Below, in pieces: positions 1 to 64,000 of a DNA stretch of 64,000 nt. The stretch covers positions 62,001 through 126,000 of the forward strand of contig JAAFJG010000004.1 of NCBI GenBank assembly GCA_013298075.1, given 5' to 3'. Position 1 is the stretch's first letter. Each line of letters starts with the position of its first letter. The DNA is from Cytophagales bacterium. Its GTDB lineage: Bacteria > Bacteroidota > Bacteroidia > Cytophagales > Microscillaceae. The translations under genes were made by a program, and so were the position numbers. Under the pieces are notes generated by a model. The model searched no databases. It saw nothing but the letters and a program-made list of their open reading frames with translations, and was not told the origin of the DNA.

Positions 1-1208
1 AACCTAATAAAGTTGATAATATTGAAACTATCAATGGTTATGCAATTCCTACGATGGTTAATAGTCATTCCCATGCTTTTCAATATGTGATGAATGGAAA
101 AGCAGAAGTGCATACCAATCATAATGCTGATGATTTTTGGAGTTGGAGAGAGGCAATGTATCAAACTGCGTTATCTGTTTCACCTGAAGAAGTTGAAAAA
201 ATTGCGACTATTTTATACAAAGAAATGTTAAGAGTTGGCTATGGCGAAGTGGTCGAATTTCATTATTTGCATCACGATAAAAACGGAAAACCTTATGCGT
301 ATCTGCCTGAAATGAGTGAAAGATTATTGATAGCCGCCAAAAATGCAGGAATAAAAATTACATTAGTGCCTATTTTTTATCAAAAAGGTGGTTTTGGAAA
401 ACCTGCCAATGAAGGACAAAAAAGATTTATTAGTCAAGATTTTTCTACTTATATTGATTTATTTGAAAGCGTCAAGAAAATTATTCCCACGTATAAAAAT
501 GCCAATTTAGGCGTTGGTTTTCATTCTTTGCGAGCAATGGAGCCAACACTTTTGCCCGAATTTATCAATACTTTTGTGCCACAAAATTATCCAATTCATT
601 TGCATATTGCCGAACAATTATTAGAAGTAGAAGATTGTTTGAATTATTTGCACGCAAGACCTGTCGAATGGTTGTTGAATAATGTGCCTATTTCTGACAA
701 GTGGAATTTGACGCACTGCACACATTTAACTGATTTTGAAACAGAAAAATTAGCAAAAAGTAAAGCAAACGTTATATTGTGTCCATCAACAGAAGGAAAT
801 TTGGGAGATGGAATTTTTAACCTGAAAAATTTTCAAAAATATGGTGGAAAATGGGCAATCGGAACGGATAGTCATATCGGATTAAATCCTGCTGAAGAAA
901 TGCGTTGGTTAGATTATGGGCAACGTTTACGCACACACAATCGACAAAGTTTTACGTCTGAAACCGAAAGAGAAAGTGGACGTTTTGCCTTAAAAAATAT
1001 TATCGAAACAGGCAGAAAAACGACAGGAAAATTTACGAATGATTTTTTTGAAGTAGGACAGGCTTTTGATGCGTTGATTTTAGATGTCAATCACCCAATT
1101 TTAGAAAATCATCATTTGTCTTATGTCCTTTCTTCTTGGTTGTATGGTTTGGATTCGAGTGCTTATTTGGGAACAATGATTGATGGGGATTTTGTGATTC
1201 GAAAATGA
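1..1208 (+). CDS. hutF: Formimidoylglutamate deiminase, 5' end outside window
   Basis: Amidohydrolase that deiminates N-formimino-L-glutamate to N-formyl-L-glutamate in histidine degradation; cytosolic and metal dependent. The HxH metal motif (NSHSHAFQ) is encoded near base 60. It is followed by HIAEQ, RPVEWLL, the THCTHL histidine, CPSTEGNLGDGIF and the GTDSHIGLNP aspartate, an order typical of HutF. The first in-frame ATG is at 54, but the frame stays open to base 3 and encodes a typical pre-HxH segment (ETINGYAIPT). The gene is therefore truncated by the window edge rather than starting at 54. No other hut genes are visible. A related TRZ/ATZ-type deaminase is possible, but the RPVEWLL and NLGDGIF motifs favour HutF. 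Confidence 0.82.
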   Translation, partial: PNKVDNIETINGYAIPTMVNSHSHAFQYVMNGKAEVHTNHNADDFWSWREAMYQTALSVSPEEVEKIATILYKEMLRVGYGEVVEFHYLHHDKNGKPYAYLPEMSERLLIAAKNAGIKITLVPIFYQKGGFGKPANEGQKRFISQDFSTYIDLFESVKKIIPTYKNANLGVGFHSLRAMEPTLLPEFINTFVPQNYPIHLHIAEQLLEVEDCLNYLHARPVEWLLNNVPISDKWNLTHCTHLTDFETEKLAKSKANVILCPSTEGNLGDGIFNLKNFQKYGGKWAIGTDSHIGLNPAEEMRWLDYGQRLRTHNRQSFTSETERESGRFALKNIIETGRKTTGKFTNDFFEVGQAFDALILDVNHPILENHHLSYVLSSWLYGLDSSAYLGTMIDGDFVIRK

Positions 1209-1376
1209 AAAAATATAGATAGAAAGCAAAAAATCACCGATAACTTTTGAAGTTTCCTGACTTCGCTATTCGAAAAATAGCAACTTTTACGACATTATAA
1301 CTTTTTTTATTTGAAGAAAATTTATTTATTTATTTCTGGTGCAAATAAACCTATTTTTGTTGAAAATACAAAAAAT

Positions 1377-1427
1377 ATACTTGTTATTTTGATAAAAAGC
1401 ACTATTTTTTATCAAAATAACAAGTAT
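1377..1427. terminator. 22-bp perfect hairpin downstream of hutF
   Basis: Arms at 1377-1398 and 1406-1427 are exact reverse complements (core ACTTGTTATTTTGATAAAAA) around a 7-nt loop. The right arm runs into TTTTTCT. It lies 170 bp after the hutF stop and could be a bidirectional terminator or a small palindromic repeat. The arm is longer and more AT-rich than a usual Rho-independent stem. Confidence 0.5.
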
Positions 1428-1500
1428 TTTTCTACGCAGCATTACCACAATTTTTTTGGTTTAAGTAACGCTTCGCTTAATACTTAAATCAGTTAGGGTT

Positions 1501-2202
1501 TTATCTTTCAGGGATTTCTAACATATTATTCTTGAAAGCTGTGGAAAAAATATTTTCTTAGTAAAAATGTCCTTAAAATGGCTTTAAATAAGGTTTTTTT
1601 TATTCTTTATTTTTTTTGATAAATAATAATCCAAATATAATTTGGTGAAAATATAAATCTTAAATTTTTATTTTGTTACCTTTTTTATAATTTTAATTTT
1701 TGTTAATTTATTACTTAAATATAATTTTTTAAACAAATATGTTAATTATTTAAAATTTGCATATTTGAATTTTTACCAAATAATATTTTGTAAAATATAT
1801 ATAATTACTTTTTTTTAAGAATAAAAATAAATTTTAAATAAAATTAACAAAATAAAATATTTTTTCCACAGCTTTCAAATTATTCCAATATTGGCTTGCG
1901 TTTTTAGATTTAGTATAATTGATAAAAATTTCTAAAATTGTATTATCAATATTCAAAGTTTGTCCATCAATTTTATTTCATTTCCATATTTCAAGTTCTT
2001 CTTGATTTGTAGGTTTATATTTTGTTTTTAAAACAACCTGAATAGGTAAGTAATTGGCTTTATCGATGTATAAAATTAAATTTAGTTCCTTATGTTTGTG
2101 TGTAGAAATATTATTATCTGTTATATCTTGAGAAATTATCCAACAATTTTGGTTCTTAGAAAATTTGTGCGGAAAATTAAAATATTTTTTTGAAATATGT
2201 TT
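1501..2202 (-). pseudogene. Broken hypothetical gene interrupted by inverted-repeat element
   Basis: Read on the minus strand from 2202, the frame is clearly protein-like (KFSKNQNCWIISQDITDN, then KHKELNLILYIDKANYLPIQ). It is broken by an in-frame TGA near 1979, within the context LEIWK-stop-NKIDGQ. At QYWNN (about 1880) it runs into the 347-bp element at 1532-1878. Removing the element and one 7-bp duplication joins QYWNN to MLEIPER and a TAA stop at 1501-1503, in frame. A stop also lies upstream at 2203-2205 and no start was found. The family is not recognised. The gene has at least two independent lesions, so it is dead. Confidence 0.6.
1525..1885. mobile_element. MITE-like element, 25-bp TIRs, 7-bp target duplication
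   Basis: Terminal inverted repeats at 1532-1556 and 1854-1878 match over 25 bp; the outer part reads TTGAAAGCTGTGGAAAAAAT. The direct repeat ATTATTC flanks both ends exactly (1525-1531 and 1879-1885). The interior of about 297 bp is extremely AT-rich and has no sustained reading frame, so the element must be moved in trans. Excising it restores the reading frame of the surrounding pseudogene, which is strong evidence for real insertion. The transposase family that mobilises it is not identifiable from this window. Confidence 0.8.
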
Positions 2203-2342
2203 TTAGTAGAATAAAATTAGCTCCCTAATAATTTTCCATGAACCATAAAATAAAAACATTTTTATTTTTATAATTTCTGAAAACCAAAATAATGTGTTTT
2301 TAGTTGCGTTTAAGCTGTCTATTTTCTTTCAAATAGTATAAT

Positions 2343-2374
2343 TTTGGAAATAAAAATTAAATGTATTAAATTTG
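2343..2374 (+). promoter_or_regulatory. Bacteroidota-type promoter, TPR lipoprotein gene
   Basis: TTTG (2343-2346), a 20-bp spacer, then TAAATTTG (2367-2374) match the Bacteroidota -33/-7 consensus. Transcription should begin near 2381. This excludes the TTG at 2372 as a start codon and favours ATG 2420. Confidence 0.7.
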
Positions 2375-2419
2375 CAAAAAATTACTTCACATTTCACAAA
2401 TATATTCCGAAAAAAAACA

Positions 2420-3145
2420 ATGATTTTCTATAAAACATTTTTCAAAAATACTATTTATTTTGTAATAGTTCTCATATTTTTTAGTTGTCAAAATTCAGAA
2501 AAAAACTTTTTGAACGAAGGTAAAAAATTAATAAAACAAAACAAACCTGAACAAGCCATCGACTATTTTAATAAAGTTATTCAACAAAATGCAAACAATG
2601 CAGAGGCTTTTAATTTACGCGGAGTGGCTTATTTTAATCTCCAAGATTATACTAATTCATTGCAAGATTATAGCAAAGCAATTCAGTTGAATGAAAAAAA
2701 TTATAAACCTTATAACAATCGAGCCATTTTATATTTGGCAATGCAAAAACCTGATTCTGCATTGGAAGATTACAATAAAGCAATTATTTTAAGTCCTGAT
2801 ACTGCCTCACTTTATACGTATCGAGGTTTTTTGTATTATCAAACCAATAAAATCAAAGAAGCAAAAAAAGATTTTGAGAAATCATTATTACTTAATCCAA
2901 AAGATAAAGAAGCGTTATTTAATCAAGCAAATATTTTATTTAGTGAACAATCTTTTGATAAAGCAAAAATAAATTTTCAGAAAATTATTTCTTTGGATAA
3001 AGATTTTGCGAGGGCTTATTATGGATTAGGTTTGTCTGAATTTTATCTCAAAAATAAAAAAAATGCTTGCCAATATTTAGAAAAAGCAAAAAAAATGAAT
3101 GTTCCTGATGCTGAAATAGCCTTTAAAAAATATTGTGAAAAATAA
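2420..3145 (+). CDS. TPR-repeat lipoprotein
   Basis: A 241-residue exported protein that is probably a scaffold for protein-protein contacts; its partner is unknown. The N-terminus has a hydrophobic signal ending in the lipobox-like FFSC (cysteine about residue 23), so it is predicted to be a lipoprotein. The rest is about six tetratricopeptide repeats with the usual spacing (for example AEAFNLRGVAYFNLQDY and ARAYYGLGLSEFYLKNK). The frame is open further upstream to a TTG at 2372, but that TTG is part of the -7 promoter element, so the ATG at 2420 is used. It is monocistronic, 70 bp before the saccharopine dehydrogenase gene. Confidence 0.75.
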   Translation: MIFYKTFFKNTIYFVIVLIFFSCQNSEKNFLNEGKKLIKQNKPEQAIDYFNKVIQQNANNAEAFNLRGVAYFNLQDYTNSLQDYSKAIQLNEKNYKPYNNRAILYLAMQKPDSALEDYNKAIILSPDTASLYTYRGFLYYQTNKIKEAKKDFEKSLLLNPKDKEALFNQANILFSEQSFDKAKINFQKIISLDKDFARAYYGLGLSEFYLKNKKNACQYLEKAKKMNVPDAEIAFKKYCEK

Positions 3146-3215
3146 ATTATAGGCTTAATTTTAATTTTTGAGAAAATTTTTATAACTTGCAAAAAAAATC
3201 AATACATTTTCCTTT

Positions 3216-4556
3216 ATGAAAAGAATATTAGTATTAGGGGCAGGATTGTCCTCTGGGTATTTGATTGAATACTTAGCAAATGTTTGCGAAGAAAATTCTT
3301 GGCTTATGACTGTAGCCGATGGAAACTTTGAAGCCTTGAAAGCAAGAACTTCTAAATATCCAACTATTAAAGCAAAAAGATTTGACCTCGAACACGAAGC
3401 AGATGCCGAAGTTTTGTTTAGAAATCATGACGTAGTTATTTCTTTGATGCCTGCTTTTTTGCAAGGACAAGTAGCTACTTATTGCCTAAAATATCGTAAA
3501 CATTTATTTACTGCCTCTTATTGTACACCTGACATAAAGGGTATGGAAGGGCGTGTAAAGTCTTATGGACTAATTTTTATGAATGAATTGGGCTTAGACC
3601 CAGGTATCGATCACCTTTCTGCTATGCAAATGATTGATAAAATTCATGCAGAAGGTGGAAAAATTCATACGTTTTATTCTTATGCAGGTGCTTTGGTCTC
3701 GCCTGAATCTGACACAAATCCTTGGCATTATAAATTCACTTGGAATCCAAAAAATGTAGTATTAGCGGGGCAAGGCACACCTGTAAAATATTTGGAAAAT
3801 GATAAATTTAGATACATTCCCTATCAACAATTATTCAAACAACTGACTAATATTTCGGTAGAAGGGCAAGGAGATTTTGAAGGATATGCCAACCGTGATT
3901 CGATGATTTATAAAGAAATTTATAAATTAGAGGAAGTTAAAACGCTTTTAAGAGGAACTTTAAGAAGACCTGGATTTGCAAAAGCATGGGATATTTTGGT
4001 TGAATTAGGACTAACTAACAATGAATTTGTTGTCGAAAATGCGAACAAAATGACGTACAGAGATTTGTTGGAAAGTTTTTTGAAACCTGATGACTCGATG
4101 ACTATCCAAGAAAGATTATTGAAACATACAGGGCGAGCAGAAGACAAAGAAAGTTTGGCAAAAATAGAATGGTTAGGAATTTTTGGAGATGAAAAAATCA
4201 AACTTCAAAAAGGAACTCCAGCCGAAATTTTATTGGAATTATTAGAAAGAAAATGGCGTTTAAATCCTGAAGATAAAGATATGATTGCTATGCAACACCG
4301 TTTTTTATATGAAAAAAATGGAAAACAATATGAAGCAATAGCAGAATTAACGGTGGTAGGTGAAAGATCGCCACATACTGCGATTGCGAAAACGGTTGGT
4401 TTACCTTTAGCAATCGGTACAAAATTATTATTACAAGGTCATCTTAGTCATTTGTCAGGCGTTCAACTCCCAACAGATAGAGCCATTTATGAACCTATAT
4501 TGAACGAATTAAAAGATTATGGAGTGATATTCAACGAAAAAATAAGGGAATTATAA
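3216..4556 (+). CDS. Saccharopine dehydrogenase family protein (LYS9-like)
   Basis: A NAD(P)-dependent oxidoreductase of 446 residues, the full family length. A Rossmann motif GAGLSSGYL starts at residue 8. The C-terminal catalytic domain has the conserved MNELGLDPGIDHLSAMQMID and the substrate-domain segment SYAGALVSPESDTNPWHYKF. Family members form or split saccharopine, linking lysine, 2-oxoglutarate and glutamate. In Bacteroidota this LYS9-like type is mostly associated with lysine catabolism, although the direction cannot be told from sequence. It stands alone, and a hairpin at 4568-4610 follows it. Confidence is high for the family and moderate for the exact substrate. Confidence 0.85.
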   Translation: MKRILVLGAGLSSGYLIEYLANVCEENSWLMTVADGNFEALKARTSKYPTIKAKRFDLEHEADAEVLFRNHDVVISLMPAFLQGQVATYCLKYRKHLFTASYCTPDIKGMEGRVKSYGLIFMNELGLDPGIDHLSAMQMIDKIHAEGGKIHTFYSYAGALVSPESDTNPWHYKFTWNPKNVVLAGQGTPVKYLENDKFRYIPYQQLFKQLTNISVEGQGDFEGYANRDSMIYKEIYKLEEVKTLLRGTLRRPGFAKAWDILVELGLTNNEFVVENANKMTYRDLLESFLKPDDSMTIQERLLKHTGRAEDKESLAKIEWLGIFGDEKIKLQKGTPAEILLELLERKWRLNPEDKDMIAMQHRFLYEKNGKQYEAIAELTVVGERSPHTAIAKTVGLPLAIGTKLLLQGHLSHLSGVQLPTDRAIYEPILNELKDYGVIFNEKIREL

Positions 4557-4567
4557 TATTTCAATTT

Positions 4568-4610
4568 AAAAAGCATAAGAAATATAAATAAAATACTTGT
4601 GCTTTTTTTT
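4568..4610 (+). terminator. Terminator after saccharopine dehydrogenase
   Basis: AAAAAGCATAAG pairs with CTTGTGCTTTTTTTT across a 16-nt loop, with one G-T pair, ending in a T-run. It starts 12 bp after the stop codon. Confidence 0.65.
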
Positions 4611-4732
4611 ATAGATGGTTTGAATCAAAAAACTATTAGAAAATAGTTTTATACTACTATAAATTGAACCACTACATAAAATTTTAGATTTGGCTTTTTT
4701 TTAAGGAAACTATTTTTTTGATTAATGTTTGC

Positions 4733-5136
4733 CTAAGGAACTAAGTAAAAAATATTATACCCAATAAAAACCTTCACGTATATAAAGTGTTGGAGTTAAC
4801 GCCACCACTTTATATATTTGTTCATATTTTTAAGGGAGCATGTAAAAAATAAACTACCTACTCAAAAAAACCTATTTTTAGTTCCCTCACCGCTGGGGAG
4901 GGTTAGGGTCAGTGTTGTTAAGTTCTAATATTTGTCAGGTAAATTATTTTACAAATCAAAATATAATTTGCCAAATCTATAAGATTTTCAAAAAATTATA
5001 GATTTTTTACAGAATATTATACAAGTTAATTTCTATTTTATTTGTTAAAAAGAAAAGAACTTAACAACACTGCCCCAGCCCAGCCCAAAGGTGAGGGAGT
5101 TTTTTTGGGTATAATATTTTCTACTTAGTCCCTAAA
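4733..5136. repeat. Repeat family 1, full copy A plus a half copy
   Basis: The full copy at about 4831-5135 begins TTAAGGGAGC-(T)GTAAAAAATAAACTACC and ends in the inverted form GGGTATAATATTTTCTACTTAGTCCCTAA. Inside are CCCTCACC/GGTGAGGG arms. Within those lies a nested 163-bp segment with 17-bp inverted ends (CAGTGTTGTTAAGTTCT at 4910-4926 and its complement at 5056-5072). The whole unit recurs almost unchanged at 30831-31136. A separate half copy of the terminus (AAGGAACTAAGTAAAAAATA) lies at 4735-4775, followed by a short palindrome around TATATAAAGTG. The repeat fills most of the gene-free gap 4557-5218. No coding potential was seen. Confidence 0.75.
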
Positions 5137-5218
5137 TAATATAAAATGGGTAATTTATTTTTTATACTCTCCAATCTCTACCACTTATTTCTTGTACTAA
5201 TAAATCCTTAATATTTTT

Positions 5219-7435
5219 TTAGTTGATTTCTAATCCGATCACTAACACATCGTCAATTTGTTTTTCATTACCTTCGTTTATCCAATCTTCGAATGTATTT
5301 TTGAGTGTTTGTTGTTGTATTTCGAGGTCTTGGAAAGCCAATTTACCTAATAATTCTCTTAATTTTGTAGATAAAAATTTCTTGCCTTCTTTTCCGCCAA
5401 ATTGGTCTTGAAAACCATCAGTAAATAAATAAAAAGTAGTAGGAATATCTATGTTTATTTCGTGTGAAGTAAATATACGTTCTTCTTCTTTTTGCTCGCC
5501 ACCGATAGGCATTTTGTCGCCTTTTATTTGATGAATTGTATCGTTTTGTATATAAACCAATGAATTTTTTGCACCCGCGAATGTTGCTTTTTTCTCTTTT
5601 TTATCTATCACCAACAAAACCAAATCCATTCCATCACGATTATTACTTTCTGCTTGTTTGAGTGTTTTTCGGATATTTTTATGCAATTCATTTAAGATTT
5701 GGTCGGGAGATAAAACACCTTCATTCAAAATAATTTGATTTAAAACTTCATTGGCAAGCATAGTCATCAACGCACCCGGAACTCCATGTCCTGTGCAGTC
5801 AATAGCCGCTGCAATAATTTTATCATTTTTTTGTTCGATATAATAAAAATCGCCTGAAACAATATCTTTTGGCTGAAAAAATATAAAATTTGAAGGTAAG
5901 ATTTTGGCTATTTCTTCTTTATGAGGCAACATACTGAGTTGTATGCGTTGAGCATAATGAATACTATCTGTAAGATTTTTATTGATATATTCAATTTCTT
6001 CTTTTTGATGATTCACTACTTCCAATGTAATGCTAAGTTCTTCATTGGTTTGGTTGAGTTCTTCTACAGATTCCGCCAACGCTTGAGTTCGTTCTGTTAC
6101 TTTTTGTTCCAATACTTCTTTTTGCTCTGTGATTAAGCGCACATTTTCTTTTTGGGCATTACGTTTTTCTCTTTCAGTAGTTTTTATTTTGTCTGATAAT
6201 CCAAATGATAAAATAAATGCTTCGCCTATAACTCCAAAACTGAGTATTATATCACTCAAATTAGATGATATAGGAAATCCGAATAATTGCATTACGTATG
6301 TTAAGGCACTTAAAATCAATAAAATCCAAGCGCCAAAAAAGAAAAAAGCAGGTCGGTATCTTTTATATGTACCATATACACCTAAAAATACTGTGAAAGT
6401 AAAAGATACAAAAACGTATAAGGCTAAAAAATTTATATAACTTGACAGCAAATTTGTGAATACATAAACAAAAAAAGGTAACAAAATAATAACTAAAATA
6501 CCTAAATAATAATAAATTTGAAATATAATTGTATATATTTTGGGAAATAAGGTTTTTACTTTTAAGAAATGATTTCCAAATTGTAAAGCACTTACACAAG
6601 CCAATATAGCACAAAAATTGACAAAAAAACCTGCAATGATTGGTATATTTGGGTATAAAAACTGAAAAGCCAATCCATTTACGCCTATTATATATCCAAA
6701 TATAGCAAATAAATATACTACATAATAAAAATAAGACTTATCTCTTATACTCAAATATAATAATAAATTATAAATAGCTAATCCAAATATAATGGCTGAT
6801 GTAAAAATTATTCTCCCTAAATAATATTGTGCTTCTTGTAAGATTTCTATGTCTTGTTTGAAACATAAATCGTGTTTTTTAGCATAATACCCTGAAAATT
6901 TTATGTAAATATAAAAATTTTCTTGCTTTGGAAATGGATATAAAAACTGAAAATATAAAATAGGTCTTTCATAAAAACCATAAGCATCACCCCCTCTATA
7001 ATGCTTTATTAATTTTAAGTTTTCATCTACAAAGTTTACATCTAAGGTATCAATATTAGGACTATAAAAATGCAAAAGCCAAGTATCTGTATTTTCTTTG
7101 GGTTTATTTACTTTTATTCTAAACCAAAAATCAGAAGACGAGTACCCTTGATTGGGATGTTTTTGTGTTGAAAGTTTAAATTGATGATGATATTCTTTTG
7201 ATAATACGTCTTTTAAGGTTAATTTGTGTGTTTTATCTTCCAAAATCTCTACTAAATGCCCCAAAGGGTACACTGTTTTTTTTTCATTTTCTTGAATAAA
7301 TACCGTATTTTGTGCGTATATATTCGAAAGTGAAAGTAAAAAAAACAAACCAATACATAGAGAAAATCTAAATGAATTAAATGATAAGGGCGTAACAAAA
7401 GAAGTATTCATACAATTTTTTATGTATTTTTGCAT
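5219..7435 (-). CDS. 7TMR-DISM sensor with SpoIIE-type PP2C phosphatase
   Basis: A membrane signalling phosphatase of 738 residues. It has a signal peptide (about 20-42, ending YAQN). A periplasmic 7TMR-DISM extracellular domain follows, with YSSSDFWFRIKVNKP near residue 100. A seven-helix membrane block (about 205-415), a coiled coil (about 420-490) and a C-terminal SpoIIE/PP2C domain (about 495-735) complete it. Metal-binding aspartates are present in VSGDFYYIE, AAIDCTGHGVPGA and the late QIDDVLVIGL. It should dephosphorylate Ser/Thr on a partner protein in response to an extracytoplasmic signal. The SiaC-like protein at 26.8 kb is a plausible but unproven target. A TATATTTG -7 element lies at 7496-7503. 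An alternative Met is at 7411. Confidence 0.85.
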   Translation of the reverse strand: MQKYIKNCMNTSFVTPLSFNSFRFSLCIGLFFLLSLSNIYAQNTVFIQENEKKTVYPLGHLVEILEDKTHKLTLKDVLSKEYHHQFKLSTQKHPNQGYSSSDFWFRIKVNKPKENTDTWLLHFYSPNIDTLDVNFVDENLKLIKHYRGGDAYGFYERPILYFQFLYPFPKQENFYIYIKFSGYYAKKHDLCFKQDIEILQEAQYYLGRIIFTSAIIFGLAIYNLLLYLSIRDKSYFYYVVYLFAIFGYIIGVNGLAFQFLYPNIPIIAGFFVNFCAILACVSALQFGNHFLKVKTLFPKIYTIIFQIYYYLGILVIILLPFFVYVFTNLLSSYINFLALYVFVSFTFTVFLGVYGTYKRYRPAFFFFGAWILLILSALTYVMQLFGFPISSNLSDIILSFGVIGEAFILSFGLSDKIKTTEREKRNAQKENVRLITEQKEVLEQKVTERTQALAESVEELNQTNEELSITLEVVNHQKEEIEYINKNLTDSIHYAQRIQLSMLPHKEEIAKILPSNFIFFQPKDIVSGDFYYIEQKNDKIIAAAIDCTGHGVPGALMTMLANEVLNQIILNEGVLSPDQILNELHKNIRKTLKQAESNNRDGMDLVLLVIDKKEKKATFAGAKNSLVYIQNDTIHQIKGDKMPIGGEQKEEERIFTSHEINIDIPTTFYLFTDGFQDQFGGKEGKKFLSTKLRELLGKLAFQDLEIQQQTLKNTFEDWINEGNEKQIDDVLVIGLEIN

Positions 7436-7495
7436 TGAATTTAGAATAATATTAGTTTAAATTTTTCGTTTTTATTGTTACTTCGTAATCGATCG

Positions 7496-7503
7496 CAAAT
7501 ATA
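7496..7503 (-). promoter_or_regulatory. -7 element of 7TM-PP2C gene
   Basis: The minus strand reads TATATTTG, a perfect TAnnTTTG match, about 60 bp before the start codon. No clear -33 TTTG is seen. Confidence 0.55.
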
Positions 7504-7591
7504 ATTTATTTTTGGAAATAAAAAAATAATTTGTAAAATAAAAAAATAATAATTTTATTTCGATGTACTCAAAAACATATTAGACAAAAAT

Positions 7592-8323
7592 CTATCCATT
7601 TTCAAATCTTTTTTCGACTTCTTTCCAATTCACCACATTCCAAAAAGCATTGATAAAATCTGGTCTTTTATTTTGATATTTGAGATAATAAGCGTGTTCC
7701 CAAACATCTAAAGCCAACATTGGTTTTCCTTTTTCTTTGACAATTTTTGTCATCAATGGATTATCTTGATTAGGAGTACTGCTGATAAATAATTTTTTAT
7801 TTTTATCTAAGGAAAGCCAAACCCAACCTGAGCCAAAACGACTTTTTCCTGCTTGTGCAAATTGTTCTTTGAATTTATCAAAACTACCAAAAGTAGTTTT
7901 AATTGCCTCTGCTAATTTTCCTGTCGGCTCCCCTCCTGCTTGTGGTGCAATAATTTGCCAAAAAAAAGAATGATTATAATGTCCGCCACCATTATTTCTA
8001 ATAATTGGAAATTTATCAGTAACTTTTGCTTGAATTTCTTCTAAAGTCATTTTTTCAAAAGGTGTATTTTTGATGGCTTCGTTTAGATTTTTAATATACG
8101 CAGCATGATGTTTTGAATGATGAATTTCCATCGTCATTTTATCAAAATAAGGTTCTAAACCATCATAACTATAAGATAATTGAGGCAAAGAAAAATCATT
8201 TTCTCTGTATGTTTCAGGTAAAATTTCCTCATTTTGCGTATGAAAACCCATTATTCTTGGAATTTGTAAAAAACTTGCGGCAGAAATTAACGCCAAAGAT
8301 TTTAAAAAAGTTCTTTTATTCAT
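7592..8323 (-). CDS. Exported superoxide dismutase, Mn-type residues
   Basis: Converts superoxide to hydrogen peroxide and oxygen. All four metal ligands are present: H68 (MEIHHSKHH), H118 ([11 protein letters not shown]), D206 and H210 (DVWEHAYYL). Gly at the 77-like position plus Q186 in TPNQDNP is the Mn-type second-sphere pattern, although cambialistic use is possible. The protein carries about 40 extra N-terminal residues starting [20 protein letters not shown]. This is a signal with a Tat-like basic motif (KRTFLK, one residue off RRxFLK), so folding with metal before export is likely. It has its own promoter at 8364-8394. Confidence 0.88.
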
Positions 8324-8363
8324 TTTTTTGAATGATTTTAAAATATATAAAAATAAAAAATAT

Positions 8364-8394
8364 CAAAGTAAAAATATCAGCAAAAAAAAACAAA
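8364..8394 (-). promoter_or_regulatory. Promoter of exported SOD gene
   Basis: On the minus strand TTTG (8391-8394), a 19-bp spacer and TTACTTTG (8364-8371). The -7 differs from TAnnTTTG at one base. It lies 40 bp before the start. Confidence 0.6.
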
Positions 8395-8517
8395 AAATAA
8401 ATACAATTCTATTCTTATTTTTATTCTATAACTAATAAATTTATGTATATGTTCTAAATTCTGAAAGATTTGAATTAAAAAAACTTGTTTTTTTTAGAAT
8501 TTTATTTTTTTCTTATT

Positions 8518-8525
8518 TATATTTG
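8518..8525 (+). promoter_or_regulatory. -7 element of the lipid A gene cluster
   Basis: TATATTTG is a perfect -7 match 28 bp before lpxD ATG. The -33 region has no TTTG at the expected distance. Confidence 0.55.
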
Positions 8526-8553
8526 CAAAAAAATTAGCATAAATTAAGAATAA

Positions 8554-9612
8554 ATGAAATTTACAATAGCACAAGTGGCAACGATTTTAGGTGGAAAAGT
8601 GCAAGGAGATGAAAATATAACCATAGATAAATTAGGAAAAATTGACGAAAATAATCTACCAGAAGGAAGTATTTGTTTTTTATCAAATATGAAATATGAA
8701 CATTATATTTATACGACTAAGGCAAGTGCGGTGATAGTGGGCGAAGATTTTGTTCCAAAAAATAATATTACTAATACCAATCTAATTATCGTAAAAAATG
8801 CCTATTCTGCTTTCACACAACTTTTAGAAGAATATGATAAAATAATTACTATTCAAAGTTTGCAAAAAAAAATAGGCATAGAAAATCCCGCTTTTGTGGC
8901 TTCTACCGCTATTTTAGAAAAAAATGTATATGTAGGTGCGTTTGCGTACATAGCCGAAAACGTAAAATTAGGTGAAAATGTAAAAATATTTCCACACGTA
9001 TATATTGGCGAAAATGTAGTGATAGAGGCAAATACAGTCGTTTATTCAGGTGTAAAAATATATCCAAATGCAATTATTGGCAAAAATTGTATTTTTCATT
9101 CGGGCGTAGTGATTGGAGCAGAAGGATTTGGATTTGCCCCACAAAAAGATGGCTCATATAAAAATATTCCACAATTAGGCAACGTAATCATAGAAGACGA
9201 TGTCTGTATAGGAGCAAATACAACCGTAGATAGAGCCACTATCGGCTCAACTATTTTAAGAAAAGGCGTAAAATTAGACAATTTAATCCAAGTCGGACAT
9301 AATGTTGAAATTGGAGAACATACCGTAATTGCGGCACAAGTCGGAATTGCTGGCTCTGCAAAAATCGGAAAATATTGTGCTATTGGCGGACAAACAGGCA
9401 TAGCAGGACATATAGAAATTGCGAATAAAACACGTATGGGCGGAAAAACAGGTGTAAATAAAACGATTACACAAGAAAATACAACTATACAAGGCAATCC
9501 CGCTCAATCTTATATTAGCTATATGAAAGCATCTGCTATTTTTAGAAGATTACCCGATTTAGATAAAAAAGTGGAAGAATTAGAAAAAAAATTGAACGAT
9601 TTAACAAAATAA
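8554..9612 (+). CDS. lpxD: UDP-3-O-acylglucosamine N-acyltransferase
   Basis: Third committed step of lipid A synthesis: adds a hydroxyacyl chain from acyl carrier protein to UDP-3-O-acyl-glucosamine. The 352 residues comprise an N-terminal uridine-binding domain (1-100, NLPEGSICFLSNMKY) and a left-handed beta-helix of hexapeptide repeats (110-320). The catalytic-region histidine lies in IQVGHNVEIGEH. A short C-terminal helix ends the protein. It is the first gene of the cluster lpxD, lpxC-fabZ, lpxA, with 55 bp to the next gene. The length is normal for the family. Confidence 0.95.
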   Translation: MKFTIAQVATILGGKVQGDENITIDKLGKIDENNLPEGSICFLSNMKYEHYIYTTKASAVIVGEDFVPKNNITNTNLIIVKNAYSAFTQLLEEYDKIITIQSLQKKIGIENPAFVASTAILEKNVYVGAFAYIAENVKLGENVKIFPHVYIGENVVIEANTVVYSGVKIYPNAIIGKNCIFHSGVVIGAEGFGFAPQKDGSYKNIPQLGNVIIEDDVCIGANTTVDRATIGSTILRKGVKLDNLIQVGHNVEIGEHTVIAAQVGIAGSAKIGKYCAIGGQTGIAGHIEIANKTRMGGKTGVNKTITQENTTIQGNPAQSYISYMKASAIFRRLPDLDKKVEELEKKLNDLTK

Positions 9613-9667
9613 ATGTACTTTTGTAAAAATTATTTACTCTTACTCATAAACCTCGAAAAAAGTTAAA

Positions 9668-11059
9668 ATGATGAATATAAAACAACAAACCCTTAGAGAA
9701 GCAGTCGAAGTATCAGGTGTAGGATTACATACAGGCGTAAAAGTAACAATGCGTTTTTTGCCCGCACCGCCTAATCATGGCTATAAATTTCAACGAATCG
9801 ATTTACCAGAAAAACCAATTATTGAAGCATTGGCTGATTACGTGGTTGATACCTCAAGAGGAACTACTATCGAACAAAATGGCGCAAGAGTACATACCGT
9901 TGAGCATACCTTGGCTGCCTTAGTTGGTTTGCAGTTGGATAATGTTTTGATACAAATTGATGGACCTGAACCGCCGATTATGGACGGAAGTTCGATACAA
10001 TTTATTGAGGCATTAGAAGAAGCAGGTCTTGAGGAACAAGATGCTTTGCGTCAATATTACGAAGTAAAAGAAAATATTATTTATAGAGATAATGCAAGAG
10101 AAGTTGAGTTGTCAGCCTTGCCTTTGAACGATTATAGATTGGCAGTAATGGTAGATTATAATTCTCCCGTTTTGAATAGTCAGCACGCAAGTTTGGCAAA
10201 TATTACTGATTTTAGAAACGAAATAGCAGATTGTAGAACTTTTGTATTTTTGCACGAATTAGAAGCACTTTTCAAAGCAAATTTAATCAAAGGTGGAGAT
10301 GTGGACAATGCGATTGTAATTGTAGATAAAATTGTTTCACAAGAAGAATTAGACAAATTAGCTACTTTAATGGGTAGAAAAGCAGTCGAAGTCAAAAAAG
10401 AAGGCATTTTAAATAACGTTGAATTAAGACACAAAAACGAACCTGCTCGTCATAAACTTTTAGATGTGGTAGGTGATTTGGCTTTGGTAGGAAGACCTTT
10501 GAAAGCACAAATTATTGCCGCTCGCCCAGGTCATGCAGCCAATGTTGCCTTAGCCAAAAGAATCAGACAAGCGATGTTAGCCGATAATAAAGTGCCTGTT
10601 TATAATCCAAAAGTACAACCTTTGATGGATATAAAACACATTGCTAATATTTTACCCCATCGTTATCCGTTTGCTTTGATAGATAAAATTTATCATTTGG
10701 ACGAAAAAAGTGTGGCAGGTATTAAAAATGTAACGATGAATGAACCATTTTTTATGGGACATTTCCCCGGAAATCCAGTTATGCCCGGCGTTTTGCAAAT
10801 AGAAGCAATGGCTCAAACAGGCGGAATTTTAGTATTGAGTAGCGTTCCTGACCCTGAAAATTATTGGGCATATTTATTATCAATAGATGAGTGTAGATTT
10901 AAAAAAATGGTTTTACCCGGTGATATGCTTACTTTTTATTGTGAATTATTATATCCAATTCGTAGAGGAATTGCCAAAATGAAAGGTGAGGCGTATGTAG
11001 CTGGAACTTTGGTATGCGAGGCAGTTTTGTCTGCAAGTTTGGTACGTAAATCTTTATAA
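9668..11059 (+). CDS. lpxC-fabZ: Bifunctional LpxC deacetylase / FabZ dehydratase
   Basis: A fusion of UDP-3-O-acyl-GlcNAc deacetylase (about 1-300) with 3-hydroxyacyl-ACP dehydratase (about 315-463), the usual arrangement in Bacteroidota. LpxC zinc ligands are visible: H80 in VHTVEHTLAAL and the H-x3-D of ARHKLLDVVGD. FabZ shows LPHRYPFALID and MGHFPGNPVMPGVLQIEAMA, with the active-site His and Glu. The fusion ties lipid A commitment to the pool of hydroxyacyl-ACP. Two adjacent Met codons open the frame; the second is equally likely. A possible internal -7 (TACTTTTG, 9616-9623) lies in the gap after lpxD. lpxA follows after 33 bp. Confidence 0.95.
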   Translation: MMNIKQQTLREAVEVSGVGLHTGVKVTMRFLPAPPNHGYKFQRIDLPEKPIIEALADYVVDTSRGTTIEQNGARVHTVEHTLAALVGLQLDNVLIQIDGPEPPIMDGSSIQFIEALEEAGLEEQDALRQYYEVKENIIYRDNAREVELSALPLNDYRLAVMVDYNSPVLNSQHASLANITDFRNEIADCRTFVFLHELEALFKANLIKGGDVDNAIVIVDKIVSQEELDKLATLMGRKAVEVKKEGILNNVELRHKNEPARHKLLDVVGDLALVGRPLKAQIIAARPGHAANVALAKRIRQAMLADNKVPVYNPKVQPLMDIKHIANILPHRYPFALIDKIYHLDEKSVAGIKNVTMNEPFFMGHFPGNPVMPGVLQIEAMAQTGGILVLSSVPDPENYWAYLLSIDECRFKKMVLPGDMLTFYCELLYPIRRGIAKMKGEAYVAGTLVCEAVLSASLVRKSL

Positions 11060-11092
11060 TATAATCACTATTTTACTCAAAAATTTAAAAGT

Positions 11093-11863
11093 ATGAATCA
11101 TAATTCATTGGCATATATACACCCGAACGCAAAAATTGGCAAAAATGTAACCATAGAACCTTTTGCAGTAATTTACGATAATGTGGAAATTGGGGAGGAT
11201 ACTTGGATAGGTGCGCATGCGGTAATCATGTCAGGAGCAAGAATAGGAAATAATTGTAAAATTCACCCACACGCTATTATTTCAAATGTACCACAAGATT
11301 TAAAATTTGGTGGAGAAGATACTTTGGCAATTATTGGCGATAGAACGGTGGTGCGTGAATGTGTTACTATCAATAGAGGAACTACCGACAAATATAAAAC
11401 TGAAATTGGAAAAGATTGTTTGTTGATGGCTTACGTACACGTCGCACACGATTGCGTGATTGGCGATAAGTGTATTTTGGCTAATAGCGTGCAAGTGGCA
11501 GGGCATGTGGAAGTGGGTTATCACGCCATTTTAGGTGGGACAAGTGCGGTGCATCAATTTGTAAAAATCGGAGCACATGTAATGGTGGGCGGAGGTTCTT
11601 TGGTACGCAAAGATGTTCCTCCATTTATCACAGTCGCACGCGAGCCGCTCACGTATGAAGGTTTGAATTTGGTAGGATTAAGACGCAGAGGTTTTTCGAA
11701 TGAAATCATTGGACAAATTCAAGAATCTTACAAATTATTATATCAAAGTGGTATGAATACAGTAGAGGCTTTGAAAGCCATCGAAACAGATATTGCTTTT
11801 TCGAAAGAAAGAGATGAAATAATTAGTTTTGTTAAAAATGCAGAAAGAGGGATTACAAGGTAA
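11093..11863 (+). CDS. lpxA: UDP-N-acetylglucosamine acyltransferase
   Basis: Adds the first hydroxyacyl chain to UDP-GlcNAc from acyl-ACP, starting lipid A synthesis. The 256 residues form a hexapeptide left-handed helix (about 8-185) with the catalytic histidine in [12 protein letters not shown]. The helical C-terminal domain contains [13 protein letters not shown]. Length and order are typical. It is encoded directly behind lpxC-fabZ and 29 bp before the GT2 gene, so it is almost certainly co-transcribed with both. Confidence 0.95.
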
Positions 11864-11892
11864 AACAACATAATTCTTTTTGCTCAAAAAAT

Positions 11893-12675
11893 ATGATAAA
11901 TAATAAAAAAATAGTGGTCGTGATGCCAGCGTATAATGCGGCTGAAACCTTAGAAAAAACATACAAAGAAATTCCTTTTGAAATTATTGATGAAGTAATT
12001 TTGGTAGATGACCATTCCAAAGATAATACAAGTGAAGTGGCTAAAAAATTAGGTATTCAACACGTTATTAGGCACGAACAAAATAAAGGATATGGCGGAA
12101 ATCAAAAAACTTGCTACCAAAAAGCCTTAGAAATTGGAGCTGATGTGGTGGTGATGTTGCACCCTGATTATCAATATACGCCATTATTGTTAGAAGCAAT
12201 GGTTTATCCTATCGCAAAAGGCGTGCATGACGTAATGTTAGGCTCACGAATTTTGGGAAAAGGTGCGTTGGTGGGCGGTATGCCTATGTATAAATATATT
12301 GCGAATCGTTTTTTGACATTTTTCCAAAATATAATGATAGGGCAAAAATTAGCCGAATATCATACAGGTTACAGAGCGTTTAGTCGGGAAGTTTTGGAAG
12401 CATTGCCACTCAAAGATAATTCTGATGATTTTGTTTTTGACAATGAAATGTTAGGACAAATTGCTTATGCTGGTTTTATGATAGGCGAAGTTACTTGCCC
12501 TACCAAATATTTTGATGAAGCAAGTAGCATCAATTTCAAAAGAAGTGTACAATATGGCTTAGGAGTTTTGAGAGTTTCGATTACCTATCGTTTGCAACGT
12601 TGGGGTTTAGGCAAATATAATATCTATAAAAAGATAAAACACAACAGTTTTAGGAAGGATTTGACAAAATTTTAA
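11893..12675 (+). CDS. Family 2 glycosyltransferase (DPM-synthase-like)
   Basis: A cytosolic GT-A glycosyltransferase of 260 residues. The N-terminus shows [15 protein letters not shown], then [12 protein letters not shown] with the nucleotide/metal-binding aspartates, then [19 protein letters not shown] and [13 protein letters not shown]. This is the pattern of dolichyl/polyprenyl-phosphate sugar synthases without the C-terminal membrane segments some members have. Position behind the lipid A genes suggests a role in cell-envelope glycan or lipid-linked sugar formation. The donor and acceptor cannot be assigned. Confidence 0.82.
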
Positions 12676-12694
12676 AAAAATAAATACACTTTTT

Positions 12695-12724
12695 TTTGAA
12701 ATTTAAAAAAAAATATTATTTTTG
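12695..12724 (+). promoter_or_regulatory. Promoter of plsY
   Basis: TTTG (12695-12698), 18-bp spacer, TATTTTTG (12717-12724). It shows that the upstream in-frame TTG at 12696 is promoter sequence and that translation starts at ATG 12759. Confidence 0.65.
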
Positions 12725-12758
12725 CATATCATTTCAAATTAAGTGTTTATTTAAAAAA

Positions 12759-13424
12759 ATGGATATTTTCTATTTATTATGTGCTGCGTTGTTAGCATAT
12801 TTGATTGGCTCAGTGCCTACTGCGGTTTGGGTTGGCTTAAATTTCTATGGCAAAGATGTAAGAGATTTTGGAAGTGGCAATGCAGGTGCTACCAATACTT
12901 TTCGAGTTTTAGGCAAAAAAGCAGGAATTGTGGTGATGTTGGTTGATGTATTGAAAGGTTTTGTAGCCACAGAACTTGCTTTTTGGTTGATTCGAGTCGT
13001 CAATTTAGTTCAAATTGATGATTTATTACTCTCAAAAATAATTTTTTATAAACTCATATTTGGTTGTTTGGCTGTTTTGGGGCATATTTTTCCTATTTAT
13101 GTAGGTTTTAGAGGTGGGAAAGGCGTAGCCACTTTATTAGGAATGATGCTCGCAGTAGATTGGAGAATTACATTGATTTGTGTGGGAATATTTATAATAG
13201 TTTTACTTCTATCTAAATACGTTTCATTAGGTTCATTGTTAGCAACTTTAGCATTTCCTTTATTATTATTAATTCCTTATTTCAAACCCGAAGATTCTGT
13301 ATTGATTATTTTTGGTTTTTTAATGTTTATTATCGTAGCCATTACACATCAAAAAAATATTCAAAAACTAATCACAGGACAAGAAAGTAAAGCTAAAATA
13401 TTTAAGAAGAAAAGTCAATCTTAA
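12759..13424 (+). CDS. plsY: Glycerol-3-phosphate acyltransferase PlsY
   Basis: An integral membrane enzyme that acylates glycerol-3-phosphate from acyl-phosphate, the first step of phospholipid synthesis. The 221 residues have several membrane helices and the conserved loops GSVPTAVW, GSGNAGATN (around residues 39-47) and FRGGKGVATLLG. The start is placed at MDIFYLLC because the frame upstream overlaps the promoter. It stands 83 bp after the GT2 gene with its own promoter. It ends at a strong hairpin at 13439-13474. Confidence 0.92.
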   Translation: MDIFYLLCAALLAYLIGSVPTAVWVGLNFYGKDVRDFGSGNAGATNTFRVLGKKAGIVVMLVDVLKGFVATELAFWLIRVVNLVQIDDLLLSKIIFYKLIFGCLAVLGHIFPIYVGFRGGKGVATLLGMMLAVDWRITLICVGIFIIVLLLSKYVSLGSLLATLAFPLLLLIPYFKPEDSVLIIFGFLMFIIVAITHQKNIQKLITGQESKAKIFKKKSQS

Positions 13425-13438
13425 AAATATTTTATAAG

Positions 13439-13474
13439 AAAAGTAAAAAAATAAATTCATATTTTTTTACTTTT
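13439..13474 (+). terminator. Terminator after plsY
   Basis: AAAAGTAAAAAAATA pairs with TATTTTTTTACTTTT around a 6-nt loop and ends in a T-run, 15 bp after the plsY stop. Confidence 0.75.
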
Positions 13475-13536
13475 TTTTGTATCTATTCGTTTATTGATTA
13501 TATTTCATAAAAATCTACAAAAAAAATCTACAAAAA

Positions 13537-15678
13537 ATGAAAAAAATACTTGTTTTCTCGCTTTGTTTTTTAGGAATATTATTTTCTATACAAGCACAAA
13601 AATTTACTTTGTTGGCTGATTTTTCATTCAATAAAAATGGCAAAGAAAAAGAAGGTTATTACAAAGATTTTAACCTTGTTAATACTTCTTTCAAAGATGG
13701 AGGAGTTTATACAGAAGGAAATTTGGGAGAATTCGAAAAAAATCAAGGAAATGCAATTTGGGGAAGTCGAATGAGTAATTTATACGCCCATAATTGTTCT
13801 GTGAGTCTTTCTTTCAAAATAGAAAATATAGAAAAAGATATGCCTATTTTTGTCATTGGTGCGTATCAAAAACCAGTGGGCGTTTATATCAAAAATGGCG
13901 TTATTTATATTGAAATTAATAACGGAAAAACAACTTATCAAGCTAAAAATACTCCTCTTAAACCAAATAAATGGTATAATATTGTGTTGATTTCTGCGAA
14001 TCAAACCTTAGAATTATATTTGAACAAAGAAAAAATATTATCAGAAAATAGAGTAAACGTAACTGAAATTGATCCAAAAAAAAATAGCATACAAATTGTT
14101 AGTTTTAGCCCGCAAAAAGAAAGCGGTTTTATAGGATATTGGAAAAATTTAAAAGTTTATGAAGGTGTGTATGATTTGAGTGATGTTAATTCTAATGTGG
14201 TGATTGAGCCAAACAATAATCCAGTTATTGAGCCAAATAATAATCCAGTTATCAATCCAAATAATAACAATACAAACACTGAAACGGCTTTGGGAACTTG
14301 GAAAAAAATAAATATTGATACCAAAGGAAATGTAAATAAAGAAAAATACAATTTGAGTAGGCAACATTTTTTATCTAAAAATAAAGAAAATGGATTGAAT
14401 ATTATTTGGCAAGATTCAAAAACACAGAAAATTTATTTGAGTGTTTTACAAAAAAATATGGCTATTCAAAATCCTATTCCATTATCTATTCCTGCCAATA
14501 CAAAAATTTTAGCTGCTACTAATGACGAAGCTGATAATTTATACGTAATGGTTTTTAATGAATTTAAAGAGGATAAAAATACAAATGATTTTATTACCCT
14601 TTATAAATTATCAAACAAAGGAAATTTATTGGCACAAAAAAAACATAGTTCTGCCGAAAAAGATTTGAATATTTTTAGAGTTGGATATTATGGAGGTATA
14701 TTGGTGCATAGTGCAGGAACATTGGGATTTTTTATGGGTAGAACAATGAATAAAAGTGATGATGGTTTGAATCATCAAGGCGGAATTGGAGTTACTTTTG
14801 ATGCTAATTCGTTGGATATTATCAAGAATACAGGACAAACTTCGGGACATTCTTTTGATAATTATTTAACAAAAAACGAAGCAGGAGATTTTATTGGAAT
14901 TGATTTAGGTGATAATTATCCACGTGGCATCAATTTGCATCGAATGACAAAACAAGACAGAGCAGCCAAATTGGTCTATGCTTTTAAAACAGAACACGGC
15001 ACAACCGCCAACGGATACGGAACGATTTATCCTAAATACGAAGAAATTAGTACGCCAAAAAAATCTTTTTATAAATGGTCAAATGATAATGGCGTTTATA
15101 CCGAATTAGGTGGCGTAGTAGAAGTGAGTGATGGATATTTAGTTATCTTCGCAGGTGAGCCTGACGCACAAGGAAAAGCATTGAATAGTAGTAGAATTGG
15201 CGACAATTTAGATGCTCGAAATCTGGGTTTTGTGAAAGTTTCTAAAGATTTTTATGATTATACAAAATATCCTTATCAATCTTACAATCATATTATTTCG
15301 ACAGGAATCAACGAAAAAGGTGGTTTTTATACGTTTGGTGGCACTTGGTGTGCTCAAGAAAATAAAGGAGTAAATTGGCTTACCAAATACAAAGATAAGG
15401 CAAAGGAAAATGCTCGAAATATCAAAATACAAAAATTACCCAACGGAAACATTTTGATTCTCTGGTCAATAACAACAGGTGATTATTGGAACGCTACCAC
15501 TTTAAATACGATGATGATGTGTATAGATAAATATGGAAAAATAGTTCAAAATCCAATTGCTATTGCGAAAGATATTGATTTGAATCGCAGAGATGAAATT
15601 ATTTTGATAGATAATAAAGTATTTTCTGTGCAAGGAAAAGATAGTATTTTACAAATCAATTATTTAGAATTGAAATAG
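13537..15678 (+). CDS. Secreted LamG-like protein with propeller-like C-terminus
   Basis: An exported protein of 713 residues with no assigned function. The signal peptide ends at IQAQ (about residue 20). Residues 20-225 look like a concanavalin/LamG beta-sandwich (KPNKWYNIVLISANQTLELY, a typical LamG strand pair). A proline-asparagine linker of three 8-residue repeats (VIEPNNNP-type, 24-nt units at 14200-14271) follows. The 450-residue C-terminal part is rich in short beta strands and resembles a beta-propeller. No sorting signal or catalytic motif was recognised. It lies convergent with sbcC. Carbohydrate or surface binding is a guess from the fold only. Confidence 0.6.
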   Translation: MKKILVFSLCFLGILFSIQAQKFTLLADFSFNKNGKEKEGYYKDFNLVNTSFKDGGVYTEGNLGEFEKNQGNAIWGSRMSNLYAHNCSVSLSFKIENIEKDMPIFVIGAYQKPVGVYIKNGVIYIEINNGKTTYQAKNTPLKPNKWYNIVLISANQTLELYLNKEKILSENRVNVTEIDPKKNSIQIVSFSPQKESGFIGYWKNLKVYEGVYDLSDVNSNVVIEPNNNPVIEPNNNPVINPNNNNTNTETALGTWKKINIDTKGNVNKEKYNLSRQHFLSKNKENGLNIIWQDSKTQKIYLSVLQKNMAIQNPIPLSIPANTKILAATNDEADNLYVMVFNEFKEDKNTNDFITLYKLSNKGNLLAQKKHSSAEKDLNIFRVGYYGGILVHSAGTLGFFMGRTMNKSDDGLNHQGGIGVTFDANSLDIIKNTGQTSGHSFDNYLTKNEAGDFIGIDLGDNYPRGINLHRMTKQDRAAKLVYAFKTEHGTTANGYGTIYPKYEEISTPKKSFYKWSNDNGVYTELGGVVEVSDGYLVIFAGEPDAQGKALNSSRIGDNLDARNLGFVKVSKDFYDYTKYPYQSYNHIISTGINEKGGFYTFGGTWCAQENKGVNWLTKYKDKAKENARNIKIQKLPNGNILILWSITTGDYWNATTLNTMMMCIDKYGKIVQNPIAIAKDIDLNRRDEIILIDNKVFSVQGKDSILQINYLELK

Positions 15679-15966
15679 AAATCAACAAAGAAAACATACA
15701 TATAAACCCCAAAAATTTATATATATGTTGATAAAAACGACTATTTCTTTTTCTTTAAAATATCTGTTACTATAATTTTTCGTGTGATATAAATAAAAAT
15801 ATGGATTTTATTTGTAATATTATGACAATTAATTTATTTTATGGTGTTAAAAAATTGTAACTATTTTGTTACAAAACAATCTTCCATACTTTGTAATTAC
15901 ATCAACTAAAATTTTTAAAAAAAATATTTTCATTTTACATACAAATTTGGTAATAATCCAAAACAA

Positions 15967-18900
15967 TTAATTATGCATCATTTTTACACTACTTCCACCG
16001 TTTTCGTTGATTTCTACTTTCAAAAATGTAGGAATTTCTTCTTTTAATCTTTCCACGTGAGAAATAATGCCTACAATTCGATTTTCTTCTCTCAAAGTTT
16101 GTAATGTTTGGAAAACCGTAGAAAGCGAATCATCATCTAAAGACCCAAAACCTTCGTCCATAAAAAAGAAATTTTGATGCGAATACTGAAATGCACTCAC
16201 GGTTTCCGCCAACGCCAATGCTAACGCCAACGAAGCCTGAAAAGTTTGTCCGCCTGAAAGTGTTTTGACGCTTCTTTTTCGTCCTTCGTGCAAAAAATCA
16301 CACACATAAAATTCCTTATTGTCTTCTCTTCCTTCCAATTCTAAGGTGAGTTGTTGGCGTGTAAAAATTCGGAAACGTTTATTTGCGACCAAACATAAAT
16401 TTTCTAAATAAGAATTAGAAACATATTTAGCAAAACCTTTGGCATAAAACAAACTTTGCATCGTTTCTATGTCTTCTTTTCTTTGTTTTATTTTTTCAAA
16501 TTGTCTAGAAATAGTTATTTTTATTGCTAAATCTTTTTGTATTTTTTGAATATTTGCTTCTATTAAATTAGAATCTTTTTTGATTTGTTCTAATTCATTT
16601 TGTATATTTTGGAAAGCAAATTTAACTTCTTTATGTTTATCAATATCATAACTTTGATTTTGCATTTGTGTTTTTATGGTTTCTAAACTACCTTTTTTGG
16701 CAGATATATTTTCATAAAAAGTGGTAATTTCCTTTTCCGTTTTTTGAATATCGATTTGATTTTTTAATATTTTTTGAATTTCTGTTTGTGCATTAAAATT
16801 TGATTTTTGCATTTTTTCAAGAATTTCGTTTTCATTTTTTTGTAATTCTTGTTGATATTTTTCAATATTTTTAAATGTATTTTCTACATTACTTTGCCAT
16901 TTTATTTTTTCATTATTATATTGCAAAAGTGTATTTTGTGCGTCTTTAAAATCTTTGTCTATTTTTTCGATTTTATCTTTTCCCGCTTTTATTTTTGTGT
17001 CAAAATCGTGATTGAGATGTTCTTTATAATTTTTTAGATGTTTCAAATCTGCTACTTTTGTATCGATTTCGCTTGTTTTTGTGGCTTTTTGAATAGCTAA
17101 ATCTTGCAAAGATTTATCTAATTCTTCTTTTTTTGTAGACAAAATTTCCGTTTCCTTTTCAACTTCTTTTTGTTCTCTTCTTTTTTCGATTACAAATTCT
17201 TCAATCAATTTATGAGCAATAATTTGTTTATCGATTTCTTTTCTATCATCGCTATCATAACCTTTTTTTCTCCAAATAAATTTATCATCAAAATCGTTTA
17301 ATTCTTGGAGTTTTGTTGCATAATTTTTGTTATATTTTTCAATATTTTTAACAGATGCTTGAAATTCTGCTTTGATTTCTTGTAAATCTTTGATGCTTTT
17401 TTTATGCTCCTCAATCATTTTTTTGGCGATTTTTATATCTTCTACCAATTCTTTTCCAAATGAAATATCAGGATGATGTGCAGACCCACACACAGGACAA
17501 GGCTCGCCCTCGACCAGTTTTTCGGCGTATTTTTGGAGTTCTTGTTTAACATTTAGATTTCTTAAATTAGTTTCTGTTTCTTCCTTTTTTAGTTCTTCTT
17601 GGTTTATTTTATCCTCTAAAAAAGCCAAAATTTGTTCTACATTCAAAGGAGATTTTACTTCTATTTTTTGATTATTCAAATTGAATTTTAGTTTATTTTC
17701 TTGCGATTCAATTTCTTTTTTTATGTTTTGAACATCTCCTGCCAATGTCAATTTATTATCAAACCATCTTTGTATTTCGTATAGAACAGCCATATTTTGA
17801 GGTTTTTCTTTTTCTTTATGAGCAATTTCATCTTTAATTTGTTGATTTTTTTGAATAGAAATATCTAATTTTTCTTTGACTTCCTCAAATTTTTTGCTTT
17901 CTTTTTCGCTAGTTGGCAAAATAGAATCCAATATTTTTTGGGCGATAGCAATATCTTTAATTCTAATCAAATCATCTAATTTTTCTTGAATTTCAGGTTT
18001 TAAACTAACTTCTTTTTGTACTTTTGCCAAATTTTCTGTCGCATTTTGAACTTTGACATCAATATCTTGAAGTTGTTTGTCTTGATTTTCTTTTTCTTTT
18101 TGTGTGTGCGTAATATTTTGTTTTATTTTTTCATTATTTTCAAAAAGATTAGCAAATAATTCCTTACATAATTTATATTGTTTTAAAATATTTTCTTTTG
18201 CCGAAATATTTTCTTGTTGATTTTCCAATAATTCTAACTCTTTTTGAATAGTTTTTATTTGTTTGTCTAATTTTTCTAAATTATCAAAATTTTCTTTTGT
18301 TTTTTGTAATGAATGTAAATTTTCTTTGATACTTTCTTGTTTTTCATGTAAAATTTCTAATTCTTTAATCAGTAAATCCAAATTTTCTTTTGTTACGTTT
18401 TCTAAATTTTTTAGTTCAGCATCAGCTAAAGAAAATTCCACATTATTTGCCTCTTTGATAGGTTTTAGTTTATTTTCGAGGTCATAATTTTCAAGATTAA
18501 AGAGTTGAATCATCATATTAGTTCTGTCTGTTCCTCCTAAATGTAAAAAATCTTGAAATTTACCTTGTGGTAAAATAATAGTGCGTTTAAAATTATCATA
18601 AGAAATATTTAATAATTCTTTTGCTTCAATTTTAATTGGTTTCCATTCATTTGTTTCTTCGTTCAGAATATACTGCCTTCTTTCTGTTGGTCTTATATCA
18701 ACTCTTTTTTTATCAAATTTACGACTGTATGTAAATCGATATTGACGATTTTCTTTGCCTGCCAAAAAATCGAACTCAATATATATTTCTGAAGACCTTA
18801 AATTGATAATATTTTTTAGTTCTGGATTAGTCAATCTTTCAATTTTATCGTATAAAGCCAAAGAAATAGCATCTAAGATAGTAGATTTTCCACTTCCTAC

Positions 18901-19008
18901 AGCGCCAAAAATACCAAACATTCCCGCACTCGTGAGCGATTTGAAATCGATTGTAACTCTATTTTGATAAGAATAAATTCCTTGAAAAGTTAATGAAATA
19001 GGAAGCAT
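15967..19008 (-). CDS. sbcC: SbcC/Rad50-type DNA repair ATPase
   Basis: The ATPase subunit of the SbcCD nuclease, which opens hairpins and trims DNA ends. The 1013 residues have an N-terminal Walker A (GAVGSGKST, about 34-42) and two long charged coiled coils. A zinc hook GEPCPVCGSAHHPD sits near the middle. The C-terminal ABC signature LSGGQTF and Walker B FFFMDEGFGSLD follow. All parts are intact. No sbcD nuclease gene lies beside it in this window, although the two are usually adjacent. A -7 candidate (TAAATTTG, minus strand 19040-19047) with TTTG at 19070-19073 precedes it, the spacer being 22 bp. Confidence 0.93.
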   Translation of the reverse strand: MLPISLTFQGIYSYQNRVTIDFKSLTSAGMFGIFGAVGSGKSTILDAISLALYDKIERLTNPELKNIINLRSSEIYIEFDFLAGKENRQYRFTYSRKFDKKRVDIRPTERRQYILNEETNEWKPIKIEAKELLNISYDNFKRTIILPQGKFQDFLHLGGTDRTNMMIQLFNLENYDLENKLKPIKEANNVEFSLADAELKNLENVTKENLDLLIKELEILHEKQESIKENLHSLQKTKENFDNLEKLDKQIKTIQKELELLENQQENISAKENILKQYKLCKELFANLFENNEKIKQNITHTQKEKENQDKQLQDIDVKVQNATENLAKVQKEVSLKPEIQEKLDDLIRIKDIAIAQKILDSILPTSEKESKKFEEVKEKLDISIQKNQQIKDEIAHKEKEKPQNMAVLYEIQRWFDNKLTLAGDVQNIKKEIESQENKLKFNLNNQKIEVKSPLNVEQILAFLEDKINQEELKKEETETNLRNLNVKQELQKYAEKLVEGEPCPVCGSAHHPDISFGKELVEDIKIAKKMIEEHKKSIKDLQEIKAEFQASVKNIEKYNKNYATKLQELNDFDDKFIWRKKGYDSDDRKEIDKQIIAHKLIEEFVIEKRREQKEVEKETEILSTKKEELDKSLQDLAIQKATKTSEIDTKVADLKHLKNYKEHLNHDFDTKIKAGKDKIEKIDKDFKDAQNTLLQYNNEKIKWQSNVENTFKNIEKYQQELQKNENEILEKMQKSNFNAQTEIQKILKNQIDIQKTEKEITTFYENISAKKGSLETIKTQMQNQSYDIDKHKEVKFAFQNIQNELEQIKKDSNLIEANIQKIQKDLAIKITISRQFEKIKQRKEDIETMQSLFYAKGFAKYVSNSYLENLCLVANKRFRIFTRQQLTLELEGREDNKEFYVCDFLHEGRKRSVKTLSGGQTFQASLALALALAETVSAFQYSHQNFFFMDEGFGSLDDDSLSTVFQTLQTLREENRIVGIISHVERLKEEIPTFLKVEINENGGSSVKMMHN

Positions 19009-19265
19009 ATAGATAAATTATGTTTTTATATTTAAAATGCAAATTTATATAATATTTTTAAAAAATAAACAAATATCAGAAAATATTTATTTTTTTGTTT
19101 TAATTCAATAAAAAAAAAGTTACCTTTTTTTAATAACTCGTATTGACAAATGTAAGAAAAAAACAAAAAAAGATTTATTTCTTTGATATAAACTTTTGTT
19201 TTTTATTTACGTATATAAAAATAAATTAAAAGATCAGTAATTTTAAATATTAAAAATACAACACA

Positions 19266-20207
19266 ATGTTTTCATTCAGTCTATTTTTCGCATTTTGGTT
19301 AAATTTAGTTTCTCCTAATACAACAACTTCTGGGGAAGTCTATCAAGTAGTATTCGTACAGGGTACAATTATGAATCAAACCAAAAATCAAGCTATCACA
19401 CGTGGTGGCAAAATTAGTGCAAACGATAAAGTCGTTTTCAAAACAAAAGACGCAAAGGCAGTAGTTATCAGTACAACTCGTGGTCGTTTTGTATTAGAAG
19501 GTAAAAAAAGCAAACAAACGGGGAGCGAATTAACTGCATTTGTGAACGAAGTTCTTTCACCTTTGAAAACAAACTCTAAATTGAGTACAAGAGCAGGTGA
19601 AAGTGATAAAGTGTTAGATTTAGAAAAACACTTTGGTTTATCAAAAGGAGTATCTCAGTTTGCTATTGTAGGTGATATGTATTCTTTCAAATTCACTCCC
19701 AAAGAAAGTACTAAATTAATTTTAGTTATTCATTATAATGATGGTACAAAACAAAAAGCAAGTACGATGGCTTTTTCGGGGGCGAGTTATGATTTGAAAA
19801 AAGATGTTTATTTCAAAACAGGTACTGAGAACGTAAAATTTATTGAAATTTATGAAGCATCAGTCTCAAAAGAAAGCAAAAAAACTATTTTAGGCGATGC
19901 AAAAGCGGGTTTTAAACCTTTATTTATCCAAAAAGAAGAATTGGCTGCATCTTTCAAAGATTACTTACCGACTGTAAATATTGATGAAACTTTAAAAACT
20001 TATATGTCTGCTGATGCGTCAATGACTGCTGATAAAGTAAAATCTGAAATGGATAAAATGTCTGCAGAACGTAAAAAAGCAGAATTATTATTCTATTTTA
20101 TCCAAGAAGGATATGGTGTGGCAAATGAAGAAGGCGTAATTGATGTGAATAAAATCAAAGCTGATATTCAAGAATTAGAAAAATTTGTAAAACAAAATAA
20201 ATTATAG
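19266..20207 (+). CDS. Secreted FecR-like protein, tandem copy 1
   Basis: A 313-residue protein of unknown function. The N-terminal 22 residues form a signal-like hydrophobic stretch. Residues 25-85 (VYQVVFVQGTI, then SANDKVVFKTKDAKAVVISTTRGRFVLEG) resemble the small beta domain of FecR-like proteins, which bind ligands at the periplasmic face. The middle is beta-rich and the last 80 residues are helical. It is about 94% identical (about 20 differences) to the next gene, from which it is separated by 209 bp with its own terminator. A TPR-PP2C phosphatase follows the pair. A more distant relative with the same plan is encoded at 37092-38048. Confidence 0.55.
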   Translation: MFSFSLFFAFWLNLVSPNTTTSGEVYQVVFVQGTIMNQTKNQAITRGGKISANDKVVFKTKDAKAVVISTTRGRFVLEGKKSKQTGSELTAFVNEVLSPLKTNSKLSTRAGESDKVLDLEKHFGLSKGVSQFAIVGDMYSFKFTPKESTKLILVIHYNDGTKQKASTMAFSGASYDLKKDVYFKTGTENVKFIEIYEASVSKESKKTILGDAKAGFKPLFIQKEELAASFKDYLPTVNIDETLKTYMSADASMTADKVKSEMDKMSAERKKAELLFYFIQEGYGVANEEGVIDVNKIKADIQELEKFVKQNKL

Positions 20208-20219
20208 TCTTTCTAATTG

Positions 20220-20265
20220 ATACAAAAAAGTCAAAAAAAATAAAATTTAGTTGGCTTTTTTGTAT
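20220..20265 (+). terminator. Terminator after FecR-like copy 1
   Basis: ATACAAAAAAGTCAA pairs with TTGGCTTTTTTGTAT (one G-T pair), 13 bp after the stop. Confidence 0.65.
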
Positions 20266-20416
20266 TTAATTTATCTCAAAATAATACAGAAAATTATAAT
20301 CAATACCAATAATTTTAGAAAAATAAAAAAATATTTATTATTGTAACCTTTTATTTTTTCTTTACGTATATGTATATAAAAATCAGTGATTTTAAACATT
20401 TTAAAAATATAAAACA

Positions 20417-21358
20417 ATGTTTTCATTTAGTCTATTTTTCGCATTTTGGTTAAATTTAGTTTCTCCTAACACAACAACCTCTGCGGAAGTCTATCAAGTA
20501 GTATTTGTACAAGGTACAATTACAAATCAGACCAAAAATCAAGCTATCACACGTGGTGGCAAAATTAGTGCAAACGATAAAGTCGTTTTCAAAACAAAAG
20601 ACGCAAAAGCGGTAGTTATCAGTACAACTCGTGGTCGTTTTGTATTAGAAGGTAAAAAAAGCAAACAAGCGGGCAGCGAATTAACTGCATTTGTGAATGA
20701 AGTGTTATCACCTTTGAAAACAAACTCTAAATTGAGTACGAGAGCAGGTGAAAGTGATAAAGTGTTAGATTTAGAAAAACACTTTGGTTTATCAAAAGGG
20801 GTATCTCAGTTTGCTATTGTAGGCGATGCATATTCTTTCAAATTCACTCCCAAAGAAGCTGCTAAGTTAATCTTAGTTATTCATTATAATGATGGTACAA
20901 AACAAAAAGCAAGTACAATGGCTTTTTCAGGCTCAAGTTATGATTTGAAAAAAGATGTTTATTTTAAAGAAGGTACTGAAAAAGTAAAATTCATTGAAAT
21001 TTATGAAGCGTCAATTTCAAAAGAAAATAAAAAACCTATTTTAGGCGATGCAAAGGCGGGTTTTAAACCTTTATTTATTCATAAAGAAGAATTATCTGCG
21101 TCTTTCAAAGATTATTTACCCACTGTAAATATCAATGAAACTTTAAAAACTTATATGTCTGCTGATGCGTCAATGACTGCCGATAAAGTAAAATCTGAAA
21201 TGGACAAAATGTCTGAAAACCGCAAAAAAGCAGAATTATTATTCTATTTTATCCAAGAAGGATACGGTGAAGCAAATGAAGAAGGCGTAATTGATGTCAA
21301 TAAAATCAAAGCTGATATTCAAGATTTAGAAAAATTTGTAAAAGAAAATAAATTATAA
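20417..21358 (+). CDS. Secreted FecR-like protein, tandem copy 2
   Basis: A paralogue of the preceding gene, same length (313 residues), offset by 1151 bp. The changes are scattered (for example D147-region MYSF to AYSF, SERK to SENR). Both copies keep the reading frame and no premature stop exists, so both appear functional. The untranslated leader is also partly conserved (TTTACGTATA followed by TATAAAAAT), which suggests shared regulation. It has its own perfect 17-bp terminator hairpin and is followed by the promoter of the TPR-PP2C gene. Function is unknown; a periplasmic sensor or structural role is possible. Confidence 0.55.
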   Translation: MFSFSLFFAFWLNLVSPNTTTSAEVYQVVFVQGTITNQTKNQAITRGGKISANDKVVFKTKDAKAVVISTTRGRFVLEGKKSKQAGSELTAFVNEVLSPLKTNSKLSTRAGESDKVLDLEKHFGLSKGVSQFAIVGDAYSFKFTPKEAAKLILVIHYNDGTKQKASTMAFSGSSYDLKKDVYFKEGTEKVKFIEIYEASISKENKKPILGDAKAGFKPLFIHKEELSASFKDYLPTVNINETLKTYMSADASMTADKVKSEMDKMSENRKKAELLFYFIQEGYGEANEEGVIDVNKIKADIQDLEKFVKENKL

Positions 21359-21374
21359 TCTTTATTTATTTATC

Positions 21375-21420
21375 AATATAAAAAGTCAAGTGAAATTAAT
21401 TTTACTTGACTTTTTATATT
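21375..21420 (+). terminator. Terminator after FecR-like copy 2
   Basis: A perfect 17-bp stem (AATATAAAAAGTCAAGT with its complement) around a 12-nt loop, ending in a T-rich run. Confidence 0.8.
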
Positions 21421-21530
21421 TTTTAAGAAATAAAGATTTTATTTTAAAAAATATGAAATATAAAAATAACCAATAATATATTACAATATGAAGAAAAAAA
21501 ACTTTTTTTTTTCAAAAAATCGGCACTTCA

Positions 21531-21561
21531 TTTGCAATATTTAAAAAATAAGTTATATTTG
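21531..21561 (+). promoter_or_regulatory. Promoter of TPR-PP2C gene
   Basis: TTTG (21531-21534), 19-bp spacer, TATATTTG (21554-21561): a perfect match to the Bacteroidota consensus, 17 bp before ATG. Confidence 0.75.
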
Positions 21562-21577
21562 CATAAAATATACTACA

Positions 21578-24097
21578 ATGATGGTGAAATATATTTATAT
21601 TCTATTTTTTACGTTTTTATTTATTGGATTTCATTTCACTACACCTGCACAAAGCGTAGGCGATTTGTTAGAGCGCCTAAATGAAAGCAAAAGTTCAGAT
21701 GAAAAAGTATCTTTATATACTCAAATTGGATTATTGTATCAGAAAGAAAAAGCGTATTCTAAAGCAACAGAATATTTTTTACAAGCAAAAAAATATATTG
21801 AAAGCGATGATGAAAAAAATAGTCAAAAAATTGCTAAAGAAATTTCAATATTAGAATATTTGGGTACAGCACAAAGTTTGGTGCCTGATTATCAAGCCTC
21901 TATTCAAACGTATGAAATTTTATTTCAAAAACAAAAAGATTCCCCTGAAAAATCACGAAAAAATCTAAATATATTGGCTGATTTGCATAAAAAAGCAGAA
22001 CAATATCAAGAGGCTTTAGTAAAATATGAAGATATTTTGAGTAAATATCCTTCGAATACGAACGAACAAACGATACAAACGTACAATAATATCGGATTTT
22101 TATATAGACAAGCAGGCAATAATCAAAAAGCAAAAGAATATCTAAATAAAGCACTTGATTTAGCCAAAAAATCTAATTTACCTAATCCACTTATTACCAC
22201 TTTATTTAATGTAGGCGTTACTAATTCTTCGAATGGCAATCATAAAGAGGCTCAAAATAATTTTCAAGAAGCATTAAGTGTGGCTGATAAAAATAATTTG
22301 GTGCTTTTGACTGCGGAAGCTTATAATTATTTGGGGGCAAATTATTGGTTACAAAATAAATCTGATAATGCGATAGAATCTGTACAAAATGCTATCAAAA
22401 TTGCTCAACCACAACAAGCAGACGAGATGTTGATGGTGAGTTATCAATTATTATCAGAAATTTATCAACAAAAAGGAGAACTCAAAGAATCTCAAAAAGC
22501 CTATAAAAAATATGAAGAAATTAAAAATAAACGCATTGAAAAAGTACAAAAAGACGAAAAAACAAGGCTCGAAAATCAATTAAATATTGAAAAAAAAGAA
22601 AACGAAATCAAAGAATTGATGTCTGAAAAAGATAAACAATCTTCGGCTTTGCGTCAATCACAATTAGAAAAACAAAAACAAGAGCAAGAATTAGTGCTTA
22701 AAGAAAGAGAATTAGATTTGTATAAAAGTAATAAAGACAGACAAACTATGCAACTTGCTAATCAACTTTTGGAACAAAAAAGAGTAGAACAAATGCTCGA
22801 AATTACGAAAAGAAAATTACAAGAGGATAAACAAACACAAGAAATTGATAAATTAGCAAGCACTCAAAGATTCCAAACTGTATTAATTAAACAAAGAGAA
22901 TTAGAAAGAACAAAAGAAATTCAATTATCTGAAAAAGATAAAAAAATCAAAGAACAGCAATTAAAAGATGAAAAAATAATTAGTTATTATTATTTTTGGG
23001 TTTTTGTTTTGTTTGGATTTTGTTTATTTTTAACGTTAGTAGGCTTTATTCATACTTTTTGGAGCAATAGAAAACTCAAAAAACAAAGAAAAAGAATACT
23101 AGAACAAAAATACGTAATTGAAAATAAATCGCAAGAAATTCTTACACAAAACGAAGAATTACAGCAAAATCAAGAAGAAATCATGACACAACGTGATTTA
23201 ATTCAAGACCAAAATAAAAAATTAGAAGGAACTAACCAAAAATTAGTGGCTAATGAAGACGTATTAAAAAAATCGTTAGATAAACTTGAAAAAAGTCAAG
23301 AGGAAATAAAATTAGCTAATCTTGGGTTGGCTGAAAGAGATAGACAAATTACAAGTAGTATCAATGCTGCGATTGCTATCCAAACAGCCGTTTTGCCTTA
23401 TAAAGAAAAATTAGATAATTTATTAAAACAATATTTTATATTTTATAAACCTAAAGATATGGTTTCAGGCGATTTTTATTGGCTGAATGAATTAGATGAC
23501 CATATTTTTTTGGCTGCCGTTGATTGCACAGGGCATGGAGTTCCAGGTGCTTTTATGTCTTTGATTGCTAATAATTTATTGGATAAAATCATAAGAGTTT
23601 GGAAAATATACGAGCCAGAGGAGATTTTGGAACGTATGCACGAAGAAATTCAAATTTTATTAAGACAAAAAGAAACTGAAAATAACAGCGGAATGGATAT
23701 TGGTTTGATGAAAATAAAACAAAAAGAAAATTCTACTGATATTTGGTTTGCAGGAGCAAGGCGACCTATGTATTATATATTGCCCGAAACTTTGGAAATT
23801 AATGAACTGAAAGGAGATAGAAAATCTATTGGCGGCTTTCAAAGAGAAGAAAAATTTATCACACAATATATCAATTTACCTAAAAATACGACTATTTATG
23901 TTGGCTCTGACGGATTATCTGATCAAAATGATGCGTTTAGAAAAAGATTAGGTGAAAAAAGACTAAAAAAAATACTCATTGATATTAGTCATCTTGAAAT
24001 GGAAAAACAACGTCAAGAATTAGAAGAAATGTTACAAAAACACACCAAAAATACCACACAAAGAGATGATATTTTGTGGATTGGCATTAAAATTTGA
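21578..24097 (+). CDS. TPR sensor with SpoIIE-type PP2C phosphatase
   Basis: A signalling phosphatase of 839 residues. It has a signal peptide (to about residue 24) and TPR repeats (about 30-310, DLHKKAEQYQEALVKYEDIL and others). A long charged coiled coil (315-465), one membrane helix (about 469-491), a second coiled coil (500-605) and a cytoplasmic SpoIIE/PP2C domain (610-838) follow. The metal aspartates are in VSGDFYWLNE, AAVDCTGHGVPGAF and TQRDDILWIGI. The periplasmic TPR region probably senses a protein, perhaps the FecR-like proteins encoded just upstream, which is inference from position. It shares its output domain with the 5.2-7.4 kb phosphatase. Confidence 0.85.
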   Translation: MMVKYIYILFFTFLFIGFHFTTPAQSVGDLLERLNESKSSDEKVSLYTQIGLLYQKEKAYSKATEYFLQAKKYIESDDEKNSQKIAKEISILEYLGTAQSLVPDYQASIQTYEILFQKQKDSPEKSRKNLNILADLHKKAEQYQEALVKYEDILSKYPSNTNEQTIQTYNNIGFLYRQAGNNQKAKEYLNKALDLAKKSNLPNPLITTLFNVGVTNSSNGNHKEAQNNFQEALSVADKNNLVLLTAEAYNYLGANYWLQNKSDNAIESVQNAIKIAQPQQADEMLMVSYQLLSEIYQQKGELKESQKAYKKYEEIKNKRIEKVQKDEKTRLENQLNIEKKENEIKELMSEKDKQSSALRQSQLEKQKQEQELVLKERELDLYKSNKDRQTMQLANQLLEQKRVEQMLEITKRKLQEDKQTQEIDKLASTQRFQTVLIKQRELERTKEIQLSEKDKKIKEQQLKDEKIISYYYFWVFVLFGFCLFLTLVGFIHTFWSNRKLKKQRKRILEQKYVIENKSQEILTQNEELQQNQEEIMTQRDLIQDQNKKLEGTNQKLVANEDVLKKSLDKLEKSQEEIKLANLGLAERDRQITSSINAAIAIQTAVLPYKEKLDNLLKQYFIFYKPKDMVSGDFYWLNELDDHIFLAAVDCTGHGVPGAFMSLIANNLLDKIIRVWKIYEPEEILERMHEEIQILLRQKETENNSGMDIGLMKIKQKENSTDIWFAGARRPMYYILPETLEINELKGDRKSIGGFQREEKFITQYINLPKNTTIYVGSDGLSDQNDAFRKRLGEKRLKKILIDISHLEMEKQRQELEEMLQKHTKNTTQRDDILWIGIKI

Positions 24098-24131
24098 AGT
24101 TATGAGTATAAATTAAGATAAAAAAATATAT

Positions 24132-24593
24132 CTAAAAATATTTTTTTATTCCTTGTTTAATATAATCATTTTCAAAACCTTTGTTTTGTAAATATGTCCA
24201 AATTTTTTGGTTTAATATATATTCTTCAAATTCTTCTTTTTCTTTCAAACTTGTTATTTTTTTATCAATCAATATCATCATTGTTTTTTCGTATTCATCT
24301 TCTTCTATTTCTTCCAAAGCAATATCAATATTTTTTTGGCTGATATTTTTTTGTTTGAGTAAATAAATAATTTTAATTCTTCCCCAATTTTTGAGTCCAA
24401 ATTTACCTCTTACGATAGATTGCGCATATCTCAAATCATTAAAATAATTATCTTGTTCCAAAAATTGAATTAAATCTTTTTTTTCATCTGTTGAAATATC
24501 AAAAGTATTTAATTTTTCTTTTACTTCCATCAAACATCTTTCTTGATAAGCACAAAATTTTGCCATTTTTGATATTACACTTTTATTATCCAT
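24132..24593 (-). CDS. recX: RecX-like regulator of RecA
   Basis: A small helical protein (153 residues) of the RecX family, which binds RecA filaments and limits their activity. It shows the three-helix repeat pattern, with FNDLRYAQSIVRGKFGLKNWG and IKIIYLLKQKNISQKNIDIAL. The frame is open upstream to 24662, but a -7 element (TAAGTTTG, minus strand 24629-24636) lies there, so the start is MDNKSV at 24593. It is encoded just downstream of the LexA-like repressor on the same strand, which fits a DNA-damage context. Divergence from well-known RecX is considerable. Confidence 0.72.
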   Translation of the reverse strand: MDNKSVISKMAKFCAYQERCLMEVKEKLNTFDISTDEKKDLIQFLEQDNYFNDLRYAQSIVRGKFGLKNWGRIKIIYLLKQKNISQKNIDIALEEIEEDEYEKTMMILIDKKITSLKEKEEFEEYILNQKIWTYLQNKGFENDYIKQGIKKYF

Positions 24594-24628
24594 ATTTTTT
24601 TGATATTGAATTGATAAATGAATGCCTT

Positions 24629-24636
24629 CAAACTTA
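24629..24636 (-). promoter_or_regulatory. -7 element of recX
   Basis: The minus strand reads TAAGTTTG, 36 bp before the chosen start. It rules out longer upstream starts. Confidence 0.5.
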
Positions 24637-24695
24637 CAAAAAATTATAAGTGTTGAAAGCATTATTTTTTATTACAACCATATTAAGAAAATTGA

Positions 24696-25490
24696 TTATT
24701 CTTCTGCTAATTGTCTTTTTAATTCTTGCACTTCAGTTTCCAAACGCATAAAAGCATTTTTAATATCCAACATATCATTAGTTTCTTCAGGTAATTCTTG
24801 TGTGATATAAGAATGAAATTTCCAGATTTCTGTAACCGCATCATTTTCTACTTCATAAGGACTATACGATAAATTAGATGATTTCAACAATAAAGTTCCT
24901 GATTGTTTTGTTTTGTTATATACTTTTTTTAGCACTACGCCATCATGAGTAACCACAATACAAACTTGTCCATCTTTTACGTCTTGAATCATTATTTTTT
25001 CACCAATGACAATACTTTTTGAAGGCAAAGGCAACATTGAATCTCCAATGATTTCGAAGGCACGATATTCGCGATTTTTATTCAAAGAAGGCAAAGAAAG
25101 CGTCGGTAAATCTTTCATATAAGAAATACTCTCACGCCCAGATGTATAACCTGCAGTAGCACGCTCAGGTACAAAAGTAAGGGCAGGTTGTGTATTTTCT
25201 ACGTTCAAAGTATTGACACGAAGTCCTACTGCTGACGCATATTTTTTGATTTCTTTTTGATGTGTTACTTTTTTCTCATCAACACTTATCAAATCTAAAT
25301 TAGTAATACTTTCGATAGACATATCAAAAAATTCTGACATTTTTATCAAAGTAGTTACACTTGGCTCTGCTCGTCCATCTTCATACGAACTGATTACACT
25401 ACGAGTTAATTTCAAACTTTCAGCCAATTCTTCTTGGGTTTGACGATTATTTTTACGACGCAGGTATCTTAAATTTTTGCTCAAAAACAT
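24696..25490 (-). CDS. XRE-family repressor with LexA/S24 peptidase domain
   Basis: A DNA-binding regulator of 264 residues. Residues 1-60 form a Cro/C1-type helix-turn-helix (RRKNNRQTQEELAESLKLTR, then VISSYEDGRAEPS). A linker contains ATAGYTSG, close to the A-G cleavage motif. The C-terminal S24 fold has the catalytic Ser in FEIIGDSMLPLPS and Lys in GVVLKKVYN. A short C-terminal coiled coil ends the protein. Such proteins can self-cleave with RecA and release a damage response; this one could also be a phage-type or general regulator. The adjacent recX supports a DNA-damage link. The target operator was not identified. Confidence 0.82.
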   Translation of the reverse strand: MFLSKNLRYLRRKNNRQTQEELAESLKLTRSVISSYEDGRAEPSVTTLIKMSEFFDMSIESITNLDLISVDEKKVTHQKEIKKYASAVGLRVNTLNVENTQPALTFVPERATAGYTSGRESISYMKDLPTLSLPSLNKNREYRAFEIIGDSMLPLPSKSIVIGEKIMIQDVKDGQVCIVVTHDGVVLKKVYNKTKQSGTLLLKSSNLSYSPYEVENDAVTEIWKFHSYITQELPEETNDMLDIKNAFMRLETEVQELKRQLAEE

Positions 25491-25794
25491 AATATTAGTG
25501 AAATTAAAATGATTAAACTGTTAAACTTACTTATACATTTATGCCAAAATTGCGTACTTTTTTGATAACTTCCAAATTTTTTTAGAATTATTTTTGTTTT
25601 TTTAGAAAATATTTTATTTTTTAACCATTTATCAAAATATCAAATTTGATAACTTATTGATTATCAATGGTTTATATTTTTTTCTATTTTTTGAAATATT
25701 GTTTAATTTTTATTTTTTTTATGAATAATATTTGAATATTACAACGAGTATTACTTATTTTTAGAATCGTTTATTCGTAGAAATTTTCCAGTGA

Positions 25795-25826
25795 GAGTTT
25801 GTCAATATCGAAGACTTGACAAACTC
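25795..25826. repeat. Repeat family 4 hairpin, copy 1
   Basis: Arms GAGTTTGTC/GACAAACTC enclose CAATATCGAAGACTTG, which itself folds towards a GAA loop. It shares its core with 25895-25939 and 36964-37006, while the outer arms differ and co-vary. Confidence 0.65.
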
Positions 25827-25894
25827 AAACTAAAAAATTGAATAACGATAATTATCTTAGAAAAAAAAGTTACAAAAAAAGTTCATTATGAATA

Positions 25895-25939
25895 GTTTTT
25901 TCAGTTGTCAATGTCGAAGACTTGACAAACTGAAAAAAC
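25895..25939. repeat. Repeat family 4 hairpin, copy 2
   Basis: Outer arms GTTTTTTCAGTT/AACTGAAAAAAC surround the conserved core GTCAATGTCGAAGACTTGAC. It lies 40 bp past the stop of the minus-strand gene at 25980 and probably acts as its terminator. Confidence 0.7.
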
Positions 25940-25979
25940 GGTGTTTTTGAGCAAACACTTTTAAATGAAAAAGAGAGAA

Positions 25980-26498
25980 CTAATTTTTACGTATCAAGGC
26001 TTCTACATCTTTATGACACGCCTCTACGAGTGTTTTTAAAATGATAAAACACAAAACACTTAATTTATAAATAGATTCTTGTTTGTTACCTGTATCTTTA
26101 AAAAAATCATTCAAATAATTTTTGCTAGCCCAAATAGCCATACGCAAAAGTTTTTCATATTTATGATGAGCGATGACATATTCGAATATAGCTTCTCGAT
26201 TTTCTGAATCTTTGGTACGCACACCTAACGCAAAATTTATCTTAAAATATTCTGCAATACTTTCCTCACAAATGACAGGTAAGTTTGGGTTTTTTCTTTG
26301 TATCATATCAAAAAACTGCGCACAAACTTGTAATAAAAAGAGATATACATTTTCATTGATTACTTTTTCAAAATTTTCTGATAAAAATTCCTTAAAAATA
26401 GGTTGTCTTTGATAAATTTCGTCTAGAAATTCGAAACCTTTTGAACCGTCCCAATTTTCTAAATACTTGAATATATCATCACTGGTGTGTACGTACAT
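25980..26498 (-). CDS. Helical protein of unknown function beside SiaBC genes
   Basis: Not recognised. The 172 residues are predicted almost entirely helical, with no signal peptide, membrane segment or known catalytic motif. Aromatic-rich stretches occur (FEYVIAHHKYEKLLRMAIWA). It is encoded on the same strand 253 bp downstream of the SiaC-like gene. It is followed by a family 4 hairpin. Its position makes it a candidate output or adaptor of the phospho-switch, but nothing in the sequence proves this. Confidence 0.45.
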   Translation of the reverse strand: MYVHTSDDIFKYLENWDGSKGFEFLDEIYQRQPIFKEFLSENFEKVINENVYLFLLQVCAQFFDMIQRKNPNLPVICEESIAEYFKINFALGVRTKDSENREAIFEYVIAHHKYEKLLRMAIWASKNYLNDFFKDTGNKQESIYKLSVLCFIILKTLVEACHKDVEALIRKN

Positions 26499-26751
26499 AA
26501 TTTTTCTTATTTTGTTTTTTATAAAAAAAAGATGAGATTAAAAATAAATTTGAGATATTATTAAAAAAATAATCACCTCAAATTCATTCCAATTATAACG
26601 TTATTTATCTAAAAAAAGTTCTTTATTTTTGATTTTATTTTTTGTTTATAACTAAAAAAATCACTTAGGAACGAAATAATTAAAAAATAAACGTGGAACA
26701 TAAAAATAAAAAATGAATCGTTTATATTTTATGTTCGGCGTTTTTGGTTTA

Positions 26752-27147
26752 TTAATAAGGAATTAGATTAAACTCTAATTTTACGTCTTGAGCGTATTCT
26801 TCACCACTATCCAACATATCTACGTCATTTTTTTCATAGTACCAGTTAACCGTAATTCGCCCACTTTTTTCCCTTTCATATTCTTGTAGCATATTTATTA
26901 TTTCTAAAAAACGTCTTGAGGAACTTGTATTAAAATAGCTCATTTTAAAATTGAGTTCTATTTTTCTTTCAGGCGTTTCCATATATTCACGAAGCCAATT
27001 AAAAATTGGCTCGAAAAATTCAAGTGTATATTCATGATAAGATTCTCCTTCGATATGAAGAATACCTGTGGCTACATTCATAGTAACACGCGGTACATAG
27101 TCAATGCGTGGGACATAATTTGAGCCGTCAATTAATAGATTTTCCAT
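26752..27147 (-). CDS. siaC: SiaC-family (DUF1987) regulatory phosphoprotein
   Basis: A small cytosolic protein (131 residues) that in Pseudomonas SiaABCD is the target of SiaB kinase and SiaA phosphatase. The start MENLLIDGS at 27147 aligns with family N-termini; the frame extends 12 codons further but lacks family support. The conserved segment MSYFNTSSSRRFLEI carries the Ser/Thr cluster expected to be phosphorylated. It is encoded 57 bp after the SiaB-like gene. In Pseudomonas the unphosphorylated form activates the SiaD diguanylate cyclase, but no such cyclase is present here, so the output must differ or lie elsewhere. Confidence 0.8.
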   Translation of the reverse strand: MENLLIDGSNYVPRIDYVPRVTMNVATGILHIEGESYHEYTLEFFEPIFNWLREYMETPERKIELNFKMSYFNTSSSRRFLEIINMLQEYEREKSGRITVNWYYEKNDVDMLDSGEEYAQDVKLEFNLIPY

Positions 27148-27204
27148 ATTTTTTTGTGTGTTTCGATAAAATAACTTATACATTTATTTTTTTATAAAAT
27201 AATT

Positions 27205-27768
27205 TTAATTTATGATTTCATCTTCTATCTTATCTACTGTGATAGAAAGTGAAAAAAATGAGGTGTCATCATCAACGCTTTCTATATTATATTGCAATGG
27301 ATTTTTTGAACGTCTTGCCATATCTATCAAACCAATATTAGCTCCAACTCCTCCTGTGGGGCGTTTGCGTTGTTGTACGTAATAATTTCTTAATTCGTCA
27401 GAGGTCATTTGATTGATAAATTCACATCTTTCTCTCAATCCTTCTACTTTATAATTTTCGATTAAATTACCTGAATAAAGAATAAAATATTCTCTTTCTT
27501 CCTGAATAACTAACATTCCTACACCCGAAGGACGTCCTTTGATAACAGAAAATTCCTTTTGGGCAGAATGATGGTAGATATTTTGTGCTAATTCTACAAA
27601 AATCGCAAATATTCTTTTACCTATATGGAAAGAGCCTAATTTAGCCCTGAGATTTACGCCAACATCTGCCAAAACTTCCTGAGAAATAGTGCCTTTGAAT
27701 GTTAGAATTATATTTTGGTGGCTCATATCTCTTAAATATTTTATTAAACTTAAATTATTAGTATTCAT
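27205..27768 (-). CDS. siaB: SiaB-family protein kinase (HATPase fold)
   Basis: 187 residues with a GHKL ATPase fold. The N-box-like IFAIFVELAQNIYHH and glycine-rich GGVGANIGLIDMARRS are present. It lacks any sensor or membrane domain. By homology it phosphorylates the SiaC-like protein encoded immediately downstream. A -7 element (TAACTTTG, minus strand 27838-27845) precedes the pair by about 70 bp. Opposing phosphatases of the SpoIIE type are encoded at 5.2-7.4 and 21.6-24.1 kb. Confidence 0.8.
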   Translation of the reverse strand: MNTNNLSLIKYLRDMSHQNIILTFKGTISQEVLADVGVNLRAKLGSFHIGKRIFAIFVELAQNIYHHSAQKEFSVIKGRPSGVGMLVIQEEREYFILYSGNLIENYKVEGLRERCEFINQMTSDELRNYYVQQRKRPTGGVGANIGLIDMARRSKNPLQYNIESVDDDTSFFSLSITVDKIEDEIIN

Positions 27769-28155
27769 ATTTATTTTGATGCAACACTTTTATACTTAAT
27801 TATATTAGTTTATTTTAATAAAAAAGTATATTTTTTGCAAAGTTAAAATAAAAATTATAGATTTACATTAAAAAAGTAAAAAAAATAATTTTTTTAATGA
27901 AATATTGGTTTTGTAATTGGTTGAAAATTTATCATTCGTATTTTTAATAGACAAATATAATGCAATTTTTTTTTATAAAAGTAAAAATATCTATTTTTTA
28001 GAAAAAATTTTATTTTATTTCGTATAATTTTTCAAAAAATAAAAATTTGTATCTCAATTATTTGTAATTATGATTTTTTAGCCTTATCTTTGGGAAATTT
28101 TTTATTAAATATAATTCAATACAATTATTTTTTTTAACGTTAAATCAAAATAATA
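27769..28155. promoter_or_regulatory. Divergent promoter region, siaB and DUF4139 gene
   Basis: This 387-bp AT-rich gap separates divergent genes. Toward siaB: TAACTTTG on the minus strand at 27838-27845. Toward the DUF4139 gene: TTTG 28061-28064, 20-bp spacer, TATCTTTG 28085-28092. Nothing else was recognised. Confidence 0.6.
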
Positions 28156-29709
28156 ATGAAAGTTCGTATTTTATTCGTGATATTTTTTGTGTTGATGGTG
28201 AGTATTTTTTTGTGGAAAAAACTATCCGCAGAAGGTGATAGAGATATAAGTAAAATTATTGCATTACCTCTAAAATCCACCGAAATTTATCTAAAAAATG
28301 CATTAATGACTCACGAGATTAATGTACAATTAAACGTAGGTGATACGCTTTTACATTTTGGAGAAATAGCAGAGAATTTGGATACTGCACAAATATTTTT
28401 AGAAAATAACGAAAATATACAAATTCTAAAAAAAGAACATCGAAATTTTTTGGCGGTCAATCCTATACAAGAAAAAGAATATAAAATATATCAAGATAGC
28501 CTTCAAATGACTAAAGATTCTTTACAACAATATAAAATAGAATTGGAAGCAATCAACAAAACACAAGAAGTGATTTTTAACCAAAAATCTACCCAAAATC
28601 AAGAAATAACTGCCGATAGATTGAAAGAAGTGAGTAAATTTTTGAAACAATATTATATTGACGCACAAAAAGAAAATAAAAATTGGCATAAAAAAATAAA
28701 AATATCCGAAGAAAAAATCATTTCTTTTGAGAAAAAAATGACCAAAATCAACCAAAATCCTACTCAAAAATTATCGCAATTATTGTTGTATGTGCGTGTG
28801 AATAAAAAAATTGAAACAAATTTGATTATCAACTATATTATTTCGTCAGTGTATTGGAAACCGATACAAAATTTTTCGCTAGGTGAAAAAGATACTTTGG
28901 TAAAATTGACCCAAAACGCAATTATTTATCAAAATTCAGGTTTTAATTGGAAAAAAATAAAAATTTCTTTGGCAAATAAATATGAACCTAAAAATAAAAA
29001 AAATGAAATTTTTCCGCCAATAGCCGAAAATATCAACTTATATTTTGATACTTTATCAACCAAAAAAGAAAAAGTAGCAGAAAAATCAACAGAAAAAATA
29101 AACGCAAAACAAACCACAAAAGAAATAGAAAAATCAGCAAAAAACATCTCCAAAAAAGATTTTAAAGAAGAATTTGACATCAATTCAGGGGAAGAATTAA
29201 AATTGATTTGGAATGAAAAAAAATACGCCTTCGAAAAGAAAAATATGGCTTGGATAACTAAAAATCCACAAATTTATCACGTCGCAATTCTTAAAAATTG
29301 GGAAGAAACTGATTTTCCAAAAGCCATAACGCAAATGAATTATTTAGACCAAAAACCAATCGATATAGAAATAAATTCAAACGAACAAATTATTTTACCG
29401 CTGGAAAATGTAGCACAAATCAATGTAACATCTACCCAAAAAATAATTAGTCAAAATGAAACAAATAAAATTTGGCAAATAGATTTTGAAACAAAAAGCC
29501 TAAGAAATGATACTTTAGAAGTGATTTTTGAGGAATTATTGCCTTTGTCTTTGCATAAAGATTTATCGATAGAAACAAAAAATATAACCAATAACGGAGA
29601 AAAAAAACAAAATAAAGTGAGTTGGAAATTTTTATTATTGCCCCAACAAAAAAAAGAATGGAGTTGGCAATTAGAGGCAAAATTTCCTAAAAATACTGTT
29701 TTACAATAA
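28156..29709 (+). CDS. DUF4139 / MuiA-like exported protein
   Basis: 517 residues with an N-terminal membrane anchor or signal (VRILFVIFFVLMVSIFLWK). A DUF4140-like domain (IYLKNALMTHEINVQLNVGDT), a long coiled coil (about 100-200), and a DUF4139-like beta domain follow. The final NDTLEVIFEELLPLSLHKDL and SWQLEAKFPKN are characteristic. Relatives are called mucoidy inhibitor A, but their biochemical role is not established. This copy has an inserted low-complexity lysine-rich stretch around residues 310-340. It is encoded 21 bp before menA, so the two are probably co-transcribed. Confidence 0.7.
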   Translation: MKVRILFVIFFVLMVSIFLWKKLSAEGDRDISKIIALPLKSTEIYLKNALMTHEINVQLNVGDTLLHFGEIAENLDTAQIFLENNENIQILKKEHRNFLAVNPIQEKEYKIYQDSLQMTKDSLQQYKIELEAINKTQEVIFNQKSTQNQEITADRLKEVSKFLKQYYIDAQKENKNWHKKIKISEEKIISFEKKMTKINQNPTQKLSQLLLYVRVNKKIETNLIINYIISSVYWKPIQNFSLGEKDTLVKLTQNAIIYQNSGFNWKKIKISLANKYEPKNKKNEIFPPIAENINLYFDTLSTKKEKVAEKSTEKINAKQTTKEIEKSAKNISKKDFKEEFDINSGEELKLIWNEKKYAFEKKNMAWITKNPQIYHVAILKNWEETDFPKAITQMNYLDQKPIDIEINSNEQIILPLENVAQINVTSTQKIISQNETNKIWQIDFETKSLRNDTLEVIFEELLPLSLHKDLSIETKNITNNGEKKQNKVSWKFLLLPQQKKEWSWQLEAKFPKNTVLQ

Positions 29710-29730
29710 ATTTCAAATTTTATTTTTTAT

Positions 29731-30627
29731 ATGATAGAAGTTTCATCTTGGTTGGCTGCTTTTCGTTTGCGTACTTTGCCTTTGTCTTTATCGAGTATTT
29801 TGATGGGCAGTTTTTTGGCACAAATGCAACAAAAATTTGATTGGAATATTTTTATTTTTACGATTTTAACCACTATTCTTTTGCAAATTTTGTCTAATTT
29901 GGCAAATGATTATGGCGATTTTGTCAATGGGGCAGATACAGATAAGCGTGAGGGCGAGGCGAGAATGGTCGCATCAGGAAAAATTTTGCCTTTGCAAATG
30001 CGAAATGCTATTATTTTATTTGCTACTTTATCACTTTTTTCAGGCTTGACTTTGTTATATTTGGCAGTCAAAACTTGGGCAGTTTTTTGGTTTTTCTTAG
30101 GATTAGGAGTTTTGTGTATGATTGCCGCCATTACTTATACAGTCGGAAAACGTCCTTATGGTTATATGGGTTTAGGCGATATATCAGTTTTTTTATTTTT
30201 TGGAATTGTGGGCGTATGCGGTACGTATTACCTACACACACAATTATTGAATTTTGAGATTTTATTGCCTGCTTCTGCATGTGGTTTGTTGGCTACAGGC
30301 GTATTAAATTTGAACAATATGCGTGATATTCAAACAGACACATTGGCAGGAAAAAGGACAATTCCAAGCCGTTTGGGGCGTAAAAATGCCACTATTTATC
30401 ATATTTTTTTGTTGATAACGAGTATAATTTTAATGATAATTTATACGTTTTTACAATACCACCAATGGTCGCAATGGATATTTTTATTTGTGTTACCTTT
30501 GATTTACCATAATATTTATATCGTAATTTATACTATTTCTAATAAAGATTTAGACCCTTATTTGAAACGATTAGCCATCACAAGTTTGTTGTTAGTTGTT
30601 TTATTTGGCATTGGAAATTTAATTTAG
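29731..30627 (+). CDS. menA: 1,4-dihydroxy-2-naphthoate polyprenyltransferase
   Basis: A UbiA-family membrane enzyme that prenylates dihydroxynaphthoate in menaquinone synthesis. The 298 residues contain about nine membrane helices. The first Asp-rich motif NDYGDFVNGADTDKREGEAR is intact, and the second region reads NMRDIQTDTLAGKRTIPSRLG. No other men genes are visible nearby. The following 200 bp are gene-free and lead into a family 1 repeat. Confidence 0.92.
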   Translation: MIEVSSWLAAFRLRTLPLSLSSILMGSFLAQMQQKFDWNIFIFTILTTILLQILSNLANDYGDFVNGADTDKREGEARMVASGKILPLQMRNAIILFATLSLFSGLTLLYLAVKTWAVFWFFLGLGVLCMIAAITYTVGKRPYGYMGLGDISVFLFFGIVGVCGTYYLHTQLLNFEILLPASACGLLATGVLNLNNMRDIQTDTLAGKRTIPSRLGRKNATIYHIFLLITSIILMIIYTFLQYHQWSQWIFLFVLPLIYHNIYIVIYTISNKDLDPYLKRLAITSLLLVVLFGIGNLI

Positions 30628-30830
30628 TTTACTTATAATTTTTCATTTTAACTCTAAAAAAAATGGTTGTAAAGACTGATCCTGTGTTTGTAAAAATTTC
30701 AGAAAATTTATCTACCAAATTTTGATAAATAATAAATGATATTTTAACATAATGGCACTTCTGATATTTTTAAATAAAATAAAAAAAATTGATGGAACTG
30801 CTCTATATTTTGTTACTCTCTTCAAAAAGT

Positions 30831-31136
30831 TAAGGGAGTATATAAAAAATAAACTACCCACTCAAAAAAAAACTATTTTTAGTTCCCTCACCACTGGAGA
30901 GGGTTAGGGCAGTGTTGTTAAGTTCTAATATTTGTCAGGTAAATTATTTTACAAATCAAAATATAATTTGCCAAATCTATAAGATTTTCAAAAAATTATA
31001 GATTTTTTACAGAATATTATACAAGTTAATTTCTATTTTACTTGTTAAAAAAAAAAGAATTTAACAACACTGACCCCAGCACAGCCCAAAGGTGAGGGAG
31101 TTTTTTTGGGTATAATATTTTCTACTTAGTCCCTAA
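30831..31136. repeat. Repeat family 1, copy B
   Basis: About 300 bp nearly identical to 4831-5135, including the nested 163-bp segment with inverted ends CAGTGTTGTTAAGTTCT, here at 30910-30926. The match is interrupted only by scattered single changes (for example ACCGCTGG versus ACCACTGG). The identity indicates recent spread or gene conversion of the composite unit. Confidence 0.85.
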
Positions 31137-31250
31137 ATAGAATATAAATAATTGGTTCAGGGGAAATTATTGCGGATATAATTTTCTTCTGTATGAATAG
31201 AAATGGCATTTATTTAAAAAATATCAATTTGAAAAGTGTGGAAATTTTGA

Positions 31251-31320
31251 CTAAAGCCAAGGATTAATTTTTTTTATTATCCTCCAGATAAATCTGGAGG
31301 CAATTCAAAAAACGTATTTC
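31251..31320. repeat. Repeat family 2 (REP-like), copy 1
   Basis: Contains the perfect palindrome CCTCCAGATAAATCTGGAGG (31281-31300), preceded by CTAAAGCCAA and followed by CAATTCAAAAAA. Related copies occur at 43994-44054 (inverted) and 45062-45160. Confidence 0.75.
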
Positions 31321-31424
31321 AAAATTTTTTTTTTTATTTTCCGCACAAACTTCCTAAGTTTTCAGAATAATTCTTTTTTTTGATATTATTTTTTTAAAAT
31401 ATTGTAATTTCAAATAATTTAAAC

Positions 31425-31432
31425 TAAATTTG
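31425..31432 (+). promoter_or_regulatory. -7 element of the pbp gene
   Basis: TAAATTTG with ATTG 20 bp upstream (31401-31404). The in-frame TTG at 31430 is part of this element, so translation starts downstream. Confidence 0.6.
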
Positions 31433-31561
31433 CCCCTCAAATATAATAAAACATCTATCTTCTTTTTTAATACATTTGTGCAAAAATTTTGGCATTTTTT
31501 AGGAACAATTCGTAAAAAAATATTTTTTTATACGATATTTAATTGGAAATATTTTAAAGCA

Positions 31562-33826
31562 ATGGCTTGGTGGAAAAAATCACTTAGTTTATTGACTATG
31601 TTTTTTTTAGTAGTTATTTTTACTATTTTTGCGATAGAAGTCAATTTTTTATGGCTTTTTGGGAAAATGCCAGACATCAGCAAAACAGAAAACAAACTAA
31701 CTGCTTCTTCTGAAATCTATACCAGTGATGGTGTTTTATTAGGAAAATATTTTATAGAAAATAGAACTCCAGTTGAATTTAAAGATTTATCAAAAACAAC
31801 AGTCAATGCACTTTTAGCCACAGAAGATGTTCGTTTTTATCAACATTATGGCATCGATTTTTCTGCTTTAGCCTCTGCTTTTTTATCTACTATCACAGGC
31901 GATAAGCGTGGAGCAAGTACAATTACGCAACAATTAGCCAAAAATTTATTCAAAACTCGCGAAACTTCTGATGGTTTATTGGCATATATTCCTATCGTAA
32001 AAATATTAAATTCTAAATTAAAAGAATGGATTACAGCCGTAAAATTAGAGTTTAAATACGAAAAAAATGAAATTTTAACAATGTATTTGAATACGGTTGA
32101 TTTTGGAAATAGTGCTTATGGAATCAGAACGGCTGCCAAAACTTATTTCAATAAAAAACCAATCGAACTAAACATCGAACAATCTGCTATGTTAATAGGA
32201 GTTTTGAAAGCAACTACTTCTTATAATCCAATTTTACACCCTGATAAATGTTTAGAAAGACGAAATATTGTCATCAAACAATTAAAAAGATATGACTTTA
32301 TCACAGAAAAAGAACTAAATATAGCTACAAAAAAATCATTAGGATTGAATGTGCAAATTGAAAAATCTACTGCTAAAATTGCGCCTTATTTCAAAACCAC
32401 CGCCATGAAATTTTTGAATAAATGGTGCGATGAAAATGGATATGACCTTTATACAGATGGACTAAAAATTTATACTACCTTGGACTCTCGCATACAAAAA
32501 CACGCTGAGGAAGCAGTACAACTCAAACTAAAAAGTTTACAAGATAGATTTTATGCCCACTGGGGAAATTATGGCTCAGCTCCTTGGCAACTTCCCAACG
32601 AAACAGGCAAAAGTGTAGATGATTACCCTACCGAAATTTTAAAAAGAATGGAGCCTTTTGCGTCTTTATTCAAAGCAAATAAAGATTCTTTAGCAAAAGT
32701 AAAAATGAAAGAAAAACGTAAAATGAAAATTTTTACGTGGGAAGGCGGCAGAGATTCTACTATTTGTGCCTTAGATTCTGTGAAACATACTTTACAAATT
32801 ATGCAAACAGGATTACTTTCATTAGACCCAAAAACTGGTTTTATTAAAGCCTGGGTAGGTGGCGTAAATTATGATTATTTTTCATTTGACCATGTTTTTC
32901 AAGCCAAAAGACAACCTGGTTCTACTTTCAAACCTTTCGTATATACAGAAGCATTTGAGCGAGGAATGACACCTTGTGATAAGTTATTAGACGCACCTGT
33001 GACCGTTTTTTATAAAGAAAATGGCGAAGATAAATCGTGGACACCTAACAATAGTGATTATGAATATGCTTATGGAGATATTACTTTGAGAAAAGGAATG
33101 GCAACTTCTAAAAATACAATTACTGCTCGATTGACCGAAAAATTTTCTTGGGATTCTGTTTATACACGAGCCAAAAAAATGGGTATAAAAAGTGTTTTAA
33201 AATCTGTTCCTTCTATCGGATTAGGTTCAGGAGAAGTTTCTTTGTACGAAATGGTAGGGGCATATAGCGCATTTATGAATGAGGGCATGTGGACAGAACC
33301 GCAATATATTGCAGAAATAAAAGATAAAGCAGGCAACACAATCTATAAAGCAACGCCTACAAAACGAAGAGTGATGAGCCAAGAAACAGCATTTTTGATG
33401 ACTGATATGTTCAAAGCAACTATTCAAGAACAAAAAGGAACTTCGCAAGCGTTATGGGAATTTAATTTATTGTTTGATAAAGGCAATGAAATTGGTGGAA
33501 AAACAGGTACTTCTTCCAATTATGCTGACGGTTGGTATATTGGACTAACTCCAAAACTAGTTACAGGCGTTTGGGTAGGTGGTGATGACCACAGAATTAG
33601 ATTTAGAAGTTCTGATTTTGAAGCCTCTCAAACGGCGCTGCCTGTGTTCGGTATTTTTATGCAAAGTTTATATGCAGACACAAAACTTGGTTTTGTATCT
33701 GAAAAATTTCCTGAACCAAAAATAAAAATCAATAAAATGTATGGTTGTCTTTCTGCTTTTGTATATCAACCCAAAGAAGAAAAAGAAGAAAAAGAAGAAA
33801 TAAAACCCAAAGGAAAAGAAAAATAA
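31562..33826 (+). CDS. Class A penicillin-binding protein (PBP1A-like)
   Basis: A bifunctional murein synthase of 754 residues anchored by an N-terminal membrane helix. The GT51 glycosyltransferase domain has its catalytic Glu in LLATEDVRFYQHYGID and the GASTITQQLAKN motif. The transpeptidase domain has SxxK in QPGSTFKPFVY, SKN in MATSKNTITARL and KTG in GGKTGTSSNYADGW. The C-terminus is a short Glu/Lys-rich tail. ATG 31562 is chosen because the longer frame begins inside the promoter; the leader is then about 120 nt. A small secreted NTF2-like gene follows after 19 bp. Confidence 0.92.
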   Translation: MAWWKKSLSLLTMFFLVVIFTIFAIEVNFLWLFGKMPDISKTENKLTASSEIYTSDGVLLGKYFIENRTPVEFKDLSKTTVNALLATEDVRFYQHYGIDFSALASAFLSTITGDKRGASTITQQLAKNLFKTRETSDGLLAYIPIVKILNSKLKEWITAVKLEFKYEKNEILTMYLNTVDFGNSAYGIRTAAKTYFNKKPIELNIEQSAMLIGVLKATTSYNPILHPDKCLERRNIVIKQLKRYDFITEKELNIATKKSLGLNVQIEKSTAKIAPYFKTTAMKFLNKWCDENGYDLYTDGLKIYTTLDSRIQKHAEEAVQLKLKSLQDRFYAHWGNYGSAPWQLPNETGKSVDDYPTEILKRMEPFASLFKANKDSLAKVKMKEKRKMKIFTWEGGRDSTICALDSVKHTLQIMQTGLLSLDPKTGFIKAWVGGVNYDYFSFDHVFQAKRQPGSTFKPFVYTEAFERGMTPCDKLLDAPVTVFYKENGEDKSWTPNNSDYEYAYGDITLRKGMATSKNTITARLTEKFSWDSVYTRAKKMGIKSVLKSVPSIGLGSGEVSLYEMVGAYSAFMNEGMWTEPQYIAEIKDKAGNTIYKATPTKRRVMSQETAFLMTDMFKATIQEQKGTSQALWEFNLLFDKGNEIGGKTGTSSNYADGWYIGLTPKLVTGVWVGGDDHRIRFRSSDFEASQTALPVFGIFMQSLYADTKLGFVSEKFPEPKIKINKMYGCLSAFVYQPKEEKEEKEEIKPKGKEK

Positions 33827-33845
33827 TCATATTTTAACATTTCAA

Positions 33846-34286
33846 ATGATAAAAAATCGCACAAAAATAATTTTATTTATTCTTTTTTTGGTCATAAATA
33901 CCTCCATATTTGCCCAAAATAAACAAAAAAATGTTATTTTACAAATTATGAACGAGCAAGAAAAAGCTTGGAATAATGGTAATTTACAAAAATTTATGGA
34001 CGGATATTGGAAAAATGACAGCCTAAAATTCATTGGAAAAAATGGAATGACATACGGCTGGAAAAATACTTTACAAAATTATCAAAAAAATTATGCCACC
34101 AAAGAAGCAAGAGGTAAACTGAATTTTTCTATTTTACATCTCGAAATGATTGGAAAAAAAGAAGCTTTTATGATTGGAAAATGGAAAATAGAACGGGCAG
34201 ATTCGACTATTTTACAAGGACATTTTACGCTTATTTGGCGAAAAATTGATACCATTTGGAAAATTATTGCTGACCATTCGAATTAA
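33846..34286 (+). CDS. Secreted NTF2-like (SnoaL/DUF4440) protein
   Basis: 146 residues: a signal peptide ending IFAQN (about residue 24), then an NTF2-like cone fold. The opening helix is MNEQEKAWNNGNLQKFMDGY and the closing strands are GHFTLIWRKIDTIWKIIADH, the classical DUF4440 ending. Such proteins are small-molecule binding or enzyme-like, with varied roles. It is likely co-transcribed with the penicillin-binding protein gene. Function is unassigned. Confidence 0.78.
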   Translation: MIKNRTKIILFILFLVINTSIFAQNKQKNVILQIMNEQEKAWNNGNLQKFMDGYWKNDSLKFIGKNGMTYGWKNTLQNYQKNYATKEARGKLNFSILHLEMIGKKEAFMIGKWKIERADSTILQGHFTLIWRKIDTIWKIIADHSN

Positions 34287-34479
34287 AATAAAATATTGAT
34301 TATCAATGTTTTATATCAAAAATTTCGCAAAAATATTGATAATATTTGGTAGCAATCTAATCTTATTTTTTTAAACACAATTTTACTAAACTTTGTGCAG
34401 AATGTCAATTTATTGAATTTTATCAAAAAATTGAAAAAAAGAAAAAAAAATTGAGGAAACTTATTGAAATCAAAAATAA

Positions 34480-34523
34480 AAAAATAGGAAACACAAAACC
34501 AAAAATTTATGTTTCCTATTTTT
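34480..34523. terminator. Bidirectional terminator between convergent genes
   Basis: AAAAATAGGAAACA pairs with TGTTTCCTATTTTT across a 16-nt loop. It lies between the plus-strand NTF2-like gene and the minus-strand gene ending at 34544. Confidence 0.75.
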
Positions 34524-34543
34524 ATATCTAAAAAGTAAAAAAA

Positions 34544-34984
34544 TTACGCTTCAGGCATCAATTTAATTTTAAAAATTTTGAATTGACTTTTTTCTTTGGT
34601 GTAATAAAATTTATTCAAAATATCAAAAATATCGTTGCCTTTAAACCAAGAACTTTCGATTCGATTCGGAATTTTAATATCAGCCCACTCGATTGAATAC
34701 GTTTCTTGTTGTTTTTTATACTCATCAATATAAATAATCATTTCTTGCAAAATACTCATTTTCGCCCCTCCTTGATTAGAATGAAACAAAAATTTATGAT
34801 TATGTTCTTTATTGATAGTAATTAAATCTAATTTGATAAGTGGATATTGTCCATTCAAATTAGGCACTACATTATAATCAAAATAAATTTGAGTGTCATC
34901 TAATAAATTACGGATTTGATTTTCCAACTCAATTTCTTGCAACAAAACCTCAATCGGTTGTTGAATAGCATTTTGTAATTCCAT
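34544..34984 (-). CDS. Hypothetical protein downstream of nusB
   Basis: Not recognised. 146 residues, soluble, mixed alpha/beta, with an N-terminal amphipathic helix (IEVLLQEIELENQIRNLL) followed by strands (YPLIKLDLITI). No signal peptide or motif. It is encoded 23 bp after nusB on the same strand and is probably co-transcribed with it. Confidence 0.5.
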   Translation of the reverse strand: MELQNAIQQPIEVLLQEIELENQIRNLLDDTQIYFDYNVVPNLNGQYPLIKLDLITINKEHNHKFLFHSNQGGAKMSILQEMIIYIDEYKKQQETYSIEWADIKIPNRIESSWFKGNDIFDILNKFYYTKEKSQFKIFKIKLMPEA

Positions 34985-35007
34985 TGTATAATTCGTTTTT
35001 GTAAGTT

Positions 35008-36810
35008 TTATTTATTATCCATTAAGCCCAAAGCACTTTTTCGAATGATATTTTTATCTAATAACATCTTAGAAATCGCCTCTAAAACGCCATTGATAAA
35101 TAATTTAGATTTTGGCGTACTATAAATTTTTGCCATTTCGATATATTCGTTAATCGTAACTTTTACAGGCACACTAAAACAATTTATCATTTCAGAAATA
35201 GCCATCAACAAAATAATTCTATCTACGGTAGCAATGCGATGCACGTCCCAATTTTGTGTATTTTGAGCAATATAACCTAAATATTCCTCTTCGTCCTCGA
35301 TGGTTTTTTTGTATAAATCGAGCATAAATTCTTTGTCATCTTCCCAACTTTTTGTCAAAGTCATTAACGAAAAATGATTGATATTTTCTTCTGTGATAGA
35401 TTTGATTGTTTTTTGTACCAAGGAACAAACTGCTTCCTCTGATTCTTCCCAAAACAAATCGTTTTCAGCCAACAAATCACTGATATAAGAAAGTTCAGTA
35501 TCACTTTTTGCACGTACCACTAACCTTACTTTTTCTTCCCAATTTAGATTTAAAATCGTAAAAAATTCGACCAAAGTTTGATTAATTGTGTCAATATGTT
35601 GTGTTTGTAAACCTGCTAAATTGAGATTTTGCTCCGTTAAAAATTCAGAAAAAATATCTACCAAAGCCACCATTGTACTTTTAACTAATATTTCTTTTGG
35701 ATTTTTTTGTGCCAATGGATCCTCAAATTCCCTTTCTTTTTCTTCGGGTTTTGGTTCTTCTATTTTAGGCGTAAATCTTGGTTTTTTATCCAATCCTTGT
35801 GCTTTTGCTAAATCTTTTTCCCTTTGTCTTTCTTGGAAAATTTTATATTTTTGCAGTTTAAAAGCTTCTGTTTTAACCGTTTCAGTAATTTTATTAAACT
35901 TTGTCGTAATTTTATCTAACAAATTTTCATATAATTCTGTTGTATCGGTTTCTTGTCGAAGTCCAGTGATAAAACTTTGTGCGATGACCGATAATTTTTT
36001 GTTGATAATTTCGTAAATATCTTCAAAAGTTCGGTTTTTAAGCCAATTTCTCCACAATCTATCAGGAAAAGCAACTTCATCTAAAGTAAAAAGGTTGGTA
36101 GTTTTGCGAGGGAAAACAAAAGTTTTAATGATTTTCAAAATCATTTCTTTATCTTTTTGAAAATCTGTTTCTAGACTTTGGTGATATGCGGTATAATCAG
36201 CGTTTTTTTTGATATTTTGGTTAAAAAAAATCTTTAAGTCGTTTGATTTTTCTTCCCAACTAATATTTTGTTTGATAAATTGCATTTGTAAGCCTTCATT
36301 TTTGCGTAAAGCATTGATTAAAGCATTATTTGCCAACTTAAAATCGCCCTTTTCAATCGTTTTTCTAAGGTGAGATTTTTCTACTGCTTCTTTTTCCTGC
36401 CTCGCAAAATCAGAAAATTTACACAACAAACTCAATGCACTCAAATACGCATCATATACTTTTTGGGTATGCGCCAGCAGTTCGTGTGCGTGATAATTTT
36501 TATCTTTTCTATCTAAAGTTTCAAAAAAAACGGTCTGTTCTCTCACAGAACGATATACTTTATCATCAATACTAACGTTGGGTCTAAAAACCTCTTTGCT
36601 ATTGTGATATTGTTTGAACAATTTTTTTGCTTCTTCTTTTTGATTTTTGACTAATTCGAGGTCTTGTGGTTGTTTTTCTTGCCATTCCCAAGTCGGGTCA
36701 AACGATTGTGAGAGTTTATCTTGGCAGAGTTCGGCATTGGCTACTCTTGATTCGTGATAAGCATACAAACTTTGTAAAGCTTTGGCGCGTAATTGTCGTC
36801 GATTTAACAT
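35008..36810 (-). CDS. nusB: NusB antitermination factor, greatly enlarged
   Basis: NusB binds boxA RNA with NusE and promotes rRNA antitermination. The N-terminus MLNRRQLRAKALQSLYAYHE matches the Bacteroidota form. The C-terminal NusB domain (about 470-590) has NTQNWDVHRIATVDRIILLMA, VKVTINEYIEMAKIY and STPKSKLFINGV. The protein is 600 residues; the usual Bacteroidota NusB is roughly 300-ish and the E. coli protein about 140. The extra middle part (about 220-470) is helical and charged, with a Pro/Glu-rich linker near residue 370. The start is M at 36810; the frame continues upstream but lacks family support. Confidence 0.85.
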   Translation of the reverse strand: MLNRRQLRAKALQSLYAYHESRVANAELCQDKLSQSFDPTWEWQEKQPQDLELVKNQKEEAKKLFKQYHNSKEVFRPNVSIDDKVYRSVREQTVFFETLDRKDKNYHAHELLAHTQKVYDAYLSALSLLCKFSDFARQEKEAVEKSHLRKTIEKGDFKLANNALINALRKNEGLQMQFIKQNISWEEKSNDLKIFFNQNIKKNADYTAYHQSLETDFQKDKEMILKIIKTFVFPRKTTNLFTLDEVAFPDRLWRNWLKNRTFEDIYEIINKKLSVIAQSFITGLRQETDTTELYENLLDKITTKFNKITETVKTEAFKLQKYKIFQERQREKDLAKAQGLDKKPRFTPKIEEPKPEEKEREFEDPLAQKNPKEILVKSTMVALVDIFSEFLTEQNLNLAGLQTQHIDTINQTLVEFFTILNLNWEEKVRLVVRAKSDTELSYISDLLAENDLFWEESEEAVCSLVQKTIKSITEENINHFSLMTLTKSWEDDKEFMLDLYKKTIEDEEEYLGYIAQNTQNWDVHRIATVDRIILLMAISEMINCFSVPVKVTINEYIEMAKIYSTPKSKLFINGVLEAISKMLLDKNIIRKSALGLMDNK

Positions 36811-36963
36811 ATTTTTAATTTGAAAAACACATATCTTTGTTTGCATTTTCAATAGAAAATACATCAATGAAAATTACCTGCAAAACAAAGAACTTTTATT
36901 TTTTTGTGCAAAGTTAGATTTTTTTTAGTGTAAATACAAATTTTATTTTGTTTTTATTTTTTT

Positions 36964-37006
36964 CAGTCCGAGTTTGTCAAGTCTTCGACATTGACAACTC
37001 GGACTG
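36964..37006. repeat. Repeat family 4 hairpin, copy 3
   Basis: Arms CAGTCCGAGTTTGTC and GACAACTCGGACTG enclose AAGTCTTCGACATT, the reverse complement of the core in the two copies at 25.8-25.9 kb. The stem sequence outside the core is different from those copies but still pairs fully. Confidence 0.75.
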
Positions 37007-37032
37007 GAAAAAAGATAGATTATAAATACAAA

Positions 37033-37066
37033 AAATCACTTCTATTGTTGTAGAAGTGATTTTTTT
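37033..37066 (-). terminator. Terminator of FecR-like gene at 37.1-38.0 kb
   Basis: AAAATCACTTCTA and TAGAAGTGATTTTTT pair around TTGTTG, about 25 bp past the minus-strand stop at 37092. Confidence 0.75.
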
Positions 37067-37091
37067 TATATTTATCAGCAAAAAATTAAGA

Positions 37092-38048
37092 CTAATCTAC
37101 TGCTTTTTTAAGATGTTCTACACGTCCAATATTATAACGAATGGTAAATTGTTTCAGCGCAATATCATATACTTCTTCGTTATTAGATAATTTTACAGCA
37201 CTTTCATACGCAGTCAAAGCATCTAACATTAGTTTATGTTCTTCAAAAAAACTTGCTTCTAATAATTTATAGTGGGCATTATTTTCTATGCTTTTATTTT
37301 CGTTTTTAAAACTTTCATAAGCAGTTGTAAAAGATTTTTTTTGGTCATTAGCAAGAGGAATTAGTCCATATTCGCCCAATTTAACGCCTTTTGGTCTTTC
37401 TTTTGAAAATACTGTTAAATCTACAACCTCATCATTAAAATTAAAATCTTTGGTATTAAATCTTAACGTAGTGTCCGCCGTTTCATATTTTTTGACGAGT
37501 TCACCCATAGCATTTTTTATCTCAATGATATAAGTTTTTGTTCCTTTTAATGCGTGCCAATGAATTGTATTTTCCTCAAAAATAATTTTTGTTTCTTTGG
37601 GTAACATTACTACCAGGTCTTTTACCAAAGCACGCTCCACCGAACCTGTTACATTTTGATATTTATGCGGATTTTTATGAATATCAACTTCTCCATTTTT
37701 TACGACCGAACCAATCACAAAATCAACGTATTTTTTACCCAATGTTTTTTGATTTTTAGCTAAATTTATTTCTAATTCACCAATACTCCAAGTACCTTTT
37801 TTGCTGATTTGAATTGTGCCGCCTTGTGCGTGAGCTAAGGCTAAATAACCTTTGTTATCGACTGTTATTTTGCTGCCTGCTTGCAATTTTGTTCCTATTT
37901 TTAGATTACCGTTTTCTGATTTGTTGGGGGTTTCTTTGGCTGCACTTGATGCGATAACTTTAAAAACATACCCTTGTGAAAATGCAGTATTTATCCACAT
38001 AAATAAAAGCATAAATATCCAAATTACTTTCCATGATATAGTTTTCAT
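37092..38048 (-). CDS. Secreted FecR-like protein with helical C-terminus
   Basis: 318 residues. The signal peptide ends INTAFSQG (about residue 25). A FecR-like beta domain covers about 45-115 (GNLKIGTKLQAGSKITVDNKG, IQISKKGTWSIGELE). A second beta region follows, and the last 80 residues are helical and TPR-like (HYKLLEASFFEEHKLMLDALTAYESAV). The order of parts is the same as in the tandem pair at 19.3-21.4 kb, but residue identity is low, so it is a distant paralogue. It stands alone, divergent from the AAA ATPase gene. Function unknown. Confidence 0.6.
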   Translation of the reverse strand: MKTISWKVIWIFMLLFMWINTAFSQGYVFKVIASSAAKETPNKSENGNLKIGTKLQAGSKITVDNKGYLALAHAQGGTIQISKKGTWSIGELEINLAKNQKTLGKKYVDFVIGSVVKNGEVDIHKNPHKYQNVTGSVERALVKDLVVMLPKETKIIFEENTIHWHALKGTKTYIIEIKNAMGELVKKYETADTTLRFNTKDFNFNDEVVDLTVFSKERPKGVKLGEYGLIPLANDQKKSFTTAYESFKNENKSIENNAHYKLLEASFFEEHKLMLDALTAYESAVKLSNNEEVYDIALKQFTIRYNIGRVEHLKKAVD

Positions 38049-38121
38049 ATTGTAAAAATTATAAAAAAATTATTGTTTTTATTTTATTAAACGAATATAA
38101 TAGAATAAAAGTTGTAAAATA

Positions 38122-38153
38122 TTTGTTATTTCATAAAAAAAACATTACTTTTG
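38122..38153 (+). promoter_or_regulatory. Promoter of AAA ATPase gene
   Basis: TTTG (38122-38125), 20-bp spacer, TACTTTTG (38146-38153), 24 bp before ATG. Confidence 0.7.
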
Positions 38154-38177
38154 TGTTTTTATTGAAATAAAACAAGC

Positions 38178-39266
38178 ATGGAATATTTTAAATCACAGCC
38201 AATATTAGATAAACCGACAACTTTACTGGTTGATTATTCAGATTTTTTAGATTATGAATCTAAGATTGAATTGCCTAATTATTTTGTCTCGGTCAATAAT
38301 TATCTACCTAATATAAATATTATTGTTAAAGAATTTAATATTGATAAATTATTAGAAAAATTACAGAAAAAATACGAAATACCTCTTGAAAATGTATGGA
38401 AATATATTGTGTATGATGCCGCAGCCAGAAAAAATAAATTAGAACATTTTTGTATTCAATTCGAGAAAGGATTGATGATGTGTGCAGATAAGGCAAGTGA
38501 AGAAATCAGAATTTTGTATGGCAATCATATCAAAACGATAGTCATTGATGAAATAACGAGTATTGTCAAAAAAACTTTTGCCAAAAGAAAAGCTGATAGA
38601 AAAGTATATTTATTGCACGAAAAAGAAGGACATTTATATTTGAAACCTTTTGATGTAAAGAAAATAAAAGTAGAAATAAAAAATTTATATAATGATGATT
38701 TTCAACCTATTCATAAACTTATCACAGAAAGATTAAATACTACTGATGATAAAGGAATTGTATTATTGCATGGCGTTCCGGGAACGGGCAAAACGAGTTA
38801 TATTCGTTATTTAACTTCTTTGATTAGAAAAAAAATGATTTATATTTCACCTGAGTTTGCGCATAAAATTGCTTCTCCTTCGTTTTTACCGCTTTTATTA
38901 GATAATCCAAATTCTGTTTTGATTATTGAAGACTCTGAAAATGTAATCGAAGCAAGAGAAATTAGTGATAATCAAGCCGTAGCTAATTTATTAAATGTGG
39001 CAGATGGTTTGTTGGCAGATTGTTTGAATATTCAAATTATTTGTACTTTTAATACGAATATTAGCAAAGTTGATAAGGCTTTATTGAGAAAAGGACGTTT
39101 GATTGCGTCTTATGAATTTAAAGAATTAGAACAATCTAAAGCCCAAAAATTATCGGATAAATTAGGTTTTCAATCAGAAATAAAAATGGATATGAGCCTT
39201 TCTGATATTTATAATCAAAATGCAAATAGTTTTAATACAGAAAAAAGAGAAGTAATTGGATTTTAA
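38178..39266 (+). CDS. AAA-family ATPase
   Basis: 362 residues. The N-terminal 180 residues are a domain of unknown type. The AAA module has Walker A GVPGTGKTS (about 199-207) and a Walker B-like SVLIIEDSE (about 246-254), where Asp-Ser replaces the usual Asp-Glu pair but Glu precedes. The sensor-1 asparagine lies in CTFNTNISKVD and an arginine-finger region in ALLRKGRL. The protein is probably soluble and oligomeric, remodelling an unknown substrate. The next gene encodes a HAMP-GAF membrane sensor 94 bp downstream; a functional link is only suggested by position. Confidence 0.7.
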   Translation: MEYFKSQPILDKPTTLLVDYSDFLDYESKIELPNYFVSVNNYLPNINIIVKEFNIDKLLEKLQKKYEIPLENVWKYIVYDAAARKNKLEHFCIQFEKGLMMCADKASEEIRILYGNHIKTIVIDEITSIVKKTFAKRKADRKVYLLHEKEGHLYLKPFDVKKIKVEIKNLYNDDFQPIHKLITERLNTTDDKGIVLLHGVPGTGKTSYIRYLTSLIRKKMIYISPEFAHKIASPSFLPLLLDNPNSVLIIEDSENVIEAREISDNQAVANLLNVADGLLADCLNIQIICTFNTNISKVDKALLRKGRLIASYEFKELEQSKAQKLSDKLGFQSEIKMDMSLSDIYNQNANSFNTEKREVIGF

Positions 39267-39360
39267 TTTTATATTTTATACTTTATTTTCTACACTTTAT
39301 TTTCTAAATTATTAATAACAAACAAAAATTGGTACAAAATTCTCTTAATAAAATAATTAT

Positions 39361-41802
39361 ATGAATTTATTTACACGCATACGTGAGTTTTATAAAAACT
39401 TAAATTTATTTTTTAAGTTCCAGACTGCTTTATTTTTAGTATCAACTACTACGCTTTCTGTCATTGGCTATTTTGGTTACAATGAAGGAAGGAGATTATT
39501 AGAGTTGCGTTCTTTTGATTTGTTGGTCAATATTACCAGCAATAAAAAGAAAGCAATCGAGGAATATTTTTCTCAAATGCAAAAACAAATCGAAATATTA
39601 GCCGAAAGGAGTTCGACTTCGGGCGCTATCAAAGATTTTACCGAAATTTTTGAGAAACAACCTGAAAATATGTCTCCCAAAGCAGAAATAGAACTAAAAA
39701 AATTTTATGAGGAAGATTATTTAAAATTATTAAAATACAACGCTGGAATTAACGATTTTCAAACTGATTTTATACCAAAATCACCTTTACGCGTGCATTT
39801 GCAACATAAATATTTGGCACAAAATCCAAATCCTTTGCGATTCAAGTACAATTATTATAAACCCAAAGAAAATACAGATAAATATGATGCGTTGCATCAA
39901 ACTTTTCACCCCAATTTTTTGAACTATGCCCAAAAATTTGATGTAGAAGATATTTTATTAGTCAATCTAAAGGGAGATGTTTTGTATTCTGTGGCTAAAA
40001 GAGCAGATTTTGCGACCAATTTATTAGAAGGAGTATACAAAGAAACAAATGTAGGGCAATTATTTAAAAGAATTATGTCAGGAAGCGAAGATAAAAAAGT
40101 TTATTTTCAAGACTATGACAATTATTTGCCCGCTTATTTTGAACCTTTGGCTTTTATGGGCGGATTAGTGATGAGAGATGGACAAAAATATGGTGTAATT
40201 ATTTTTCAAGTCAGTACAGAAAGAATTACAAATATTTTAACCAATAATCAAAAATGGGCAGAAGATGGTTTAGGAACTTCTGGAGAGGCATTTTTAGTCG
40301 GTTCAGATTTTAAACTAAGAAATAAAACAAGAAGAAGTTTAGAAGACCCTGCAGGATATTATGAAGCTTTAAAACCCAAAGTGGATAAAATCACTTGGGA
40401 ACGAATCAAACGTTTAGGAACAACCATTACTTTTAGACAATATAAAGTAAGAGCAACGATGAACGCCATCGATGGAAAATCTGGAAAAGAAACCAACGTC
40501 GATTTTTTGGGAAGTGAAGTATTAGACGTGTATATGCCGCTGGATTTTTTGGGAACAAGATGGGGGATTTTAACAGAAATGGACGGATCGGAAGTTTTTG
40601 CTGCCACCGCTTCATTTAGAGGACAATTATTAACAATTTCTATCGGTTTATTTATTGCAGTAACGTTGTTAGGAACTTGGTTAGCAAGAAGCTTAGCCGC
40701 ACCTATGCGTAAAATTCAAAAAGATATTACGATGCTTTCAGAAGGACAATTTCCAACTAAAAGTGAAAAAATATACAAAGATGAATTAGGAAAAATCGAT
40801 GAAGCCTTGAATATTTTGGTGCAAAGTATGAGAAATGTAGCTGAATTTGCCCAAAATATCGGTCGAAAAAATTACGATTATCAATTTAGGGCTCGAAGTG
40901 ATAAAGATATTTTGAGTAATGCGTTGTTAGAAATGCGTGATAGTTTGAGAACTATTTCCTCAGAAGAAGATATTAGAAGTTGGAAAAATACGGGTTTGGC
41001 TCTCTTTGGTGATGTTCTGCGTGAAAATAATGATACTTTAGAAATGTTATCAAAAGCAGTGATTGCTGAATTGGTAAAATATATTGAGGCAAAACAAGGT
41101 GCTTTATTTGTGTTTGATGATAAAACACAATCTTTAAAAGCAGCCAGTGCGTATGCATACCAAAAATATCGTTATTTACAACAAAGTTTTAAAGAAGGCG
41201 AGGGCTTAGTTGGGCAAGTTTATTTTGAAAAATATTCTATTTATTTGACAGAAATCCCTTCAGATTATTCTAATATTGCCTCTGGATTAGGTCATATCAA
41301 ACCTAAATGTTTGTTTTTAGCCCCTATGATAGCGGATAATAAAATTTATGGCGTAGTAGAAATAGCGTCTTTAACCGAAATTCCCTTGTATCAAAGAAAT
41401 TTTATAGAAAACGTGGCTGAAAATATTGCTATCACCATTGCCAATATTAAATCAGGAGAAGATACTAAAAAACTATTGATAGAATCTCAAAGAGCAGGCG
41501 ATCAACTCAGACAACAAGAAGAAGAAATGCGACAAAACTTTGAGGAATTGATGACCACACAAGAAGATATGCGTCAACGACAAGAACAAATTGACGTTTT
41601 AATTCATCATTTACAAGGAATGATTGACGAGGAATTAAAAATTGATGCGACTAATTCGGCTACTATTTTGAGAAAACAAATGTTAGAGGATATTCAAAAA
41701 CAAAAAAATATATTTCTGCAAAAAGAAAATGAAAGTTTGACAAAAGAAACTTATATCAGAGAAAGAGTAGAAGAATTAGGAAAAAATACACACCTTACGT
41801 AA
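39361..41802 (+). CDS. Membrane sensor with HAMP and GAF, no output enzyme
   Basis: 813 residues. Transmembrane helix 1 (about 18-37), a large periplasmic sensing region (40-420), helix 2 (about 423-443), a HAMP segment (SLAAPMRKIQKDITMLSEGQ onward), a GAF domain (about 555-700) and a C-terminal coiled coil (LRQQEEEMRQNFEELMTTQE). The plan resembles chemoreceptor-like or PP2C/kinase-linked sensors, but no kinase, cyclase, phosphatase or MCP signalling domain is present. It must therefore act through protein contact or a partner. The family substrate is unknown. Confidence 0.72.
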   Translation: MNLFTRIREFYKNLNLFFKFQTALFLVSTTTLSVIGYFGYNEGRRLLELRSFDLLVNITSNKKKAIEEYFSQMQKQIEILAERSSTSGAIKDFTEIFEKQPENMSPKAEIELKKFYEEDYLKLLKYNAGINDFQTDFIPKSPLRVHLQHKYLAQNPNPLRFKYNYYKPKENTDKYDALHQTFHPNFLNYAQKFDVEDILLVNLKGDVLYSVAKRADFATNLLEGVYKETNVGQLFKRIMSGSEDKKVYFQDYDNYLPAYFEPLAFMGGLVMRDGQKYGVIIFQVSTERITNILTNNQKWAEDGLGTSGEAFLVGSDFKLRNKTRRSLEDPAGYYEALKPKVDKITWERIKRLGTTITFRQYKVRATMNAIDGKSGKETNVDFLGSEVLDVYMPLDFLGTRWGILTEMDGSEVFAATASFRGQLLTISIGLFIAVTLLGTWLARSLAAPMRKIQKDITMLSEGQFPTKSEKIYKDELGKIDEALNILVQSMRNVAEFAQNIGRKNYDYQFRARSDKDILSNALLEMRDSLRTISSEEDIRSWKNTGLALFGDVLRENNDTLEMLSKAVIAELVKYIEAKQGALFVFDDKTQSLKAASAYAYQKYRYLQQSFKEGEGLVGQVYFEKYSIYLTEIPSDYSNIASGLGHIKPKCLFLAPMIADNKIYGVVEIASLTEIPLYQRNFIENVAENIAITIANIKSGEDTKKLLIESQRAGDQLRQQEEEMRQNFEELMTTQEDMRQRQEQIDVLIHHLQGMIDEELKIDATNSATILRKQMLEDIQKQKNIFLQKENESLTKETYIRERVEELGKNTHLT

Positions 41803-41835
41803 AACTCTTTATTTCAATGTAATATTTTTATTATT

Positions 41836-41966
41836 AGAGTTTTTTAAATGGTAGCCAAAAATTGACAAAAATCATTAAAAATTCGAGAAAAAAGAAAAAA
41901 AATCCGTATTAATCCGCTAAATCCGTGTTATCTGTGTGCTAAAATCTCTTTCATTTAAAAAATACT
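41836..41966. repeat. Repeat family 3, copy 1
   Basis: A 131-bp unit with imperfect inverted ends AGAGTTTTTTAAATG and CATTTAAAAAATACT and an internal stretch reading AATCCGTGTTATCTGTGTGC-like sequence. It is nearly identical to 44072-44200. A 3-bp flank (ATT) is repeated at both ends. Non-coding and MITE-like. Confidence 0.75.
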
Positions 41967-42049
41967 ATTAAATAAATAGCAAAATAAAAAAATAATATCA
42001 TAATTTAAAAAATATAAGATTGATTTTTGTATAAAAAGTACCATTAATA

Positions 42050-42178
42050 TAAGGTATCTTCTAAAAAATATAATACTCATTTAAAAGCGTTTTTTATCGG
42101 AAAAATTCCTTCAAGGTTTTTTTAAACCTTGAAAGAATCGTACTCGGTGGGTGTATTATTTGCTAGTTGCTCCCTAAT
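42050..42178. repeat. Repeat family 1, diverged member
   Basis: Ends AAGGTATCTTCTAAAAAATA and TATTTGCTAGTTGCTCCCTAA resemble the inverted termini of family 1. The core here is a different palindrome, TTCAAGGTTT with AAACCTTGAA (42109-42132). Confidence 0.45.
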
Positions 42179-42392
42179 TAAAAGGGTTGAAAATTATTTT
42201 ATGCTAAAATAATCACAATTTTTTAACAAATAAAGTCAATTTATTGGCATAAAATTACAAGTAAACCTACTATTATTTGTTTAGCGTACAAAAAATTATA
42301 CTAACAAAAGAGACTAAAAAATGAGTAACTATTTTTGTATAGCTTAAAAATCAATTACAACTCATTATTTTTATATAATTATCAGCAAAAAA

Positions 42393-42424
42393 TTTGCATA
42401 ATAGTTTTTTTTAGTTTAATTTTG
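42393..42424 (+). promoter_or_regulatory. Promoter of guaB
   Basis: TTTG (42393-42396), 20-bp spacer, TAATTTTG (42417-42424), a perfect consensus match 37 bp before ATG. Confidence 0.75.
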
Positions 42425-42461
42425 CTCGGCAAAAGATAAAACTAAAAAACCTAATATTATT

Positions 42462-43931
42462 ATGTATTCTTTTGCTGATAAAATTTTGGGTGAAGCACTC
42501 ACTTATGACGATGTGTTGCTATTGCCTGCCTACTCTGAAGTCTTACCAAGAGAAGTAAATACTTCTACGTTTTTGACTCAAAAAATTCAATTAAATATAC
42601 CACTTTTATCCGCTTCTATGGATACCGTTACCGAATTTGAAATGGCTATCGCCATCGCAAAAGAAGGTGGAATGGGAATTATTCATAAAAGTATGAGCAT
42701 CGAAAAACAAGCAGAGCAAGTCAGAAAAGTAAAAAGGTATCAAAGTGGACTTATTTTAGACCCCATTACTTTACAACCAAATGCAACTATCGGAGAAGCA
42801 AAAAAATTGATGCTCGAACATCGAATTGGTGGAATTCCTATCATTGATGAAAACAAAAATTTATTAGGAATATTAACCAATAGAGATTTGCGTTTTCAAA
42901 AAAATGATACCATTTTGGTTAAAGAAGTAATGACCAAAGAAAAATTAATCACCGCTTTTGAAAACATAGATTATCAAAAAGCAGAGGATATTTTGCAAGA
43001 ATATAAAATCGAAAAATTACCTATTGTCAACGAAAACGGAAAATTAGTTGGTTTAATTACTTACAAAGATATTCTCAAAAAGAAAGATATGCCTTGGGCT
43101 TGCAAAGACGAATATGGTCGTTTGCGTGTAGGAGCAGCCGTAGGAAATACGCCTGATTTGTTGCCAAGAGTAGAGGCTTTATTGAAAGCAGGAGCAGATA
43201 TTATTAGCATTGATACCGCTCATGGACATTCAAAAGGAGTTTTAGATGCTGTTAAAAATCTTAAAAATACTTTTCCAACTATTCAACTGATTGCAGGCAA
43301 TGTAGCCACTGCCGAAGGTGCTCTAGCCTTAGCAAATGCAGGGGCTGATTGCGTAAAAGTAGGCATCGGACCTGGAAGTATCTGCACAACTCGCATCATT
43401 GCAGGCGTAGGAATGCCTCAATTTTCTGCCGTTTGGGAAGCTTCGCAGGCGCTAAAATCATTAAATATTCCTGTAATTGCTGATGGTGGTATTCGTTTTT
43501 CGGGAGATATGGTTAAAGCCATTGCAGGCGGTGCAAACTTGATTATGGCAGGCTCATTGTTTGCAGGAACAGAAGAAGCACCGGGCGAAGTGGTTTTATA
43601 CGAAGGTCGAAAATTCAAAACATACAGAGGAATGGGGTCTTTGGAGGCGATGGAGGTTGGCTCAAAAGATAGATATTTTCAAGATAAAGAAGAAGATAGC
43701 AAAAAGCTCGTCCCCGAAGGAATCGTAGGGCGTGTGCCTTATAAAGGTTTGGTGAATGAAATTATTTTTCAAATGGTTGGTGGACTAAAAGCAGGTATGG
43801 GTTATTGTGGTGCAAAAGATATTCAAACATTACAAGAAGCAAAATTTGTGAAAATTACGGCTGCTGGTATGCGTGAAAGTCATCCACATGACGTGCATAT
43901 CGTAAAAGAAGCGCCCAATTATAGTCGATAA
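42462..43931 (+). CDS. guaB: Inosine-5'-monophosphate dehydrogenase
   Basis: Oxidises IMP to XMP with NAD, the committed step of GTP synthesis. The 489 residues form a TIM barrel split by a CBS pair (about 95-205). The catalytic loop [18 protein letters not shown] carries the active cysteine. The substrate-binding [14 protein letters not shown] and flap [12 protein letters not shown] are present. It is transcribed alone, flanked on both sides by family 3 repeats. Confidence 0.96.
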
Positions 43932-43993
43932 AATTATTTATTTTATATGAAATTTATGAAAAAAAAATTAATATAAATATTTTAATTTTTTTT

Positions 43994-44054
43994 GAATTGC
44001 CTCCAGATTTATCTGGAGGTTAATATTCAATATAATAATTAACTTTAGCCAAAA
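43994..44054. repeat. Repeat family 2 (REP-like), copy 2
   Basis: Inverted copy: GAATTGCCTCCAG onward with palindrome CCTCCAGATTTATCTGGAGG (44000-44019), then ACTTTAGCCAAAA. It lies 62 bp past the guaB stop and may also serve as a terminator. Confidence 0.7.
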
Positions 44055-44071
44055 TTTTATATTTTTTTAAT

Positions 44072-44200
44072 AGAGTTTTTTAAATGGTAGCCAAAAATTA
44101 ACAAAAATCATTAAAAATTCGAGAAAAAAGAAAAAATTCGTATTAATCCACTAAATCCGTGTTATCTGTGTGCTAAAATCTCTTTCATTTAAAAAATACT
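44072..44200. repeat. Repeat family 3, copy 2
   Basis: Almost identical to 41836-41966, same orientation, flanked by AAT on both sides. Together with the copy-2 REP it occupies most of the 370-bp gap 43932-44301. Confidence 0.75.
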
Positions 44201-44301
44201 AATATCGAGATAAATCTTGTTTCTATTAAAATAATATTGCTATCATTTACTAAACCTTTTGTTTTCCACCAAAAAACACTATCTTTTTATACTTAAAAAT
44301 A

Positions 44302-44961
44302 ATGAAAAAAAAAGAATTATATCAATCTATTATTGATTATTTTCAAAAATCAATGCCCGCTCCCGAAACAGAACTTAAATATGAAAATCCTTTTCAATTA
44401 TTGGTGGCAGTGGTTTTATCGGCACAATGCACAGATAAAAGAGTAAATTTAGTAACTCCAAAAATTTTTGAAGATTTTCCTACACCACAACTATTAGGAG
44501 AAGCAACTTTTGAAATTTTGTTTCCTTATATTAAAAGTATTTCTTATCCACAAAATAAAACTAAACATTTAATAGGATTGGGAAAAATGTTAGCTACTGA
44601 TTTTAACCACGAAATTCCTTCTGATATAGAATTGCTACAAAAATTACCAGGAGTAGGTCGAAAAACTGCCAACGTCATTGCATCTGTTATTTTTAATCAA
44701 GCCACTATGGCGGTAGATACACACGTTTTTCGGGTATCACGTCGAATAGGTTTGGTGGATATGAAAGATAATACACCTTTATTGGTCGAAAAAAAATTGG
44801 TAAAATATATTCCCGATTCGATTATTCCCAAAGCACATCATTGGCTGATTTTACATGGACGTTACACGTGTATGGCTCGAAATCCTCAATGTGATTCGTG
44901 TGGTATTCAAGAATTTTGTAAATATTATGAAAAGAAAATAAAAAATAAAATTGACTCGTAA
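44302..44961 (+). CDS. nth: Endonuclease III
   Basis: A base-excision DNA glycosylase/AP lyase acting on oxidised pyrimidines. The 219 residues contain the helix-hairpin-helix LQKLPGVGRKTANVIAS with the catalytic Lys and the AVDTHVFRVSRRIGL aspartate. The C-terminal 4Fe-4S ligand set is C-x6-C-x2-C-x5-C (CMARNPQCDSCGIQEFC). All catalytic features are intact. Confidence 0.95.
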   Translation: MKKKELYQSIIDYFQKSMPAPETELKYENPFQLLVAVVLSAQCTDKRVNLVTPKIFEDFPTPQLLGEATFEILFPYIKSISYPQNKTKHLIGLGKMLATDFNHEIPSDIELLQKLPGVGRKTANVIASVIFNQATMAVDTHVFRVSRRIGLVDMKDNTPLLVEKKLVKYIPDSIIPKAHHWLILHGRYTCMARNPQCDSCGIQEFCKYYEKKIKNKIDS

Positions 44962-45061
44962 TTTTTGATTCATAGAAAATTATTGCAAATATAATTTTAT
45001 TCTACCATAAATAGTCATGTATTTTGAAAATATACAAACATATTAATTAGAGAAATACAGA

Positions 45062-45160
45062 GATTTTGGCTAAAGCCAATGATTGAATTTTATATTATCC
45101 TCCAGATAAATCTGGAGGCAATTCAGATAAATCTGGAGGCAATTCAAAAAATACATTTCA
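45062..45160. repeat. Repeat family 2 (REP-like), copy 3, internally duplicated
   Basis: TTGGCTAAAGCCAA palindrome (about 45066-45079), then CCTCCAGATAAATCTGGAGG (45099-45118). The 21-bp segment at 45103-45123 is repeated at 45124-45144. It lies between the convergent nth and amino acid permease genes, so it may terminate both. Confidence 0.75.
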
Positions 45161-45214
45161 AAAAAATCTTCTTTTTCGGTGGAAATTCCCTAAAAACTAC
45201 AATATTTTTTAAGA

Positions 45215-46591
45215 TTAATGTCCTAATTTTTTATCCTCAGTTTGAATAGCTTGATTGATAAAATAAACCACCAAACCCAACAAAACGATACCCAAAGCAA
45301 TCAATGATGGGGTAGTGCGATTTGTCAAAAGAAAATACATCGTCCAGCCTGTAACTCCTAAAAATATCAAAGGCGTAATCGGATAACCCCAAGTTTTATA
45401 TACTCTTTCGGCTTTAGGTGCTTTAAAACGCATCACAATCACTCCCAAAACCGTAGCAAAAGTAAAAATATCTAAAGTAAAAGCAATCGCATATAAAATA
45501 GTATCAAATTGCGCACTCAAAACTAACACAATAGAAATAGCAGATTGTAAAATAATAGCCAAAACAGGAATACCTTTTTTATTTTTTATAGATAAAAAAC
45601 GCAAACTTTTTACATCTTCACCCATCGCTTGCATTACTCTAGGACCCGCAAAAATCATCGCACTAATCGATGAAATCAATAATAAAGCAATCATTCCCGC
45701 CATTATTTTTCCACCATTATCACCCAAAAATTGTTGAGCAGACAAATATCCAACTTCCAAAGGACCTTTATTTGCTTTAATATTTGCTAATTGTTCTCCT
45801 GCATACGTGGACACAGGCAAGGTATAAAGAAATACAATATTCAATAAAATATAAGCAATCATCACCACCAAAGTACCCGTTACTAAGGCACGTGGCACAT
45901 TGACACGTGGATTTTCAATTTCATTTGCCAAATAAGCCGCTGCATTCCAACCCGAATAAGCAAAAGAAACGAAGGCTAAATTAACCGCAAAACCACCACT
46001 AAAAACCATTGACCAATCTGCATCAGTAGGCACAATATTATTTAGAATCGGTTGAGGATTGGGAGTTAATAATAAACCACCAAAAATAAAACCGATAATC
46101 AAAACAACTTTTACGCCTGTCGAATATTGTTGAAAAATACTACCCAAACCTATATCTGTGGCATGAATCATCGAAATCAAAATGATAACTATAATCGCAA
46201 TCATTTGTGGAGGTAAGCCAATAATAGAAGAAGAATATGTTCCTAACGCAACACCAGCCATTGCCACAGGAGCAGAAAAACCAACCGTAGCAGAAATCCA
46301 GCCCGATAAAAAGCCAAAAGCAGGGTGATAAGTATTCGATAAATAATTATATTCGCCACCAGAACGTGGGAATAAAGCAGCCATTTCGCCATAACTCAAA
46401 GCCCCACACATTGCCACTATTCCGCCAACTACCCACAATAAAAGCAACGGAAAGACTGCTCCTGTGCCTAATGATTGATAACCTAAACTTGTAAAAACGC
46501 CTGCACCGACCATATTTGCGACAACAATCGTGATAGCGGTTCGTAATGTAACACGTCCTGTGTTGTTAATTTCCATATCTTTTTTATTCAA
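45215..46591 (-). CDS. APC-superfamily amino acid permease
   Basis: 458 residues with about 12 membrane helices. The N-terminal substrate-binding loop VANMVGAGVFTSLG and the conserved MCGALSYGEMAALFPRSGGE are typical of APC transporters (basic/neutral amino acid or exchanger type). The substrate cannot be read from sequence. A -7 element (TACTTTTG, minus strand 46618-46625) gives it its own promoter, although the upstream lipoprotein gene on the same strand ends only 53 bp before. Confidence 0.85.
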   Translation of the reverse strand: MNKKDMEINNTGRVTLRTAITIVVANMVGAGVFTSLGYQSLGTGAVFPLLLLWVVGGIVAMCGALSYGEMAALFPRSGGEYNYLSNTYHPAFGFLSGWISATVGFSAPVAMAGVALGTYSSSIIGLPPQMIAIIVIILISMIHATDIGLGSIFQQYSTGVKVVLIIGFIFGGLLLTPNPQPILNNIVPTDADWSMVFSGGFAVNLAFVSFAYSGWNAAAYLANEIENPRVNVPRALVTGTLVVMIAYILLNIVFLYTLPVSTYAGEQLANIKANKGPLEVGYLSAQQFLGDNGGKIMAGMIALLLISSISAMIFAGPRVMQAMGEDVKSLRFLSIKNKKGIPVLAIILQSAISIVLVLSAQFDTILYAIAFTLDIFTFATVLGVIVMRFKAPKAERVYKTWGYPITPLIFLGVTGWTMYFLLTNRTTPSLIALGIVLLGLVVYFINQAIQTEDKKLGH

Positions 46592-46644
46592 TAATGATAG
46601 TTTTTATTTGAGAAGTGCAAAAGTAAAGTATTTTTTTGAAAAAA

Positions 46645-47751
46645 TCACTCTAATTTTTTATAATATTTCATTTTCCTATCTTTTAACAATTCAGGATGAA
46701 AAATATGCAACATATCCGCTAATATTTCTTGAGGATTGATGATGCTTGTCAGCCAATAATCTGCTCCATAATTATAAATTTTTTTCTGTTGATAAGGCAT
46801 AAAATTGGTTAATCTTTCGTCATTTTGTGCGACTTCTTTCAATGTTTTTGCTTGTCCTACGTTGAGCCAAATATCTGCATTTTTTCCTTTCGTATATAAA
46901 TTTTCGATAGTGGTGGGAATAGAGGCAGTATTATTATTGTCTTTTCCAATAAAATCTCCGCCTGCATCTTCAATAAATTTTGCTGTATAACTTTTTCCTC
47001 CTGCCAAATACCAAGTTCCTCTAAAAGGCATATCAGTTAAAATCGTTACTTTTTTGGTTTTATTCTTAGCAATTTTTTTGATTTCGTTGTATTCTTTTTC
47101 GATATTTTGGAAGATATTTTCACTTTCTTTTTCGGATTCGAATAACAAACCAAATAATTTAATCCAGGCTGCACGCCCAACTGGGTGCGTTTCTAACCAA
47201 TCTACATTTAAAATTGTTTGAATATTAAATTTTTCTAAGGTTTTTAATTTATCAATATCTGCGGCATTACTCACCAAAACAATTTCAGGTTTTATAGCAA
47301 TAATTTTCTCTTTTACCGATTCATCACCTGTGCCTAAATCTTTTATTTCTTTGTTTTGGATAGATTTTTCCCATTTTGAGCCTTGCAAAAAAGCCCCTTC
47401 TGTAACTCCCAAAATAGTCGAATTTTGTTCTAATTTTTCTATACACGCAAGGTGCGTATGCGAGAAAGTAACAATTTTTTTAATCGGAGTTTTAATAATA
47501 TTTTTAGTAGGAATATTGGGATTATTTTTTTTATTTTTATTGACAAAAGCATAGACAACACTATCTTTTTTATCTTTTAAATAAATAGTAAATAACTGAT
47601 AATCTGAAAATTTTTCAATTTTAAAAGCAGGATTAAAATCTGTTTTTTGAGTTTGATTATTTTGGGGTTGATTTTCTTTTTTGGTATTATTTTTTTCTTG
47701 ACATTGAGATAAAAAAAAGATAGATAGAAAAAGTAAAAAGTAAATTTTCAT
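46645..47751 (-). CDS. Metal-chelate ABC transporter binding lipoprotein
   Basis: 368 residues with lipoprotein signal FFLSQCQEKN (Cys about 17) and a BtuF/FecB-like bilobal fold: HTHLACIEKLEQNSTILGV, EIVLVSNAADIDKL, a long linking helix, and GGDFIGKDNNN with ADIWLNVGQAKTL in the second lobe. This class captures iron-siderophore, heme or cobalamin for ABC import. No permease or ATPase gene is adjacent, so it must work with a remote transporter. Specificity is unknown. Confidence 0.82.
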   Translation of the reverse strand: MKIYFLLFLSIFFLSQCQEKNNTKKENQPQNNQTQKTDFNPAFKIEKFSDYQLFTIYLKDKKDSVVYAFVNKNKKNNPNIPTKNIIKTPIKKIVTFSHTHLACIEKLEQNSTILGVTEGAFLQGSKWEKSIQNKEIKDLGTGDESVKEKIIAIKPEIVLVSNAADIDKLKTLEKFNIQTILNVDWLETHPVGRAAWIKLFGLLFESEKESENIFQNIEKEYNEIKKIAKNKTKKVTILTDMPFRGTWYLAGGKSYTAKFIEDAGGDFIGKDNNNTASIPTTIENLYTKGKNADIWLNVGQAKTLKEVAQNDERLTNFMPYQQKKIYNYGADYWLTSIINPQEILADMLHIFHPELLKDRKMKYYKKLE

Positions 47752-47789
47752 AGTTTTTTTTGATTTTTTTTGGAAATAAATTGTGTTTT

Positions 47790-47957
47790 AAGGGACTAAA
47801 TAAAAAATAATATACCTAAAAAAACTCCCTCACCTTCAGGGAGGGCTGGGGTGGGGCATAATTTTGCTCAAAAGCCCCACCCTAACCCTCCCCAGCGGTG
47901 AGGGGACTAAAAATGAGTTTTTTGAGTGGGTAATTTATTTTTTAGATGACCCCTAAG
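47790..47957. repeat. Repeat family 1, uninterrupted member
   Basis: Termini AGGGACTAAATAAAAAATAA and TAATTTATTTTTTAGATGAC are inverted relatives of copies A and B. The centre is a GC-rich hairpin, GGGAGGGCTGGGGTGGGGC with GCCCCACCCTAACCCTCCC, around 16 nt. It lacks the nested 163-bp segment and so shows the ancestral empty form. It sits in the 347-bp gap 47752-48098. Confidence 0.75.
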
Positions 47958-48098
47958 TTGTTTTTTCGGTGTAAAATATAGATAAAATGCAAAATTATAT
48001 TTTTTGAGCTAAATAAACAAATTTATTTCTCAAAAAAATACAAAATAAATAAACTTTTTTTGAGAAAATAACGTTAATTTTAAAAAATAAACAAAATT

Positions 48099-48323
48099 AT
48101 GATAGCAGTTTCAAAAATAAATTATGTGGTCAATAATCAAGAACAAAAAATGCTTGTTCAGATTAACATTGAAGATTGGGAAAATATCATAAATACATTT
48201 GAAAAAATGGAAAATATGATTACACTCAAAACCAAATTACAAAATGGTTTTCAGCAAATAAAAGAAATTCAAAATAAAAATAAAAAAGGTAAAACTTTCA
48301 ATAATTTTTTAAATGAATTATGA
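48099..48323 (+). CDS. Small antitoxin-like protein, toxin partner missing
   Basis: 74 residues. The beta-rich start MIAVSKINYVVNNQEQKMLV plus helical body IEDWENIINTFEKMENM and basic tail suggest a Phd/RelB-like or similar antitoxin, but no family was firmly recognised. An ATG overlaps its 3' end at 48313 and opens a frame beginning MNYEIFSQK that stops after about 23 codons, as if the RelE/ParE-type toxin gene were cut off. The next intact gene (48353) is unrelated. Confidence 0.4.
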   Translation: MIAVSKINYVVNNQEQKMLVQINIEDWENIINTFEKMENMITLKTKLQNGFQQIKEIQNKNKKGKTFNNFLNEL

Positions 48324-48352
48324 AATATTTTCTCAAAAAAATACAAATCACA

Positions 48353-49111
48353 ATGCAACTATTCGAACTACAACATCAAAATAAAAAATATAGTTTTAAT
48401 CCAAATTTACCTTTGGATATTAGTTTGATTTTACAAAATAATGACCAAAATCCAACTTGTTATTATGCTGAAAATCCAGTTTTTGAAACTATCAAAGCCG
48501 ATAATTTTGTAGGAAGTGTGGCACAAGGAGGAAGTTGTAATTATCAAAAAATCACGCTCACGCCTCATGGCAATGGCACGCATACGGAATGTTATGGGCA
48601 TATTTCTGCGGATAAAAACGCTACGATTCCAAATTGTTTAGATACTTTTTTATTTTTTGCAGAACTAATTTCTGTCATTCCTACCAAAATAAATGGCGAC
48701 GAAATTATTTTTTGGGAACAAATCGAATCAAAAATAACTTCTTCACCCGAAGCACTTATTTTGAGAACTTTACCAAATCTATCAGAAAAAAAAACAAAAA
48801 ACTATAATCAAACCAATCCACCTTTTTTAGATGAAAAAATAGGTACGAAATTAGCAGAGAAAAATGTAGCACATTTATTGTTAGATTTGCCTTCTGTGGA
48901 TAAAGAACAAGACGAAGGAAAGTTGCTTTGTCATCATAATTTTTGGCAATATCCAAATAATATTCGCAAAAATGCAACGATTACAGAACTAATTTTTGTG
49001 CCTGATTTTATTACTGATGACGTTTATTTATTAAATTTGCAAGTGCCTTCTATTCAAATTGATGCTGTGCCTTCGAAACCTATTTTATATGCGTTAAAAA
49101 ATATGCTATAA
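48353..49111 (+). CDS. Cyclase-family (PF04199-like) metal-dependent hydrolase
   Basis: 252 residues from MQLFELQHQ. It contains the signature metal motif TPHGNGTHTECYGH, a variant of HxGTHxDxxxH in which Glu replaces Asp. Related enzymes include kynurenine formamidase. A C-terminal PSIQIDAVPSKPILY matches the family end. The frame continues 11 codons upstream, but that stretch overlaps the preceding small gene and its possible toxin remnant. The substrate is unknown; no tryptophan-degradation genes are adjacent. Confidence 0.75.
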   Translation: MQLFELQHQNKKYSFNPNLPLDISLILQNNDQNPTCYYAENPVFETIKADNFVGSVAQGGSCNYQKITLTPHGNGTHTECYGHISADKNATIPNCLDTFLFFAELISVIPTKINGDEIIFWEQIESKITSSPEALILRTLPNLSEKKTKNYNQTNPPFLDEKIGTKLAEKNVAHLLLDLPSVDKEQDEGKLLCHHNFWQYPNNIRKNATITELIFVPDFITDDVYLLNLQVPSIQIDAVPSKPILYALKNML

Positions 49112-49159
49112 AAAATGCAATTTTCTATTATAAAATTCGTATTATTTAAAAAAAGTATA

Positions 49160-49167
49160 TAACTTTG
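49160..49167 (+). promoter_or_regulatory. -7 element of TonB-C gene
   Basis: TAACTTTG, 31 bp before ATG 49198; the -33 has only a partial match. Confidence 0.5.
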
Positions 49168-49197
49168 CAATCCACAACAAAATAACTTCTTAAATAT

Positions 49198-49587
49198 ATG
49201 ATAAAATCACTATTTCCTTGTTTTATATTTGGTTTTTTATGTTTATTTACACAAAAAATTTCAGCACAGTCTACCGAAACTATCTATAAAATGACTGAAC
49301 AAGCACCCGCACCCAAAGGCGGATTAAGTTCTTTTTATAATTATACAGAAGATAATATCAAAAGAACGCCAGCAGCCAAACAAAAAGGCATTAAAGGGCA
49401 AGTTTTTGTGCAGTTTATAGTCGAAAAAGATGGAACTTTATCTAATATAAAAGTAATCAAAGGAATTGGAGCAGGTTGTGATGAAGAAGTTATCAAATGT
49501 CTTAAAAATGCACCACATTGGCAACCCGGAAAACAAAAAGGAAAACCTGTACGTGTGCAACAGACTTTGGCAATTGCTGTGAGATAA
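49198..49587 (+). CDS. Secreted TonB C-terminal domain protein
   Basis: 129 residues: a signal peptide (to about ISAQS, residue 24) followed directly by a TonB C-terminal fold, with KGIKGQVFVQFIVEKDGTLS, then VIKGIGAGCDEEVIKCLKNA and WQPGKQKGKPVRVQQTLAI. There is no proline-rich spacer and no retained anchor, so it is a periplasmic TonB-C protein rather than a classical energy transducer. Such stand-alone forms are common in Bacteroidota and their role is unclear. Confidence 0.8.
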   Translation: MIKSLFPCFIFGFLCLFTQKISAQSTETIYKMTEQAPAPKGGLSSFYNYTEDNIKRTPAAKQKGIKGQVFVQFIVEKDGTLSNIKVIKGIGAGCDEEVIKCLKNAPHWQPGKQKGKPVRVQQTLAIAVR

Positions 49588-49671
49588 TGAAAAATTGGTG
49601 GAAGTCTCAATGCGAGCCTAATGGTGATATTTTAGTAATTAACGTAAAATTAGATTAAAAATATTTTTTAT

Positions 49672-49702
49672 TTTGATATTTTAAATATTTTTGTTAGTTT
49701 TG
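49672..49702 (+). promoter_or_regulatory. Promoter of DUF5686 gene
   Basis: TTTG (49672-49675), 19-bp spacer, TAGTTTTG (49695-49702). An in-frame TTG at 49691 falls inside it, so ATG 49733 is the start. Confidence 0.7.
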
Positions 49703-49732
49703 CAAAAAATATTATCAATTTATTCACCATTT

Positions 49733-52234
49733 ATGCGTTATTTTCTCTTATTTCTATTTTCTTTTTTTCAAATAATCACACAAGCACAAACATTAAAAGG
49801 CGTTCTCAAAGACTCAAAAACCAAACAAGGCATACCTTTGGTAGGCGTTATTATCAACAAAGGAGAAAGTGGAACAACTACTGATTTTGAGGGTAATTTT
49901 GAGGTTAATTTTCCTATTCAACAAATAAAAATCATAGAATTTACGCATATTTCTTATCAAAAATTTACGTATCAAATCAAAAATAATGATGATTTAAAAC
50001 CTTTATCAAAATCATTGAATATTAGTTTATACGAAAAAGAAGAAAATTTAAAAGAAGTAGTTATCAAAGCAGGCGAAAATCCAGCCCATAAAATCATCAA
50101 AAAAGCCTCCAAAAATAGAAAAATAAATGACCTCAAAAATGTAGAAAAATATAGTTTTACAGGTTATCATAAATTTACTTTAGGTGCAGAAGATGCACCC
50201 AAAGAAATGCACAAAAAATCGGACAGAGTCGAAGAAGGACAAATCGATTCGAGTGATGTCGATTTGAATGAATATTTTAAAAAACACCATATTTTATTGA
50301 CCGAAACCGTTACCGATTATCAATATTTAAAACCCAATCAACATCTCGAAAAAATAAAAGCAAGCAAAATTTCAGGCTTAACAAATCCGCGTTTATTGGC
50401 TTGGAGTGCGAACTCAAAACCTGTAGATTTTTCGGGTGATTATGTTAAAATATTAGATAAAGAATACCTCAATCCGTTGGCAAAAGGAAGTACAGAAAGA
50501 TATTTTTTTAATATCGAAGATACATTATTTCATCAAAAAGACACTATTTATATTATTTCTTTCACTCCATTCGTCGAAAAAAATGTATTAGGTATTGATG
50601 GAATTATGCACGTAAATACTAAAACTTATGCGTTGCAAAATGTGATTTTGAACAATAAATCGCAAATGGGAACACTCACAAGGTTTAATATTCAACAAAG
50701 GTCAGAATGGATAAATGAAAAAGCATGGTTCCCTGTTCAGACTTTATTTGATGCAACTTTTGAGGAATTGATGATTTCTACTACCAAAAGAGTAAAAGGA
50801 AATTGGAAAGGTTATTATCAAAATTTTAATGTCGAACCCGAATTAAATAAAAAAGATTTCTCCGAAGTTGTCCAAAAAATTGAGGACGAAGCACACACAA
50901 AAGACGATGAATTCTGGCAAAAAAATAGAAAAGAAATTTTAGATAATACAGATAAAAACTCGTATAAATATTTAGATAGTTTAGGAAAAAAACATAAATG
51001 GGATAGAATTTTGACAATTAGCGAAGGTTTGTCTTCTAATCGAATTGGAATAGGAAAATATTTTGATTTAGATGTAGATAAATTATTAAAAGTAAATCAA
51101 TACGAACAAGTTCGTTTAGGCGTTGGTTTTGCGACAAGTCAAGCATTTTCTAAACAATTTTCTATCGGTAAACCTTACATTTTTGGCGGATATGTAGGCT
51201 ATGGTTTTGGCGATAATCGAATTAAATATGGCTTTGACTTCGAGACTTTATTAGCAGAAAGAAAACAAATAAAAGCAGGAATTTCGTATAAAGATGACTT
51301 ATTAGAGCCAGCAATGACCGATTTTTTAGCACCAAGACAAGTAATGGCGGCTCGAAGTTTTAGAAATTTTTTGGCTGAAAGAATGGATAGAATTAAATCC
51401 ACCGAATTATCTGTGAGTATGCGAGTAAGGAAAGGTTTGACGCTCAAAACGACTTTAATAAATAGAGAAATAAATACAAATTACGATTATATTTTTACGC
51501 CAAAAGTCGAAGATAATCAAATATTTTCGGTAAATAAAAGTTATTTTGTGCAAAATGAATTTTCATTGCAAGCAAATTATGCCAAAAATGAAGAATATTT
51601 AGAAGTGCGCGGGCAAAGAATATTAAATAAAATTGAGTTGCCTTCGGCGAATATCAATGTAAGAATTGGCACACTCACACAAGGAAATTTTACAGAAAAC
51701 TATACCAAATTAGAAGGACGTTTTTTTCATAAACACAAATTTTTATATTACGGAACGCTCCATACTGAAATACAAACAGGTAAAATATTTGGTAATTTAC
51801 CTTATCATTTTTTGTATAATGGTATGGGAACAACGGGCAGATTGTATCCATTTACACAAGGATATTTTCAAACGGTGGATATATATGAATTTGTCAATAG
51901 TGAGTTTTTGAACGTATTTTTACATCATAATTTTGGGAGTATTATTCCTGCTAAATACAAAACAAAACACTTTCAACCTGAACTTACTTTTTATCAATTT
52001 TTTGGCGTTGGGAATTTATCGAATGCAAAAAATCATACTTTTATCAATACACAATCTATGGAAAAAGGTTTGTTTGAAAGTGGCATTGGCATCGATAAAT
52101 TGTATCGATATAAATATGTAAATATAGCTTATTTGAACCTTGGCTTAGGAGTTTTTGGGCGATATGGTGCATACACACGCGGGCAATGGAATGATAATTT
52201 TGCTATCAAATTATTGGTTAAATTCGAATTATAA
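49733..52234 (+). CDS. DUF5686 outer-membrane protein with CarboxypepD-reg domain
   Basis: 833 residues: a signal peptide (to about TQAQT), then a carboxypeptidase-regulatory-like beta-sandwich (LKGVLKDSKTKQGIPLVGVI, GTTTDFEGNFEVNF). A long DUF5686 region follows, and the C-terminal half is rich in alternating strands, expected to form an outer-membrane barrel ending in LLVKFEL with a terminal hydrophobic/aromatic pattern. The relatives resemble TonB-dependent receptors in outline but lack a plug domain. Function is unknown. Confidence 0.78.
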   Translation: MRYFLLFLFSFFQIITQAQTLKGVLKDSKTKQGIPLVGVIINKGESGTTTDFEGNFEVNFPIQQIKIIEFTHISYQKFTYQIKNNDDLKPLSKSLNISLYEKEENLKEVVIKAGENPAHKIIKKASKNRKINDLKNVEKYSFTGYHKFTLGAEDAPKEMHKKSDRVEEGQIDSSDVDLNEYFKKHHILLTETVTDYQYLKPNQHLEKIKASKISGLTNPRLLAWSANSKPVDFSGDYVKILDKEYLNPLAKGSTERYFFNIEDTLFHQKDTIYIISFTPFVEKNVLGIDGIMHVNTKTYALQNVILNNKSQMGTLTRFNIQQRSEWINEKAWFPVQTLFDATFEELMISTTKRVKGNWKGYYQNFNVEPELNKKDFSEVVQKIEDEAHTKDDEFWQKNRKEILDNTDKNSYKYLDSLGKKHKWDRILTISEGLSSNRIGIGKYFDLDVDKLLKVNQYEQVRLGVGFATSQAFSKQFSIGKPYIFGGYVGYGFGDNRIKYGFDFETLLAERKQIKAGISYKDDLLEPAMTDFLAPRQVMAARSFRNFLAERMDRIKSTELSVSMRVRKGLTLKTTLINREINTNYDYIFTPKVEDNQIFSVNKSYFVQNEFSLQANYAKNEEYLEVRGQRILNKIELPSANINVRIGTLTQGNFTENYTKLEGRFFHKHKFLYYGTLHTEIQTGKIFGNLPYHFLYNGMGTTGRLYPFTQGYFQTVDIYEFVNSEFLNVFLHHNFGSIIPAKYKTKHFQPELTFYQFFGVGNLSNAKNHTFINTQSMEKGLFESGIGIDKLYRYKYVNIAYLNLGLGVFGRYGAYTRGQWNDNFAIKLLVKFEL

Positions 52235-52265
52235 ATTTTATTTTTATTCATCAAAAATATACAAA

Positions 52266-53060
52266 ATGCACACAATTTCAGAAAAAAAAGAGGCTTTTGA
52301 ACGTCTATTGACAATTATGGACGAACTAAGAGAACAATGTCCTTGGGACAAAAAACAAACTTTTGAAACGCTAAGACATCTCACACTCGAAGAAACTTAC
52401 GAACTTTCGGAAGCAATTTTGAATGGTGATATGAATGAAATAAAAAAAGAATTAGGTGATATTTTATTGCATTTGGTTTTTTATAGTCGAATTGGTTCTG
52501 AAACCAACGATTTTGATGTGGCTGATGTTATTCATTCGCTTTGTGAAAAATTAATTCATAGACATCCACATATTTATGGAGATGTAAAAGTTGATAATGA
52601 AGAAGATGTAAAAAGAAATTGGGAGCAATTAAAACTCAAAGAAGGCAATAAATCTGTGTTAGGTGGCGTGCCTGCGTCTTTGCCCGCCCTTATCAAAGCA
52701 CAAAGAATACAAGAAAAAGCAAGAGCCGTTGGTTTTGATTGGGATAATGCAAATCAAGTGTGGGACAAAGTAAAAGAAGAAATAAACGAATTTGAAGCAG
52801 AATTTAAACCAGAAAATACGCACCAAAATCACGAAAAAGCAGAGGAAGAATTTGGCGATGTAATGTTTGCTTTGGTCAATTATGCGCGTTTTGTAGGCAT
52901 CAATCCCGAAACGGCTTTATCAAAAACCAATCAAAAATTCATTCGAAGATTTCAACATATCGAACAGTCCGCCCAAAATATCAACAAAAAATTAGAAAAT
53001 ATGACTTTAGCAGAAATGGATATTTTTTGGAATGAAGCCAAAAAAGAAGAAAGAAAATAA
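52266..53060 (+). CDS. mazG: Nucleoside triphosphate pyrophosphohydrolase MazG
   Basis: 264 residues with two MazG folds. The first (about 5-110) has CPWDKKQTFETLRHLTLEET and the metal motif EETYELSEAI plus ELGDILLHLVFYSRI. The second (about 150-260) has EEINEFEAEF and EEFGDVMFALVNYARF. It hydrolyses aberrant or excess NTPs. The start is MHTISEKK at 52266; the frame extends further up but overlaps the previous gene without family support. Confidence 0.93.
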   Translation: MHTISEKKEAFERLLTIMDELREQCPWDKKQTFETLRHLTLEETYELSEAILNGDMNEIKKELGDILLHLVFYSRIGSETNDFDVADVIHSLCEKLIHRHPHIYGDVKVDNEEDVKRNWEQLKLKEGNKSVLGGVPASLPALIKAQRIQEKARAVGFDWDNANQVWDKVKEEINEFEAEFKPENTHQNHEKAEEEFGDVMFALVNYARFVGINPETALSKTNQKFIRRFQHIEQSAQNINKKLENMTLAEMDIFWNEAKKEERK

Positions 53061-53087
53061 ATTTGAATATAAAAAAATAGTTACACT

Positions 53088-53870
53088 TTAATTTCTATTA
53101 AATAATCCATTTTTATGTATATTATCGATTAAAAATTGAATTTCTATTGGTTTTTTCCAATTTCTATGTATCATTCTATGGCAATTTGAGCAAACAGGAA
53201 TTAGATTTGTAACGGCTTGTTTCAAAGTATTTTCTATGTCGTCATCTTCATATTTAAAAATTGGTTTTGTATGATGTATTTCTATAAAACCTTTGCCAAT
53301 ATCATCACCATAGAAATCACCAAAATTAAAATTACAACAATGACAACTAATTCTGTCCTCTTTTGTAAAACATTGAATAGCATAATTTCGTAATTTTGAA
53401 GACCTTTCATAAATAGAAACTTCTGTAAGCCTTTTGTTTCCTTCTTGTATGATTATATTTTCATCAAATACTTCAATTTTTTTCTTATTTTGATTTTGCG
53501 CAACTTTGCGTAAATTTTCGGTAAGGTCTGTATATGTAAAATCGTTAATTAAAAGGTATTTGAGAATATCTTCGTTTTGTTTTAGATGTTGCTTACCATC
53601 ATCGGTAATTTCTACATAACTATTTTTTGATACTCCTTTATATTGAGCATATCCAAATTTTTCAAATGTGTTATGTGCTTTTAAATTTCTAACTTTTTGA
53701 GAAAATTTATCATCATTTCTGCCTATAAGAATTTCCAAATCCTCACCAACTGGTTTCATAATATCTCTTAATTTTTGAATTAATTCGGAGGTTGTGATAC
53801 GCCCTTCATTCAAACTCATTAAGTATAAAGAAGGTAAGATTAACTCTGTTTCTGTGATTCTTTTAGCCAT
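53088..53870 (-). CDS. HNH restriction endonuclease of a type II system
   Basis: 260 residues. Residues 1-90 look like the winged-helix N-terminal domain seen in Mrr-like and related endonucleases ([20 protein letters not shown]). The C-terminal HNH nuclease has zinc cysteines CHCC, the catalytic IEIHHTKPI, and [15 protein letters not shown]. It directly follows the adenine methyltransferase gene with one base between them, so the two form a restriction-modification pair. Target specificity is expected to match the methylase. Confidence 0.82.
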
Positions 53871-53871
53871 T

Positions 53872-55074
53872 TTAATAATTAGTAATTAGAAGATGTTCAA
53901 CATTTTTGTCATTTCGATTCATAAAACTAACAAGATATGTTTTGTCAAATGATTGAATATTTAAGCCTTTGTTATGATAAAGTTCAAAAATAAATTCTGT
54001 ATTTTTAATTATCATCATCCACTTTGATTTACATTTTTTTAGTAGATAATTAGCAAGTCTTTCTTGGTCATCTCTTGTGAATTCATTTTTTGCATACGTA
54101 CTAAATTCACTATCATAAGGTGGATCGAGAAATATAAAATCATTTTCAGTTGGATGATGCAATTCAAAAAAATTCTCAAAATCTTCATTTTCTATAATTG
54201 TATTACCAAGCAATGATTTTAATTCTTTTGTTTTTAAATAATCTACTTTTTTTTGAAAATTTTTTCTATTGTACGCAATCCCTCCATAAGGAACATTAAA
54301 ATCTCCATTTGAATTATAACGAAACATTCCACTATAAGCAAAATTTCTTATAAATAAAAAAGTAGCAGATTTAAGTGCGTCATTGAGCGTATATTTTTTT
54401 GTATTATTATAAATATGTCGAAATTGCATATAAAAAGCACTTTTAAAAGCCGTTTCTATGTTATCTAAAATATCGTTATCATCTAATAAATTTTTTACTT
54501 TTTCAATATCTTTCATTCGTTTTATTTTGCGAATAAGATTTATTTTAATTTCCTTGATAAAATTCTCTTTATTAAAATTAAACATTGTTGAAAACATATT
54601 ATTAAACTGTTCTGAATGATTTAAAACAAATTCAAACAAAATTTCTTTAAGTTTTGTATTGTCTATTTTATCTATTGAATAATCTTTATACGTTTGAATA
54701 AAAAAAACAGAATTGGTTTGAATTATAATTGTCAATAAATCCCAATTATAAATAATATTATCCAAAGCATCAAAAAAAAACTCTCTATTTTCGTTTATAA
54801 AATTACGATAAAGTGTAATTAATTCGTCTGATTTATCGTTTATAAAATACTTTTTTGCCTGAATAGCAGCATAAACTGCTCCACCTCCAACAAATGGCTC
54901 ATAATAATCTTCAAATTTTTCAAAAGGTAAATTTGGAAGAATATATTTTAATTCTTGCTCTTTTCCACCTGCCCATTTTAAAATTGGGGAAAGTTTTTTT
55001 GTACTGACATAGTTTGTCGAGCCAAGTGCAATCTGATTATATCTTTCTATTGGTTCTAATACAATGTTTTCCAT
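53872..55074 (-). CDS. D12-class (Dam-type) adenine-N6 DNA methyltransferase
   Basis: 400 residues. The SAM-binding [14 protein letters not shown] (about 29-42), [16 protein letters not shown], and catalytic [12 protein letters not shown] (about 315-325) are intact. The length exceeds Dam (about 280) because of a helical insert around 120-230. D12 enzymes often modify GATC or related sites. The gene has a -7 element (TAATTTTG, minus strand 55133-55140) and precedes the endonuclease gene, so the methylase is made first. Confidence 0.88.
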
Positions 55075-55132
55075 TGAGTAATTTTTTCATATTTAAGCAT
55101 AAACGATACTTTTATAACGTTACAAAAATAAA

Positions 55133-55140
55133 CAAAATTA
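55133..55140 (-). promoter_or_regulatory. -7 element of restriction-modification operon
   Basis: TAATTTTG on the minus strand, 58 bp before the methyltransferase start. No C-box or control protein gene was seen. Confidence 0.5.
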
Positions 55141-55318
55141 TTTAAAACACCAAAACATTCTCAAAAAATATTTAATACTTTTAAGGATATTTTTTTTAAA
55201 GTATTGATAATGAATATTTTAATATATTTATAAATCATAAAAAAAAATAAATAGCTTTTTTATCTCACAATTTTTTTGTGGATATTTACTTAAAAATAAC
55301 TTACATCAAAATATTTTT

Positions 55319-55349
55319 TTTGTATTCTAATAAAAATAAACTACATTTG
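55319..55349 (+). promoter_or_regulatory. Promoter of divIC
   Basis: TTTG (55319-55322), 19-bp spacer, TACATTTG (55342-55349), 26 bp before ATG. Confidence 0.7.
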
Positions 55350-55374
55350 CATATAATTTTTATCAAAGGTTACA

Positions 55375-55683
55375 ATGAAATTTATCAAAATTCCAAAAAT
55401 AGTTACCAATTTTTATTTAGTGAGTGCTATTATTTTCGTAAGTTGGATGCTTTTTTTTGATGCAAACGATTGGATAACACAATACAATCGCCAAAAAAGA
55501 CTGCAAAAAATGGAAGAAGAAAAGAAATTTTATGAAAAAAGAACGCAAGAAGTAAAAGCCGATTTTAGAGATTTAAAAAATAATTCTGAAGTATTGGAAA
55601 GATTTGCACGCGAAAAATATTTTCTCAAAAAACCAAAAGAAGAAGTTTTTATTTTGACAGAAGAACAAAAAAGTAAAAAATAA
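55375..55683 (+). CDS. DivIC/FtsB-family septum formation protein
   Basis: A 102-residue bitopic membrane protein of the division machinery: a short cytoplasmic start, one membrane helix (about 13-31, FYLVSAIIFVSWMLFF), and a periplasmic coiled coil (QKRLQKMEEEKKFYEKRTQE). The conserved end EVLERFAREKYFLKKPKEEV is the family signature. In Bacteroidota it works with FtsL/FtsQ. It is followed at once by a glycosyltransferase fragment. Confidence 0.9.
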   Translation: MKFIKIPKIVTNFYLVSAIIFVSWMLFFDANDWITQYNRQKRLQKMEEEKKFYEKRTQEVKADFRDLKNNSEVLERFAREKYFLKKPKEEVFILTEEQKSKK

Positions 55684-55776
55684 ATGCCAAAAATTTCTAT
55701 TTTGACAGCCACTTATAATAGAAGTAAATTGTTGTGGCGAGCGTGGAAACTTTTTTTGGAAAAACAGAAGTTTTAA
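55684..55776 (+). pseudogene. N-terminal remnant of a family 2 glycosyltransferase
   Basis: A 30-codon frame beginning directly after the divIC stop reads PKISILTATYNRSKLLWRAW, the classic first strand and loop of a GT-A glycosyltransferase, then runs into a stop. The rest of the gene is gone; the next 110 bp show no continuation. It may be the scar of a deletion between divIC and the CPBP gene. Confidence 0.7.
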
Positions 55777-55887
55777 ATATTATCGAAATTTATCGGATAG
55801 TATTTGTAATAAGCTTGAAAAAAGGTAATATTTTTAGTTTTTCGATACAAATAAACGTACATTTATAAAAAAATAATACAATCAAAA

Positions 55888-56772
55888 ATGGTTTCTCGTC
55901 TTTTAAAATCTATTTCAATTACACTTTCTTTATTAGGACTTTTTATTTTATTTTCTGCTTTTGCGTCTTTTTTAGCGGGCGGAATTATCAAATTACTCTC
56001 AGGTGCTTCTTTTAATAATCTCACAAGTGTAGAATATTGGGAAACTATTCCCGCAGGACGTTGGTATATGTTGAGTATGCAAGCCATTTCGGCTTTGGGT
56101 AGTTTTTTTGGTACTTTTTGGGCGTATCGATTATTATTCGAAACCAAAGAAAATGTTATCAGCACCAGAAATGAAAATGTATTAGCATTTATATTGATTA
56201 TTTTTCTTACGATTGGTTTGATGCCATTTTCAGGTTTTGTCGCACAATGGAATCAAAGTCTTAATTTTGGTGTTTGGGCAGTAGAAATGGAATTAAAATT
56301 AGAATTATTAACCAAATATTTAATCAATTTTAGTAGTTTTTCACAATTTTTATTTGGTATTTTAGTCATTGGAGTTATTCCTGCGATAGGCGAAGAATTG
56401 TTATTTAGAGGAATTTTACAAAGAAGATTAGGTGAAAATTTTAATTATCATATTGCTATTTGGCTGAGTGCAGCTTTGTTTAGTGCGATTCATTTACAAT
56501 TTTTAGGATTTTTTCCGAGAATGATTTTAGGGGCATTATTTGGTTATTTATATTATTTTTCGGGAGATTTAAAAACCGCTATTTTTGCTCATTTTGTCAA
56601 TAATTCTTTTACATTGTTGTTAGTTTATTTATATCAAACTAAAAATATTGAAATTGATTTGGCAGATAAACCCAATATTTCAGTGGCATTAGCTGCTATT
56701 TCTTTCTCCATTTCAATGGTTATTTTTGTTGTTATGTATCAATTTTTTTGGAAAAAAAAGATAGAAAATTAG
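55888..56772 (+). CDS. CPBP (CAAX-like) intramembrane metalloprotease
   Basis: 294 residues with about eight membrane helices. Active-site motifs: IGEELLFRGILQRRL (EExxxR), FSAIHLQFLGF (FxxxH) and HFVNNSF (HxxxN/B). Such proteins act as type II CAAX-like proteases; in bacteria they process or protect peptides. All motifs are intact. The substrate is unknown and no bacteriocin gene is adjacent. Confidence 0.88.
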   Translation: MVSRLLKSISITLSLLGLFILFSAFASFLAGGIIKLLSGASFNNLTSVEYWETIPAGRWYMLSMQAISALGSFFGTFWAYRLLFETKENVISTRNENVLAFILIIFLTIGLMPFSGFVAQWNQSLNFGVWAVEMELKLELLTKYLINFSSFSQFLFGILVIGVIPAIGEELLFRGILQRRLGENFNYHIAIWLSAALFSAIHLQFLGFFPRMILGALFGYLYYFSGDLKTAIFAHFVNNSFTLLLVYLYQTKNIEIDLADKPNISVALAAISFSISMVIFVVMYQFFWKKKIEN

Positions 56773-56884
56773 TTTTACAACGATTGCAGAAAAAAATATT
56801 TAAAAAAATAACTAAAATACATATCAAATTAAAAAAATATTATTTAACTTCGCCTAAAAATTCAAAGGGTACGATTAAAATATT

Positions 56885-57862
56885 ATGAGTATAAAAAGAA
56901 TTGGCGTGTTCACTTCAGGTGGAGATGCCCCCGGAATGAATGCTTGCATAAGAGCCGTTGTGCGTGCTTGCATCTATCACGAAGTAGAAATTTATGGCAT
57001 AAAAAGAGGCTTTGACGGAATGATAAAAGGTTCAATCAATCCTCTCGAATCCCATTCGGTCAGCAATATCGTACAAAGAGGCGGAACTATTTTGAAATCT
57101 GCCCGAAGTATGGAATTTATGACTCTCGAAGGCAGAAAAAAAGCATATCAACAATTAAGAAATTTTGATATTGATGGATTGGTTGCCATTGGTGGCAATG
57201 GAACTTTTACAGGAGCGAAAATTTTTGAAGAAGAATTTGGAATTCCTACTATTGGTTGCCCCGGAACGATTGACAACGATTTATACGGAACAGATTATAC
57301 CATTGGTTATGATACTGCGGTCAATACGGCTTTGGAAGCAATAGATAAAATTAGAGATACAGCAGATTCGCATAATCGAGTATTTTTTATCGAGGTAATG
57401 GGTCGTGATTCGGGTTATATTGCGGTACAATCGGGCATTGGCGGGGGAGCAGAAATTGTGATGGTGCCTGAAACAGATACCACGATTGATGACGTGATTA
57501 GTACCTTAGAAAAAGGAAAATTAAAACATAAAACTTCTGCCATTATTATTGTTGCCGAAGGCGATGAAGAAGGAAATGCGACCGAAATTGCGATGAAAGT
57601 AAAAGAAAAAATATCTGATTTGGATATTAAAGTTACTACTTTGGGGCATATTCAAAGAGGTGGTTCGCCTACCGCCAAAGATAGAATTTTGGCAAGTCGC
57701 ACAGGCGTGGCAGCCGTAGAAGGTTTGTTAAAAGGTATGAAAAATGTGATGGCAGGCGTTATCAATGATGAAATTGTTTATACGTCTTTTGAAGAAACCA
57801 TCAAAAATCCAAAACCAATCAATGAAGATTTAATCAGAATGGTTAATATTTTAAGCGTCTAA
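56885..57862 (+). CDS. pfkA: 6-phosphofructokinase
   Basis: Phosphorylates fructose-6-phosphate in glycolysis; 325 residues, normal length. Motifs: TSGGDAPGMNACIRA (nucleotide loop), PGTIDNDLYGTDYTIGYDTA (catalytic Asp), EVMGRDSGYIA and HIQRGGSPTA. Glycines at the 104- and 124-like positions point to ATP rather than pyrophosphate as donor. The residue corresponding to the Mg-binding Asp103 of the E. coli enzyme is Asn105 here (IGGNGTF). A terminator follows at 57892. Confidence 0.94.
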   Translation: MSIKRIGVFTSGGDAPGMNACIRAVVRACIYHEVEIYGIKRGFDGMIKGSINPLESHSVSNIVQRGGTILKSARSMEFMTLEGRKKAYQQLRNFDIDGLVAIGGNGTFTGAKIFEEEFGIPTIGCPGTIDNDLYGTDYTIGYDTAVNTALEAIDKIRDTADSHNRVFFIEVMGRDSGYIAVQSGIGGGAEIVMVPETDTTIDDVISTLEKGKLKHKTSAIIIVAEGDEEGNATEIAMKVKEKISDLDIKVTTLGHIQRGGSPTAKDRILASRTGVAAVEGLLKGMKNVMAGVINDEIVYTSFEETIKNPKPINEDLIRMVNILSV

Positions 57863-57891
57863 AAACGATATAAAAATAAAATAAAACAAAG

Positions 57892-57917
57892 AAAAACAGA
57901 ATTTTATTCTGTTTTTT
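57892..57917 (+). terminator. Terminator after pfkA
   Basis: AAAAACAGAAT pairs with ATTCTGTTTTT around a 3-nt loop, followed by T-rich sequence, 30 bp past the stop. Confidence 0.8.
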
Positions 57918-57956
57918 TATATTTAATATTTTTTTTAAAAAGTAACATTAAAAAAA

Positions 57957-57988
57957 CTTGTTTTTTTAAATTATTTAATTTATTTTTG
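57957..57988 (+). promoter_or_regulatory. Promoter of fatty acid desaturase gene
   Basis: CTTG (57957-57960), 20-bp spacer, TATTTTTG (57981-57988). The leader to ATG 58136 would be about 140 nt, unusually long and very AT-rich, so cold-linked control in the leader is possible but not shown. Confidence 0.6.
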
Positions 57989-58135
57989 CGAAGTGATTAT
58001 TAGAAAAATAGATAAACATAAAAAATATTGTAAAAATATTACTAAAAAAAATAATATTTTAAAAACAATATTCATAACTATTCACTTGTATATAAAACGA
58101 ATAAAAAATAAATAAAAAGTTTTAAATATTAAATT

Positions 58136-59239
58136 ATGGCTAACACATTTCAAAAACCAAAATTTGCAAAAATTGACTCAGCAAATTTTTTTCCTACGCT
58201 CAAAAAAAGAATTGATAGTTATTTTAAAGATAATAGTATTGCCAGACAAGGCAATTTTGAAATGCTTTTTAAGACTATTATTTTATTGACATTATACGCA
58301 GTTCCTTTCTTATTAATTCTAACCAATATATTTTCTACTTGGGCAGTGATTGGTTTACTATCTATTATTGGTTTTGCTAAGGCTGGAATTGGTATGGCGG
58401 TTATGCATGACGCAAATCACGGGGCTTATTCAAATAAATCTTGGGTAAATAACCTGTTTGGGAGTACTTTATATTTGATAGGTGGAAGTCCGACAATGTG
58501 GAAAATTCAACACAATGTTTTGCATCATACTTATACAAACGTATTGCACGTAGATGAAGACATTGAAACAAAAGTTATCGTAAGACTTTCTCCGTACGCA
58601 CCTTTGAAACCTATCCATAAACACCAATATTGGTATGCGTTTTTGTTGTATGGTTTGATGACTTTTTCATTTTTAATTAAAGACTTTATTAAAGTATTTC
58701 GTTACAAAAGAGAACAAAGTGGTTCTGCAAAATATAATACACAAGCAGAACTTTTTACTATTTTAGGTACAAAAATCACTTATTTATTTTTGGCTCTGGT
58801 TGTTCCTTATTTGTTACTCGATGTTTCTTTTGGTTGGATATTTTTGAGTTTTATGTTTGTGCATTATATTACAGGAATGATTTTGAGTGTTGTTTTTCAG
58901 TTGGCACATTTGGTTGAAATCACAGAACATCACACTGCGACAGAAGAATCACAAGATTGGGAAAATACGTGGGCAATTCATCAATTAGAAACAACGGCTA
59001 ATTTTGCACGTAAAAATAAATTTTTAAATTGGTATTTAGGTGGTTTGAATTATCAAGTAGAACATCATTTATTTCCTAATATTTGCCACGTACACTATGG
59101 CAAAATTTCTGATATTGTGAAAGAAACGGCTGATGAATTTGGCGTAGTTTATAACGAATATCCAACTTTTACAGGTGCTTTGGCATCTCATGTAAGAATG
59201 TTAAAATTATTAGGAAGAACAGAAATGGTAGCGGCTTAG
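58136..59239 (+). CDS. Acyl-lipid fatty acid desaturase
   Basis: A membrane di-iron enzyme that inserts a double bond into lipid acyl chains; 367 residues with four membrane helices. The three histidine boxes are HDANH, HNVLHHTYTN and QVEHHLFPN, the last with Gln in place of the first His as in front-end (delta-5/6-like) desaturases. There is no fused cytochrome b5. Likely role: membrane fluidity. Regiospecificity cannot be read from sequence. Confidence 0.9.
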   Translation: MANTFQKPKFAKIDSANFFPTLKKRIDSYFKDNSIARQGNFEMLFKTIILLTLYAVPFLLILTNIFSTWAVIGLLSIIGFAKAGIGMAVMHDANHGAYSNKSWVNNLFGSTLYLIGGSPTMWKIQHNVLHHTYTNVLHVDEDIETKVIVRLSPYAPLKPIHKHQYWYAFLLYGLMTFSFLIKDFIKVFRYKREQSGSAKYNTQAELFTILGTKITYLFLALVVPYLLLDVSFGWIFLSFMFVHYITGMILSVVFQLAHLVEITEHHTATEESQDWENTWAIHQLETTANFARKNKFLNWYLGGLNYQVEHHLFPNICHVHYGKISDIVKETADEFGVVYNEYPTFTGALASHVRMLKLLGRTEMVAA

Positions 59240-59358
59240 GTTTTATTTTTAAAAATATATCATAAAAAATACAAAAGATTTTCTAAATATTAAACGATTT
59301 GGGAAATCTTTTTTTCTTTTATCACATTTATTTTCACCTCAAAAACTGATCAAAAAAA

Positions 59359-59829
59359 ATGAAAAAAACATCAATTTTATTTCTTATTTTTATAATTTTT
59401 ATACCTATTTTATCTGCTCAAAGTATTAAAAATATCAAAATAGAACAATTAGAAATTATCATCAATCAAAAAAATGATACATTAAAAGTAGTTAATTTTT
59501 GGGCTTCTTGGTGCGTGCCTTGCGTGAAAGAATTGCCTTATTTTGCCAAATTATCTTTGGAAATAAAACAAAAACCTATTCAATTTATATTTGTAGCGGT
59601 AGAAGATACGCCTGAAAAAGCATTAAATATCCTCAAAAAGAAAAAAATAAATATCGATTCTTATTTATTAGATGAAGCAAATGCCAATAAATGGATTGAT
59701 AAAATAGATAAAAATTGGGACGGTGCCATTCCTTTTACGTTGATTATTTCTGCTAATCAAATCATCAAACAACATCAAGGCGAATTATCAGAAGAGGAAT
59801 TACGAAAACTAATTATTTCGGAAAAATAA
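59359..59829 (+). CDS. TlpA-like periplasmic thioredoxin
   Basis: 156 residues: a signal peptide (to about ILSAQS) and a thioredoxin fold with active site WASWCVPCVKELP and the cis-proline region GAIPFTLII. It probably reduces disulfides in the cell envelope, for example in cytochrome maturation or protein repair. The gene stands alone. Confidence 0.88.
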   Translation: MKKTSILFLIFIIFIPILSAQSIKNIKIEQLEIIINQKNDTLKVVNFWASWCVPCVKELPYFAKLSLEIKQKPIQFIFVAVEDTPEKALNILKKKKINIDSYLLDEANANKWIDKIDKNWDGAIPFTLIISANQIIKQHQGELSEEELRKLIISEK

Positions 59830-59872
59830 TCAACATAAAAAAATAAGTCCACAAATTTTGTTTTGAGTTTTT

Positions 59873-59978
59873 GTTAAGGAGTGTCTAAAAATAAACTACT
59901 TAAGTACTAAAAATTTATCTATTATTTTTGAAAATATATACACTCCTAAGGCAGTATCTAAAAAATAAATTACCAACT
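59873..59978. repeat. Repeat family 1, degenerate member
   Basis: TTAAGGAGTGTCTAAAAATA at one side and ATATACACTCCTAAGG at about 59935-59951 are inverted. A second terminus-like stretch GTATCTAAAAAATAAATTAC follows. It is a decayed copy of the termini at 4.8, 30.8 and 47.8 kb. Confidence 0.5.
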
Positions 59979-60024
59979 TTATATTTAGAAATGTGAACAC
60001 ATATATAATACCAATAATCTACTT

Positions 60025-61392
60025 TTATTTTCTCTCTGGAGTATCTCCTACGATAGAAGTTGGAGTAATTATTTTAGGTTTTATTTCATAATCTTTTCTA
60101 AAAATATCTAAAGTTTTTTTTTCTGCGTGGGTTAATTTTGGAAATTTATATTTTTTTCCTTTCAATATTTTGTCTGTTCCCTCGATAATATTCACAATTT
60201 TATTTCCGATTTGTGTATTATTCAAAATCACCAACATACTTTCTTCAAAAATATTTCGGTGCATATAAGTTCTAAAACCTCGATATAAACCGTGATGATA
60301 CGCAATTTCACCACCATATAATTTCCAGCCCATACCAAAATCGTCCACAGGAATAAAAGCTTCGTTTTGAATTGATGCTTTCACCAAAATATTTTTTCGG
60401 ATTCCATTATCCCACTTCAAAAAATCATTGGTAGATACGCAAACGCCTTTTTCTCCGACCATTCCATCAAATTTATGATAATCTAATAGTACAAAACCCA
60501 AAGGATAAGTATCAGAAATTACGTACCCAAACGCTCTTTTTTTGTCTATATTGATAAATTTTGTAACGATTTTTAGATATGTTTCCACTTTTATTTCTCT
60601 GTCACTCACAGGAATTGTGTCTGTTTTTATAATGATTGTGTCTTGTTTGATTTTTGTTTCTGTATTTTTGATAGCATACACAAAAGAATCTTTCATATCT
60701 AAAACATCAAAAATATTTTTTTGAACAAAAGAATGATAAGACATTTTACTAATTCTTTCAATAATCAAAGCCAAAAAAACATACCCTGTATTGCTATAAG
60801 AAACATATCGACCGGGTTTAAAATTTAATTTTGGTTTCATATCTCTAAAATAATATAGTAAATCTTTATTATACAAAGTATTTGGATAGTCTTTATAATA
60901 ATGTAAGATAGAATAATCGATTCCAAAATAGTCAGCAAGTCCTGATTGATGTCTTAAAAGATGTCTAATAGTGATTTTTTTCTCTTGATATGAGGCTAAT
61001 TCAGGTAGATAAGTAACTATTTCATCATCAAGACTTAACTTTCCTTGCTCTACTAACATCAATATAGACACGGCAGTAAATTGTTTTGAAACCGAAGCCA
61101 AACGCACAGGAGTATTGATAGTCATCGTATCTTTTGTATCAAAATTAGCATATCCATAAGCTTTATGATGCCAAATTTTACCTTTTTCCACCAATAAAAT
61201 GCTTCCATTAAATTGATTTGTTTGATACATTTTTTGTAAAAATTCCTCAATTTCTTTTATTTTGATAGAATCATCCTCGCTTTGTGCGTGTGTGAAAGTA
61301 GTAATAAATATAAAATTTAAAAAGAAAAAAAACATTTTTAATAATGAAAAATATTTTTTAGTTCGAATTTTAGTTTGCATAATTGTATTCAT
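60025..61392 (-). CDS. Serine beta-lactamase-like hydrolase, exported
   Basis: 455 residues of the class C/AmpC-like serine hydrolase fold. The signal peptide ends FTHAQS (about residue 38); M20 or M5 are alternative starts. The catalytic SxxK is SVSK (S100, K103), the second motif YSNTGYVFL, and the third HHGLYRGF, where His replaces the Lys of KTG as in many esterases of this fold. It likely hydrolyses a peptide or ester rather than conferring drug resistance. The C-terminal part is longer than minimal family members. Confidence 0.82.
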   Translation of the reverse strand: MNTIMQTKIRTKKYFSLLKMFFFFLNFIFITTFTHAQSEDDSIKIKEIEEFLQKMYQTNQFNGSILLVEKGKIWHHKAYGYANFDTKDTMTINTPVRLASVSKQFTAVSILMLVEQGKLSLDDEIVTYLPELASYQEKKITIRHLLRHQSGLADYFGIDYSILHYYKDYPNTLYNKDLLYYFRDMKPKLNFKPGRYVSYSNTGYVFLALIIERISKMSYHSFVQKNIFDVLDMKDSFVYAIKNTETKIKQDTIIIKTDTIPVSDREIKVETYLKIVTKFINIDKKRAFGYVISDTYPLGFVLLDYHKFDGMVGEKGVCVSTNDFLKWDNGIRKNILVKASIQNEAFIPVDDFGMGWKLYGGEIAYHHGLYRGFRTYMHRNIFEESMLVILNNTQIGNKIVNIIEGTDKILKGKKYKFPKLTHAEKKTLDIFRKDYEIKPKIITPTSIVGDTPERK

Positions 61393-61411
61393 TTTTGATT
61401 ATTTTATACTC

Positions 61412-61656
61412 AAAGGAATAATAAAATAAATATTTATTGACAAAATTAAAAAGTCATTATCAAACTTAAATTTGTTATTATTTCTTAAATGCTAATAATA
61501 AATTTGATAACGATATTTCTTTTATGTTAATACTTGGTCTGTGGCACACAGACCGAAATAAAAGTTACTAAGCTATTTTGGTCTATGTGCCACAGACCAA
61601 GTAGAAAGGAATAATAAAATAAATATTTATTGACAAAATCAAAAGTCGTTATCAAA
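61412..61656. repeat. Direct repeats bracketing a 30-bp-arm palindrome
   Basis: A 52-53 bp direct repeat (starting AAAGGAATAATAAAATAAAT) occurs at 61412-61464 and 61605-61656. Between them a palindrome has arms 61531-61560 and 61574-61603, matching at 28 of 30 positions (TACTTGGTCTGTGGCACA core). It fills the gap 61393-61715 downstream of the patatin gene and probably terminates that operon. Confidence 0.75.
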
Positions 61657-61715
61657 ATAAATATTTATTGCCTATATGTAAGTATAGGTATTTTTTTATT
61701 TTTTACCTTAATTTT

Positions 61716-62780
61716 TTAGAAACTAGCAGTGGTAGTTTTCTCCAATATTTTTTCAGGAGAAATCAAACATTCTGCAATAAAAGTCAAACGATTATCTAAC
61801 GATTGTGTCATTTCAGTTCCAAATTCTAATAATTTTTGAATATTTTCAGGAGAGGCATCGTCCATTTCGCTTTCATTGAGTTGTCTGATATTAGTGATAG
61901 TATTTGCTTCTAATCGATGATATTGATGAGGCACTTGCGAGGCTCTAAATAAAGAACGCAAATGATAATCGGTTGTATCGTTCACGCCTGCCATCATTAT
62001 ATCAATCAAAGGTTTTGCCCACGACAACGCACCCCAATTTTTCATTTTTTTAACATTATATCCTTCCGACCTTTTCACGTCTGTTCCCAACGAAACCATA
62101 AAAATATCTTTGGTAGAATAACCTTTTTGTGTATCAGGATTGATACTTTCCTTTGTTTCGCTATACGCACACAACGCAGGATTATTGGCAAAAACTCCTC
62201 CGTCAATCAGATTATAACTTACGCCTGTCAATGATTTGATAGTGGCTAATTCGAAATAAGTAGGGGCAGCAGAAGTGGCTCTGCATACATCTTTCAAATA
62301 AAAATCATACCCTTGTTTATTGATAGCATCTTCTTGCGAAAAAATAAAAGCACTTCTTCTTTCCACATCGTAGGCGGTAATAACAGCAGGTTTTCTTAGT
62401 TTGGATAGTTGCATATCGCCAAAATAATTTTTTAAAATATTTTCCAAAGATGATGCACTATATAATTCATCTGCTAATCCACCAAAAGTTTTAATTTTAT
62501 TCCAAATATTTGTACTAAAAATTTCGTGTCCAAAATTTTGATACAAACTCAATGCTTCTTCTGCCGAATATTTAGAATGTGTATGAGTTTCATCGGGGCA
62601 TAAAATAACGCTTGTCAAAATTCCGCCTGTGCTAGTGCCTGCAAAAAAATCAAAATAATCAGCCAAACGAGCCATCGAATTATTAGTCAATAATTGTATT
62701 TTTCGTTCTAAACTTACTAAAATAGTGGCGGGAACAATTCCTCTGATTCCTCCGCCATCTATCGATAAAATTCGTTTCAT
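61716..62780 (-). CDS. Patatin-like phospholipase, CapV-like effector candidate
   Basis: 354 residues. The oxyanion loop SIDGGGIRGIVPA (6-18), nucleophile GTSTGG (S50) and catalytic aspartate IDGGVFANNP (D193) are all present, so it should be an active phospholipase. The layout is that of CapV, the membrane-degrading effector of CBASS, with a C-terminal region of about 120 residues that could bind a nucleotide signal. No signal peptide. It is encoded 27 bp behind the class III cyclase gene in the same direction. Co-function with that cyclase is inferred. Confidence 0.85.
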   Translation of the reverse strand: MKRILSIDGGGIRGIVPATILVSLERKIQLLTNNSMARLADYFDFFAGTSTGGILTSVILCPDETHTHSKYSAEEALSLYQNFGHEIFSTNIWNKIKTFGGLADELYSASSLENILKNYFGDMQLSKLRKPAVITAYDVERRSAFIFSQEDAINKQGYDFYLKDVCRATSAAPTYFELATIKSLTGVSYNLIDGGVFANNPALCAYSETKESINPDTQKGYSTKDIFMVSLGTDVKRSEGYNVKKMKNWGALSWAKPLIDIMMAGVNDTTDYHLRSLFRASQVPHQYHRLEANTITNIRQLNESEMDDASPENIQKLLEFGTEMTQSLDNRLTFIAECLISPEKILEKTTTASF

Positions 62781-62807
62781 ACCTTAGAATTATTTTTATA
62801 ATTATTT

Positions 62808-63404
62808 TTAGGATATAATTTTTTCGTACAATACATACGATTCTTCGCCTGCGTGTTTTGTTACTTTCAAATCTAATTCTTGGCAATCAGAAATATTTTC
62901 GTTGTTATTTTTAAGCCTTTTTAAGTATTCGGCAGATAATAATAAATTGCCTTCACTTCCTTTTCCGTTCATACGAAACACAAAATTCACGTCATTTCCT
63001 ATCAAATCATAAAAACCATTGTCTAATTCTATCCAATTGACCGCCAATCCACAATGGATAGAAAAACGAAGTTTTATATGGCGATATTTTGCTTGTTTAT
63101 TTATTTCTTTGATTTTATCAACAAGAATAAGTAATTCTGCCTTATCATTTTGGGCTTTAAAGGCAAGAAAAATAGCATCGCCTAATAATTTACATAAAAA
63201 TTTATCTTTATACGTACTTATGTTTTCACTCTCTTCAATCACGTTTTTTACTAAATCATCATTGATAATTTTCGTAAAATCAGTAAATATTTTGACAGAT
63301 TTCGAGGTATTTTCTTTGCTAAAAGCGACAACATCTATCATCAAAAAAAAAGTATATTCTGTACTTTCGGTTTGATTGATGGGTTGTGGTACAATATTTT
63401 CCAT
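62808..63404 (-). CDS. Stand-alone class III nucleotide cyclase
   Basis: 198 residues consisting of little more than one adenylate/guanylate cyclase catalytic domain. Metal aspartates D24 (FLMIDVVAFSK) and D76 (KLLGDAIFLAF), and the transition-state N140/R144 pair (GNDVNFVFRM) are present. The base-recognition positions appear to be K72 and D133, the Lys/Asp pair of adenylate cyclases. No sensor, HAMP or membrane domain is attached. The next gene encodes a patatin, and a small unrecognised protein is encoded 4 bp upstream. Confidence 0.82.
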   Translation of the reverse strand: MENIVPQPINQTESTEYTFFLMIDVVAFSKENTSKSVKIFTDFTKIINDDLVKNVIEESENISTYKDKFLCKLLGDAIFLAFKAQNDKAELLILVDKIKEINKQAKYRHIKLRFSIHCGLAVNWIELDNGFYDLIGNDVNFVFRMNGKGSEGNLLLSAEYLKRLKNNNENISDCQELDLKVTKHAGEESYVLYEKIIS

Positions 63405-63408
63405 AATT

Positions 63409-63822
63409 TTATTTTAATTTATCTTTTTTATGTTCCAATAAAAGTTCGTATATAATTCTGATAGTTGGGAGATTAAAATTTTCAGCGATACCTTTTTCTT
63501 TCAATAATTGTTTTAAACTTTGCTTTACCATATCTAAATGTATTGATTTTGTTTCATTTTCAATCAATACATTGATTTTAGGATTATTACTATTGATAAT
63601 TTCATCTAAAAAATCATAGTAATAATTTATATTTTCAATGTAATAATTACGTATTTCTAATCCCAAATTTTGAAATCCTTCGTAACTATTATCACCATAC
63701 AATTTTTCCAATAATTGAAGAAAAGTTGTTTTATCATAATGTATAGATATTTTATTTTCAGTTTGTTCTATATTTTTAGAAGCATCATTTCTATCACGTG
63801 GTGTCATCTGCTCATTTCTCAT
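63409..63822 (-). CDS. Unrecognised protein upstream of the cyclase gene
   Basis: 137 residues, no recognised family. The N-terminal 20 residues are polar and probably disordered. The rest has a helical pattern with aromatic clusters (NYYIENINYYYDFLDEIINS) and a leucine-rich C-terminus. No membrane segment. It is placed 4 bp before the cyclase gene and one base after the gene upstream, so it belongs to the same transcription unit. Confidence 0.6.
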   Translation of the reverse strand: MRNEQMTPRDRNDASKNIEQTENKISIHYDKTTFLQLLEKLYGDNSYEGFQNLGLEIRNYYIENINYYYDFLDEIINSNNPKINVLIENETKSIHLDMVKQSLKQLLKEKGIAENFNLPTIRIIYELLLEHKKDKLK

Positions 63823-63823
63823 A

Positions 63824-64000
63824 TTACAATGTTTTTTTATTTTTATGGTTAAAATATAAATCGATATAAGTTTGGTCTATATCGTCTGTTTCGAACAAAT
63901 CAGACAATAAATGAGATGATTGCGTCCCAATAGTACTTTGCGTATATTGTTCGAGTACAATTCTACCATTCTCTTTTTTTTTCATAATAGCCACTTCACC
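63824..64000 (-). CDS. C-terminal part of an unrecognised gene, runs off window
   Basis: The minus strand is open from the window edge to a TAA at 63824-63826; the last residues include GRIVLEQYTQSTIGTQSSHL and DQTYIDLYFNHKNKKTL. It is short and polar, with no recognised motif. Only one base separates its stop from the next ATG, which argues for translational coupling. Its start and true length lie outside the window. Confidence 0.6.
   Translation of the reverse strand, partial: GEVAIMKKKENGRIVLEQYTQSTIGTQSSHLLSDLFETDDIDQTYIDLYFNHKNKKTL

What the first reader, a model, noticed from the sequence alone, without database searches (positions are those of the whole stretch)
26752..27768. SiaB/SiaC phospho-switch without a SiaD cyclase
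SiaB-like kinase and SiaC-like target are adjacent and two SpoIIE phosphatases lie within about 22 kb, yet no diguanylate cyclase is seen. The output of the switch is therefore open in this lineage.
Basis: partly seen in the sequence, partly recalled or inferred. Interest (0 to 1): 0.6.

Follow-up and report, generated by a model that had tools for sequence, protein, structure and literature searches.

The report
SiaB–SiaC switch without its cyclase
This bacterium carries a kinase and its target protein from a known on/off switch, but not the signal-making enzyme that the switch normally drives; its relatives appear to connect the same switch to membrane proteins and histidine-kinase-like proteins instead.

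Summary
Window 27205-27768(-) encodes a SiaB-family kinase and 26752-27183(-) a SiaC-family phosphoprotein, with key motifs kept. SpoIIE phosphatases lie at 21578-24097(+) and 5219-7435(-). No GGDEF domain was found in this genome or in the 115 SiaC-bearing genomes among 193 sampled from the order.

The pair is one unit of a network: 14 SiaC, 10 SiaB, 37 SpoIIE here. In 40 orthologous loci SiaB directly precedes SiaC in 34, and SpoIIE is within five genes in 3, so the nearby phosphatases do not look dedicated.

New: in relatives, 21 of 28 fetched genes for a GGDEF-less membrane protein lie directly after siaC. Its N-terminal stalk carries SiaD's SiaC-contact motif, and one genome fuses it to SiaC. 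The same stalk heads proteins matching HisKA/HATPase_c (4 of 16 tested). All 52 genomes with a strong stalk match have SiaC. Homology to SiaD is suggestive, not proven. No stalk protein was detected in the window's own genome, so this pair's output remains open. A separate SpoIIE-SiaB-SiaC-ABC transporter operon is conserved in its family.

The parts
27205..27768 (-). siaB-like gene: SiaB-family (DUF6272) Ser/Thr kinase, 187 aa; conserved Glu59 in FVELAQN, aligned with the Glu of SiaB (E61 in the literature)
   Evidence: PF19788 134 bits, NF038262 160 bits, PDB 6kko_A E 1.9e-17; Glu position; E and QN kept in 10 of 10 SiaB of this genome; E61 as predicted catalytic residue, PMC7647112 passage
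26752..27183 (-). siaC-like gene: SiaC-family phosphoprotein; expected phospho-acceptor Thr86 counted from the listed ATG, in YFNTSS (SiaC T68 equivalent); probable true start at Met13, window 27147
   Evidence: PF09345 142.6 bits, PDB 6k4f/6kko E 3e-15; Thr and Met13 positions; SiaC in 40 orthologous loci is mostly 125-133 aa, one 159
21578..24097 (+). TPR - coiled coil - SpoIIE (PP2C-type) phosphatase, 839 aa; possible but unproven phosphatase for the pair
   Evidence: PF07228 61.8 bits at 640-837; TPR; C-terminal part matches the SiaA model, 170 bits against a cut-off of 700
5219..7435 (-). second SpoIIE phosphatase, 738 aa, hydrophobic segments in the N-terminal half by reading
   Evidence: G000:C88:67225-67824 SpoIIE 68.8 bits; translation with SGDFYY, AIDCTGHG, FTDGF, IDDVL
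25980..26498 (-). 172-aa ORF directly downstream of siaC, no family match; not seen next to the orthologous pairs, so not taken as part of the module
   Evidence: no Pfam or NCBIfam match at E 0.001 and no PHROGs match at 0.1; no relative in the clustering of the fetched loci

Best explanation
The two genes encode a stand-alone phospho-switch. SiaB phosphorylates SiaC on the Thr of YFNTSS (inferred from family and motif). One or more of the 37 SpoIIE phosphatases, acting in trans, removes the phosphate (inferred). Unphosphorylated SiaC binds a helical stalk on a target protein, as SiaC does on SiaD in P. aeruginosa (inferred), but in this lineage the target is not a diguanylate cyclase (shown: no GGDEF). 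In relatives the likely targets are (i) a ~160-210 aa protein often encoded just after siaC, made of the SiaD-like stalk, a coiled coil and C-terminal hydrophobic helices, and (ii) proteins with the same stalk joined to HisKA and HATPase_c. The stalk-SiaC association is shown by gene order, one fusion and co-occurrence; binding is inferred, and for class (ii) there is no gene linkage. For the window's own pair no stalk partner was found, so its target is encoded elsewhere and was missed, has diverged, or is of another kind.
For: Pair identity and motifs. No GGDEF: (1 of 193 genomes, a partial match in G030, which has no SiaC). SiaB-SiaC single-chain fusions: frames of 324-348 aa in G020, G036, G079, G097, a fifth in G061 (L219). 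Stand-alone bicistron: SiaB directly before SiaC in 34 of 40 orthologous loci. Phosphatase class: all 115 SiaC+ genomes have SpoIIE against 57 of 78 without SiaC (Fisher 9e-10); SpoIIE within 5 kb of 5 of 14 SiaC (P 0.0025). Stalk: of 28 stand-alone stalk-membrane genes fetched, 21 lie directly after SiaC, in 8 families; without the six seeds 15 of 22. SiaC-stalk fusion L241. The Asp matching SiaD D83 is the one invariant column, 44 of 44 aligned stalks, with Ser before it in 38 (SiaD contacts, SiaD motif). NCBIfam's SiaD model hits 20 of 40 stalk segments at E <= 1, the next family 3. All 52 genomes with a strong stalk match are SiaC+ (Fisher 5e-15).
Against: No stalk protein was detected in the window's genome (at E <= 0.01, only 16 of 44 first-look candidates scored; 651 ORFs scanned) nor in its congener G170; congener G161 has one match at E 0.0096, not followed. 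In the own genome and its two congeners the gene after the corresponding SiaC is not a stalk gene. The stalk resemblance rests on a short helical motif: profile A1 did not retrieve SiaD from the PDB; profile A2 did so only at E 3.5, last of 15 and behind DnaJ helices, though in register. The best NCBIfam SiaD match is 0.0018, far under its cut-off. The stalk-HisKA genes are not within four genes of SiaC in any of 16 loci, and six of 28 stalk-membrane genes have neither SiaC nor SiaB beside them. 63 of 115 SiaC+ genomes show no strong stalk match (up to 16 candidates scored per genome). Relatedness of the genomes inflates the Fisher values. No phosphorylation or binding was measured.
Confidence: 0.66

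Rival explanations
1. The window's SiaC regulates a membrane transporter or other effector of a different kind, not a stalk protein: a SpoIIE-SiaB-SiaC-ABC transporter operon in the same genome (C69) shows the sort of output this genus uses.
For: In the C69 orthogroup an ABC transporter gene (ABC_tran + ABC2_membrane) directly follows SiaC in 10 of 12 family loci, with CheB-like, GAF and SpoIIE genes upstream. No stalk protein was detected in this genome.
Against: That SiaC is a different paralogue; no transporter or other third gene recurs widely beside the window pair's orthologues (at most 7 of 40 loci). Operon membership is not binding.
Confidence: 0.2
2. The pair has no dedicated output: the SiaC paralogues buffer or cross-talk through shared SiaB and SpoIIE enzymes.
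For: 14 SiaC against 10 SiaB; six SiaC genes have no adjacent SiaB; conserved loci with two SiaC around one SpoIIE.
Against: The window SiaC keeps 52-80% identity in the orthologues taken from four families and is more conserved than its kinase (66-67 vs 43-44% to Flammeovirga), which suggests a constrained partner.
Confidence: 0.1
3. The pair is a relic: genes kept after loss of a SiaD-type cyclase in an ancestor, without current function.
For: Lack of GGDEF in all 115 SiaC+ genomes of the sample.
Against: Motifs kept, bicistron kept in 34 of 40 loci from four families, 7-44 SiaC per genome in the 15 family genomes searched.
Confidence: 0.04

Closest known systems
SiaABCD of Pseudomonas aeruginosa
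   Same: SiaB-family kinase, SiaC-family substrate with the NTS phospho-site, SpoIIE/PP2C phosphatases in the genome, and in relatives a gene after siaC whose product carries the SiaC-contact stalk motif
   Different: No GGDEF found; phosphatase not in the operon; many paralogues; stalk joined to hydrophobic helices or HisKA/HATPase_c in relatives, and no stalk protein found in this genome
RsbU/RsbV/RsbW-type partner switching (recalled), and HsbA-HsbD and BgrSTUWV-BgrR as cited in PMC8457831
   Same: Kinase, STAS-like substrate, SpoIIE phosphatase logic
   Different: Kinase and substrate belong to the DUF6272 and DUF1987/SiaC families, not HATPase_c_2 and STAS; no sigma factor or cyclase seen as conserved neighbour of the pair
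SiaD diguanylate cyclase
   Same: The relatives' stalk proteins share the SiaC-contact segment, (I/V)SDRxQ-like, in register with SiaD residues 81-86
   Different: GGDEF domain replaced by a coiled coil and hydrophobic helices, or by HisKA-HATPase_c; homology to SiaD is weak and unproven

Membership tests
SiaC family (PF09345) | Profile match above curated cut-off | tested here: met
   142.6 bits vs 24.5
SiaC family (PF09345) | Phospho-acceptor Thr in the NTS motif | tested here: met
   YFNTSS aligned to YLNTSS of 6k4f; 12 of 14 SiaC of this genome keep Thr, 2 have Ser
SiaC equivalog (NF038265) | Score above equivalog cut-off | tested here: not met
   88.5 bits vs 150
SiaB family kinase (NF038262, PF19788) | Profile match above cut-off | tested here: met
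   160.1 vs 85 bits; 134 vs 26.6 bits
SiaB family kinase (NF038262, PF19788) | Catalytic Glu and the QN motif | tested here: met
   FVELAQN; kept in 10 of 10 SiaB of this genome; Glu61 as predicted catalytic residue from PMC7647112 (passage)
SiaB family kinase (NF038262, PF19788) | Phosphorylates SiaC | not testable with these tools
   Needs biochemistry
SiaABCD system | SiaD-type diguanylate cyclase | tested here: not met
   0 GGDEF matches in the genome
SiaABCD system | SpoIIE/PP2C phosphatase in the same operon | tested here: not met
   Nearest SpoIIE is 2.7 kb away on the other strand; 3 of 40 orthologous loci have one within five genes
SiaD stalk (proteins of relatives) | SiaC-contact motif with S82, D83, Q86 equivalents | tested here: met
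   SiaD motifs read from 7e6g. Of 39 non-seed stalk proteins 25 have the strict core and 39 a relaxed form chosen after seeing the sequences; Asp 44 of 44, Ser 38 of 44
SiaD stalk (proteins of relatives) | Detectable homology to SiaD over the stalk | tested here: inconclusive
   NF038266 hits 20 of 40 segments, best E 0.0018; PDB profile searches E 3.5 or no hit
SiaD (proteins of relatives) | GGDEF domain | tested here: not met
   No GGDEF by Pfam in the seven stalk-bearing proteins scanned (L085; L230, L241, L255, L259, L263, L268); no GGDEF match in any SiaC+ genome of the sample

The most novel reading that the evidence does not exclude
In Cytophagales the SiaB/SiaC/SpoIIE switch has been separated from c-di-GMP across the whole order. 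The SiaC-binding stalk is a portable input module: in SiaD it drives a diguanylate cyclase, here it is joined to a membrane anchor and to HisKA-HATPase proteins, so a Ser/Thr partner switch feeds directly into membrane or His-Asp signalling.
Probability: 0.45. Interest if true: 0.78.

Novelty: new variant of a known kind. Interest (0 to 1): 0.62.

Why it matters
In the papers seen here SiaC has one known job, activating a diguanylate cyclase. An order of bacteria in which SiaC is common (115 of 193 genomes sampled, up to 44 copies in one) while GGDEF is all but missing (1 of 193) shows that the switch must have other outputs. A shared stalk motif next to, and once fused to, SiaC gives a specific and cheap test of what those outputs are, and would make the function of a widespread family (DUF1987) testable outside c-di-GMP signalling.

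Tried and rejected
Dedicated nearby phosphatases: rejected for this pair (3 of 40 orthologous loci). The 172-aa ORF after siaC as output: no family, no relative beside the pair; its weak hit to the first stalk profile (E 0.025) covers 15 residues without the motif. Stalk protein in the window's genome: the best hit of the stalk profile, L098 53-301, reads as RNA polymerase omega (recognised from memory) and is taken as chance; other weak hits, of SpoIIE and coiled-coil proteins among them, showed no motif by the pattern used there. A first regular expression found no motif outside the seed family. Profile A1 against the PDB found only other helical or coiled-coil proteins. I used the single genome-contig scan on one protein instead of an alignment and got only 8 loci. 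The hydrophobic-end-only class (receiver or TPR plus the same end, L247, L271-L274) was set apart because it lacks the stalk; G015, G076 and G117, with such matches, have no SiaC.

Rows dropped or not seen: the family neighbourhood set took 75 regions from 12 genomes and left out G047 and G088, and the list is itself truncated; in one of the 75 (L182) my ORF caller found no SiaC. Alignment A2 (40 segments) was cut at the motif, so its invariant Asp is circular and I cite instead; of 46 stalk-class loci it leaves out L241, L247 and four near-duplicates (L230, L236, L238, L243). Of 16 stalk-HisKA loci, 4 were given to Pfam and 3 read in full. One search reports 116 of 193 genomes at E <= 0.01; most weak ones look like generic coiled coils, and I counted only matches below 1e-10 covering the stalk. 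The six orthologous loci without SiaB directly before SiaC are L119 (contig end), L128 and L137 (SiaB before a tandem SiaC pair), L134, L135 and L139.

Papers: searches listed nothing, by title or abstract start, about SiaC targets other than SiaD in the held library; DUF1987 occurs in one paper and DUF6272 in none. Seen: PMC8457831 passages and section 8, PMC7647112 passages, PMC7278518 whole text, PMC9239204 passages; the rest as search listings only. The EMBO J. 2020 paper was not seen, only cited.

Full report
What is there. The minus strand at 27205-27768 encodes a 187-aa protein of the SiaB kinase family (PF19788 134 bits; NF038262 160 bits, cut-off 85) and at 26752-27183 a protein of the SiaC family (PF09345 142.6 bits). 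Both find only their P. aeruginosa counterparts in the PDB at significant E-values (6kko_A 1.9e-17; 6k4f/6kko SiaC 3e-15). Both fall below the curated equivalog cut-offs, so they are family members, not SiaB/SiaC equivalogs. The SiaC phospho-site reads YFNTSS, the SiaB motif FVELAQN. The start given for SiaC is probably 12 codons too early.

No cyclase. The genome (4.71 Mb, 153 contigs, 97.9% complete) has no GGDEF match, while the search rang in 8 of 14 control genomes. Of 193 genomes sampled from the order, 115 have SiaC and one has a GGDEF match, a partial one (profile positions 3-77 of 161) in G030, which has no SiaC. The order is taken as Cytophagales because G063 shares a contig length with the Flammeovirga pacifica record.

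One unit among many. The genome has 14 SiaC, 10 SiaB and 37 SpoIIE, against 3 STAS and 7 HATPase_c_2 matches, two of them strong. The 15 family genomes searched carry 7 to 44 SiaC each. Eight of the 14 SiaC have SiaB next to them. Of the 14, 12 keep the Thr and 2 have Ser; all 10 SiaB keep the Glu and QN. All 115 SiaC+ genomes have SpoIIE, against 57 of 78 others. SpoIIE lies within 5 kb of 5 of 14 SiaC, the window pair among them, expected 1.06 (P 0.0025, uniform placement).

The window pair itself. From the relatives of its SiaC I fetched 40 loci in 38 genomes of families f1, f2, f4 and f18, at 52-80% identity. SiaB directly precedes SiaC in 34, SpoIIE is within five genes in 3, and no third gene recurs in more than 7, all of these in f18, the family of Flammeovirga. 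Several loci are cut short by contig ends, and some at 55-58% identity in f4 may be paralogues. To the nearest named Flammeovirga loci SiaC is more conserved (66-67%) than SiaB (43-44%). The pair therefore looks like a self-contained kinase-substrate unit that meets its phosphatase and its target in trans.

Gene order in the family. With 75 further regions from 12 family genomes (G047 and G088 left out; SiaC called in 74), three other patterns emerged. (a) In the orthogroup of own-genome locus C69 an operon: CheB-like, GAF, SpoIIE, SiaB, SiaC, ABC transporter, lipoprotein-like gene; the transporter follows SiaC in 10 of 12 loci (families). (b) In the C77 orthogroup SiaB, SiaC, SpoIIE, SiaC in 11 of the 12 loci at 76% identity or more, and in none of 5 more distant ones. 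(c) In the C82 orthogroup SiaB, SiaC and then a 168-211 aa protein without Pfam match in 6 of 15 loci, two of them the SiaB-SiaC fusions of G020 and G036; the own genome and its two congeners lack it there.

The stalk. The protein of pattern (c) has an N-terminal helical segment with the core (I/V)SD(R/K)LQ, H for Q in one of six. The SiaC-SiaD structure paper lists the SiaD residues touching SiaC, among them S82, D83 and Q86, with T68 of SiaC bonding S82 and Q86 (PMC8457831 section 8). From PDB 7e6g the two SiaD motifs read VRLERIARISDGFQSMAREQ and RRLEKVARISDRYQQMMRDL. The core [ILVM]SD.[YFLMIVW]Q, drawn up from SiaD and this family, occurs in 7 of 1727 ORFs of the neighbourhood loci, 5 of them this family. 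In a wider set it is in 30 of 50 proteins matched by the family profile and in 6 of 2217 other distinct ORFs; shuffled family proteins have it in 0.27% (30 of 11200).

Spread. A profile of six such proteins was searched in the 193 genomes. Of the 30 loci returned, 28 are stand-alone stalk-membrane genes; 21 directly follow SiaC (8 families), 1 follows SiaB, 6 have neither beside them; one locus is a SiaC-stalk fusion (L241) and one a TPR protein with only the hydrophobic end. Leaving out the six seeds, 15 of 22. By coordinates, seven more matches, not fetched, lie just after SiaC (G054, G095, G023, G039, G003, G166, G016). In G009, G028 and G044, each with a single SiaC match, that SiaC is followed by the stalk gene. 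A second class, 16 loci in f2, f4 and f18, joins the stalk to ~240 residues; the four given to Pfam match HisKA and HATPase_c above cut-offs. The three I read in full keep the H-box but lack a clear DxGxG, so they may be inactive or divergent kinases. None of the 16 is within four genes of SiaC. By my reading, 52 genomes have a match below 1e-10 that covers the stalk, and all 52 have SiaC, while 63 SiaC+ genomes show none (Fisher 5e-15; phylogeny not corrected). In 44 aligned N-termini the Asp matching SiaD D83 is the one invariant column; the Ser before it is kept in 38.

How good is the SiaD resemblance. Forty stalk segments, cut around the motif, were scanned one by one against NCBIfam: the SiaD model hit 20 at E <= 1, the next family 3 (best SiaD E 0.0018, far under its cut-off). 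Pfam gave nothing consistent (6 of 40 at most). Against the PDB, profile A1 missed SiaD and profile A2 found it at E 3.5 in the correct register, behind DnaJ helices. This is suggestive similarity of a short helical motif, not proven homology. A model of the SiaC-stalk fusion (mean pLDDT 83.6, pTM 0.47) shows a SiaC fold (7e6g_D, TM by target 0.91) and helices 192-280 and 285-323; it does not say whether SiaC docks on the stalk.

The gap. In the window's own genome no stalk protein matched at E <= 0.01, but only 16 of 44 first-look candidates were scored; congener G170 had none and G161 one at 0.0096. A direct scan of 651 ORFs in about 0.8 Mb, overlaps included, found none either. So the order-level answer does not yet reach this pair. 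Its target may be unrecognised, diverged, or of another kind such as the transporter of pattern (a).

Verdict. Shown: pair, absence of GGDEF, paralogue network, stand-alone bicistron, stalk gene next to or fused with SiaC in relatives. Inferred: phosphorylation, dephosphorylation by SpoIIE in trans, stalk binding. Open: the target of this SiaC.

Noticed in passing
L093 3103-14155(+), own genome contig C69: Conserved family operon: CheB-like methylesterase, GAF protein, Cache/GAF/PAS-SpoIIE, SiaB, SiaC, ABC2-type transporter and a ~300-aa lipoprotein-like gene.
   Followed up: partly
L091 6907-10919(-), own genome contig C77: SiaB, SiaC, SpoIIE and a second SiaC in one conserved cluster (11 of 12 close family loci): one kinase with two substrates around one phosphatase.
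   Followed up: partly
L271, L272, L273, L274, L247: The C-terminal hydrophobic end of the stalk proteins also occurs behind receiver domains (L271, L274 by Pfam) or TPR repeats (L247), in genomes with and without SiaC, so it looks like a separate module.
   Followed up: partly
L259, L263, L268: The three stalk-HisKA proteins that I read keep the His box but lack a clear DxGxG in the ATPase domain; they may be pseudokinases.
   Followed up: no
window 25790-25940: Two similar intergenic palindromes (TGTCAATRTCGAAGACTTGACAAACT core) about 100 bp apart, upstream of the S24/HTH gene.
   Followed up: no
L101 14008-17014(-), own genome contig C107: A divergent SiaC (NSGA instead of NTSS) follows a PAS-HisKA-HATPase_c histidine kinase gene with one base between them.
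   Followed up: no
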